Shown: piece after piece, positions 1 through 35,056 of the stretch
Layout of the letters: the number at the start of each line of letters is the position of its first letter
Numbering within the stretch: position 1 is the first letter of the stretch
Assembly: GCA_022822425.1 (NCBI GenBank)
Contig: JAJEBS010000118.1
Coordinates: forward strand, 1 to 35,056
From: Gemmatimonadota bacterium
GTDB taxonomy: Bacteria; Gemmatimonadota; Gemmatimonadetes; Longimicrobiales; Gaopeijiaceae
Direction: 5' to 3'
Length of the DNA: 35,056 nt
The notes under the pieces: generated by a model
Databases searched by the model: none
What the model was told of the DNA's origin: nothing
Seen by the model: the letters and a program-made list of their open reading frames with translations, nothing else
Translations under genes and position numbers: made by a program

Positions 1-324
1 GGCGACGGTGAGGTGAGCGGCACCGCGATCGAACAGTCGCTCTCCGGCGTGTTCCGCTTCGCCGTGCACAAGGACCGCAGCATCTCGGCGCCGCGCGCCG
101 AGGACGACGAGTACTACATGATCATGGGCATCGACCTGGATCTGGACCGCGCCGCCCGCCACGCCACCTGGGAGGTCGTGAACTTCCTGGGTGAGGAGAA
201 GGGGCTGTCGCCCGCCGAGGCGCTCTCCCTGGCCAGCATCGCGGTGGACTTCCGGGTCAGCGAGGTGGTCGACCTGACACAGGTCGTCACGGGGTACATC
301 CCCAAGGACATCTTTCTGAGGTAG
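1..324 (+). CDS. Acetamidase/formamidase family protein, C-terminal part (5' truncated by window edge)
   Basis: The reading frame is open from base 1 (GDGEVSGTAIE) to a TAG at 322-324, so the gene starts left of the window and only about 107 C-terminal residues are seen. The G-D-G-E-x-S-G-T-A-I-E stretch and the end segment with LASIAVDFRVSEVVDLTQVV are typical of the FmdA/AmdA acetamidase/formamidase family. These enzymes hydrolyse formamide or short aliphatic amides to the acid plus ammonia in the cytoplasm, usually for nitrogen supply. The substrate cannot be read from this fragment. An ATG at 13 is only an internal codon. The next gene lies on the opposite strand, so this is the last gene of its transcript. 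Confidence 0.85.
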   Translation, partial: GDGEVSGTAIEQSLSGVFRFAVHKDRSISAPRAEDDEYYMIMGIDLDLDRAARHATWEVVNFLGEEKGLSPAEALSLASIAVDFRVSEVVDLTQVVTGYIPKDIFLR

Positions 325-398
325 GCAAGGCGGGCCGATGCCGCCGGTGCCGGGACGCGGGCTCGCTCACGACCCGCGGGAGCCGCGGCGCAACAGGC

Positions 399-671
399 TC
401 ACCTGTCCAGGGCCGAGCGAATCCGCACGCGCATCTCTTCCGGGGACAGGCCCTCGACCCGGATCAGCTTGCGGCGCGACCCGGCCCCGGCGACGATGAC
501 GATCCCGTCCCTGCTCGTCGCCAGCGTGCGGGCCAGCAGGGCTACGACCGCCCGGTTGGCCCTGCCCTTTTCCGGCGGCGCGGAGACGCGGAGCTTGAGC
601 GCATCCCCCATCCAGCCGGTGATTTCGTCCTTCCGGGCGCCCGGAGCCACCTTCACCGTGAGAACCGCCAT
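399..671 (-). CDS. DUF167 (YggU-like) small protein
   Basis: This 90-residue protein starts at the ATG whose complement is at 669-671 (MAVLTVKVAPGARKDEI). The reading frame stays open far upstream, but only this part resembles the family. It shows the DUF167/YggU core: a V-x-P-G-A-R-K-D-E motif near residue 10, the L-x-V-S-A-P-P-E-K-G-R-A-N segment near residues 26-38, and a basic GAGSRRKLIRVEG strand. The family folds as a small alpha/beta protein of unknown function, often encoded near yggT or proline-biosynthesis genes; neither is present here. Its start codon overlaps that of the divergent serine hydrolase, so each gene's promoter must lie inside the other's coding region. Confidence 0.85.
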   Translation of the reverse strand: MAVLTVKVAPGARKDEITGWMGDALKLRVSAPPEKGRANRAVVALLARTLATSRDGIVIVAGAGSRRKLIRVEGLSPEEMRVRIRSALDR

Positions 672-1791
672 GAGACGCTTCCTCGCAACGTTTCTTGTTG
701 CGTGGGCCCTGTCGGCCCCCGCAGGACTGCTCTTCGCGCTCGCGCCGCGCAACGATTGTCCAACCTGCGTCTTCCCTGGAGACGAGTGGGAAATCGTCCC
801 CCGGGATGGACTGGCCGGCTTCGGCTGGGACGCCGACGCGCTCGGGCTGGTGCGCGACTTCGTGCGCGACAGCGCCAACTCCACCGGCATCGTCGTGGCG
901 GACCGGGGCCGAATCGTCTTCCAGTACGGCGACATCGAGGAGTTGTCGTATCTGGCCTCGGTGCGCAAGAGCATCCTGGCGATGCTGTACGGCTACTGGG
1001 TCGAAAACGGCACCATCGACCTGAACGCCACCATGAGCGATCTGGGCGTGGACGACATCGGCGGCCTGCTGCCGATCGAGCTGGGCGCCACGGTGGACCA
1101 CCTGGTCACCGCGCGCTCGGGCGTCTACCACCCGGCCTCCAACGGCGGGGACAATCTCTCCGAGGCGCCGCCGCGCGGGTCGCAGGAGCCGGGCACCTAC
1201 ATGCTCTACAGCAACTGGGACTTCAACGCCGCCGGCGCCGTCTTCGAGCAGCTCACCGGCCGCAACCTCTACGACGAGGCCCAGGCGCAGCTGGCGATCC
1301 CGCTCCAGTTCGAGGACTGGGACCGGTCGATGCACCGCAAGTCGGGCAACCTCACGATCTCGCGCAATCCGGCGTACCACTTCTGGCTGTCCACGCGCGA
1401 TATGGCGCGCATCGGGCACCTGATGCTCAACGAGGGCTCCTGGGAGGAACGGCAGATCATTTCGCGGGAGTGGGCGCGGCGCATCGTGAGCGTCGTGACC
1501 CCGCTCGAGGAGATGAACCCGGAGCGGCGCCGGGACGGCTACTTCGGCTACGGCTACATGTGGTGGGTATGGGACGGCCCGCGCGCCACCGGCCCGTTCG
1601 AGGGGGCCTACAGCGGTCGCGGGGCGGTCGGACAGTGGATAACGGTGTTCCCCGCCCTCGACCTGGTGGTGGCGCACAAGACCAACTCGGTGTACGGGCG
1701 CACCACCAGCTGGGAATCGTGGGAGCGCGCGCTGGAGCTGCTCTTCGCCGCGAAGGGAATCGAGATGGAGGAGTGGCCGTGGAGCGGATGA
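670..1791 (+). CDS. Exported serine hydrolase of the beta-lactamase (class C/PBP-like) family
   Basis: The 373-residue product begins at ATG 670 with a Sec-type signal peptide (MRRFLATFLVAWALSAPAG). It contains the three active-site motifs of the beta-lactamase/penicillin-binding-like superfamily: S-V-R-K (S97-K100) as the nucleophile and general base, Y-S-N (residues 180-182), and H-K-T (336-338) in place of K-T-G. Members of this family hydrolyse esters, peptides or amides in the periplasm. The low similarity to true AmpC motifs makes antibiotic hydrolysis uncertain. A longer upstream frame exists, but the signal peptide fixes the start. The stop overlaps the RidA-like gene's ATG as ATGA, so the two are translationally coupled. 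Confidence 0.88.
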   Translation: MRRFLATFLVAWALSAPAGLLFALAPRNDCPTCVFPGDEWEIVPRDGLAGFGWDADALGLVRDFVRDSANSTGIVVADRGRIVFQYGDIEELSYLASVRKSILAMLYGYWVENGTIDLNATMSDLGVDDIGGLLPIELGATVDHLVTARSGVYHPASNGGDNLSEAPPRGSQEPGTYMLYSNWDFNAAGAVFEQLTGRNLYDEAQAQLAIPLQFEDWDRSMHRKSGNLTISRNPAYHFWLSTRDMARIGHLMLNEGSWEERQIISREWARRIVSVVTPLEEMNPERRRDGYFGYGYMWWVWDGPRATGPFEGAYSGRGAVGQWITVFPALDLVVAHKTNSVYGRTTSWESWERALELLFAAKGIEMEEWPWSG

Positions 1792-2336
1792 GGAATCGGG
1801 CGGGCGGCCGGTTTGCGGGCGGGCGCGGATGTCGGTGGAAGGGGGCCGCGTTCCTGTTGGCGGGCACGCTCGCAGGCGGGTGCGCGCCCGCCGGGGAGCC
1901 GGACGCGGAGGGCGGCCGGGCCGCGGCTGAACCCGCCCCGCGCAAGCAGATCATCCAGCCCGAGGGGGTGGCCCGGCTGCCGGTGTTCTCGTCCGCGGTG
2001 CGGAGCGGCGACCTGATCTTCCTGTCGGGCGCGATCGGCGCGCTCCCGGGGGTGTCGCCGCCGACGCTGGCGGCGGGCGGGATCATCCCCGAGACCCGTC
2101 AGACCATGGACAACCTGGCAACCGTGCTGGAGGCGGCCGGGGCAGGGTGGGAGGACGTCGTCAAGTGCACCGTCTTCCTCGCCGACATGGCGGATTACGC
2201 CACCTTCAACGAGGTCTACCTGGAGTACTTCCCCGAGGACCCGCCCGCCCGCTCCGCCCTGGCCGCGGCCGGGCTGGCGTTCGACGCGCGCGTCGAAGTG
2301 GAGTGCATCGCGGCGGTCCCGGAGGGCAGCCGGTAG
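1788..2336 (+). CDS. RidA-family protein with N-terminal lipoprotein-type signal
   Basis: This 182-residue protein has an N-terminal basic and hydrophobic stretch ending in a lipobox-like AGGC (Cys32), a low-complexity Ala/Glu linker, and then a complete RidA (YjgF/YER057c/UK114) domain from about residue 55. The family substrate-binding arginine is in PPARSA (near R155) and the conserved glutamate is in VEVECIA (near E172). Cytosolic RidA deaminates reactive enamines and imines made by PLP enzymes. An exported copy probably has another substrate. The ATG at 1788 overlaps the hydrolase stop (ATGA); a GTG at 1779 is a possible alternative start. Coupling to the serine hydrolase suggests a joint periplasmic task, which is inference. 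Confidence 0.85.
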   Translation: MRNRAGGRFAGGRGCRWKGAAFLLAGTLAGGCAPAGEPDAEGGRAAAEPAPRKQIIQPEGVARLPVFSSAVRSGDLIFLSGAIGALPGVSPPTLAAGGIIPETRQTMDNLATVLEAAGAGWEDVVKCTVFLADMADYATFNEVYLEYFPEDPPARSALAAAGLAFDARVEVECIAAVPEGSR

Positions 2337-2348
2337 CGACCGCGCCCG

Positions 2349-2819
2349 CTAATCCATGATGCGCCGGTACGTCGCGCGCGATACCCCGGTGATCCTGCCC
2401 TCCTCGTCGAGGCGCACGTACTCGTTCTGAATCGTGTTGCCGTCCTCGGAGAGGGTGTTGATGATGACCTGGTAGACGCTGCCGCCCCGGCTGTTGAGGA
2501 TGCGCGTGCTGCGCTCGTTCACGACCTCGACCGCGGTTTCGGCGTTCTGCTGGCCCTCCACCGCGCGGAAGACGCCGTCGAACAGGGTCACGTATCCCCA
2601 CTCGGACGACTCGCCGCTGGCGTTCGTGTTCGCGACCGTGATGCGCATGCCGCCGTCGCCGTAGGGCTCGTAGGTCATGACGTTGGAGGCCGGCGGGGGC
2701 CGGTCCGAGTCCATCAGCCAGGTTCCGTAGCGTGCCTCTCCCTGGGCTTCGACTCCCGAGGAGAAGGCGAGTCCTGCCAGAATCGTCGTTGCCGGGAGCC
2801 ATACGTTGCGAAGTCGCAT
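2349..2819 (-). CDS. Secreted protein of unknown function
   Basis: The product is 156 residues with a clear signal peptide and a probable cleavage after VEA (VEA|QGEARYG, near residue 25). The mature part is about 130 residues, polar, with no cysteines and no motif I recognise. It contains repeated short beta-strand-like segments (MTYEPYGDGGMRITV, EYVRLDEEGRITGVSR) that suggest a small beta-rich periplasmic fold. A good ribosome binding site (CGGAGGAT) sits just upstream of the ATG. It converges with the RidA-like gene, leaving only 12 bases between the stops, and diverges from the secreted protein at 3016. Function is unknown. Confidence 0.75.
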   Translation of the reverse strand: MRLRNVWLPATTILAGLAFSSGVEAQGEARYGTWLMDSDRPPPASNVMTYEPYGDGGMRITVANTNASGESSEWGYVTLFDGVFRAVEGQQNAETAVEVVNERSTRILNSRGGSVYQVIINTLSEDGNTIQNEYVRLDEEGRITGVSRATYRRIMD

Positions 2820-3015
2820 CTCATCCTCCGTGTTGCGGTAATGCCCCCTGCGGAGCGGGACTGAGACAACATATGCGCGGCATCGGCCTCATGAAACGCC
2901 CGGGATCCCCGACGACGCCACTCAGGCCGGTGGGCGCGGCAACGATTGACCTTCCCGCACACTTTCGCAGATCTTCCTGCGCCGCATCAAACCCCTGTCA
3001 CAGGCCGGAGACACC
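2820..3015. promoter_or_regulatory. Divergent intergenic region
   Basis: This 196-base gap separates two divergent secreted-protein genes and must hold both promoters. Apart from ribosome binding sites at the two edges (GGAGG on the minus strand near 2825-2829 and GGAG at 3007-3010) I see no clear sigma-70 hexamer pair or operator. Confidence 0.4.
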
Positions 3016-3666
3016 ATGACGAGACCCGCCCTCCCGATCCCCCTCTTCGCCCTCGCCCTCGCGTCACTCGCTGCCCCCGCTCTTGCCGCCCAGGACTTCG
3101 AGCGTCCGGAGGAGTGGCAGGTCCGTTTCGACGAGCCGGGCGCCTCGGAGGAACAGCTGGAGATGTTCGTCTCGATGCCCCCGGGATGGCACGTAACCTC
3201 GGGACCCGCCGCGATCTACTGGGGCCCGGAGATGGAGGCGTCGGGCGAATACCGCATCGAGATGGAGGTCTTCCTCTTCGAACCCCACGGGATGATGCGC
3301 GAGGCGTTCGGCTTCTTCACCGGCGGGCTCGGCCTGGACGGCGCCGACATCGAGTACACCTACTTCCTCATCCGTGACGGGGGCGAGTTCATCGTCAAGC
3401 GCCGCGAGGGTGCCGACGCGCCCACGATCCACCCCTGGACCGGCCACGAAGCCATCCTGGGCTGGGCGGACCGCGGCGACGGGACCACGGCGAAAAACAT
3501 CCTTGCCGCCGAGGCGGACGCGGATGAAGTGCGGTTTTTCGTCAACGATGCCCAGGTGGCCGTCCTGCCGCGCGCCGAAGTCGCGATGGACGGCATCTAC
3601 GGCTTCCGCGTCAACCACATGCTCAACCTGCACATCTCGCGGCTCGAGGTGACGCCGCTGGACTGA
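3016..3666 (+). CDS. Secreted beta-sandwich-like protein of unknown function
   Basis: The 216-residue product starts with a long signal peptide ending at ALAAQ (near residue 26). The mature domain (W-H-V-T-S-G-P-A-A-I-Y-W, strands such as YRIEMEVFLFEP, and a C-terminal GFRVNHMLNLHISRLEV) has the alternating pattern of concanavalin-like or DUF1080-like jelly-roll domains that bind or cleave carbohydrate. No catalytic residues can be assigned. The start ATG follows GGAG with 5-base spacing. It converges on the TonB receptor gene with a 34-base gap. It may be a periplasmic accessory protein, but no partner is evident. Confidence 0.75.
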   Translation: MTRPALPIPLFALALASLAAPALAAQDFERPEEWQVRFDEPGASEEQLEMFVSMPPGWHVTSGPAAIYWGPEMEASGEYRIEMEVFLFEPHGMMREAFGFFTGGLGLDGADIEYTYFLIRDGGEFIVKRREGADAPTIHPWTGHEAILGWADRGDGTTAKNILAAEADADEVRFFVNDAQVAVLPRAEVAMDGIYGFRVNHMLNLHISRLEVTPLD

Positions 3667-3700
3667 GTCTGCCGGGATTCGCCCGCTGGCTGGCGCGTCG

Positions 3701-6436
3701 TCAGAAGTCGTACCTTACCCGCGCCAACAGCATTCTCCCGATCTCCGGCGCACCCACGAATTCCCGGTGCAGGTTGTTCAGGATGTTGTTCGCCGTCAGC
3801 GAGACATGCGTGCTCGGCTGGAACGGGAGCCGGTACCCGACCGAGGCGTCCACCACGCCGTAGCCGTCCACGTCGCCGATGTAGACGCCGGAGTTCATCG
3901 GAAACGCCGTGGTCATCCGCATCCGCCCCCCGAACGAGAATCCGGTGGCGCGGTCGTCGAAGGTGAACCCCACCGACCCCTTGTGATTGGGAGCGTTGAG
4001 CGCGATGTCGTCCGAACTGGTGCAGTTGCCGTCGTTGTTGAAGTCGAAGCACTCGTCGCTCTGGAAGGAGTAGCTCGCGTTGATCCGCACCCGGTCCGAC
4101 GCGATGACCTGCGCGGACAGGTCCGCTCCCCAGAAGTCGACCTCGCCGAAGTTGCGATAGGTGACGAGCAGGTCGGGGCTGCCGACCTGGTCGGGCACCA
4201 CGGTGCCGAGTGGGAGCTGGGCCACTCCCTCGACGATCGGCCGGATCTGCTCCATGGACACCAGACCGGACTGGATGAGCGGTGTCAGGCGGTGGATGAC
4301 GAAGGCCGTGGTGCTCTCGGGGTCGAAGAAGACGTTCGGGGTCACGACGCGGAGCGGGCCGACGAAGTTCTCCACCCGGCTGTAGTACACGTCCGCGGCC
4401 AGCAGTACGCGGTCGTCGATCAGGCCCTTGTATCCGATTTCGTAGGTGTTGTTGATGGTCGAGGTGAGATCGGTGATGGTCTCAACCGGCGAGCCGTCGA
4501 GCGGGAACGCATCCGCCGGATCGATGGCCGCCTGGTTCAGCCGGCGGAGCACGGTGCCGATCGCGGGATCACCCGGCAGCGCGCCGGGATTCTGCAGGAG
4601 ATTCTTTAGAATATCGGCGAAGGGCTGGAAACCGGGGCTGAGGAGCGCGGGCAGCATCTCGAGGAGCCCTGGCCACAGCGCCGCGGCGTTCGCCGGAAGG
4701 GCCTGCCCCGGTGCGAAGGGCGAGCGCATGCAGTACGACATGAGCCCGCCGGGGCACTGGGCGTTGAAGGTGAAGCCGCCGGAGGGCACCCCGAGCGCGC
4801 GTATGTTGTAGGTGACGGGCAGTGGATCGAGTGGAATCTGCGCCGCGATGATGTCCAGGAAGAGGTTGGTGGTGGTCGGGGTCGCAAACGCCCGGTTGTA
4901 GGTGAAGCGGAAGTTCTGGTTGTCGGTCGGCCGGACCACGAGCGCCGCGCGGGGGGACAGGTTCACGTCGGCAAGCCGGTTGTGATCGTCCAGCCGGATC
5001 GCCGTGACGAGGTCGATCCGGTCGCCCAGCGATGTCTCCGAGTGCAGATAGGTGCCGACTTCGGAGATCATGTCGTCGTCTTCGTTCCGCCCGAAGATCG
5101 TCCCGCCGGTGCGCGGATCGGTCCGCTGCCAGTCGACGCCGTAGGTGAAGCTCTGCCGGGAGCCGATGTCGAAGCCGTGCTGGATCTGGGCCGCCATGGT
5201 GCGCGACTGGTCCACGACCGCCGCCCCGGTGCGGAGGCCGAAGGTTCCGTCCTGGACCGGCGCGTTGAGATCGCCCCCGGAATCGGTCATGTTGAGGAAG
5301 GCCTGCGCGAAGAGCCGGCCTTTCGACAGGCGGGCCTGCGCGAAGTTGTACGTCCAGTTCTTCACCTGAAAGGCCCCGATGCCCGTCATGTCCACACCCT
5401 TGGCAAGGGTGCTGGTGCCGCCGTTCACGATGAACGACCCGTCGTCGTCGAACCGGAAGTCGAGGCGCGCGTTGGCGGAGTATCGCTCCGAGTCGTAGTC
5501 CCGCGTGCAGATCATGCCGCATGCGCCCATGCGGGCCTGTGCCTCGCCGGGATCGTCGTATTCCCAGTCGTTCCCGCGCTGGTACTGGCCGGAGATCTTC
5601 AGCCCGAAGTTCTCCGACGGAGAGTGGGCGGACCGGAACTGGCCGTGGAAAAGCGAGCGCTCGCCGCCCGCCAGCGAGATCGTGGTGCCCTGCCGGTCGA
5701 TCGGCGAGGACGTGATGATGTGCATCACGCCGTTCGAGGCGTTGGGTCCGTAGAGCGCCGCCCCGGGGCCCAGCGAGACTTCGATCCGGTCGATGTCCAG
5801 GTCGGTCGTCGGAAACATCTGGTATGCGTTGAACCGGAGCGACGGAACGCGCGCGTAGCGGTTGTCGATGATCGTCAGCAGGCTTCCGGAGAAGACGTTG
5901 TTGAAGCCGCGCGCCACCACGGTCCCCTGGGCGATGCCCGTCTGGACCGCATCCACCCCGGGAAGCGCCTTGACGTGCTCGGCCACGGTGACCGCCGCGA
6001 CCCTCGCGACCTCCGCCTCGGAAACCGTCGCAACCGACGCGGGAGCGTCGAGCGCCTTCTCCTGGCGGCGTGACGCGGTGACCACGACCGGGTTGAGGAT
6101 CAGGGCCCTCGAGCGAATCGGGATCTCGATCTCCGTCGTCGAACCGGCGTCCACCGCGATCCCGTCCAGGCGGGTGGTTTCGTAGCCGATCAGGGTCACG
6201 ATCACCGAATAGGCGCCGGCGGGAACCGATGCGGAGAAGTCACCCTCGGCCCCGGTAGCGCCCAGCATCTGTCCCACGATCTCGATCGTCGCGCCCGAGA
6301 CCGGCGTCCCCGCCTCGGCGTCCGTCACACGGCCCGAGAGGGTCCCCTGCTGGGCGGCGAGAGGGGCGCTGAAGAGAACTCCCACGACGAACATCCAGGG
6401 GAGACACCGCCGAAACCTCGTGCTGATCGCCTTCAT
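3701..6436 (-). CDS. TonB-dependent outer-membrane receptor with carboxypeptidase-regulatory-like domain
   Basis: The 911-residue protein has a signal peptide (cleavage near LAAQ, residue 29), a CarboxypepD_reg-like beta domain (about 31-110: GTLSGRVTDAEAGTPVSGAT), a TonB-box-like segment PVVVTASRR (117-124), a plug domain (about 128-245, with ARGFNN and RIEVSLGPGAALYGPNASNGVMHI) and a long beta-barrel ending in the terminal aromatic of ARVRYDF. It should import a ligand through the outer membrane using TonB energy; the ligand is not predictable. Extracellular-loop-like segments carry paired cysteines (ACGMICT, QCPGGLMSYC, ECFDFNNDGNC), the last also Asp/Asn-rich and possibly calcium-binding. 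A strong GAGGAGAG site precedes the ATG. It is third in a same-strand series after the exporter and metallohydrolase. Confidence 0.93.
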   Translation of the reverse strand: MKAISTRFRRCLPWMFVVGVLFSAPLAAQQGTLSGRVTDAEAGTPVSGATIEIVGQMLGATGAEGDFSASVPAGAYSVIVTLIGYETTRLDGIAVDAGSTTEIEIPIRSRALILNPVVVTASRRQEKALDAPASVATVSEAEVARVAAVTVAEHVKALPGVDAVQTGIAQGTVVARGFNNVFSGSLLTIIDNRYARVPSLRFNAYQMFPTTDLDIDRIEVSLGPGAALYGPNASNGVMHIITSSPIDRQGTTISLAGGERSLFHGQFRSAHSPSENFGLKISGQYQRGNDWEYDDPGEAQARMGACGMICTRDYDSERYSANARLDFRFDDDGSFIVNGGTSTLAKGVDMTGIGAFQVKNWTYNFAQARLSKGRLFAQAFLNMTDSGGDLNAPVQDGTFGLRTGAAVVDQSRTMAAQIQHGFDIGSRQSFTYGVDWQRTDPRTGGTIFGRNEDDDMISEVGTYLHSETSLGDRIDLVTAIRLDDHNRLADVNLSPRAALVVRPTDNQNFRFTYNRAFATPTTTNLFLDIIAAQIPLDPLPVTYNIRALGVPSGGFTFNAQCPGGLMSYCMRSPFAPGQALPANAAALWPGLLEMLPALLSPGFQPFADILKNLLQNPGALPGDPAIGTVLRRLNQAAIDPADAFPLDGSPVETITDLTSTINNTYEIGYKGLIDDRVLLAADVYYSRVENFVGPLRVVTPNVFFDPESTTAFVIHRLTPLIQSGLVSMEQIRPIVEGVAQLPLGTVVPDQVGSPDLLVTYRNFGEVDFWGADLSAQVIASDRVRINASYSFQSDECFDFNNDGNCTSSDDIALNAPNHKGSVGFTFDDRATGFSFGGRMRMTTAFPMNSGVYIGDVDGYGVVDASVGYRLPFQPSTHVSLTANNILNNLHREFVGAPEIGRMLLARVRYDF

Positions 6437-6586
6437 CGAACTCTCCTCTTATGCGGATGCCGAATGGCGTCCGAAAGAACGGATTTGTCGTTGCCGTGAC
6501 CGAGATTGTCGCAAGTACAGTTCGTTTCCAAGGTGAATTGAGCCTTTCCGAGGAGGGGCAAAGTAACCTGTCGGCCATCCGGGCGG

Positions 6587-9112
6587 CTAGGGACGGGCCC
6601 ACTCCTCCAGCTGCGCCCTGGCCCGGTCGAAGCGGCTCAGCAGGTTGGGGATGTCGATGTCTCCATAGCCGATGACAAGGCGGTTTCGCGCGACGCGCAG
6701 CGCCTCTGACAACTCGCGGGCCGCGCGCATTCTGGCGCCGGGCTCCGTACTCCCGACTTCGCCGATCCAGATCGGTGCGGTGTGGGCAAACGGATAGCTG
6801 GCCATGGAGGGCCACGCCGTGCTCCCGCCGACCGCGCGGACGGCGACCCATCCGCCTTCGGGGAGGTCGAGCGTTCCTTCGTGGTGCCGGGAGCCCGGCC
6901 CGGCGAGTCCCTCGGATTCCCATGCCACCTCTCCGTTGACGAGCACCTCCACGCGCTCGACGCCACCCGCGGAACTCAGGTCGAGCGTCCAGGAGGCGGA
7001 TCCGGACGCCACCACCCCGCCCGGCCCCGCCCCTTCCAGCCGGAAGTCCGGGAACGGACCGTTGGTGACGAAGGTGCGGCCTTCGCGGAGGGCGGCCATG
7101 TAGGCCGGCCAGTTGAGCGCGCCGCCCGTCATCGCGTACACCCTGGTGGTCCCCACCGCCATGGTGCGGAAGAAGTTGTTCATCACGTCGGTACCGGCGC
7201 TGGGCGCCACCGGAATGCCCAGGTTGAGGAAGCGGTGCCACACCTGGGTGGTGGCGGTCTCGTCGCTCCACAGGCAGACCACCTCCAGCGCGTCCAGGTC
7301 GCCGAGGACCGCGTCCGCCACCAGCTCGACGGGCACGCCGGGAGCGAGGTTCTCGAAGGGCACTTCCGACCACGGCTCGGCGCGCTCGGCGGCGCGCGCG
7401 TTCACCGGATGCACGTAATACCCGAAGCCGCCCCGCGAGCGGGCGTGGCCCAGCGCCTCCGCGTTCTCGCGGTCGTCGGTGCCGTAGACCTGGTAGCCGG
7501 GGCCCCACACCCACGGCCAGAAGAAGTCGCCGATGCCGATCAGGCCCACGTGGCCGAGAAAGTGCGAGCGCACCTCCTGGCCGAAGCGGATGAGCGGTCC
7601 CTCGGCCGCCCGCTCCCAGCCCCAGAGGTCCTGGTCCTCGAAGCGGTTGTGCAGGTTGGCGATCAGGGGGGTGGCGACGTCGAGCGCCTCCCCCCGCATC
7701 ATCGGCACCAGGTCGGCCGGGGCCAGGTCGTAGGGGCCCCCGTAGTTCAGGTGAAAGTGGTGCTCCCCCGACACCCATCCCGCGGCCCGCGCGTCCCAGA
7801 CGGGGGTGAGCGTCACCTCCACCTCGGCGGTCCGGCCGGCCGCGACCTCGACCGTGCGGGCGACCTCGGGGGTCGCGAGCCCCTGCACGGCCGCCACGGT
7901 GACGCTCCCGGCCGGCACCGTGTACTCCGCGATCCCGGTCGAGTAGGCATAGACCCGCCCGCTCTGCCCGTCGAACCAGGTCCGGGAGCCGGCCGGGACG
8001 GCGGGGTGGCCGGTGGCGTCCACCACGTCCAGGCGGGCGGCTGCGGGCGGGCCTCCTTCCCCCAGGGTGGTGCGCACCCGCAGCGTGCCCGTCTCGACCC
8101 CCCAGTCCCAGGTGCGCACCACGACCTCCTCGGCCGGCCCGCCCGCGGCGGCCACCCGGTAGAGCCGCATCGGCCGGTTGCCGTCCCCGCGCGAGAAGTA
8201 CACCCACTCCCCACCGGGCATGCTCCACGCGGGGGTGAGCGGCGTGCCGCCTCCGGTGTCCGGAGGCCCCACCAGCAGGATCGACCCCGCCGGGTTGTCC
8301 ACGTTCACCAGCCGCAGCTCCCACCCCGCCTGGGTGGGCCAGTTGACCGCGACCGTCGAGCCGTCGGGGCTGAGCGCCGGACGCGCCATGGAGGCGATGC
8401 TGCCCTCGAGCAGCGTGCGCGGCCCGGATCCCGCCGGCGCCCCGGACACGTCGAGCTCCCGCACCAGCACCCGGTCCCCGCCTCCGCCGCCCTTGGCCAG
8501 GTACACCAGGGCGCCCGCCGCCGGCTGCGGCTTCAACTCGATCCCCCTGACGTCGGTGACCGGGCTCTTCTCCCCGCTCGCGAGCTCGAGCGCCCACAGG
8601 TCGATGGTGCCCGCCGAGGCGGAGGCGAAGTAGAGCCGCTCGCCATCGGGGGAAAAGGCCGGGTCGAGCTCGATCGCCGGGGTGTTCTCGGTCAGTACCT
8701 CGGCTCCGGTGGCGGCGTCCACCACCACGATCCAGGTGTCGCGCGTGTCGTCGCGCACGAACGCGATGCGAGCCCCGTCCGGCGACCATGCCGGGCGCGC
8801 GTCCATCTCCCCGCCCGAGGTCAGCCGGCGCGCGCCGCCGTCCACCAGGTCCATCACCCAGATCCAGCCGTGCGACGCGAAGGCCAGGCGGGTTCCGTCC
8901 GGCGAAGCCGCGGGATCGATGGGGCCGCTGGTGAGGGTGGGCATCTCGTAGCCCTCCAGATAGATCTGGTGGCCGTAGCCCTCGACCCTCGGGTAGCGGT
9001 TGGTCCACTGGGCGGAAACCAGCGCCGGCGCCAGCGCCAGCACGAGCAAGATCCCGGCACACCCCACGGGCGCCCGCCAGACGCCCCGAGCCCTTGTTGC
9101 GCGTCGATTCAT
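6587..9112 (-). CDS. TolB-type beta-propeller fused to CehA/McbA-like PHP metallohydrolase, secreted
   Basis: The 841-residue protein has a signal peptide ending at VSAQ (residue 35). Next comes a WD40-like/PD40 propeller (about 60-330) with repeated SPDG blades (LAFAS, RIAFVR, LYFAS), then a linker beta domain. The C-terminal metallohydrolase begins at GEHHFHLNYGG (about 449-459), the first metal-binding histidine cluster of the CehA/McbA branch of PHP phosphoesterase-like proteins. Later conserved points are GLIGIGDFF, YYVHPVN and PSAGTDVMNNFF. Named relatives hydrolyse carbamates such as carbaryl, but most members have unknown substrates. A strong AAAGGAGG precedes the ATG. The gene follows the drug exporter by 22 bases, so the two are probably co-transcribed. 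Confidence 0.9.
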   Translation of the reverse strand: MNRRATRARGVWRAPVGCAGILLVLALAPALVSAQWTNRYPRVEGYGHQIYLEGYEMPTLTSGPIDPAASPDGTRLAFASHGWIWVMDLVDGGARRLTSGGEMDARPAWSPDGARIAFVRDDTRDTWIVVVDAATGAEVLTENTPAIELDPAFSPDGERLYFASASAGTIDLWALELASGEKSPVTDVRGIELKPQPAAGALVYLAKGGGGGDRVLVRELDVSGAPAGSGPRTLLEGSIASMARPALSPDGSTVAVNWPTQAGWELRLVNVDNPAGSILLVGPPDTGGGTPLTPAWSMPGGEWVYFSRGDGNRPMRLYRVAAAGGPAEEVVVRTWDWGVETGTLRVRTTLGEGGPPAAARLDVVDATGHPAVPAGSRTWFDGQSGRVYAYSTGIAEYTVPAGSVTVAAVQGLATPEVARTVEVAAGRTAEVEVTLTPVWDARAAGWVSGEHHFHLNYGGPYDLAPADLVPMMRGEALDVATPLIANLHNRFEDQDLWGWERAAEGPLIRFGQEVRSHFLGHVGLIGIGDFFWPWVWGPGYQVYGTDDRENAEALGHARSRGGFGYYVHPVNARAAERAEPWSEVPFENLAPGVPVELVADAVLGDLDALEVVCLWSDETATTQVWHRFLNLGIPVAPSAGTDVMNNFFRTMAVGTTRVYAMTGGALNWPAYMAALREGRTFVTNGPFPDFRLEGAGPGGVVASGSASWTLDLSSAGGVERVEVLVNGEVAWESEGLAGPGSRHHEGTLDLPEGGWVAVRAVGGSTAWPSMASYPFAHTAPIWIGEVGSTEPGARMRAARELSEALRVARNRLVIGYGDIDIPNLLSRFDRARAQLEEWARP

Positions 9113-9118
9113 GATTCA

Positions 9119-9126
9119 GCCTCCTT
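9119..9126 (-). promoter_or_regulatory. Strong ribosome binding site of the metallohydrolase gene
   Basis: The minus strand reads AAAGGAGG six bases before the ATG at 9112. It fits the anti-Shine-Dalgarno almost perfectly and supports the chosen start. Confidence 0.75.
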
Positions 9127-9134
9127 TCCTTTTC

Positions 9135-10895
9135 TCATACCTGTGCCCGGTCATGCGTGCGCCGCAACGGTATCTCCGGAATGCGCGCCGCCAGCACCCC
9201 GGCCATGAGCGCAAGGAACGCGGTCAGCCAGTAGATCCGGTGGGAGGCGCGGGTGAAGGCCAGCCGCACCCGGTCCGCCGACTCCCGGGCCGCGGCGCGG
9301 CCCTCCGTACGCAACGCGACCGCCCGGTCCGCGCTCTCCGCCTCCCCGGCCCTCTCCTCGAAGGCCGCGAGAATGGCCTCCGGCAGGCCAACCCCTCCCC
9401 TCGACACATAGGCCTGCGCGCTGACCCTTCCCCGGGTCCGATCCCGCAATTCCGCATCCAGCGTGGAGAACGTGGCCGCCAGCGTAAAGGTCAGCACCGC
9501 GCCCATGGCGGCCGCCCCCATGGTCGCTCCGGTCTGGCGGAAGAACTGGGAGGCGCTGGTCGCCTGGCCGACGAAGCGCACGTCGGTCGCGTTCTGGATG
9601 GCCAGGGTGAAGAGGGGCATCCCGGGCCCGGCTCCGAGGCCGCAGAGTATCGTGCAGAGGTAGACCTGCCAGTACGCCGTGGAAGGATCCATGCGCGCCA
9701 GCAGCACGGCGCCCAGGAAGAACACCGCCGTGCCGGCGACGATCTGACGCCGGTAGCCGATGCGGCTGGCGACCTGTCCCGCAAGCGTGGCCGAGATCAC
9801 GATGCCGAGCGAGAACGGGATCAGCACCAGCCCCGCCTCCGTGGCGGAGACCCCCCTCGTCGAGACGAGGAAGAGCGGGACGAAGATGTTGATGGAGATG
9901 AAGGCGGCGCCGAAGAAGAACGTGGCCAGAGTAGCCCGGCGAAAGACGGGTTCGGAGAACAGGCGGGGCTCGAGAATCGGGCCCTCCACGGCGCGCGAGC
10001 GGCGCACGAAGGCCACCAGCAGAATCGCGGACACCGCCAGCAGGCCGGGCGTCGCCCACAACTGCCATCCCGCCGACGCGACCGCTCCCTCCGCCACCGC
10101 CGGTGCCGACGCCAGCCAGGGAAGCCAGGGGCTGGCCTGCTTGTCGATCTGCAGCGCGAGCACCAGCGGCACCAGACCACCGACCAGAAGGCCCGCCCCG
10201 GCGAAGTCCGGACGCGTCGCTCCCGGCGGCGCCTCCAGAAGCGGCATCCGGCGCAGGATGTGCCACAGCGCGATCCCTCCGATGGGCATGTTGACCAGAA
10301 AGACCCAGCGCCAGCCGGCGATCCCCGGCATCCAGCTCCCCGCGTGGTCCGTGAGCAGTCCGCCCAGCAGCGGGCCCATGACCGAGGAGACGCCGAACAC
10401 CGCGCCCACGTATCCCTGGTACTTGCCCCGCTCGGCCGGAGTGAAGAGGTCCGCGATGACGATGAAGGTCATGGCGAAGATGCCCCCCGCGCCCATCCCC
10501 TGGACACCCCGGGAGATCACGAGCTGGCTCATGCCGTCGCCGAGCAGCGGGAGCGGCCCGGCGATTCCGGCCAGGCCGCAGGCGACCGAGCCGGCCAGGA
10601 AGAGACCCACGGCCGCCAGGGTCACGTGCTTGCGCGCGTAGGTATCGGCCAGCTTGCCATAGACCAGCGCCAGCGAGGTCGACGCCAACAGGTACATGGT
10701 CGTCACCCAGGTGTAGCGCTCCACCCCGGCCAGATCCTCCACGATCCTGGGGAGCGCCGTGGCCACGATGGTCTGGTCGAGGGCGCCGAGCAGCAGCGCG
10801 AGCAGGATGGCCAGGTACACGGTCATCCGGTCGGCGTGGGAGATCCTTCCCTCATGGGGCGCGGTCCCGGCCCCCCCCGGCGCGGTCGCCTTCAT
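9135..10895 (-). CDS. DHA2-family (EmrB/QacA type) 14-TM MFS exporter
   Basis: The 586-residue protein has about 14 hydrophobic segments and MFS signatures. D-Q-T-I-V-A-T-A-L-P (about 40-50) in TM1 is typical of DHA2 drug/H+ antiporters; YGKLADTYARK follows TM2; SRGVQGMGAGG is in TM4; and GPLLGGLLTDH (motif C of antiporters) is in TM5. A periplasmic or C-terminal soluble stretch near residues 490-550 is rich in charged residues. The family pumps drugs, bile salts or other amphiphiles out by proton exchange. The first ATG is used; a second ATG at residue 24 just before TM1 is possible. It is the first gene of a likely operon with the propeller-metallohydrolase, which could tie export to degradation of a related compound (inference). 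Confidence 0.92.
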   Translation of the reverse strand: MKATAPGGAGTAPHEGRISHADRMTVYLAILLALLLGALDQTIVATALPRIVEDLAGVERYTWVTTMYLLASTSLALVYGKLADTYARKHVTLAAVGLFLAGSVACGLAGIAGPLPLLGDGMSQLVISRGVQGMGAGGIFAMTFIVIADLFTPAERGKYQGYVGAVFGVSSVMGPLLGGLLTDHAGSWMPGIAGWRWVFLVNMPIGGIALWHILRRMPLLEAPPGATRPDFAGAGLLVGGLVPLVLALQIDKQASPWLPWLASAPAVAEGAVASAGWQLWATPGLLAVSAILLVAFVRRSRAVEGPILEPRLFSEPVFRRATLATFFFGAAFISINIFVPLFLVSTRGVSATEAGLVLIPFSLGIVISATLAGQVASRIGYRRQIVAGTAVFFLGAVLLARMDPSTAYWQVYLCTILCGLGAGPGMPLFTLAIQNATDVRFVGQATSASQFFRQTGATMGAAAMGAVLTFTLAATFSTLDAELRDRTRGRVSAQAYVSRGGVGLPEAILAAFEERAGEAESADRAVALRTEGRAAARESADRVRLAFTRASHRIYWLTAFLALMAGVLAARIPEIPLRRTHDRAQV

Positions 10896-11055
10896 GAAGC
10901 GGGATTGGGGAGGGACATCGCGCGGGCCGTTGCTCGCTTGCCTGACAAGCGGAGGTTAGGGTAGGGAGGCTCGACCAAAGTGAGACCACGGCGTGCGAGC
11001 GGCCAGTTTCCGGGGAGGCGTCGCCGCGCAGCCAGACCCGCATGGAGGAGCGTTC
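10896..11055. promoter_or_regulatory. Divergent intergenic region between exporter and SDR genes
   Basis: This 160-base gap holds the starts of two divergent transcripts. GGAGGAG at 11044-11050 is a good ribosome binding site for the SDR at 11056. No confident promoter hexamers or operator could be picked out. Confidence 0.4.
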
Positions 11056-12213
11056 ATGCCTGCCGATCGAAGAGAGTTTCTGAAGATGTCCGCGGCGGCG
11101 GGAGCCGCGCTGGGACTGGGTGCCGTGCCCGCTGCCGCGTTGCCGCATCCGGGCCCGGCCCGCGGCCCCGCGCCGGCACAGGAAGCGCCGCGCGCGCTGC
11201 GCATCCTCATCCTCGGAGGCACCGGCTTCATCGGCCCCTTCCAGGTGCGCTACGCCCTGTCCCGCGGTCACTCGGTTACGCTTTTCAACCGCGGGCGTTC
11301 CAATCCCGGGATGTTTCCGGAGGTGGAGACCCTCATCGGAGACCGCAACGGCCAGCTGGACGCGCTCAGAGGCCACACCTGGGACGTGGTGATCGACAAC
11401 TCGCGCTCCAACCCCGACTGGGTGCGCCTCTCCGCCGAGTTCCTGCGCGACACAGTGGACCGCTACTTCTACGTGTCCTCACGCTCGGCGTATTCGGACC
11501 TCAGCCGGGTGCCGATGACGTCGGACGCCCCGACCTTCACCTACGAGACCGCAGGCATCGAACCGGGTTCCGACAATCTTCCCTACGGCCTCGCCAAGGC
11601 GCTCTCGGAGCGGGAGGCGCAGCGGGTCTTCGGCGACCGCGCGAACATCGTGCGTCCCGGGCTCATCATCGGCCCCCAGGACGAGACCGACCGCTTCACC
11701 TACTGGCCGGTGCGCATCCACCGGGGCGGCGAAGTGCTGGCCCCGGGCGACGGCTCCGACACCGTGCAGATCATCGACGTGCGCGACCTGACCGAGTGGA
11801 TGATCCGCATGGCGGAAACCGGTCACACCGGAGAGTACAACGGCATCGGGCCCGCCACGCCGCGGCCCATGACGGAGCTGCTCTACGGCATTCGGGCGGT
11901 GACCACGGCCGAGACCACCTTCACCTGGGTCGACACCGACTTCCTCATCGAGAGGGGGATGCGCCCGTACCGCGAGATGCCGGTGTGGCGGCCGCCGGTG
12001 CCCGGATTCGAGGGTTTCGCGCGCTTCGACCTGACGCCGGAGGTCGAGGCAGGCCTCACCTTCCGTCCGCTGGCGGAGACGGCGCGGGACACGCTCGAGT
12101 ACCACTTCTCCCGGCCGTCCGAGCGCCAGTCCAATCTGCGCGCCGGGACCACCCCGGAGCACGAAGCCGAGGTGCTCGCGGCCTGGCACCGGAGCGGGCG
12201 CGCGGAACGCTAG
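11056..12213 (+). CDS. Tat-exported extended SDR (NAD-dependent epimerase/dehydratase family)
   Basis: The 385-residue product opens with a twin-arginine-type signal (DRREFLKMSAAAGAALGLG). After a Pro/Ala linker comes a Rossmann fold starting with GGTGFIG (54-60). The catalytic Y-x-x-x-K is YGLAK (Y177-K181), preceded by a strand and serine-rich segment (FYVSSRSAYSD). This is an extended short-chain dehydrogenase of the NAD-dependent epimerase/dehydratase family, which acts on nucleotide sugars or related compounds. Export of a cofactor-dependent SDR through Tat in folded form is plausible because the cofactor can be bound first. GGAGGAG lies 5 bases before the ATG. Its TAG overlaps the stop of the convergent dsbB-like gene in a CTAG. 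Confidence 0.88.
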   Translation: MPADRREFLKMSAAAGAALGLGAVPAAALPHPGPARGPAPAQEAPRALRILILGGTGFIGPFQVRYALSRGHSVTLFNRGRSNPGMFPEVETLIGDRNGQLDALRGHTWDVVIDNSRSNPDWVRLSAEFLRDTVDRYFYVSSRSAYSDLSRVPMTSDAPTFTYETAGIEPGSDNLPYGLAKALSEREAQRVFGDRANIVRPGLIIGPQDETDRFTYWPVRIHRGGEVLAPGDGSDTVQIIDVRDLTEWMIRMAETGHTGEYNGIGPATPRPMTELLYGIRAVTTAETTFTWVDTDFLIERGMRPYREMPVWRPPVPGFEGFARFDLTPEVEAGLTFRPLAETARDTLEYHFSRPSERQSNLRAGTTPEHEAEVLAAWHRSGRAER

Positions 12214-12755
12214 CGGTCCGCCCTGGCCAGCTCCCGGAGCAGCAGCAGGAGCGTGGTGATCATCAGGAAGGCCGCGCCCGCCATCACCGGGATCGAAACG
12301 AACCCGAAGACCGCGACGTAGCGCCCGGAGCAGGGTACCCCGCCCTCGCAGGGCACCAGGTCAAGCGTCGGCTGGAACTGGAGCGCGACGTGGTACGCGG
12401 CGATGGCCAGACCGACCGCGGGGAGCGGCAGCGCAAAAGGCCAGATCCGCACACCCGGGCGCAGCAACCCCACCCCGAGCACCAGCACCAGCGGGTACAT
12501 GGCGAACCTCTGATACCAGCAGAAAGAGCACGGCACGAAGCCGATGATTTCGGAGAAATACAGGCTGCCGGCAGTCGCGATGAAGGCGATGGACCAGGCC
12601 CAGGCGATGACGTGGCGTTCGTAACCCGCGAGCGACGTGCGCAGCCACCTGCGGCCGGCCGGCATGATGAGCCCCGCCAGGAGCGCCAGGGAAGCTGCCG
12701 CCCCGGCGAGCGAAGCCCCGCCGAGCATCTGAACGATCGCAGGGTAGAGTGTCAT
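12210..12755 (-). CDS. dsbB: Disulfide bond formation protein B (DsbB/BdbC-like)
   Basis: The 181-residue membrane protein has about five hydrophobic segments. It has the first periplasmic redox pair in VPCSFCWYQR (C76, C79), directly followed by the family's W-Y-Q-R, and a second pair in VPCEGGVPC (C136, C142). DsbB/BdbC proteins reoxidise a DsbA-type thiol oxidase and pass electrons to quinones. The LYFSEIIGFVPC and FAMYPLVL segments look most like the BdbC branch. An extra N-terminal helix precedes the usual four. No DsbA partner is in the window. The gene converges with the SDR, and the two stops share CTAG. Confidence 0.9.
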   Translation of the reverse strand: MTLYPAIVQMLGGASLAGAAASLALLAGLIMPAGRRWLRTSLAGYERHVIAWAWSIAFIATAGSLYFSEIIGFVPCSFCWYQRFAMYPLVLVLGVGLLRPGVRIWPFALPLPAVGLAIAAYHVALQFQPTLDLVPCEGGVPCSGRYVAVFGFVSIPVMAGAAFLMITTLLLLLRELARADR

Positions 12756-12969
12756 TCGAGGCCTGAAAGGGTTGCGGGAAACATGTCGATTCCGAGCCTG
12801 AATGGGAGGCCCGGCGGTCCGCGGGTTCAGCGCTCATCCGCCCTAGCGTGTCCGGCAAGCGAAGGCTATTCTTATGGTTCTTTGAAGTTGAGGCAAAATC
12901 CGGGGCAGGCGAATGGCCTCCTGGGCCGCCAAAACCTCCTTCTCCCGGTCACAGCAGCGTGAGGCCCGC
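12756..12969. promoter_or_regulatory. Divergent region upstream of the DUF1592 gene
   Basis: This 214-base gap lies between dsbB (minus) and the DUF1592 gene (plus). Around 12866-12900 it is locally AT-richer than its surroundings, as expected for a promoter, but I cannot assign hexamers with confidence. A longer reading frame into this region from the DUF1592 gene lacks signal-peptide character. Confidence 0.35.
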
Positions 12970-15423
12970 ATGAACTCTTTTCCCGCCGTGCTTACCACGC
13001 TCGGGTTGCTTCTCGTACTCGCGGACCGACCCGCTGAGCCCGCTCCCGCCGAGCCCATCGGCGCACCGTCCACCCCGGTCGCGGGAAGCATGGAGATGGG
13101 TGGCTCGAAGCACGCCGCGTCGCTTACCGGCGTCGTCCGCACCTACTGTCAGGTGTGCCACAACGATGCCCTCCTGACCGGCAACCTCTCGCTGCAGGCC
13201 TTCGAGGTGGAGTCGGCGCCGGAAATGGCCGAAACCGCGGAGCGGATGATCCGCAAGCTGCGCGCGGGCATGATGCCCCCGCAGGGATTCCCCAGGCCCG
13301 GGGGAGATACCCTTCAGGCCCTGGCGGAAGAGCTCGAAACCCGTGTGGACGCGGCGTGGGAGGAGAGCCCGAATCCCGGTTTCCGCACCTTCCAGCGACT
13401 CAACCGCGCCGAGTTCGCCAGCGCCGTCGAGGACCTGCTCGGCCTGCAGGTCGATGTCGGGGAGTTCCTTCCCCTCGACACCCGCAGCGCCAACTTCGAC
13501 AACATCGCCGACGTGCAGGCTCCCTCCGCGACCCTGATGGAGGGCTACCTGCGGGCGGCCAACTACATCAGTCGGGTGGCCGTGGGCGACCCCGACGCGG
13601 AACCCAACTCGATTCGCTACCGTTTGCCGCGCACCACCTCACAGAAGGATCGCGTCGAGGGCGCCCCCTTCGGCACCCGCGGCGGCGTCTCGGTGATCCA
13701 CAACTTCCCGGCCGACGGCAAATACGTCTTCCACATCCAGCCCTATCCGGCCGTCGAGGGCGAGGTCTTCGGGCGCACCTTCGGCAACGAGCAGATGGAG
13801 GTGTCGATCGACGGCCAGCGGGTGGCGCTCGTGACCATCGACCGCTGGATGTCGGAGTCGGAACCGACCGGGCTCAACGTCCTCACCGATTCCATCTATG
13901 TGCGTGCGGGCCCGCGCCGGGTCACCGCCGCCTTCCTGAAGCGGTTCGAGGGCGAACTGGACGACCTGATCCGCCCCATCGACCACACCCTGGCGGACGG
14001 CCAGATCGGCATCGGCTACGGCGTAACCACCATGCCCCACCTGCAGCGGCTCTCCGTACTGGGCCCCTACGAGGTGACCGGCGTGTCGGACACGCCCACA
14101 CGCCAGCTCATCTTCACCTGCCGCCCGACCTCGCCCGGCGAAGCCCGGCCCTGCGCGCGGGACATCGTTGCGCGCCTCGCCACCAAGGCCTATCGGCGTC
14201 CCGTCGACGACTTCGACGTGGAATCACTGATGGCCTTCTACGACCAGGGCGAGGAGGAGCGCGGATTCGAGGGCGGTGTGCAGCTGGCGCTACAGGCGAT
14301 CCTCGCCAGCCCCCACTTCCTCTTCCGCATGGAACGCGCCCCCGGCGCCACCGTAGGCACTCCCTACACGATCACCGACGCCGACCTGGCCTCGCGCCTC
14401 TCCTTCTTCCTCTGGGGCGCCCCGCCGGATCAACAGCTCATCGACGCCGCCTCCCGGGGCGAACTCTCCGACGACGACGGGCTGATGCGGCAGGCGCGGC
14501 GCATGCTCGGCGACGCGCGGGCCGCGGAAGGGCTCGCCCGACGCTTCGGCGCCCAGTGGCTGAGGCTCCAGGATCTGGAGAAAATCGATCCTGACGCGCT
14601 CACGTACCCGTACTTCGACGGCACCCTCGCCGACGCGATGCACCGCGAGACCGAGTTGCTGTTCGCGAACATGGCGGTCCAGGACCGCCCGGTCTCCGAG
14701 CTTCTGACCGCGGACTACACCTTCGTCAACGAGCGGCTGGCGCGTCACTACGGCATCGCGGGCGTGACCGGGCCGGAGTTTCGCAGGGTGCAGTACCCCG
14801 ACGAGAACCGGCGCGGCATCCTCGGCCACGGCAGCGTGCTGACCATGACCTCGCACGCCGACCGCACCTCCCCGGTGCTGCGCGGCAAGTGGGTGCTCGA
14901 GGTCCTGCTGGGAACCCCGCCGCCACCGCCGCCGCCGGACGTGCCCGCCTTCGAGGAGACCGAGGGCGCGGACGACGGCCGGTTCCTCACGGTGCGCGAG
15001 CGCATGGAGATCCACCGCGCCAACCCGGTGTGCATGTCCTGCCACCAGTTGATCGACCCGGTGGGGCTGGCGCTCGAGAACTTCGACGTGACCGGTGCCT
15101 GGCGCATCCGCGACGAGGGCAACCCCGTGGATCCGGCCGGCGAGCTCTACGACGGCACGCTGCTTACAGGTCCGGCCGACCTGCGCAACGCGCTTCTGAA
15201 GCGCCCGGAGGTGTTCTACCGCATCTTCACCGAAAACCTGATGGCGTACGGCCTCGGCCGGCGCGTCGAGTACTACGACATGCCGACCGTGCGCGGGATC
15301 GTGCGGGCGGCTGCGGAAAACGACTACCGGTTCTCCTCGTTCGTCCTGGGCGTCGTGGAGAGCCCGGCCTTCCGCTCGTCGCTGGTGGCGCCGGAGGCCG
15401 TCGCCGCCCCGGCCGGAAGCTGA
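12970..15423 (+). CDS. DUF1587/DUF1592/DUF1588/DUF1585 protein with cytochrome-like CxxCH motifs
   Basis: The 817-residue protein starts at ATG 12970 with a signal peptide (MNSFPAVLTTLGLLLVLA). A haem-binding-like CQVCH motif follows (C60, C63, H64). Then come the modules first seen in planctomycete cytochrome-like proteins: DUF1587 (about 135-200, FRTFQRLNRAEFASAVEDLLG), a carbohydrate-binding-like beta region, DUF1595, DUF1592 (SRLSFFLWGAPPD), DUF1588 with a poly-Pro stretch and a second motif CMSCH (C688-H692), and C-terminal DUF1585. The biochemical function of this family is not established; it is thought to be a periplasmic redox or polymer-related system. It is always paired with DUF1552 in my knowledge, as it is here. 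A start at 12913 was rejected because it lacks a hydrophobic leader. Confidence 0.92.
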   Translation: MNSFPAVLTTLGLLLVLADRPAEPAPAEPIGAPSTPVAGSMEMGGSKHAASLTGVVRTYCQVCHNDALLTGNLSLQAFEVESAPEMAETAERMIRKLRAGMMPPQGFPRPGGDTLQALAEELETRVDAAWEESPNPGFRTFQRLNRAEFASAVEDLLGLQVDVGEFLPLDTRSANFDNIADVQAPSATLMEGYLRAANYISRVAVGDPDAEPNSIRYRLPRTTSQKDRVEGAPFGTRGGVSVIHNFPADGKYVFHIQPYPAVEGEVFGRTFGNEQMEVSIDGQRVALVTIDRWMSESEPTGLNVLTDSIYVRAGPRRVTAAFLKRFEGELDDLIRPIDHTLADGQIGIGYGVTTMPHLQRLSVLGPYEVTGVSDTPTRQLIFTCRPTSPGEARPCARDIVARLATKAYRRPVDDFDVESLMAFYDQGEEERGFEGGVQLALQAILASPHFLFRMERAPGATVGTPYTITDADLASRLSFFLWGAPPDQQLIDAASRGELSDDDGLMRQARRMLGDARAAEGLARRFGAQWLRLQDLEKIDPDALTYPYFDGTLADAMHRETELLFANMAVQDRPVSELLTADYTFVNERLARHYGIAGVTGPEFRRVQYPDENRRGILGHGSVLTMTSHADRTSPVLRGKWVLEVLLGTPPPPPPPDVPAFEETEGADDGRFLTVRERMEIHRANPVCMSCHQLIDPVGLALENFDVTGAWRIRDEGNPVDPAGELYDGTLLTGPADLRNALLKRPEVFYRIFTENLMAYGLGRRVEYYDMPTVRGIVRAAAENDYRFSSFVLGVVESPAFRSSLVAPEAVAAPAGS

Positions 15424-15519
15424 ACCTGAAGGACTTGAAGTCCCTGAACGAATCGATTGCCCGAGCACCGCAGGAGCCGGTGCCTTCGCAGAGTTGTACT
15501 ACGAACGGAGTCTGAAACG
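15424..15519. other. Short spacer between DUF1592 and DUF1552 genes
   Basis: This 96-base spacer contains no recognisable terminator and no clear promoter. The two genes are probably transcribed together. Confidence 0.4.
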
Positions 15520-16908
15520 ATGAATTTCATCACCGGAAAGAGCATCTCCAGGCGCAGAATGTTGCAGAGCATGAGCGGCGTCATAGGGTTGCCGCTGCTC
15601 GACGCCATGATTCCGGCGGGAAGGCTGTGGTCGGCGACCGCCGGAGGACGGGCGGCCAACGACACCCGCATGGTCTTCATCGAGCAGGTGCACGGCGCGG
15701 CCGGCTGCAACGAGTGGGGTGCCTCCCAGAACCTCTGGGCCCCCGCGGCCGAGGGGAAGGACTTCGACCTCTCGCCCACCAGCCTGCGGTCGCTCGAGCC
15801 CTTCCGGAAGTACCTCACCATCGTCACCAACACCGACTCGCGCATGGCGGACGCGTTCTCGCCCGAGGAGATCGGCGGTGACCACTTCCGCACCACCGCG
15901 GTGTTCCTCACCCAGGCGCACCCGAAGCAGACCCAGGGCTCGGATCTGCACATCGGGACCTCCATGGACCAGCTCGTCGTCCAGCGCTATGGCCAGGAGA
16001 CCCCGATTCCATCGATGCAGCTCACCATCGAGAACGTCGACCAGGCCGGCGGCTGCGCCTACGGCTACGCCTGCGCCTACACCGACACGGTCAGCTGGGC
16101 ATCTCCCAGCGAGCCGCTGCCGATGATCCGGGATCCGCGCGCCGTCTTCCAGCAGCTCTTCGGAGCCGGCGGAACCCCGGAGCAGCGGGCAAAGCGCCTC
16201 CGCACCGACCGCAGCATCCTCGACTGGATGCTGGACGAGATCACCAGCCTGAAGCATGAGCTGGGACCGGCCGACCAGCATCGCGTCTCCCGCTACATCG
16301 ACAACATCCGCGACCTCGAACAGCGCATCACCCGCATCGAGATGCAGAACACGAGCGGCGAGGAGCGCGAGATCCCCGAAGCCCCCGTGGGCGTGCCGGA
16401 CGATTTCCGCGAGCACATGGAAGTGATGTTCGACCTGCAGCTGCTCGCCTTCACCTCGGACACCACCCGGGTCTTCTCGTTCAAGCTGGGCCGGGACGCG
16501 TCGCCCAGGATCTTCCCGGAGAGCGGCTCCTCGACGCCCTTCCACGCGGGCAGCCACCACGGTGGACGCGAGGAGCGGATCCTCGACTTCGCCCTGATCA
16601 ACACGTATCACGTCGGCATGCTTCCGTACTTCCTGGAGAAGCTGCAGGCGACGAACGAAGGCGACGCCACCCTGCTCGACAAGACGATGATCATGTACGG
16701 ATCGGCGATGGCCGACCCCAACATTCACAACCATGCCCGCTGCCCGCTCTTCATGGTCGGCGGCATGAACGGACTGCTCGAGGGAGAGCGGCACGTGGTG
16801 GCGCCTCCGGGAACCCCGATGGCCAACGTCATGCTCGACCTGCTGCATCGGGTGGGCCTGACCGAGCTCGAATCGTTCGGCAACAGCACCGGCACTTTTG
16901 CCGTGTAG
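15520..16908 (+). CDS. DUF1552 domain-containing exported protein
   Basis: The 462-residue product starts at ATG 15520 with a Tat-like leader (SRRRMLQSMSGVIGLPLLDAM). The family marks seen are G-L-P-L-L-D-A-M at the leader, MVFIEQVHGAAG, FRKYLTIVTNTD, an SMDQLVVQRYGQ block (C-terminal to GSDLHIGTS), a heptad-like segment (SRYIDNIRDLEQRITRIEMQ), SSTPFHAGSHHG and MIMYGSAMADPNIHNHARCPLFMVGG. DUF1552 proteins resemble sulfatase/DUF1501-type alkaline-phosphatase-fold enzymes in overall layout but their reaction is unknown. They are encoded next to DUF1592 proteins, as here, and probably act in the same periplasmic process. The upstream in-frame ATG at 15457 adds only a non-homologous stretch. Confidence 0.9.
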   Translation: MNFITGKSISRRRMLQSMSGVIGLPLLDAMIPAGRLWSATAGGRAANDTRMVFIEQVHGAAGCNEWGASQNLWAPAAEGKDFDLSPTSLRSLEPFRKYLTIVTNTDSRMADAFSPEEIGGDHFRTTAVFLTQAHPKQTQGSDLHIGTSMDQLVVQRYGQETPIPSMQLTIENVDQAGGCAYGYACAYTDTVSWASPSEPLPMIRDPRAVFQQLFGAGGTPEQRAKRLRTDRSILDWMLDEITSLKHELGPADQHRVSRYIDNIRDLEQRITRIEMQNTSGEEREIPEAPVGVPDDFREHMEVMFDLQLLAFTSDTTRVFSFKLGRDASPRIFPESGSSTPFHAGSHHGGREERILDFALINTYHVGMLPYFLEKLQATNEGDATLLDKTMIMYGSAMADPNIHNHARCPLFMVGGMNGLLEGERHVVAPPGTPMANVMLDLLHRVGLTELESFGNSTGTFAV

Positions 16909-16930
16909 GCACGCTGCGAGGAGTTGGGAC

Positions 16931-18697
16931 ATGGCAAGCAAGCGAACTTTCGCACCCTGGATGAAGCACACGCTGGCGGTCAGCGCGCTGCTGCTGGTCG
17001 CCGCCACGCCCGACGAGTCCCCCGTGGCCGATGCGGCGCAGCGGGGCGAGGGCGAGGAGATTCGCAACCTGCTGAGGCAGGGAGCGGATCCCAGCGCGGC
17101 TCAGCCTGATGGCATGACCGCGCTGCACTGGTCGGCGCTGAACGACCAGTTGGACATCGTGGAGACGCTCATCTTCGCCGGCGCCACCCTGCAGCCGGCC
17201 ACCCGTGTGGGCGGCTACACGCCCCTCCACCTGGCCAGCCGGGCCGGCAACGCCGAGGTGGTCGCGGCGCTTCTCGACGCCGGCGCCAATCCGGATATCC
17301 TGACCGGCACCGGGGCCGCCTCGCTGCACTTCGCCGCCGAGGCGGACGTGGTCGGAGTGGTGAACGCGCTGGTCGAGCACGGAGCGGATGTGAACGTGCG
17401 CGACGGCTATTCCAGCCGGACGCCGGCCATGTTCGCGGCCGCGCGCAATGCGGCGGCGGCGCTCCAGGCGCTCCTGGATGCCGGCGCAGACCCCGACCTG
17501 GTCAGCAAGACGCGCGACTTTGCCGAGATCGAAGCCGCGGACCGCGAGGAGCGGACCCGCCGGCAGCGTATCCGCGAAGCGGAAAAGGAGCCGGAGCCCG
17601 AGGAAGAGCCGGACGCGCAGCGGCCTGGACAGGGACGCGGTGGTTTTCCGGGTGCCGGTCAGGGGAATGAGCCGGAGCTGCCGCCGGATGGGCCCAAGGT
17701 GCTCTCGTCCATCGAGCAGATCGGTGTTCAGGGAGGATTCTCCCCGCTGCACTACGCGGTCCGCAACGGAAACGCCGAAGCCATGCGGGTGCTGCTGGAC
17801 GGTGGCGCCGACTTGAACCTGCAGAGCGGGGATCAGTCGTCGCCCCTGCTGCTTGCGACCATCAACGGGAACTACGACCTGGCGAGAACGCTGCTGGAGG
17901 CCGGGGCCGACCCGAACCTCCTGAGCGACGACAGCGCGGGTCCGCTGTTCGCCGCACTGAACATCGAGTGGTCGCTGCGCACCTGGTATCCGCAACCGCA
18001 GGCCTTCCGCCAACAGGAAACGGACTACCTCGAACTCATGGAGCTGCTGCTCGACGCGGGAGCCGACCCCAATGCCCGCACCACCACGCACATCTGGTAC
18101 GCCGCGTACAACGCGGGCCGCATGGGCGTCGACTTCGCGGGCGCGACCCCGTTCTGGCGGGCCGCCTACGCCGCCGACGTGCAGGCCATGAGGCTGCTGC
18201 TCGACAACGGCGCCGACCCCAACATCTGGACGTACAACATGATCAGCCCCAGGCGCTTCTTCTTCCAACGCCCCGGCGAACCGGAAGAAGATCCGTCCGG
18301 ACTGGAACCGGTTCCGCACGGGGGACCCGGCGTCCATCCGCTGCACGCCGCCTCGGGCGTCGGCTTTGGCACCTCACGCGTAGCGCAGACGCACCGGCAC
18401 GTGCCGGATGGCTGGCTGCCGGCGGTGCGCTTCCTGGTCGACGAAGTGGGCGTCGATCCCAACATCCGCGACAAGGACGGTTTCGCACCCATCCACCATG
18501 CAGCGGCACGGGGCGACAACGAGACCATCCTGTTCCTGGTGGAACGGGGCGCCGACGTGACCCTGCTCAGCCGGCGGGGGCATACCGTCGCCGACATGGC
18601 CAACAGCCCCGAGCAGCGGGCTCAGCCGCATCCGCCGACCGTCGCCATGCTGGAGAAGCTGGGGTCGAAGAACAACCACAACTGCAGATCCTGCTGA
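16931..18697 (+). CDS. Exported ankyrin-repeat protein of the DUF1592/DUF1552 cluster
   Basis: The 588-residue protein begins with a hydrophobic leader (WMKHTLAVSALLLVAATPDES). Five or more ankyrin repeats follow (G-x-T-P-L-H-x-A, with LLDAGANPD, LLDGGADLN and LLEAGADPN ends). They are split by an acidic, Gln/Gly-rich disordered insert (about 205-260) and by longer non-standard loops near 400-470. The extreme C-terminus carries a CxxC (NCRSC). Ankyrin repeats bind proteins, and in the periplasm this one likely scaffolds the DUF1592 and DUF1552 products. It starts 22 bases after the DUF1552 stop with GAGGAG at 16918-16923, so it is the third gene of that operon. A hairpin terminator follows. 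Confidence 0.88.
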   Translation: MASKRTFAPWMKHTLAVSALLLVAATPDESPVADAAQRGEGEEIRNLLRQGADPSAAQPDGMTALHWSALNDQLDIVETLIFAGATLQPATRVGGYTPLHLASRAGNAEVVAALLDAGANPDILTGTGAASLHFAAEADVVGVVNALVEHGADVNVRDGYSSRTPAMFAAARNAAAALQALLDAGADPDLVSKTRDFAEIEAADREERTRRQRIREAEKEPEPEEEPDAQRPGQGRGGFPGAGQGNEPELPPDGPKVLSSIEQIGVQGGFSPLHYAVRNGNAEAMRVLLDGGADLNLQSGDQSSPLLLATINGNYDLARTLLEAGADPNLLSDDSAGPLFAALNIEWSLRTWYPQPQAFRQQETDYLELMELLLDAGADPNARTTTHIWYAAYNAGRMGVDFAGATPFWRAAYAADVQAMRLLLDNGADPNIWTYNMISPRRFFFQRPGEPEEDPSGLEPVPHGGPGVHPLHAASGVGFGTSRVAQTHRHVPDGWLPAVRFLVDEVGVDPNIRDKDGFAPIHHAAARGDNETILFLVERGADVTLLSRRGHTVADMANSPEQRAQPHPPTVAMLEKLGSKNNHNCRSC

Positions 18698-18726
18698 AGC
18701 ACGGGATCGCTCCTCGCCTGGTGCCG

Positions 18727-18752
18727 AACCCCTCGTACTTGTGCGAGGGGTT
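18727..18752 (+). terminator. Hairpin terminator after the ankyrin gene
   Basis: A perfect 9-bp inverted repeat, AACCCCTCG (18727-18735) and CGAGGGGTT (18744-18752), encloses an 8-base loop and is followed by TGGTTTGG. It lies 29 bases after the ankyrin stop. The T-run is short, so termination may be partial. It would end the DUF1592-DUF1552-ankyrin transcript. Confidence 0.65.
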
Positions 18753-18810
18753 TGGTTTGGCCAACACTGAAGCCGAGGACGTCAGCGAGCGTCCGCTCAC
18801 GGAGCACGGA

Positions 18811-19347
18811 ATGAAGCGTTACGCGTTGATGGCAATGGCATTCGGACTGATCTGCCTTCCGGCGGGCAGTGCGGCCCAGGACACGGTGTGGAACCGCTAT
18901 ACCCTCGAGGATCTGGGCGGCGTCTTCGTGAGCGCGCAGACGGGCGCCGCCTGCGCCGGCGCCGGCGTCACCGACGAGTCGGTGCAGGTCCAGGCCGAGG
19001 CGACGCTGGCTGCGGCAGGCGTGGACCTGCTGACCCAGGGCGAGATGCTCCGCAACCCCGGGCTCCCCGAACTGCGCATCATCCTGGAGTGCGCGCCCGG
19101 AGACGGCGTGGCGGTGACGGGGGCACTGGGTTATTCGGTCGCGGTGCGTGTCCACCAGTCGACCCAGATGACGCGCGATAATCAGATCACGCTGGCCGAG
19201 GCGGTGACCTGGTTCGCAACGGACGTGGGCGTGGCCGCGATCGCCGATGCCCAGGCCACCCTCGAGGCTGCGATCACGGCCAGGGTGGAGGAGTTCGCCA
19301 CCGCCTACACGGAGACCAACGGCGGAGCTGCCGCCCCCCCGGGTTGA
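18811..19347 (+). CDS. Secreted protein of unknown function
   Basis: The 178-residue product starts at ATG 18811 with a signal peptide (MKRYALMAMAFGLICLPAG, cleavage near SAAQ). The mature domain opens with YTLEDLGGVFV and contains two cysteines (CAGAG and ILECAPGD) that could form a disulfide. It has a long helical C-terminus (EAVTWFATDVGVAAIADAQATLEAAITARVEEF). I do not recognise a named family; similar secreted proteins seem to recur in related genomes, but this is from memory only. The gene lies 113 bases after the ankyrin gene, beyond a terminator, so it probably has its own promoter between 18753 and 18790. It converges with queG across a 44-base gap. Confidence 0.75.
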   Translation: MKRYALMAMAFGLICLPAGSAAQDTVWNRYTLEDLGGVFVSAQTGAACAGAGVTDESVQVQAEATLAAAGVDLLTQGEMLRNPGLPELRIILECAPGDGVAVTGALGYSVAVRVHQSTQMTRDNQITLAEAVTWFATDVGVAAIADAQATLEAAITARVEEFATAYTETNGGAAAPPG

Positions 19348-19391
19348 GGGGCCACTCCCGGCCAGCCGAACTCCTTCCCGGTGGCACGGTC

Positions 19392-20558
19392 CTATCCCAG
19401 GGCCCGCGCAATCTCCTCGTGCACGCCAGCGTCGTCTTCCACCTCCATGCGCGCGCTCAACGCGGCTGACGCCTCCGTTGACTCCGGGATTCGCCCGAGC
19501 CCCCATGCCGCATGGCCGCGCACCAGCGGCGCTCTGTCCTGAAGCGCCCGGATCAACACGGGAACCGCATCCTCGCCACCCAGGTTCCCGAGCCCCACGC
19601 AGACGTTGCGCAGCAGGCCGTTGCGCTTTGCGCGCTTGATGGGAGAGCCGCGGAAGGCGCGTGAGAACGCGGCATCGTCCATGGCGAGGAGGCGCTCGGC
19701 CAACTCCACCAGCAGTGGGCCGTCCAGCTCCGGCCGCGCTTGGTACGCCGGCTCGCTGGCGGGCGTCTGAAACTTCACGTTCCAGGGACACACTTCCTGG
19801 CAGATGTCGCAGCCGTAGATGCGGTTGCCGATCGGAGCCCTCAGTTCGCGCGGGATCGGCCCCCGGTGCTCGATGGTCAGATAGGAGATACAGCGCCGCG
19901 CATCCATGACCGGCGCGCCGCGCGCATCGCGTCCCCGCAGGGCGCCGGTGGGACAGGCGTCGAGGCAGCTCCGGCAGGTCCCGCAGCGGTCCTCGGCGAA
20001 GGGCTCGTCCTCGGGTAGCTCGAGGTCGAGGAGAAGAATCCCCAGGAAGAAATACGAGCCGCTCTCCGGATGGATCAGCATCGTGTTCTTCCCCAGCCAT
20101 CCGAGCCCCGCACGCGAGGCCAGCTCGCGCTCAAGGATCGGGCCCGTATCCACATAGGCGCGCCCGGCGACGCGGCGTCCGGCGTCCCGCTCGACCTCGG
20201 CGAGCAGCTTCACAAGGCGCCGCTTGATGACGTCGTGATAATCGTCCCCGCGGGCGTAACGGGCGACCACCGCGCGCTCCTCGTCCTCCGTGAGCCCCGG
20301 GGGATCGCGCTGGTAGTAGTTGTGGGTCACAAGCACGACAGAGCGCACGTCCGCCATGGTGAGGCGGAGGTCGCCCCGGCGCGCGATGGAGTCCTCGCGG
20401 GCGAGGTAGCCCATCTCGCCGTGGGCACCCTCCTCGATCCAGCGGCGGTAGAAGTCCATGTGCCCGCTGGCCGCCGGGGTGGTGAAGCGCACACGGTCGA
20501 AGCCGAGGGCGCGGGCGCGCTCGCGGATGCGGTCGCGGAGTTCGACCGTGGGGCTCAC
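19392..20558 (-). CDS. queG: Epoxyqueuosine reductase QueG
   Basis: The 388-residue enzyme reduces epoxyqueuosine to queuosine in tRNA, the last step of the pathway, using cobalamin and two [4Fe-4S] clusters. Seen in sequence: the DUF1730 N-terminal domain with YARGDDYHDVIKRRL and the catalytic aspartate in AYVDTGPILERE (D137); GWLGKNTMLIHP; ferredoxin-like cluster motifs CGTCRSCLDACP (C192, C195, C198, C202) and CDICQEVCPW (C250, C253, C257) with C223 between; and C-terminal HEAT-like repeats (about 300-388). The start is a GTG at 20558 that overlaps the mazG-like stop as GTGA, so translation is coupled. queE is also in the window, 6 kb away. Confidence 0.95.
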   Translation of the reverse strand: MSPTVELRDRIRERARALGFDRVRFTTPAASGHMDFYRRWIEEGAHGEMGYLAREDSIARRGDLRLTMADVRSVVLVTHNYYQRDPPGLTEDEERAVVARYARGDDYHDVIKRRLVKLLAEVERDAGRRVAGRAYVDTGPILERELASRAGLGWLGKNTMLIHPESGSYFFLGILLLDLELPEDEPFAEDRCGTCRSCLDACPTGALRGRDARGAPVMDARRCISYLTIEHRGPIPRELRAPIGNRIYGCDICQEVCPWNVKFQTPASEPAYQARPELDGPLLVELAERLLAMDDAAFSRAFRGSPIKRAKRNGLLRNVCVGLGNLGGEDAVPVLIRALQDRAPLVRGHAAWGLGRIPESTEASAALSARMEVEDDAGVHEEIARALG

Positions 20559-20881
20559 TCTCGCGGGGACGCCGGGGTCCAGCGATCGCCGTCGCGCGTC
20601 TCGTACTTCTCGAGCACCCGCTCCAGCGCATCGTCGAGATCGATGCCCCGTTCGTTCGAAAGGGCGATCAGGACGAAGAGGATGTCGCCGATCTCGAGCG
20701 CCAGATCCTTCTCGGCTTCGTCGGGCCGCTTGGGTTTGGAGCCGAAGCGGTGATTGAGTTCGCGCGAGAGTTCACCGACCTCCTCGACCAGACGCGCGAG
20801 GTTGACGAGCGGAGGCCAGTAGCCCTCCTCGAATCGCGAGATCCAGGCGTCGACGCGGGCCTGGGCTTCCTTCAGGTCCAT
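20555..20881 (-). CDS. MazG-like nucleotide pyrophosphohydrolase
   Basis: The 108-residue protein is a single MazG-type all-alpha NTP pyrophosphatase domain. The metal-binding pattern is E-E-V-G-E (E33, E34, E37) followed by E-I-G-D (E63, D66), the E-x-x-E-12-28-E-x-x-D signature. These enzymes split (d)NTPs to (d)NMP plus pyrophosphate, often to remove damaged nucleotides. The length fits the short single-domain branch rather than the two-domain E. coli MazG. It has the first start of the mazG-queG pair and overlaps queG by 4 bases. A 24-base gap separates it from the upstream higA stop. Confidence 0.88.
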   Translation of the reverse strand: MDLKEAQARVDAWISRFEEGYWPPLVNLARLVEEVGELSRELNHRFGSKPKRPDEAEKDLALEIGDILFVLIALSNERGIDLDDALERVLEKYETRDGDRWTPASPRE

Positions 20882-20905
20882 CTTTCGCAGGAGGGCAACT
20901 TGAAC

Positions 20906-21982
20906 CTACGCCGCCTTCTTCTTGAGGTGATTGAGATGAGTCCAGGGGATCAGCCCCTCGTGCTGCAGGCGACCGACTACGATGCCCGGGGCTATTCCCT
21001 GATCCTGCGCGAATGTCTGGACGTCGATTGAAGCGAAGACACCACTCGCTACAAAACGCTGCCACTGCCGCCGAGGCACGAGAAAGTTGGCTGCCCATTC
21101 GTTCGCCTGTGCTTCGACGTCGTCGTCATCCAGACTCAGATCGTCGATAAAGATCCTCCTCCTGCTGTGAAGGAGCAGGTGGGCCGCTTCGTGAAAGAAG
21201 CTGAACCAAAGGTGATCGTCGGATCCGTGACGCCCTGTAAGCGCGATTACAGGTTTTCCGGGCCTATACCACCAGGCGGCACCACTCACGCGCATCCTGG
21301 GCAACGGGTCGACTACCGCCAACGCAACGCCCGCCTCGCTACAGAGCTGTTTCGCCTCCTGGATGGCGTCCGGCATCGGGTCACCGGTCAAGTAGCGGAT
21401 CTGGCGTAGCGTTGATCTGAAACGCGGCTCATCGTAGCCAGTACAGCTCTGTTTCTCCGCATCCAATTCAACAAGCCGGAGCCATGTCCTCAGTGAGGGC
21501 TCATCGCTCTCGAAGCTCGGTGAATGCCGATAGGCCGCACGAGCCGCTCCGTATTTCGTGTCCCAAGCGTGCTTTGTCGCTACGCCAAAGAAGGACAGGA
21601 GTGTCTGTACCATCGCGCTCTCGGACGAGGGTGGATCCATTGCGCTCCGCTTCACCAGGTCTCCAACAGGAAACGTCTTCGCCCAGGCTACCAGATCACG
21701 GGCTTTCCTGGCGTCAGCCTCGCGCGCCTGAAACAGCCGATAGTCCGCCTCGATGCCGAGCCAGATGCTTGCGTCCACTCCCAGGACCATCTCCAACTGC
21801 AGAGCCGTGCCTGGTTCGATCGGGGCCCTGCCGGCGATGATCTCGCTGATGAGCTTGGGTGACCGACCACATCTTCTGGCAAGCTCAGCCTGGGAAATAC
21901 CGTGCGTGGCGAGATGCTCTTCGATCACCCAGCCGGGCGGTACCGCGTAGTCGGGCGAATACCTGTTTGCTGCCGCGGTCAT
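20906..21982 (-). CDS. higA: HigA-type antitoxin fused to ImmA/IrrE metallopeptidase
   Basis: The 358-residue protein has an N-terminal XRE/HigA helix-turn-helix (about 20-70, GISQAELARRCGRSPKLISE, with VLGVDASIWLG typical of HigA). The C-terminal ImmA/IrrE (M78) domain has its zinc site in FFHEAAHLLLH (H264, E265, H268) and the third ligand in VEAQANEWAANFLVP (E290). ImmA-type peptidases cleave partner repressors or toxins. Here the antitoxin itself carries the peptidase, a known but less studied HigA form. It is the second gene of a toxin-first operon with an 18-base gap. The region is visibly less GC-rich than its neighbours, which fits horizontal transfer. It probably represses the promoter at 22358-22386. 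Confidence 0.88.
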   Translation of the reverse strand: MTAAANRYSPDYAVPPGWVIEEHLATHGISQAELARRCGRSPKLISEIIAGRAPIEPGTALQLEMVLGVDASIWLGIEADYRLFQAREADARKARDLVAWAKTFPVGDLVKRSAMDPPSSESAMVQTLLSFFGVATKHAWDTKYGAARAAYRHSPSFESDEPSLRTWLRLVELDAEKQSCTGYDEPRFRSTLRQIRYLTGDPMPDAIQEAKQLCSEAGVALAVVDPLPRMRVSGAAWWYRPGKPVIALTGRHGSDDHLWFSFFHEAAHLLLHSRRRIFIDDLSLDDDDVEAQANEWAANFLVPRRQWQRFVASGVFASIDVQTFAQDQGIAPGIVVGRLQHEGLIPWTHLNHLKKKAA

Positions 21983-22000
21983 GTCCCAACTCCGTGGTAT

Positions 22001-22342
22001 TCAGTGGTAGTCCGTTACTTCGATGATCGTGATCGATGTCACCTGGTCCGTGGCCAGGCTTCCGTCTTCGCGACACGGAAGGGGATCGTGAGCGGGTTGG
22101 AGAATCAGCCTGTAGGGGTGAACCAGGTCCACAGCCTGCTGCCCCTTCCGTTTGCCCCGAAGTGGATGCAAACGTTCGGGTGGAGTGCTGGGCACCATCG
22201 AAAGCGTGCGGGCGTTCCTCAACACCGCAAGGCGGGCCGCAATGCGCCGCATCATCGGAGCGCCGTACTTTTTCTGGAGTTCCTTTTCCGAGTTGAAGAT
22301 CTTCGCAAGCTTCCGGGTCTTGAAGGTAATTTCCAAGAACAA
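22001..22342 (-). CDS. higB: HigB/RelE-family toxin
   Basis: The protein is 111-113 residues and matches the HigB branch of RelE/ParE-fold mRNA interferases (FKTRKLAKIFNSEKELQKKYG, LHPLRGKRKGQQAVDL, YRLILQPAHD, ITIIEVTDYH). It would cut mRNA on the ribosome. No ATG fits: a TTG at 22342 and a TTG at 22336 are both possible. The second gives MEITFKTRK, the usual HigB start, and puts AAGGA (22346-22350) at a better 9-base spacing. The gene is first in the operon, before higA, as usual for HigBA. Confidence 0.88.
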   Translation of the reverse strand: MFLEITFKTRKLAKIFNSEKELQKKYGAPMMRRIAARLAVLRNARTLSMVPSTPPERLHPLRGKRKGQQAVDLVHPYRLILQPAHDPLPCREDGSLATDQVTSITIIEVTDYH

Positions 22343-22352
22343 GATTCCTTGT

Positions 22353-22371
22353 CGTTACTTATAACGTAACG
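22353..22371. promoter_or_regulatory. Candidate HigA operator
   Basis: An inverted repeat CGTTAC (22353-22358) / GTAACG (22366-22371) with a 7-base spacer covers the higBA -10 element. Its position is what is expected for autorepression by the HigA helix-turn-helix. Confidence 0.6.
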
Positions 22372-22386
22372 TTTTCTTGTGGTCAA
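22358..22386 (-). promoter_or_regulatory. Sigma-70 promoter of the higBA operon
   Basis: The minus strand shows a -35 TTGACC (22381-22386) and a -10 TATAAG (22358-22363) with exactly 17 bases between. Each matches 5 of 6 consensus bases. Transcription would begin near 22351, giving a very short leader before the TTG start. Confidence 0.7.
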
Positions 22387-22462
22387 TCAAGTGATCATGG
22401 CGAATGGCACCTGAGCATCGGCTCATGCCATCAGGAATGGTCCCAGCGCGTCGCGCAGGTGC

Positions 22463-23488
22463 TCACGGCTTCAGCACCAGCTTGCCGAAGACCTCGCCAG
22501 ACTCGAGCCGCTCGTGGGCTTCCCGTGCCCGCTCGAGCGGCAGGACCTCGTCGATGGGCGCCCGGATGACGCCATCGAAGACGAGCTGCATCGCCCTGCG
22601 GTAGTCGGCGGGCGTGCCCATGGTGCTGCCGAGAATCGAGGCCTTCTTCCAGAAGAGGAGGGGAAGGCTGGTCTCACCGACCGGGCCGGTGGTGGCTCCG
22701 TAGCAGACCAGGCGGCCGCCCTGACGCAGGGCGCGCAGGTTCGCCTTCCAGGTGGCGGCGCCGACCGAGTCCACGATCAGGTCGACGCCCTGCCTGCCGG
22801 TGTCCTTCCAGAGCGCGCGCCCGTAGTCGACCTCGAGCCGGTCGTAGACGACCTCGGCCCCCAGTTCGCGCACGCGGGCGACGTTGTCGGCCCCGCTGGT
22901 GACCGCGTACACCACCGCGCCCGCGCGCCGCGCGATCTGTACGGCCATGGTGGACACGCCTCCCGACGCGCCGGTCACCAGCACCCGCTCGCCGGGGCGC
23001 ACCTGCCCGCGCACCACCACCGCGTGCCACGCGGTCACCCCGACCAGGCTGGCGGCGGCGGCGGCCTCGAACGGGACATCCGGGGGCACCTCGACCAGGT
23101 TGGCGGCCGGGACCACGGCGTAGTCGGCGAAGCCGCCCGGGGTGTGCTCGCCGATGATCCGGAGCTCACGGGAAGGCAGGTTCCGCCCGGGCGCGGTGCC
23201 ATCATACCAGTCGTAGTCCAGCGAGGGGTCCACCACCACCCGCGTGCCGACCGGAACGTGCGCGGCGCCGGGACCCACGGCGTCCACTACGCCCGCGATG
23301 TCCGACCCCCCGATGTGTGGCAGCGCGATGTCTATGGGAAGCCCGCGCCGCACCCAGAGGTCGAGATGGTTCATCGCGGCCGCCCGCACGGCGATCCGTA
23401 CCTCGCCGGGGCCAGGCGCCGGATCGGGCACCTCCTCGACGCGAACGACCCCGGGGCCGCCGTATTCATGGAACAGCGCGGCTTTCAT
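22463..23488 (-). CDS. Zinc-less MDR (quinone oxidoreductase-like) dehydrogenase
   Basis: The 341-residue medium-chain dehydrogenase/reductase starts at ATG 23488 (MKAALFHEYGGPGVV). The GroES-like N-terminus has NHLDLWVRRG where Zn-ADHs have a catalytic cysteine, and GGSDIAGVVDAVG. No structural-zinc cysteine loop is seen. The Rossmann part has GASGGVSTMAVQIA with VYAVTSG after it. It therefore resembles zinc-independent NADPH:quinone oxidoreductases or enoyl reductases. The ATG overlaps the fic stop (ATGA), so it is coupled to the Fic gene, an unusual pairing. A longer upstream frame was rejected since homology starts at this Met. The substrate is unknown. Confidence 0.9.
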   Translation of the reverse strand: MKAALFHEYGGPGVVRVEEVPDPAPGPGEVRIAVRAAAMNHLDLWVRRGLPIDIALPHIGGSDIAGVVDAVGPGAAHVPVGTRVVVDPSLDYDWYDGTAPGRNLPSRELRIIGEHTPGGFADYAVVPAANLVEVPPDVPFEAAAAASLVGVTAWHAVVVRGQVRPGERVLVTGASGGVSTMAVQIARRAGAVVYAVTSGADNVARVRELGAEVVYDRLEVDYGRALWKDTGRQGVDLIVDSVGAATWKANLRALRQGGRLVCYGATTGPVGETSLPLLFWKKASILGSTMGTPADYRRAMQLVFDGVIRAPIDEVLPLERAREAHERLESGEVFGKLVLKP

Positions 23489-24621
23489 CGGTCTGGTTCC
23501 TCGGGGTTCATGGGCTCGCCGCCCTCCGCGACGCGCATGAGGCTGGGGAACACGAAGATCCCAGGTCGACGGCCTCTTCCGGGGACAGCTTCGTGAAGTA
23601 TATCGGCGTCGCACAGCCGCCGCAGGATTCTGCGTGCCGTTGGCGCGGAGAGTGCAGTTTCACGGGCGAGTTGGACACTGGAAAAGATCGGTCGCTCAAA
23701 CATCCAGTCCAGAACTTCGACCGCATATCGCGTGCGGGCTACGTCCGGTACTCGGCTCTTCATCTCTTCATGGAGATCGAGAATGGCCTGAGCCCTGACC
23801 AGATCGTCCTCCGCCTGGATCCGCACGGCGTTCAGGAAAAACCTGCACCAACCGGTCCAATCGTCATCACGGGAGACCGACAGCAGCCCTTCGTAGTAGG
23901 CTTCGCGATTGGCTTCCATGTAGGGGCTGATGAAAAATGCCGGCTGGCGAATCAATCCCATCTGCCACATGAACAGCGGGACGAGCATGCGTCCCATGCG
24001 GCCATTGCCGTCATGAAACGGGTGAAGTGCCTCGAACTCGGCATGCAGGATGGCGAGCTGGACGAGGCGGTCTGGATGGTCCTGGTGCATATATCGCTCC
24101 CAGGCGGCCATGGCGTCGAGAAGCTTGTCCGCACCAACAGGAATGAACGTAGCCTCCTCGATGGAGCAACCGGCCGGTCCAATGAAGTTCCGGTTTCGCC
24201 GATAGGCGCCAGGGGATCGATACCGTCCCCGACCGCGGGACAGGAGCACGCGGTGCGAATCCCGGATGACTCGCTGCGAGAGTGGTAGTTCATTCAGCAT
24301 GTCCGCCGCGTGCTTCATCGCCATTCGGTACTGGATTACCTCCAGGATATCGTCACGACGAGCGGGAGAACTCGCCTTGCCTCTCGCCTCGAACTCCAGC
24401 ACCTCGCCAATCGTGGCCTGGGTCCCCTCAATCCGCGATGAGCGCTCAGCTTCCCGCCTCGACAACGGCGCAAGAAGGATGCGAGGATTCGGAACCCCGG
24501 AGAGCATTCCGTCGTATCTCGCCACCGCAGCAGATGCCGGACCGATCAACGGAACCAACCGAGGCCAGTCCAGTCGCCCATCGGGCGGGAACATCCCCTC
24601 GTGATATCGAACCGGAGCCAT
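23485..24621 (-). CDS. fic: Fic-domain protein (probable AMPylator) with Fic_N and C-terminal winged helix
   Basis: The 378-residue protein carries the catalytic motif HPFHDGNGRMGR (200-211), complete, with H200 as base. The N-terminal SSRIEGT (61-67) is the inhibitory-helix motif with the glutamate that blocks ATP gamma-phosphate binding, which makes it a class II Fic. A C-terminal winged-helix-like segment (SSVQLARETALSAPTARRILRRL) suggests DNA or repressor-like contacts. Fic enzymes usually transfer AMP onto target hydroxyls. I chose ATG 24621 because GGAGGAA lies 8 bases upstream; an ATG at 24669 would extend into the repeat array. The gene overlaps the MDR gene by 4 bases and is divergent from the methyltransferase. 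Confidence 0.9.
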   Translation of the reverse strand: MAPVRYHEGMFPPDGRLDWPRLVPLIGPASAAVARYDGMLSGVPNPRILLAPLSRREAERSSRIEGTQATIGEVLEFEARGKASSPARRDDILEVIQYRMAMKHAADMLNELPLSQRVIRDSHRVLLSRGRGRYRSPGAYRRNRNFIGPAGCSIEEATFIPVGADKLLDAMAAWERYMHQDHPDRLVQLAILHAEFEALHPFHDGNGRMGRMLVPLFMWQMGLIRQPAFFISPYMEANREAYYEGLLSVSRDDDWTGWCRFFLNAVRIQAEDDLVRAQAILDLHEEMKSRVPDVARTRYAVEVLDWMFERPIFSSVQLARETALSAPTARRILRRLCDADILHEAVPGRGRRPGIFVFPSLMRVAEGGEPMNPEEPDR

Positions 24622-25022
24622 CAGGTATCTTCCTCCCTCGCCACGGTTGTCGATCATCGTGAGCGTCAAGAAGATTTGTCGATCACCGAAGAGAAAATAT
24701 GAGCGTCAAGACTCGTTGTCGATCACTTCGACGAGAGAATGAGCGTCAAGGAGATTTGTCGATCATCCGTGAGCGCCAACGAGCGTGTTCGATCATCCGT
24801 GACCCGCAAGCGAATTGGCTGCGCACCCGCGTGGGACGGCAGGACCGAAGGGGCATCCGCAACGGATTGACCGGGACGCAGCCGATCAGGATCCGGGGAC
24901 ACCCCATGGCAGGTCAATCCTTGAATCCCGGTATCGCGGTTTCTAGCTTGCCGGATGGAAGCCAGTGGGAGCAGCGGGATCATCGGCCGGAGGAGTGCGC
25001 TCATGAAGAGGTTGTACGGGTA
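24622..25022. promoter_or_regulatory. Long divergent region between fic and the methyltransferase
   Basis: This 401-base gap holds a dyad repeat array in its left half (24647-24825). Its right half is plain sequence with no evident homology except a six-codon leader ORF at 25003-25023. An open frame runs through it on the plus strand, but nothing in it looks like protein beyond the methyltransferase start. Weak promoter-like hexamers (TTGAAT at 24921) are not convincing. Confidence 0.55.
24647..24825. repeat. Array of 26-bp imperfect-dyad repeats with 30/40-bp phasing
   Basis: Three close units have the form TGAGCGTCAA-N6-TTGTCGATCA, starting at 24660, 24700 and 24740. A fourth, slightly changed unit starts at 24770 and a degenerate fifth at 24800. 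A lone right arm lies at 24647-24656. The two arms are inverted copies matching at 8 of 10 positions, and the two mismatches are the same in the three close units. Unit spacing is 40, 40, 30 and 30 bp, so units stay on roughly the same helix face. Gaps between units are 4 or 14 bases, the 14-base ones purine-rich. The array begins 26 bases upstream of the fic start. It is not a CRISPR: the gaps are far too short. Confidence 0.85.
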
Positions 25023-25023
25023 G
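25003..25023 (+). CDS. Possible six-codon leader ORF before the methyltransferase
   Basis: An ATG at 25003 preceded by a strong GGAGGAG (7-base spacing) opens a six-codon frame (MKRLYG) that ends at TAG 25021-25023. That stop overlaps the GTG start of the methyltransferase (TAGTG). It could be a reinitiation leader or the real ribosome landing site for the downstream GTG. It is too short to judge as a gene. Confidence 0.35.
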   Translation: MKRLYG

Positions 25024-25922
25024 TGCCCAGGATCGTCTTCGGAGACAACCTCGAGGTGCTCCGCGGGATGCCGGACGGGGTGGCCGACCTCATCTACATC
25101 GATCCGCCTTTCAATACCGGCAGGACGCAGCGGCACAACCGCATCCGCACCACGCGTGCGCAGAACGGCGACCGCACGGGCTTCAAGGGCGAGCGCTACC
25201 GGACCGCGTCCCTGGGCACGCGGCGCTTCCGCGACAGCTTCGACGACTACCTCGGCTTCCTCGAGCCGAGACTGATCGAGGCGTACCGCGTCCTGGCCCC
25301 GCACGGATCGCTCTACTTCCACATCGACTACCGGGAGGTCCACCGGTGCCGCTTCCTGCTGGACGAGCTGTTCGGGCCGGACAATCTCCTGAACGAGATC
25401 ATCTGGGCGTATGATTTCGGGGCACGGCCGAAGCGGCGCTGGCCCGCCAAGCACGACAACATCCTCTTCTACGTCAAGGATCTGGCGAACTACGTCTTCA
25501 ACGTCGACGCGATCCAGAGAATCCCGTACATGGCTCCGGGGCTGGTGGGCCCCGAGAAGGCCGCCCGCGGCAAGTTGCCCACCGACACCTGGTGGCACAC
25601 CATCGTGCCCACCAGCGGCGCCGAGCGAACGGGCTACCCGACCCAGAAGCCGCTGGGCATCCTGCGGCGCATCGTGACGGCTTCTTCCCGCCCGGGAGAC
25701 CTGGTGCTGGACTTCTTTGCGGGGAGCGGCACCACGGGAATGGCGGCGCACGAGCTGGGGCGCAGGTTTCTCCTCGTGGACAACAATCGTGAGGCGCTGG
25801 AAGTGATGGCAAAGCGATTTGCGGCGGTACCGGGGGTTCGGTGGCAGGGATTCGAGCCGCGGACTCGAGGGTCGGAGGAGGGCTTGCCTTCGGCCCCGGC
25901 GTCGGAAGACGGCTTGCGGTGA
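25023..25922 (+). CDS. Orphan site-specific DNA methyltransferase (beta class, N4/N6)
   Basis: The 299-residue protein starts at GTG 25023 (MPRIVFGDNLEVL). Motif order is the catalytic DPPF (27-30, IYIDPPFNTG) first, a target-recognition region in the middle, and the SAM-binding FxGxG (FAGSG, 232-236, LDFFAGSGTTGMAA) at the C-terminus. This is the beta class of amino-methyltransferases (N6-adenine or N4-cytosine). No restriction endonuclease is encoded nearby, so it is an orphan or regulatory methylase. A longer upstream frame (ATGs at 24699 and 24906) was rejected because homology begins at the GTG. It overlaps the next gene by 4 bases (GTGA). The recognition sequence is unknown. Confidence 0.9.
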   Translation: MPRIVFGDNLEVLRGMPDGVADLIYIDPPFNTGRTQRHNRIRTTRAQNGDRTGFKGERYRTASLGTRRFRDSFDDYLGFLEPRLIEAYRVLAPHGSLYFHIDYREVHRCRFLLDELFGPDNLLNEIIWAYDFGARPKRRWPAKHDNILFYVKDLANYVFNVDAIQRIPYMAPGLVGPEKAARGKLPTDTWWHTIVPTSGAERTGYPTQKPLGILRRIVTASSRPGDLVLDFFAGSGTTGMAAHELGRRFLLVDNNREALEVMAKRFAAVPGVRWQGFEPRTRGSEEGLPSAPASEDGLR

Positions 25923-26383
25923 ACGATATGCCCCACACCACCCACAACGGCCCGCGGGACGAGGATCGCGCGGCCACGGATGGCGTCCCGAACGAATCCG
26001 GCCACGAGCCCGACGACATTCACGGGGTGCCCGACGCGACCCTGGGCGGCTACCTGGAAACGCACGACCGGCCGCCCGCCTTCGAGGGCGCAGACGGGCA
26101 CCCGTACACGGTGTCGCTCGAGGTCGAGCAGACGCCCGACCTGCGCGCGCCCTACGTCGGCTACCTCGTGTTTCCGCGCTGGGCCGCGACCGGGCTCGGC
26201 GTGATCGGGCACGTGCAGACGCCGGTGCTGTGCCGCGAGCGCGGACGTGCCACCGCCGAAGGCCACCTTCGCGAACTGTCGCTCGACCAGGTGAAGTCGC
26301 TGCTCGACAAGGGAATCGAGCGCCGGGGCGAGGAGGCAGGCAGTGACCCGCAGCCCGACCCGTACTCGTTCGGATCGGAATGA
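25919..26383 (+). CDS. Hypothetical protein between methyltransferase and queE
   Basis: The product is 154 residues from GTG 25919, which overlaps the methyltransferase stop as GTGA; an ATG at 25928 would remove three residues. The first 45 residues are polar and probably disordered. A compact core follows (VSLEVEQTPDLRAPYVGYLVFPRWAATGLGVIGHVQTP, then LSLDQVKSLLDKGIERR). I do not recognise the family. It has no signal peptide or membrane segment. It overlaps queE by ATGA, so three genes are translationally linked. Confidence 0.7.
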   Translation: MNDMPHTTHNGPRDEDRAATDGVPNESGHEPDDIHGVPDATLGGYLETHDRPPAFEGADGHPYTVSLEVEQTPDLRAPYVGYLVFPRWAATGLGVIGHVQTPVLCRERGRATAEGHLRELSLDQVKSLLDKGIERRGEEAGSDPQPDPYSFGSE

Positions 26384-27045
26384 AGGACTCCCTTCGCGTC
26401 ACCGAGATCTTCCACTCGATCCAGGGGGAGTCGACCTGGGCGGGGATGCCCTGCACCTTCGTGCGCCTGACCGGCTGCCCGCTCCGCTGCGTCTGGTGCG
26501 ACACGGCGTACGCGTTCAGCGGCGGAGAGCGCCTGTCGTTCGACGACATCCTCGCCGAGGTGTGCGGGCACGGATGCGACCTGGTGGAACTCACGGGCGG
26601 GGAGCCGCTCGCGCAGGCCGGTGCCTGCGCCCTGGTGGACCGGCTGCTGGAAGAGGGGTTGACCGTGCTGGTGGAGACGTCCGGAGCCATCGACGTCGGG
26701 CCGCTCGATCCGCGGGCGCACAAGATCATGGACCTCAAGTGCCCGGGCTCGGGAGAGATCGCGCGCAACCTGTGGTCGAACCTCGACCACCTGACCGCCC
26801 GGGACGAAGTGAAGTTCGTGGTCGGGGATCGCGCCGACTACGAGTGGGCTCGGGCAGTCATCGTCGAGCGGGGCCTCGGGGACCGCGTCCGGGACGGATT
26901 GCTGAACGCGCTGCTGATGTCGCCGGTGTGGGGCGAGACCGACCTCGAGGCGCTCGCGCGCTGGATTCTGGAAGACGGGCTGCCCGTGCGCTTCCAGACC
27001 CAGCTCCACAAGCACATCTGGGGAGCGGACGCGAAGGGGGTCTGA
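26380..27045 (+). CDS. queE: 7-carboxy-7-deazaguanine synthase QueE
   Basis: The 221-residue radical SAM enzyme converts 6-carboxytetrahydropterin to 7-carboxy-7-deazaguanine, a precursor of preQ0 and queuosine. The start motif TEIFHSIQGESTWAG is characteristic. The cluster motif is C-x3-C-x2-C (C33, C37, C40 in CPLRCVWCD), followed by LTGGEPLAQ and VETSGA. Length and layout fit bacterial QueE. It starts at ATG 26380, overlapping the previous stop. It is coupled to a DNA methyltransferase and a hypothetical gene rather than to queC/queD, which are absent. queG in the window suggests the organism makes queuosine. Confidence 0.95.
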   Translation: MKDSLRVTEIFHSIQGESTWAGMPCTFVRLTGCPLRCVWCDTAYAFSGGERLSFDDILAEVCGHGCDLVELTGGEPLAQAGACALVDRLLEEGLTVLVETSGAIDVGPLDPRAHKIMDLKCPGSGEIARNLWSNLDHLTARDEVKFVVGDRADYEWARAVIVERGLGDRVRDGLLNALLMSPVWGETDLEALARWILEDGLPVRFQTQLHKHIWGADAKGV

Positions 27046-27046
27046 G

Positions 27047-28180
27047 GTGGCAGAAAGGCCCCCGACGTTGCGATCCGCCAGTCTTCTCCTGACAGCTCTC
27101 CTGCTGACGGCTTGCGAGTCCCCCGATTGTGCAACGTGGAATACCGAAGCCTTCTTCAAGCAGGCAACTCCCGGCGATACGAGGACTTGCCTGCAAGCGG
27201 GGGCGGATGTGTCGGCCCGGGATTCAGTCGGTCTGACTCCCCTGCATCATGCCGCGGCCTGGAGCGATTACCCGGGTGTGGCGGAGGCAGTCATCGACGC
27301 CGGGGCCGACATCGACGCCACGGACGACTACTCCGGCACAAGCCTCACGCATCGGGCGCCCCTGGACATGGCTGCGCGGTACAACGGGAATTCCCAGGTG
27401 GCTCTCGTCCTTCTCGGAGCCGGCGCACGCGCCGAAACCCGACACCTGCTCGGCGCGGCGATTTTCAACGAGAATCCGGAGGTAGCCCTGACCTTCGTCC
27501 GCGCCGGAGTCGACGTGAACGCCACGCACCCCGGAGGACCAACAGCCCTTTCCCTCGCGGCACGGTCCAATGAGAACCCGGAGATGGTCCTGGCTCTTGT
27601 GCGGGCCGGAGCCGATCTCGACGCTCGTGCGAGCTACCTCGACGAGGCACCGCTCCACCTGGCAGCGGCAAACAACGAGAACCCCGAAGTAGCGTTGGCC
27701 CTCGTAAACGCGGGATCCGACGTAGACGTCGAGAACCGGCATGGCGATACGCCTCTCCTGAGGGCGTTGTATGCCAACGAGAATCCCGAAGTGGCTCTTG
27801 CCCTTGTCGAAGCCGGGGCGGACGTGAACGCCCGAGAGCTGGCAACGTCCGCAACACCCCTGCATCTCGCGGCTTCGTTCAGCCGTGGCCCCGAGGTCGC
27901 CGCGGCGCTCATCGAGGCCGGGGCCGACCTGAACGCCAGGACCGCAAGGGGTGAGACACCCTTGCACCGGGCGGCGAATGCGGAGAATACGGACATCCTG
28001 AACGTCCTGCTCGAGGCCGGCGCCGATGTGTCGGTCCGGGACTACATCGGGCGGACGCCTCTGGAAACAGCAGAGCTCAACGGTGATTCAGAGGCGGTTG
28101 AGATGCTCCGCCGCGCGGGCGGCCAAGGGGTCTTCGTCCCCCAACCGAGGCCGGGGGCACCCCCCGTTGACCGTTATTGA
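27047..28180 (+). CDS. Ankyrin-repeat lipoprotein
   Basis: The 377-residue product starts at GTG 27047, one base after the queE stop, with a signal peptide ending in a good lipobox (LLLTAC, Cys23). About eight ankyrin repeats follow (LHHAAAW, VIDAGADIDA, LVRAGADLDA and others), with an unusual shared N-E-N-P-E-V/M tip in four consecutive repeats spaced 102, 105 and 102 bp. The C-terminus is Pro-rich. It is likely an inner- or outer-membrane-anchored protein-binding scaffold. Its TGA overlaps the start of the candidate metal-regulated operator at 28178. Whether it belongs to the upstream queE transcript or acts with the metal genes is unclear. Confidence 0.88.
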   Translation: MAERPPTLRSASLLLTALLLTACESPDCATWNTEAFFKQATPGDTRTCLQAGADVSARDSVGLTPLHHAAAWSDYPGVAEAVIDAGADIDATDDYSGTSLTHRAPLDMAARYNGNSQVALVLLGAGARAETRHLLGAAIFNENPEVALTFVRAGVDVNATHPGGPTALSLAARSNENPEMVLALVRAGADLDARASYLDEAPLHLAAANNENPEVALALVNAGSDVDVENRHGDTPLLRALYANENPEVALALVEAGADVNARELATSATPLHLAASFSRGPEVAAALIEAGADLNARTARGETPLHRAANAENTDILNVLLEAGADVSVRDYIGRTPLETAELNGDSEAVEMLRRAGGQGVFVPQPRPGAPPVDRY

Positions 28181-28200
28181 CAATATATTATCATTATTAT
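28167..28200 (+). promoter_or_regulatory. Candidate Fur/Zur-type operator and promoter of the metal-uptake operon
   Basis: In a GC-rich genome this stretch is strikingly AT-rich. TGACAATA (28178-28185) and TATTATCA (28186-28193) form a 16-bp palindrome with one mismatch. A -35-like TTGACC (28167-28172) and a -10-like TATCAT (28189-28194) with 16 bases between overlap it, as expected for repression. The block AATATATTATCATT (28182-28195) recurs with two changes at 34374-34387. Confidence 0.6.
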
Positions 28201-28382
28201 CCAGGGACTCGGCCCTCCCTGCTGCTGTCGGGGGCATGACATCATCGACCGCGCACAAGAGCGGGCGCAGGCAAATCGGAGTTCCGGTGCACACATGATG
28301 CGAGGACACATTTCCGGTCTGCGTAGCAGTTCGGTCCCGCTTCGGCGGCTCGCGCTGGCCCAGGAAGCGGCACGGGGAGTCG
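28181..28382. other. Leader region upstream of the small His/Cys protein
   Basis: These 202 bases hold the AT-rich operator at their left end. The rest has no protein-like ORF I can support: a 34-codon frame near 28295 lacks signal or homology. No riboswitch-like fold was recognised. Confidence 0.4.
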
Positions 28383-28700
28383 ATGATCCACCGGGTTGAT
28401 CCAGTGCGGATCCGGGGGCGCGTACACGCGCTCACCGGACTCGCCGTCGTCCTCTCGCTCCTCGTCGCCTCCGTCGTGGAGGCCTCCCACTCGCATGAGG
28501 GCGAGGCCGAGTCGGCCGCGGAGTGTTCCGTGTGCCAACTGGCGCAGACACCCGGCCACATGACCGGGTCGGACAAGCCGGGTCTCACCGGGCCGAACCT
28601 GCTGCAGACGCCCGCCATCGCCGGAAACCGGCCGGCCCCCGCGGCTCTCCACTTCTCTCCCCACCTGAGCCGCGCTCCCCCTCTCTCGATCTCTCCGTAG
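28383..28700 (+). CDS. Small secreted His/Cys protein (DUF2946-like)
   Basis: The 105-residue protein has a hydrophobic leader (LTGLAVVLSLLVASVVEA). Immediately after it comes HSHEGEAESAAECSVCQLA, a metal-ligand-like cluster of two histidines and a CxxC. This arrangement resembles DUF2946-type periplasmic proteins encoded with metal receptors. The C-terminal half is low-complexity and Pro-rich. It is first in the plus-strand metal operon, 111 bases before the TonB receptor. GGGGAG lies just before the ATG at 28383. A role in handling or sensing a transition metal is inferred. Confidence 0.65.
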   Translation: MIHRVDPVRIRGRVHALTGLAVVLSLLVASVVEASHSHEGEAESAAECSVCQLAQTPGHMTGSDKPGLTGPNLLQTPAIAGNRPAPAALHFSPHLSRAPPLSISP

Positions 28701-28714
28701 CGATCAATCCCCCA

Positions 28715-28735
28715 GGCCGACCCCCGGGGTCGGCC
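28715..28735 (+). other. GC hairpin between the small His/Cys gene and the TonB receptor gene
   Basis: GGCCGACCC and GGGTCGGCC pair perfectly around a 3-base loop. No T-run follows, so it is more likely an mRNA-stability or attenuating hairpin than a terminator. It could set different expression of the two flanking genes. Confidence 0.45.
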
Positions 28736-28810
28736 GAAGGCTTGTCCATGGTTGCGCCGCCGGGCTTCACGACCGGCGCCGTCCCTCCGCGCCATGAAGG
28801 GAGTTTGTAC

Positions 28811-31102
28811 ATGACGATATCCAGACGCTTTCCCGTTCTCTTTCTCCTCCTCGGGATGATCCTCGCAGGCATTCCGGCACGCTCCGCGGGCTCGACACCT
28901 GTCGCCGACGCGGACGTGTCCCTGCATCGCTACCGCACGGTCCCCGGGATTGTCGTCGCGCAGCAGGCCGCAGACTCCCTCGACCACGTAGCGGGAATCG
29001 TGCGGTCGGCAGACAGCGGGACGCCTCTCGCGGGCGCGATAGCAAGGATCGTCAGCACGGGCGGCAGCGCAATCACGCACGGCGACGGATCGTTCCGTAT
29101 CGCCGTGCCGGATGGCGAGCGGTATCGGCTCCGGATCGATCGCCTCGGGTACGCCGCGGTTTCCGTCGATGTCCGCCCGGGAGAGAGGGTCACCGTCGAT
29201 CTCGAGGTGGCCGCCATCCCGCTGCCGGACGTTGTCGTCACGGCGGTCCTGAGTCCCACGGCCGCGAACGAGACGATCCGGCCTTCCGCCGTCTTCGCAG
29301 GGGAGCAGCTGCAGCAGCGGATGGCGGGAACCGTCGCGAAGACGGTGGCATGGGTTCCGGGCGTCGCCGTGAGCAGCATGGGGCCGGGCACCGCCCAGCC
29401 GGTCATCCGCGGCCTGACCGGAGACCGGATCCTCATGCTTGAAGACGGTCAGCGCGTGGGCGACGTCATCAACAGCGGCGTGGACCACGCCTCGGCGCTC
29501 TCCCCTTCCACCGCCCGGCGAATCGATGTGATTCGCGGGCCGAGCGCGGTTCTCTACGGCGGCAGCGTACTCGGAGGCGTAATCAACGTGGTGCGGGACG
29601 AGGTGCCCCAGGCGGTGCCGTCCCGCCCGACGGGCTTCACCTTGCTCCAGGCGCAGTCAGCGACCCGCGCCCTCGGGGGGAGTGGCGAAGCGACCGTCGG
29701 AATCACCGAACACGTGCCTCTCCGCATCGAGATGTCGAAGCGCGAGGGAGGGGATCTGCGGACGCCCATCGGGAGGCTCGCGGGAACGCAGACCGACGTG
29801 TGGAGCGTGGCGGCTGGAACCTCGTGGGTGGACGACTGGGGCTACGCCGGCGGTTCATTTCGCGTCTTCAGGAACGACTACGGGATCCCCGGAGGCTTCC
29901 TCGGCGGCCACACGAACCCGGTGCGCACGGAGCAGGAGAGGGTCGCGAGCCGATTCCGCAGCGTCATCCGACCCGGGCAGGGCGTAGAAGCGATTGAAGT
30001 CGATGCGGGCTACACGTGGTACCGGCACCACGAGATGGAATCCTCCGGCATCCTGGGTGCGCTGTACGAGCGCCAGATCGTGAGCGGGGAGGCGCGGGCA
30101 CGGCACGCGCGATGGGGTCCGTTCACATCGGGCGCCGTCGGAACGAGAGTCTCGTGGGAGAACTTCGGATTCGGGGGCGTGCTGTACACCCCGAACTCCC
30201 GGCGCAGGACACAGGCCGCGTACGCTCTCGAGGAGATCCAACTCGATCCGGTCTCGATCGAGGCCGGCCTCCGGTATGACCGGGTCGAGCTGGAACCGCA
30301 CCAGGAGGACGAGTTCTCCGACATCGGACACATCCGCGCACGTTCCTTCGGCGCGGTTTCCGGATCGCTGGGCGCGCTTCTGCGGGTGACCGGGCCGCTC
30401 ACCATGGGTGCGAGCGTGGGCCGTGCCTTTCGCACGCCGGATGTAAACGAACTCTACTCGGAGGGGCCGCACCTCGCTGCCAATTCATTCGACATCGGCA
30501 ATCCCTCGCTCCAGATGGAAACGGGACTCGGAATCGACGTGTTCGGGCGTATCACGGGACGACGCTTGAACGCCGAGGCAACGTGGTTCCGAAACGCAAT
30601 CACCGGCTACGTCTTTCCGCAGGCGACGGGGCAACTCAGCCGCATACGGCTCCCCATCTATCAGTTCGTCGGCGAGGACGCCGTTCTGACCGGCTTGGAG
30701 AGCGTGCTCGGGTGGTCGCTGCCGGCCGGGTTCAAGCTCGAGGCCGTCGCATCGTACGTGCGTGGCACGCTCCTCGCCACGAACGAACCTCTTCCGTTCA
30801 TGCCCCCGCTTCAGGGTCGCCTTGCCATCGGCTATGCGCCGGCGGACTGGTTCGTGGAGGCCGAGGCGCAGATGGCCGGGAGCCAGGAACGGACGGGGCG
30901 GTTCGAGCAACCGACCGATGGATACGCGACCCTTGGCATCTCGGCCGGTATGCGCCTCACGTTGGCCGGGCGGCTGCACGTCGTGACGCTCCACGTCGAG
31001 AACCTCGGCGATACCGAATACAGATATCACCTGTCGCGCGTGAAGGAGATCATGCCCGAGGCGGGCAGATCCGTCAGCGTGGCCTATCGAGTCGTCTTCT
31101 AG
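28811..31102 (+). CDS. ZnuD-like TonB-dependent receptor
   Basis: The 763-residue product starts at ATG 28811 (AAGGGAG upstream). A signal peptide (1-26) is followed by a carboxypeptidase-regulatory-like domain (about 58-135), a TonB-box-like DVVVTAV (140-146) and a plug (about 155-265). Plug motifs are VIRGLTGDRILMLEDGQRVGDV, then S-G-V-D-H-A and IRGPSAVLYGGSVLGGVINVV. The barrel ends in SVSVAYRVVF. The plug pattern with DHA between the two conserved segments resembles zinc receptors of the ZnuD type. I do not see a long His-rich loop. Its neighbours (a Fur/Zur regulator, a MerC-like protein and a ZrgA-like protein) support metal, most likely zinc, uptake. Confidence 0.9.
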   Translation: MTISRRFPVLFLLLGMILAGIPARSAGSTPVADADVSLHRYRTVPGIVVAQQAADSLDHVAGIVRSADSGTPLAGAIARIVSTGGSAITHGDGSFRIAVPDGERYRLRIDRLGYAAVSVDVRPGERVTVDLEVAAIPLPDVVVTAVLSPTAANETIRPSAVFAGEQLQQRMAGTVAKTVAWVPGVAVSSMGPGTAQPVIRGLTGDRILMLEDGQRVGDVINSGVDHASALSPSTARRIDVIRGPSAVLYGGSVLGGVINVVRDEVPQAVPSRPTGFTLLQAQSATRALGGSGEATVGITEHVPLRIEMSKREGGDLRTPIGRLAGTQTDVWSVAAGTSWVDDWGYAGGSFRVFRNDYGIPGGFLGGHTNPVRTEQERVASRFRSVIRPGQGVEAIEVDAGYTWYRHHEMESSGILGALYERQIVSGEARARHARWGPFTSGAVGTRVSWENFGFGGVLYTPNSRRRTQAAYALEEIQLDPVSIEAGLRYDRVELEPHQEDEFSDIGHIRARSFGAVSGSLGALLRVTGPLTMGASVGRAFRTPDVNELYSEGPHLAANSFDIGNPSLQMETGLGIDVFGRITGRRLNAEATWFRNAITGYVFPQATGQLSRIRLPIYQFVGEDAVLTGLESVLGWSLPAGFKLEAVASYVRGTLLATNEPLPFMPPLQGRLAIGYAPADWFVEAEAQMAGSQERTGRFEQPTDGYATLGISAGMRLTLAGRLHVVTLHVENLGDTEYRYHLSRVKEIMPEAGRSVSVAYRVVF

Positions 31103-31125
31103 AGCGACGACCGGAAGGAGATCAG

Positions 31126-32934
31126 ATGAGTTCCACCCTCGGTGGACCGGGTGGCGGCAAGTTCAGGTTTGTTCTTGCGGCTGTGCCGCTCCTCATGGCG
31201 GCGGCGTGCGGAAGCCACGTCGAAGAGGCCTCGGACATCGTGCTCGCACGACACGTCCACACAGACTTGTACGACGCCTACCCGGGGATTCCGTCGCCTG
31301 CCGGCGATCAAGTCGTATTCGCCGACTATGCCGCCGACAAGAGATCGCTGACGGTCTACGACGTGGCGACCGGGGTCGGCCGCGCGATGACGAAGACACA
31401 AGGGGGACGGACGCGCGTCACCTGGTCGCCCGACGGTTCGCGCGTCGTCCATGTCGACCGCCAGTCCGATCGTCACGGGGTCTGGACTCTGGACCCGACC
31501 ACCGGCCGGGAGTCGCGTATCGTGGATCCCGGGGACGCACGCATCGACTATCCGCGATTGCGGGCCGACGGGACGGTGACCGCGCTTCGATACGCGGGTG
31601 CCGATACCGCGTGGGTCGCGTACGCGCCGGGACCCGGCCGCGCGATGTCCGTGGTCGTCGAGCGTGCCGGGGGATGGGTCGCGGCCGTGCAATCTCCCGA
31701 CGGGCGCACGGTCGCATACCTTCGCAGCGCGGGCGGACGCTCGGACCTCGCCGTGACGGAGATCGCGACGGGCGAGACGCGCACGCTCGCCACCGGCCTC
31801 CAGGTCGGATGGGACCGCCGCGTGGAGTGGTCCCCCACAGGTGACGCGCTCCATCTCGCGGCAGCGGGGATCAACGACTCGCTCTTTGTCGCCTGGCGCG
31901 TGCCACTGGACGGAGGCCCGGCCGAGCGGCTGGAGCACAACGGCCGTGACGTACTCGCGGTCACGCCGCTCGCCGACGGCCGCGTCGCTCTCAGTGTGTA
32001 CCACACGCGCACCACGGTGGGCCTCGTGCCGGTGACCGGAGGGGAACCCACCGATGTGATACGGGCGGATTCCACGAGCGCCTTTCTGCCTTCCTGGCAC
32101 CCCGGCGGCGGGTCGCTGGGGTTCATCACGTTCTCCTGGCGACGCGTCCGCATGCCCATCGACTTCGACCTGGGCGTCCTTGACCTCGACGCCGGGGGCG
32201 CCCCGACCGGCCCGCCCCGAACGCTCCTCTCGGAGGAGGGCGAAGACTACGGGGCCGCGTGGTCGCCCGATGGCCGGTGGCTCGCCTTCCACTCGCACAT
32301 GGAGCAGAGCGACGACATATGGCTCGTCCCGGTGGCCGGGAGCGAGCGACCCACACGACTCACGCGGTTCGGGCCGGGGGCTGACACCGGCGAGCCGGAT
32401 TGGAGCCCGGACGGGCGGGCGCTCGCCTTCAGCAGCCACGGTCCGCCGCTCGAGGGAAACCCGGGGTCCGTATACACGGTCGCGGTCGACCCCGCTACGG
32501 GGTCCGCGGTCGCCGACCCTGTCCGGGTGCCGCTCGACGGGTTCGAGGGCTATGCCATGGGAGCCCGTTTCTCGCCGGACGGCGAGCGGCTGGCCTTCTA
32601 CGGACGCTCGTTCGAGGACGGACGCGTCACCGTCTACACCGTGGCGGCCGCGGGCGGAATCCCCACGGCGGTTGTCTCCTTCGCCAATGGCGAACCGTAC
32701 AGCGCTCCCGAGTGGAGCGTCGACGGCGCATCGCTCTTCTACTCGCGCAACGACGGCTCCGGGCCCTTCCAGGTGTGGCGGGTCGACATTGCCACCGGCG
32801 GGACGGAACAGGTGACGACCGGCGTGCTGGGCGCCCTCCAGCCGAGCTTGAGCCCCGACGGCCGCACGCTCGCGGTTACGATGCGCGAGGCTGCCATCGA
32901 GGTCGTCGCGCTCGCCACCGGGAGCACGGGGTGA
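31126..32934 (+). CDS. TolB/PD40-type beta-propeller lipoprotein in the metal operon
   Basis: The 602-residue protein starts at ATG 31126 behind AAGGAGAT, 23 bases after the receptor stop. An N-terminal hydrophobic stretch ends in a lipobox-like AAAC (Cys28). The rest is repeated WD40-like blades with SPDG or similar turns (VTWSPDGSRVVHV, AAWSPDGRWLAFHS, PDWSPDGRALAFSS, ARFSPDGERLAFYG), probably two propellers. It has no peptidase or hydrolase domain. TolB-like propellers bind other envelope proteins, so this may be a receptor partner. Its stop faces that of the Fur-family gene with 25 bases between. Confidence 0.85.
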   Translation: MSSTLGGPGGGKFRFVLAAVPLLMAAACGSHVEEASDIVLARHVHTDLYDAYPGIPSPAGDQVVFADYAADKRSLTVYDVATGVGRAMTKTQGGRTRVTWSPDGSRVVHVDRQSDRHGVWTLDPTTGRESRIVDPGDARIDYPRLRADGTVTALRYAGADTAWVAYAPGPGRAMSVVVERAGGWVAAVQSPDGRTVAYLRSAGGRSDLAVTEIATGETRTLATGLQVGWDRRVEWSPTGDALHLAAAGINDSLFVAWRVPLDGGPAERLEHNGRDVLAVTPLADGRVALSVYHTRTTVGLVPVTGGEPTDVIRADSTSAFLPSWHPGGGSLGFITFSWRRVRMPIDFDLGVLDLDAGGAPTGPPRTLLSEEGEDYGAAWSPDGRWLAFHSHMEQSDDIWLVPVAGSERPTRLTRFGPGADTGEPDWSPDGRALAFSSHGPPLEGNPGSVYTVAVDPATGSAVADPVRVPLDGFEGYAMGARFSPDGERLAFYGRSFEDGRVTVYTVAAAGGIPTAVVSFANGEPYSAPEWSVDGASLFYSRNDGSGPFQVWRVDIATGGTEQVTTGVLGALQPSLSPDGRTLAVTMREAAIEVVALATGSTG

Positions 32935-32959
32935 CGAAGATGGGTTCAGCCGTTGGTGA

Positions 32960-33334
32960 TCAGGCGCAGGCCGGGCAACGCCCGAAGAGGATCACCTCGT
33001 GGTCATCGACCTCGAAGCCTTCCGGAGCCATATCCTCCACTGCCTCCGGGCAACGGTGGATATCGAACGCCTTGTCGCAGGCGCGGCACATGAAATGGTG
33101 ATGGTGAGGCCGAGCCGCCAGCTCGTAGCGCATGCCACCCCCGGGGAGTTCCACTTCAGCGAGCCAACCCTCCTCAGCCAGGATCTTGACGTTTCGGTAC
33201 ACCGTGGCCAGCCCGAGTCCGGGCGCGAGCGCCTGAGCGCGTTCGAGAACGTCATCCGGTGTCAGCGGACCCGAAACGTCGAGGAAAACGGCGCGGATGG
33301 CCCGTCGCTGCCGCGTATCTCGCTGGAGGTGCAT
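32960..33334 (-). CDS. Fur-family metal regulator, probable Zur
   Basis: The 124-residue protein starts at ATG 33334 (MHLQRDTRQRRAIRAVF); an upstream ATG at 33370 would add 12 unlike residues. The winged helix has PLTPDDVLERA and LGLATVYRNVKILAEEGWL. The dimer domain has HHHHFMCRAC (H77-H80, C83, C86) and a terminal GRCPAC (C120, C123), giving the paired CxxC structural zinc site; C95 follows in IHRCPE. The family represses metal uptake when metal-loaded. Zinc specificity is inferred from neighbours, since Fur, Zur and Mur are hard to separate by eye. It is the last gene of a three-gene minus-strand operon. Confidence 0.9.
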   Translation of the reverse strand: MHLQRDTRQRRAIRAVFLDVSGPLTPDDVLERAQALAPGLGLATVYRNVKILAEEGWLAEVELPGGGMRYELAARPHHHHFMCRACDKAFDIHRCPEAVEDMAPEGFEVDDHEVILFGRCPACA

Positions 33335-33360
33335 GGTGTCCTTCGTCGAGAGCGAAGCAC

Positions 33361-33375
33361 CCTGGATCATCCAGG
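33361..33375. promoter_or_regulatory. Perfect 7-1-7 palindrome upstream of the Fur-family gene
   Basis: CCTGGAT-C-ATCCAGG is an exact inverted repeat located between the MerC-like stop (33416) and the regulator's ATG (33334). The 7-1-7 geometry resembles Fur-family boxes but the sequence is not AT-rich. It may be an internal control site or a short mRNA hairpin. Confidence 0.35.
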
Positions 33376-33415
33376 ACGATAACCGCCGCAGCCTGCGTGT
33401 CGATACCCCGAATCG

Positions 33416-33808
33416 TCAGCAGGCCCTGGCACGACAGAGCCGGGCACTCCACAGCATGCCTCCGGCAATCAGAACGCTCCCCACGGGAGACGTGACGATC
33501 TCCGGGGCGGGCTCGAACCAACCGGCCAGAGAGCCAGCCCAGATGGCGGCTCCCGCGAGCACAAGCCCGGAAATCGCCCGTCGACGCCGACCCGGTCCGA
33601 TCGCCAGCATCACGACAGCCAGAAACACCGTGCCTCCCCACATCCACCATTCCGCGCTTTCGGCCAGGACCATGAACGGGGCGACCGTGGCCAGGAGGGG
33701 AGTCATGAGACAATGCACGGAACAGAGCACTGCGGCACCAGCCACCCATCCATCGCCCGCGCGCGGGATGGGTACGCCCGGGATGACCGCACGGCCGCGG
33801 CTCGTCAC
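33416..33808 (-). CDS. MerC-like small membrane protein
   Basis: The 130-residue protein starts at a GTG (33806-33808) that overlaps the DUF3299 stop as GTGA. It has about four hydrophobic segments and the MerC hallmark CSVHC (C29-C33, in VLCSVHCLMTPLL). Three more cysteines lie at the C-terminus (near LCRARAC). MerC proteins carry mercury or other soft metals across the inner membrane. With no mer genes here and a Fur-family regulator next to it, a role in zinc or a related metal is likelier. The reading frame extends far upstream, but that part has no homology and overlaps DUF3299. Confidence 0.85.
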   Translation of the reverse strand: MTSRGRAVIPGVPIPRAGDGWVAGAAVLCSVHCLMTPLLATVAPFMVLAESAEWWMWGGTVFLAVVMLAIGPGRRRRAISGLVLAGAAIWAGSLAGWFEPAPEIVTSPVGSVLIAGGMLWSARLCRARAC

Positions 33809-34329
33809 CACTCGTAGGGCGTTATCGAGGTGCCATCCATCTTGAAGGACACCGATCCGTACAGGTTCGTCGTCTTCTCCACGGTCAAGGTGCCGTGGAT
33901 CCAGACGGGATTCCAGAAGGAGACCGGCACGCGTTGACCTTTCTCCATCCTGACGTAGACCAATTGGTTGGGCGGCGGGGGCGGGGTGTGCACGCAGGCC
34001 CCGACGTACGGGACCAGGAGGAACTCCGACACCTCGCCGGCCCAGTCCTCCAGGGGGACCATGTATCCGGGCACCTTCACCCCTCGCCCCACGACCGACT
34101 CGAGTTCCCCGGACATCTCGCCCGTGCGGTAATCCAGGGAGGCCAGCAGCTGCCAACCCACCTCGGTGGAGTCCCGCGCGACACCGGCCGTGCGGACCCT
34201 CGCTCCGTCGCTCGGATCGGCCAGAACGGACCGCGGGCCCGACGTGAGCGCAAGCCAGCCGCCCATGATGAGCAGGGCCAGCCGGAGGGGTGTCCAGGGA
34301 ATCGAGGATCGGCGGCGCGGTTTCGGCAT
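33805..34329 (-). CDS. DUF3299 domain-containing exported protein
   Basis: The 174-residue product has a basic N-terminus and one hydrophobic segment (LRLALLIMGGWLALTSG), either a signal peptide or an anchor. The domain shows the family pattern: VKVPGYMVPLE, then EFLLVPYVGACVHTPPPPPNQLVYV, then FWNPVWIHGTLTV. DUF3299 proteins are periplasmic with unknown function and recur beside MerC-like and metal-uptake genes. It is first in the minus-strand operon with the MerC-like and Fur-family genes. It diverges from the ZrgA-like gene with a 99-base gap that contains a candidate operator. Confidence 0.9.
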   Translation of the reverse strand: MPKPRRRSSIPWTPLRLALLIMGGWLALTSGPRSVLADPSDGARVRTAGVARDSTEVGWQLLASLDYRTGEMSGELESVVGRGVKVPGYMVPLEDWAGEVSEFLLVPYVGACVHTPPPPPNQLVYVRMEKGQRVPVSFWNPVWIHGTLTVEKTTNLYGSVSFKMDGTSITPYEW

Positions 34330-34362
34330 GAACGGAATCTTCGCCCTTCAGGGAACCAAGAT

Positions 34363-34387
34363 ATGATAACGGGAATACACTATCATT
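34363..34387. promoter_or_regulatory. Candidate Fur/Zur-type operator between divergent metal genes
   Basis: ATGATA (34363-34368) and TATCAT (34381-34386) are exact inverted arms 12 bases apart. The block AATACACTATCATT (34374-34387) matches the 28182-28195 site in 12 of 14 bases. It lies between the divergent DUF3299 and ZrgA-like genes and could control both. Confidence 0.55.
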
Positions 34388-34428
34388 CATGCACCTGTAC
34401 GCACGCAACCCCCACAGGTTCCTTTACG

Positions 34429-35056
34429 ATGAGCTTCCCCACACTCGATCGATCCCAGGTCCGCTCCTTGTTCGTCGGTTGGACGATCCCGTGTCTCCTG
34501 GTGTTCGTCGCATGCGGCGATTCACCCTCCGGGCGTCCCGATCCTCCCCTGGTCGAGGGCGAACGCCTGGGGACGGCCGGGGCCCACGAACACGGCATCG
34601 CCCGGCTGGGCCTCGCCGTGGACGGCGCCCGCGTCACCATCGACCTGGAACTCCCCGCAGAATCCGTGTTCGGCTTCGAGCGCGCCCCCCGGTCGGCGGA
34701 GGAGCGGGCCGCAGCAGCGGAGGCCCTCGACAGGCTTCGAACGGGCGGCGCGCGTCTCATCGCCTTCCCGGACGGTGCGGCCTGTGCGCTGGATTCGGCG
34801 GAGGTGCAGGCGCCCGAAGGCGTAGAAGGTGACCAGGCCGGCGAGGAGGAGCATGCTCACGAGGACGAGCATGCTCACGAAGAGGACGAGCATTCTCACG
34901 AAGAGGAGCATGCTCACGAAGAGGAGCATGCTCACGAGGAGGACGAGAGCAACGTACACCAAGACGTGCGCCTCCTCGCCTCCCTCACCTGTTCCCTTGA
35001 GCCCATCGGACCGGCGAGCCTGCGGTTTGCGGATCTCCTGCCCGACGTGGTGCAGG
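34429..35056 (+). CDS. ZrgA-like (DUF2796) His-rich zinc-binding lipoprotein, 3' truncated by window edge
   Basis: The frame from ATG 34429 is open to the window end (209 codons). It has a lipoprotein-type leader ending in VFVAC (Cys29), then AHEHGIARLGLAVDG with IDLELPAESVFGFERAPRSAEERAAA. That is the DUF2796 pattern of ZrgA, the periplasmic zinc-binding part of the Vibrio ZrgABCDE uptake system. An acidic His-rich segment of 35 residues (34843-34947) holds five HxH pairs (10 histidines). This segment is a zinc sponge in such proteins. Transporter subunits would be expected just to the right. A candidate operator lies 42 bases upstream. Confidence 0.88.
   Translation, partial: MSFPTLDRSQVRSLFVGWTIPCLLVFVACGDSPSGRPDPPLVEGERLGTAGAHEHGIARLGLAVDGARVTIDLELPAESVFGFERAPRSAEERAAAAEALDRLRTGGARLIAFPDGAACALDSAEVQAPEGVEGDQAGEEEHAHEDEHAHEEDEHSHEEEHAHEEEHAHEEDESNVHQDVRLLASLTCSLEPIGPASLRFADLLPDVVQ
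34843..34947 (+). repeat. In-frame tandem repeat encoding acidic HxH units
   Basis: Five copies of a CAT-GCT/TCT-CAC core separated by runs of GAG/GAA/GAC codons, with unit lengths of 15-21 bases, make the His-rich segment of the ZrgA-like protein. Such near-identical short repeats can gain or lose units by slippage, so the number of metal ligands may vary between strains. Confidence 0.8.

What the first reader, a model, noticed from the sequence alone, without database searches (positions are those of the whole stretch)
24647..24825. Phased array of dyad repeats between fic and an orphan methyltransferase
Three close, one altered and one degenerate copy of TGAGCGTCAA-N6-TTGTCGATCA sit at 40, 40, 30 and 30 bp spacing, plus a lone arm 26 bases before the fic start. 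Both arms are inverted copies at 8 of 10 positions, with the same two mismatches in the three close units, so this looks like a protein-binding site multiplied in helical phase, not random hairpins. Each right arm contains GATC. Candidate binders are an unseen regulator, the Fic winged helix, or the methyltransferase marking its own control region. I know of no described Fic system with such an array; that it is new is inference.
Basis: partly seen in the sequence, partly recalled or inferred. Interest (0 to 1): 0.75.

Follow-up and report, generated by a model that had tools for sequence, protein, structure and literature searches.

The report
Operator array of a SoFic defence gene
The repeats are most likely docking sites for the neighbouring toxic defence protein Fic, which would switch off its own gene from there; the same site layout flanks related genes in several phyla and, unexpectedly, also occurs in phages in which no such gene was found.

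Summary
The array is real: ten alternating 10-bp half-sites (consensus TTGNCGNTCA) at 24647-24809, spacers 3/4, 6 and 14 bp, found nowhere else in its genome assembly. Best reading: operator array of the adjacent SoFic-type fic. Of 28 fic loci fetched by protein, 17 carry such an array (13 of 24 outside the genus), against 0 of 228 distal windows. More distant SoFic-like genes carry another half-site at 4/7/14 bp. A residue of the Fic recognition helix covaries with half-site base 7. A promoter facing fic lies inside the array. CccR, a related Fic-HTH protein, is published to repress its own promoter through inverted 10-bp repeats (PMC9755527). The methyltransferase is not the common factor. 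Not in the papers I saw: the many-site grammar, arrays 3' or on both sides of fic, array relics where fic was lost, and viral contigs, cyanophages S-T4 and S-RIM12 included, with arrays of either half-site class and no Fic found. Binding was not tested. Verdict: new variant of a known kind; the phage arrays are the boldest lead.

The parts
24647..24656 (+). half-site 1 (TTGTCGATCA), starting 26 bp before the fic start codon
24660..24669 (-). half-site 2; spacer 3 from half-site 1
24676..24685 (+). half-site 3; spacer 6
24700..24709 (-). half-site 4; spacer 14
24716..24725 (+). half-site 5; spacer 6
24740..24749 (-). half-site 6; spacer 14
24756..24765 (+). half-site 7; spacer 6
24770..24779 (-). 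half-site 8 (TGAGCGCCAA); spacer 4
24786..24809 (.). half-sites 9 and 10, altered (6/8 and 7/8 matches); spacers 6 and 4
24694..24722 (-). promoter-like TCGACA-N17-TATTTT facing fic; the -35 hexamer lies in half-site 5, half-site 4 lies inside the N17, the -10 hexamer in the 14-bp spacer next to it
   Evidence: the motif recurs in 6 of 7 genus loci examined, this one included
23485..24621 (-). fic: SoFic-type protein, 378 aa; inhibitory motif SSRIEG (61-66), Fic motif HPFHDGNGRMGR (200-211), C-terminal winged helix (about 300-357)
24906..25922 (+). orphan beta-class DNA methyltransferase (PF01555; class recalled, start codon chosen by eye), divergent from fic across the array; possibly co-regulated

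Best explanation
The array is the operator of the neighbouring SoFic-type fic gene. The Fic protein dimerises and its C-terminal winged helices bind the 10-bp half-sites; several dimers line up on one face of the DNA, cover the fic promoter inside the array, and so repress fic (negative autoregulation of a toxic AMPylating enzyme). Because the array also lies in front of the divergent methyltransferase gene, it may tune that gene too. Shown here: the array, its grammar, its association with the Fic clade, the co-change of half-site and recognition helix, and the overlap with a promoter-like sequence. Inferred: binding by Fic, repression, cooperativity, AMPylation activity of this Fic, any effect on the methyltransferase.
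For: (1) The array is unique in the assembly; the 4 g1 genomes with an intact close fic have it beside fic. (2) Clade-A fic loci: 29 of 40 carry a chain of half-sites at or over the threshold of 6; shuffled flanks reach at most 4 in 1600. Controls: 0 of 228 windows at least 700 bp from fic in the fic loci, 0 of 152 windows of methyltransferase loci, 0 of 16 loci of the other Fic subfamily. Twelve of the 40 had been fetched by the motif itself; of the 28 fetched by protein, 17 pass, or 13 of 24 without the four g1 loci already known from the pattern. (3) Half-sites differ between Fic lineages while the spacing grammar stays: TTGWCGMTCA, TTGTGTGCCA, TTGTCSGCCA, TTGTGTAWCA, and a CTTATTAAAG class with 4/7/14 spacing in the SoFic-proper subfamily, on plasmids of Citrobacter, Bosea and Sinorhizobium among others. 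(4) Arg near the start of the recognition helix (Pro327 in the window) goes with G at half-site position 7: six Arg loci 0.67-1.0 of distinct half-sites, 24 non-Arg loci 0-0.5. (5) The model has a C-terminal winged helix and matches SoFic (Foldseek E 2e-15; PADLOC SoFic E 3e-103). (6) Sigma-70-like promoters facing fic lie in the array, 2 found against 0.0 expected. (7) The Fic-HTH protein CccR protects inverted 10-bp repeats in its own promoter and represses it (PMC9755527, passages seen).
Against: No binding was measured. In 10 of 40 clade-A loci the array is only on the 3' side of fic and in 7 on both sides, which simple autorepression does not predict. Eleven of 40 clade-A loci have no chain over threshold with the TTG....YCA motif; some of these show arrays only in the de novo search (L119, L121, L146), others in neither (L125, L126, L152, L153, L155). 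Viral contigs carry the arrays with no Fic found, so another binder exists or the phages use the host's. CccR's two sites are 26 bp apart, a spacing not seen here. The helix/base covariation rests on three groups of Arg loci; its p-value (5e-5) is not corrected for relatedness, and 10 of the 40 loci, seven of them with Arg, were left out of it.
Confidence: 0.8

Rival explanations
1. The array is the recombination or end site of a small mobile fic cassette: array-fic-array units move or are lost by recombination between arrays, and binding by Fic is secondary.
For: Arrays on both sides of fic in several lineages, direct repeats where I read them; left and right arrays of one genome are more alike than arrays of sister genomes in two cases (L055 96/104, L066 97/104, against 80-91 between L055, L056 and L066); fic plus arrays absent as a block in two sister genomes (G129, G135), the homology breaks lying 1768 bp apart; fic absent with the array wholly or partly left in four g1 genomes.
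Against: No recombinase or transposase was seen beside it in the window; in L056 the two arrays are no more alike (89/104) than arrays of different genomes; in g62 the breaks lie outside the arrays and the empty site holds 335 bp of other sequence, so this is not a clean insertion; half-sites change with the Fic recognition helix; 22 of the 29 loci with an array have it on one side only by the chain score. Ordinary homologous recombination between repeats would explain the losses.
Confidence: 0.08
2. An unseen host regulator, not Fic, binds the array and controls fic and other genes, including phage genes.
For: Viral contigs carry arrays of the same grammar with no Fic found; orphan arrays persist in G001 and G007, whose only Fic homologues are distant (49% and 36% in G001, 35% in G007).
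Against: Half-site class follows the Fic lineage and its recognition helix; no other sites of the pattern in the window's assembly; the g1 orphans look like deletion relics.
Confidence: 0.08
3. The methyltransferase binds or methylates the array (GATC in five arms) and controls its own promoter.
For: All or part of the array is left upstream of this methyltransferase in 8 of the 9 g1 genomes that have the gene at this place, G003 being the exception; GATC in five arms of the window.
Against: 0 of 152 windows from 17 related methyltransferase loci reach the array threshold; GATC is not conserved; in other phyla the arrays go with fic, mostly without a relative of this methyltransferase nearby.
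Confidence: 0.03
4. The palindromes act as RNA hairpins (terminators or processing sites).
For: Inverted 10-bp arms with short loops; 3' location in some loci.
Against: By eye, arms differ at positions 4 and 7 without compensating changes (no covariation test was run); no terminator-like site found in the window's array; spacers of 4, 6/7 and 14 are kept while half-site sequences change.
Confidence: 0.02

Closest known systems
CccR of Yersinia pseudotuberculosis (Fic-HTH protein with autorepression; PMC9755527, passages seen)
   Same: Fic enzyme with C-terminal HTH; dimer; inverted 10-bp half-sites near its own -35/-10; negative autoregulation through the HTH.
   Different: Reported there: two half-sites separated by 26 bp. 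Here up to ten half-sites with spacers 4/6(7)/14, in other loci also 3' of the gene, and in phages.
SoFic anti-phage defence (PDB 3EQX, 3ZCN; PMC12249575, abstract start and passages seen)
   Same: Domain order and fold; Fic motif and N-terminal inhibitory motif; PADLOC SoFic model E 3e-103.
   Different: About 26% identical to SoFic in the structure alignment; below the NCBIfam SoFic equivalog cut-off (174.7 of 550 bits); my terms 'repeat', 'upstream', 'winged' and 'dna-binding' occur 0 times in that paper's main text.
CbFic2 of Coxiella burnetii (PMC10628234, passages seen)
   Same: Class II Fic with winged HTH that binds DNA; DNA binding is proposed there to go with a deAMPylating dimer.
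   Different: Studied there with random DNA sequences; no operator is defined in the passages seen.

Membership tests
SoFic-type class II Fic | Fic motif HPFx(D/E)GN(G/K)R | tested here: met
   HPFHDGNGRMGR at 200-211; its core residues invariant in 11 aligned sequences; motif as in the abstract listed
SoFic-type class II Fic | N-terminal inhibitory motif (S/T)xxxE(G/N) | tested here: met
   SSRIEG at 61-66, invariant in 11 sequences; motif definition recalled, example TSAIEG seen
SoFic-type class II Fic | C-terminal winged helix | tested here: met
   model helices 300-309, 315-322, 326-338, strands 343-346 and 355-357, block pLDDT 89-95
SoFic-type class II Fic | match to curated SoFic models | tested here: inconclusive
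   PADLOC SoFic E 3e-103; NCBIfam SoFic equivalog below its cut-off
SoFic-type class II Fic | AMPylation and phage defence | not testable with these tools
   -
autoregulatory Fic operator (CccR type) | inverted 10-bp half-sites at the fic promoter | tested here: met
   (promoter by consensus only)
autoregulatory Fic operator (CccR type) | half-sites 26 bp apart | tested here: not met
   outward spacers here are 3-4 and 14, inward 6
autoregulatory Fic operator (CccR type) | footprint by the Fic HTH and derepression in a fic mutant | not testable with these tools
   -
REP/BIME elements | many copies scattered in the genome | tested here: not met
   4 hits, all in the array (assembly 89% complete)
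insertion sequence or transposon ends | transposase gene between or beside the ends | tested here: not met
   Pfam search of 10 window ORFs, the neighbours of the array among them, found none; not every ORF of the window was searched

The most novel reading that the evidence does not exclude
Phages carry SoFic operator arrays as a counter-measure or a hijack: phage-borne copies of the array bind the host's SoFic-type protein, either holding it on DNA in a harmless state (a DNA decoy antitoxin, in line with the published idea that DNA-bound CbFic2 is a deAMPylating dimer) or using it as a ready-made regulator of phage genes. This would make the array the physical interface of a defence and counter-defence contest, with two half-site classes in phages matching two Fic subfamilies.
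Probability: 0.22. Interest if true: 0.88.

Novelty: new variant of a known kind. Interest (0 to 1): 0.7.

Why it matters
It proposes a readable operator code for a widespread family of AMPylating defence toxins whose regulation is little known: operators could be predicted from a genome and specificity perhaps swapped at one residue. The arrays 3' of fic, the relics left where fic was lost, and the arrays in phages with no Fic found, named cyanophages with a cultured host among them, make the question of how cells keep such a toxin quiet, and whether phages interfere, directly testable.

Tried and rejected
REP-like element: rejected. Methyltransferase-linked control region: rejected as the general rule. 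RNA hairpin or terminator: no compensating changes by eye, no terminator. Transposon ends: considered because arrays flank fic on both sides; no transposase seen in the window ORFs searched, and the g62 breaks do not coincide with array ends.

Led nowhere: an E. coli relative of the Citrobacter fic by DNA similarity (no match); close Fic relatives in viral contigs (none); named relatives of TCA-type phage arrays (one search gave one distant terminase-like match, Phage C75C1, not followed; no match); the Citrobacter array against named phages (8 weak matches, best E 0.03, in gut phages, not followed); the generalised g62-type half-site in viral contigs (120 loci, capped list, 0 neighbours at spacer 4 or 14). 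No clear array beside fic on the Synechocystis (L170) and Phyllobacterium (L171) plasmids. The Novosphingobium plasmid fic (L143) scores 47 de novo against a null maximum of 45 but fails the motif chain and is counted as without array. Literature: eight searches listed no paper that by title or shown abstract describes such arrays at fic genes or in phages; several lists were cut (for example 20 of 964, 15 of 60, 15 of 803 papers shown), and subscription papers and preprints are not held.

Results dropped or weak: one search used 30 of 40 loci (nine with fewer than two usable half-sites, one with a gap at the residue). Seven of the dropped ones have Arg: L119 shows G at position 7 in 4 of 4 half-sites, L151 in its three clearest at a borderline score, L150 is not significant, and L125, L126, L152 and L153 have no array. 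In one search the L071 right array was cut out of register and its row is void. The 40 clade-A loci include two duplicate pairs (L116 and L069; L114 and L115 with identical fic). The AT-type scoring motif was drawn from the same loci, so its counts there are partly circular; the de novo scores are not. The spacer-6 control of the AT-type viral scan also shows a small excess at spacers 14 and 4 (5 and 4 neighbours).

Full report
OBSERVATION. The array is as described and a little larger. The window holds ten half-sites of consensus TTGNCGNTCA in strictly alternating orientation at 24647-24809, eight of them perfect at the eight fixed bases. Inward pairs (TGA..CAA then TTG..TCA) are 6 bp apart throughout; outward pairs are 3-4 or 14 bp apart. 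Same-orientation half-sites therefore repeat at about 30 and 40 bp. Four dyads match within 3 mismatches against none in 100 shuffles, and the same search of the whole own assembly finds only these four.

GENUS COMPARISON. With at most one mismatch the dyad is found in 6 of 147 genomes searched, the window's own included, all in its genus (6 of 11 genus genomes). Four of these (G000, G004, G009, G010) have fic beside the array, at 90-100% protein identity. G001 and G007 have six half-sites, one of them degenerate in G007, and no fic there; the order is dehydrogenase, array, methyltransferase. They hold only more distant Fic homologues elsewhere (49% and 36% in G001, 35% in G007). G002 keeps two half-sites and G005 one, also without fic; G003 has fic fragments and no array. 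The aligned left ends of the fic-less loci keep an AGAATATG stretch that lies inside the array of fic-bearing G004. I therefore infer loss of fic with progressive loss of sites. A degenerate search of the 11 genomes at up to 2 mismatches finds the arrays and only three other places, against 13 hits for the reversed control pattern, so there is no sign of a wider regulon.

OTHER LINEAGES. An exact-pattern scan of a public genome collection gave 23 stretches, of which 18 have a further half-site at spacer 3-5 or 13-15. In 13 of the 23 a homologue of this Fic lies near the array; record titles include Desulfovibrio, Alphaproteobacteria, Planctomycetota, Deferrisomatales, a cyanobacterium, Gammaproteobacteria and Gemmatimonadetes. 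Fetching fic by protein instead and looking for repeated half-sites de novo showed the same 4/6/14 grammar with other half-sites: TTGACGGTCA, TTGTGTGCCA, TTGTCSGCCA, TTGTGTAWCA. With a motif-based chain score (TTG....YCA, threshold 6), 29 of 40 loci of this Fic clade pass, against a maximum of 4 in 1600 shuffled flanks. As controls, 0 of 228 windows far from fic in the fic loci, 0 of 152 methyltransferase windows and 0 of 16 loci of the other Fic subfamily pass. Twelve of the 40 had been fetched by the motif; of the 28 fetched by protein 17 pass, and 13 of 24 without the four g1 loci. Position among the 40: 12 5' only, 10 3' only, 7 both sides, 11 none; among the 28: 10, 5, 2 and 11. The 40 include two duplicate pairs.

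The second SoFic-like subfamily (about 36% identical) has arrays with a different half-site, about CTTATTAAAG, and spacers 4/7/14. De novo scores reach 54 against a null maximum of 45 in 444 shuffles. On plasmids, four-half-site scores are 48 in Citrobacter freundii, 51 in Thermus (CTTGTGATAC), 52 in Bosea, 47 in Sinorhizobium fredii and 45 in Riemerella (TTGTTTTCAA), against a null maximum of 45 in 200; with six half-sites Citrobacter (110) and Riemerella (112) stand clear of 15 shuffles each (79 and 92), Thermus barely (92 against 88). In Citrobacter the last half-site overlaps the fic start codon. The other three rhizobial plasmids are weaker (39-43), Synechocystis and Phyllobacterium show nothing. 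With a fixed motif drawn from these loci, 7 of 16 loci and 6 of 10 plasmid records pass a threshold above the maximum of 1920 shuffles.

WHO BINDS. The array follows Fic, not the methyltransferase. The Fic model has a confident C-terminal winged helix whose recognition helix spans 326-338. Among 30 usable clade-A loci, the residue at its N-terminal end (Pro327 in the window) is Arg in six, and in those G stands at half-site position 7 in 0.67-1.0 of the distinct half-sites; in the 24 others the fraction is 0-0.5 (Mann-Whitney p 5e-5, not corrected for relatedness; the six Arg loci form three groups in the tree). An Arg-G contact is the natural reading, an inference. Precedent: CccR, a Fic-HTH protein, protects AGATAATCAT-N26-ATGATAATCT in its own promoter, represses it, and a dimer-interface mutant fails to (PMC9755527, passages). 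CbFic2 binds DNA through its winged HTH and is proposed to switch to deAMPylation as a DNA-bound dimer (PMC10628234, passages).

HOW IT WORKS. Two sigma-70-like promoters face fic inside the array (0.0 expected). TCGACA-N17-TATTYT recurs in 6 of 7 genus loci examined, including the four fic-less ones, where it would now face the dehydrogenase; G009 lacks the exact motif. Fic bound to the half-sites would cover this promoter: negative autoregulation of a toxin. The constant 6-bp inward pair and the one-turn choice between 4 and 14 bp outward spacing suggest several dimers side by side on the DNA; this is inference. Whether the divergent methyltransferase is tuned too is open.

WHAT DOES NOT FIT SIMPLE AUTOREGULATION. 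Arrays lie 3' of fic or on both sides in many loci; in some lineages the two arrays read as direct repeats. In L055 and L066 the two arrays of one genome are more alike (96/104 and 97/104) than arrays of different genomes among L055, L056 and L066 (80-91), but in L056 they are not (89). Two sister genomes lack fic and arrays altogether at the site where another has both, but the homology breaks lie outside the arrays and other sequence fills the gap, so I do not claim a precise mobile cassette.

PHAGES. A scan of viral contigs for the inward pair with spacer 6 gave 41 stretches, 27 of which have a further half-site at spacer 4 or 14 (histogram 4:16, 14:24, one at 22). Spacer 7 gave 33 stretches with 0 such cases, and a scrambled half-site gave 8 with 0. 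The 27 fall into eight groups by protein-level similarity. None of these records matches the Fic domain (0 of 27; many are fragments), and 3 of 27 have a weak winged-helix match (E 5e-5 to 3e-4), in G438 inside an ORF whose relative in L074 matches replication initiation proteins. Neighbours include terminase large subunits, an integrase and, weakly, a portal or head-tail adaptor gene. The 38 positive loci fall into 27 groups, and no held piece of the 120 encodes a Fic detectable by tblastn, while controls were found. Close relatives are named cyanophages of Synechococcus: S-RIM12, S-CAM9, Syn30, S-T4. In S-T4 a three-half-site array lies at 108440-108490 between hsp20 and regA; no feature of the record is annotated as Fic and tblastn with 65 Fic proteins finds none in its four pieces. 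In S-RIM12 the array follows psbD. Whether the hosts have a matching SoFic could not be checked.

VERDICT. An operator array of a SoFic-type toxin: a variant of the published Fic autorepression, new, as far as my searches show, as a many-site grammar and as a trait shared across the family. The phage arrays deserve follow-up most.

Noticed in passing
27 of the 41 loci L072-L112 and 38 of the 120 loci L222-L341: Viral contigs carry arrays of either Fic half-site class with the right spacing, and no Fic gene was found in them.
   Followed up: partly
NC_048049.1 (phage S-T4) 108440-108490; NC_047716.1 (S-RIM12) about 164290-164390: Named cyanophages hold CTTATTAAAG arrays between hsp20 and regA, or after psbD.
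   Followed up: partly
L051, L058, L061, L169, L170, L175: SoFic-like fic genes lie inside or beside restriction-modification or methyltransferase genes (annotated in L170 and L175; by eye in L051, L058, L061; helicase and DUF1156 annotated in L169). In L051 and L058 the array lies between fic and the next genes.
   Followed up: partly
L065 1312-2572: array-fic-array sits between genes that look like tilS and pyrG by eye (no family search run); the fic has a run of N.
   Followed up: no
window 20906-21982 (-): HigA-like antitoxin with IrrE peptidase domain, best PADLOC match PD-Lambda-2_B; a second possible defence gene near fic.
   Followed up: no
window 34803-34952: Tandem 18-21 bp repeats that by eye would encode a His/Glu-rich stretch.
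   Followed up: no
window 16898-18697 and 27047-28180: Two ankyrin-repeat proteins in the region.
   Followed up: no
   Followed up: no
H87-H94: The Citrobacter array weakly matches stretches of uncultured gut phages, several annotated at an RNA polymerase sigma-W factor (best E 0.03); may be chance.
   Followed up: no
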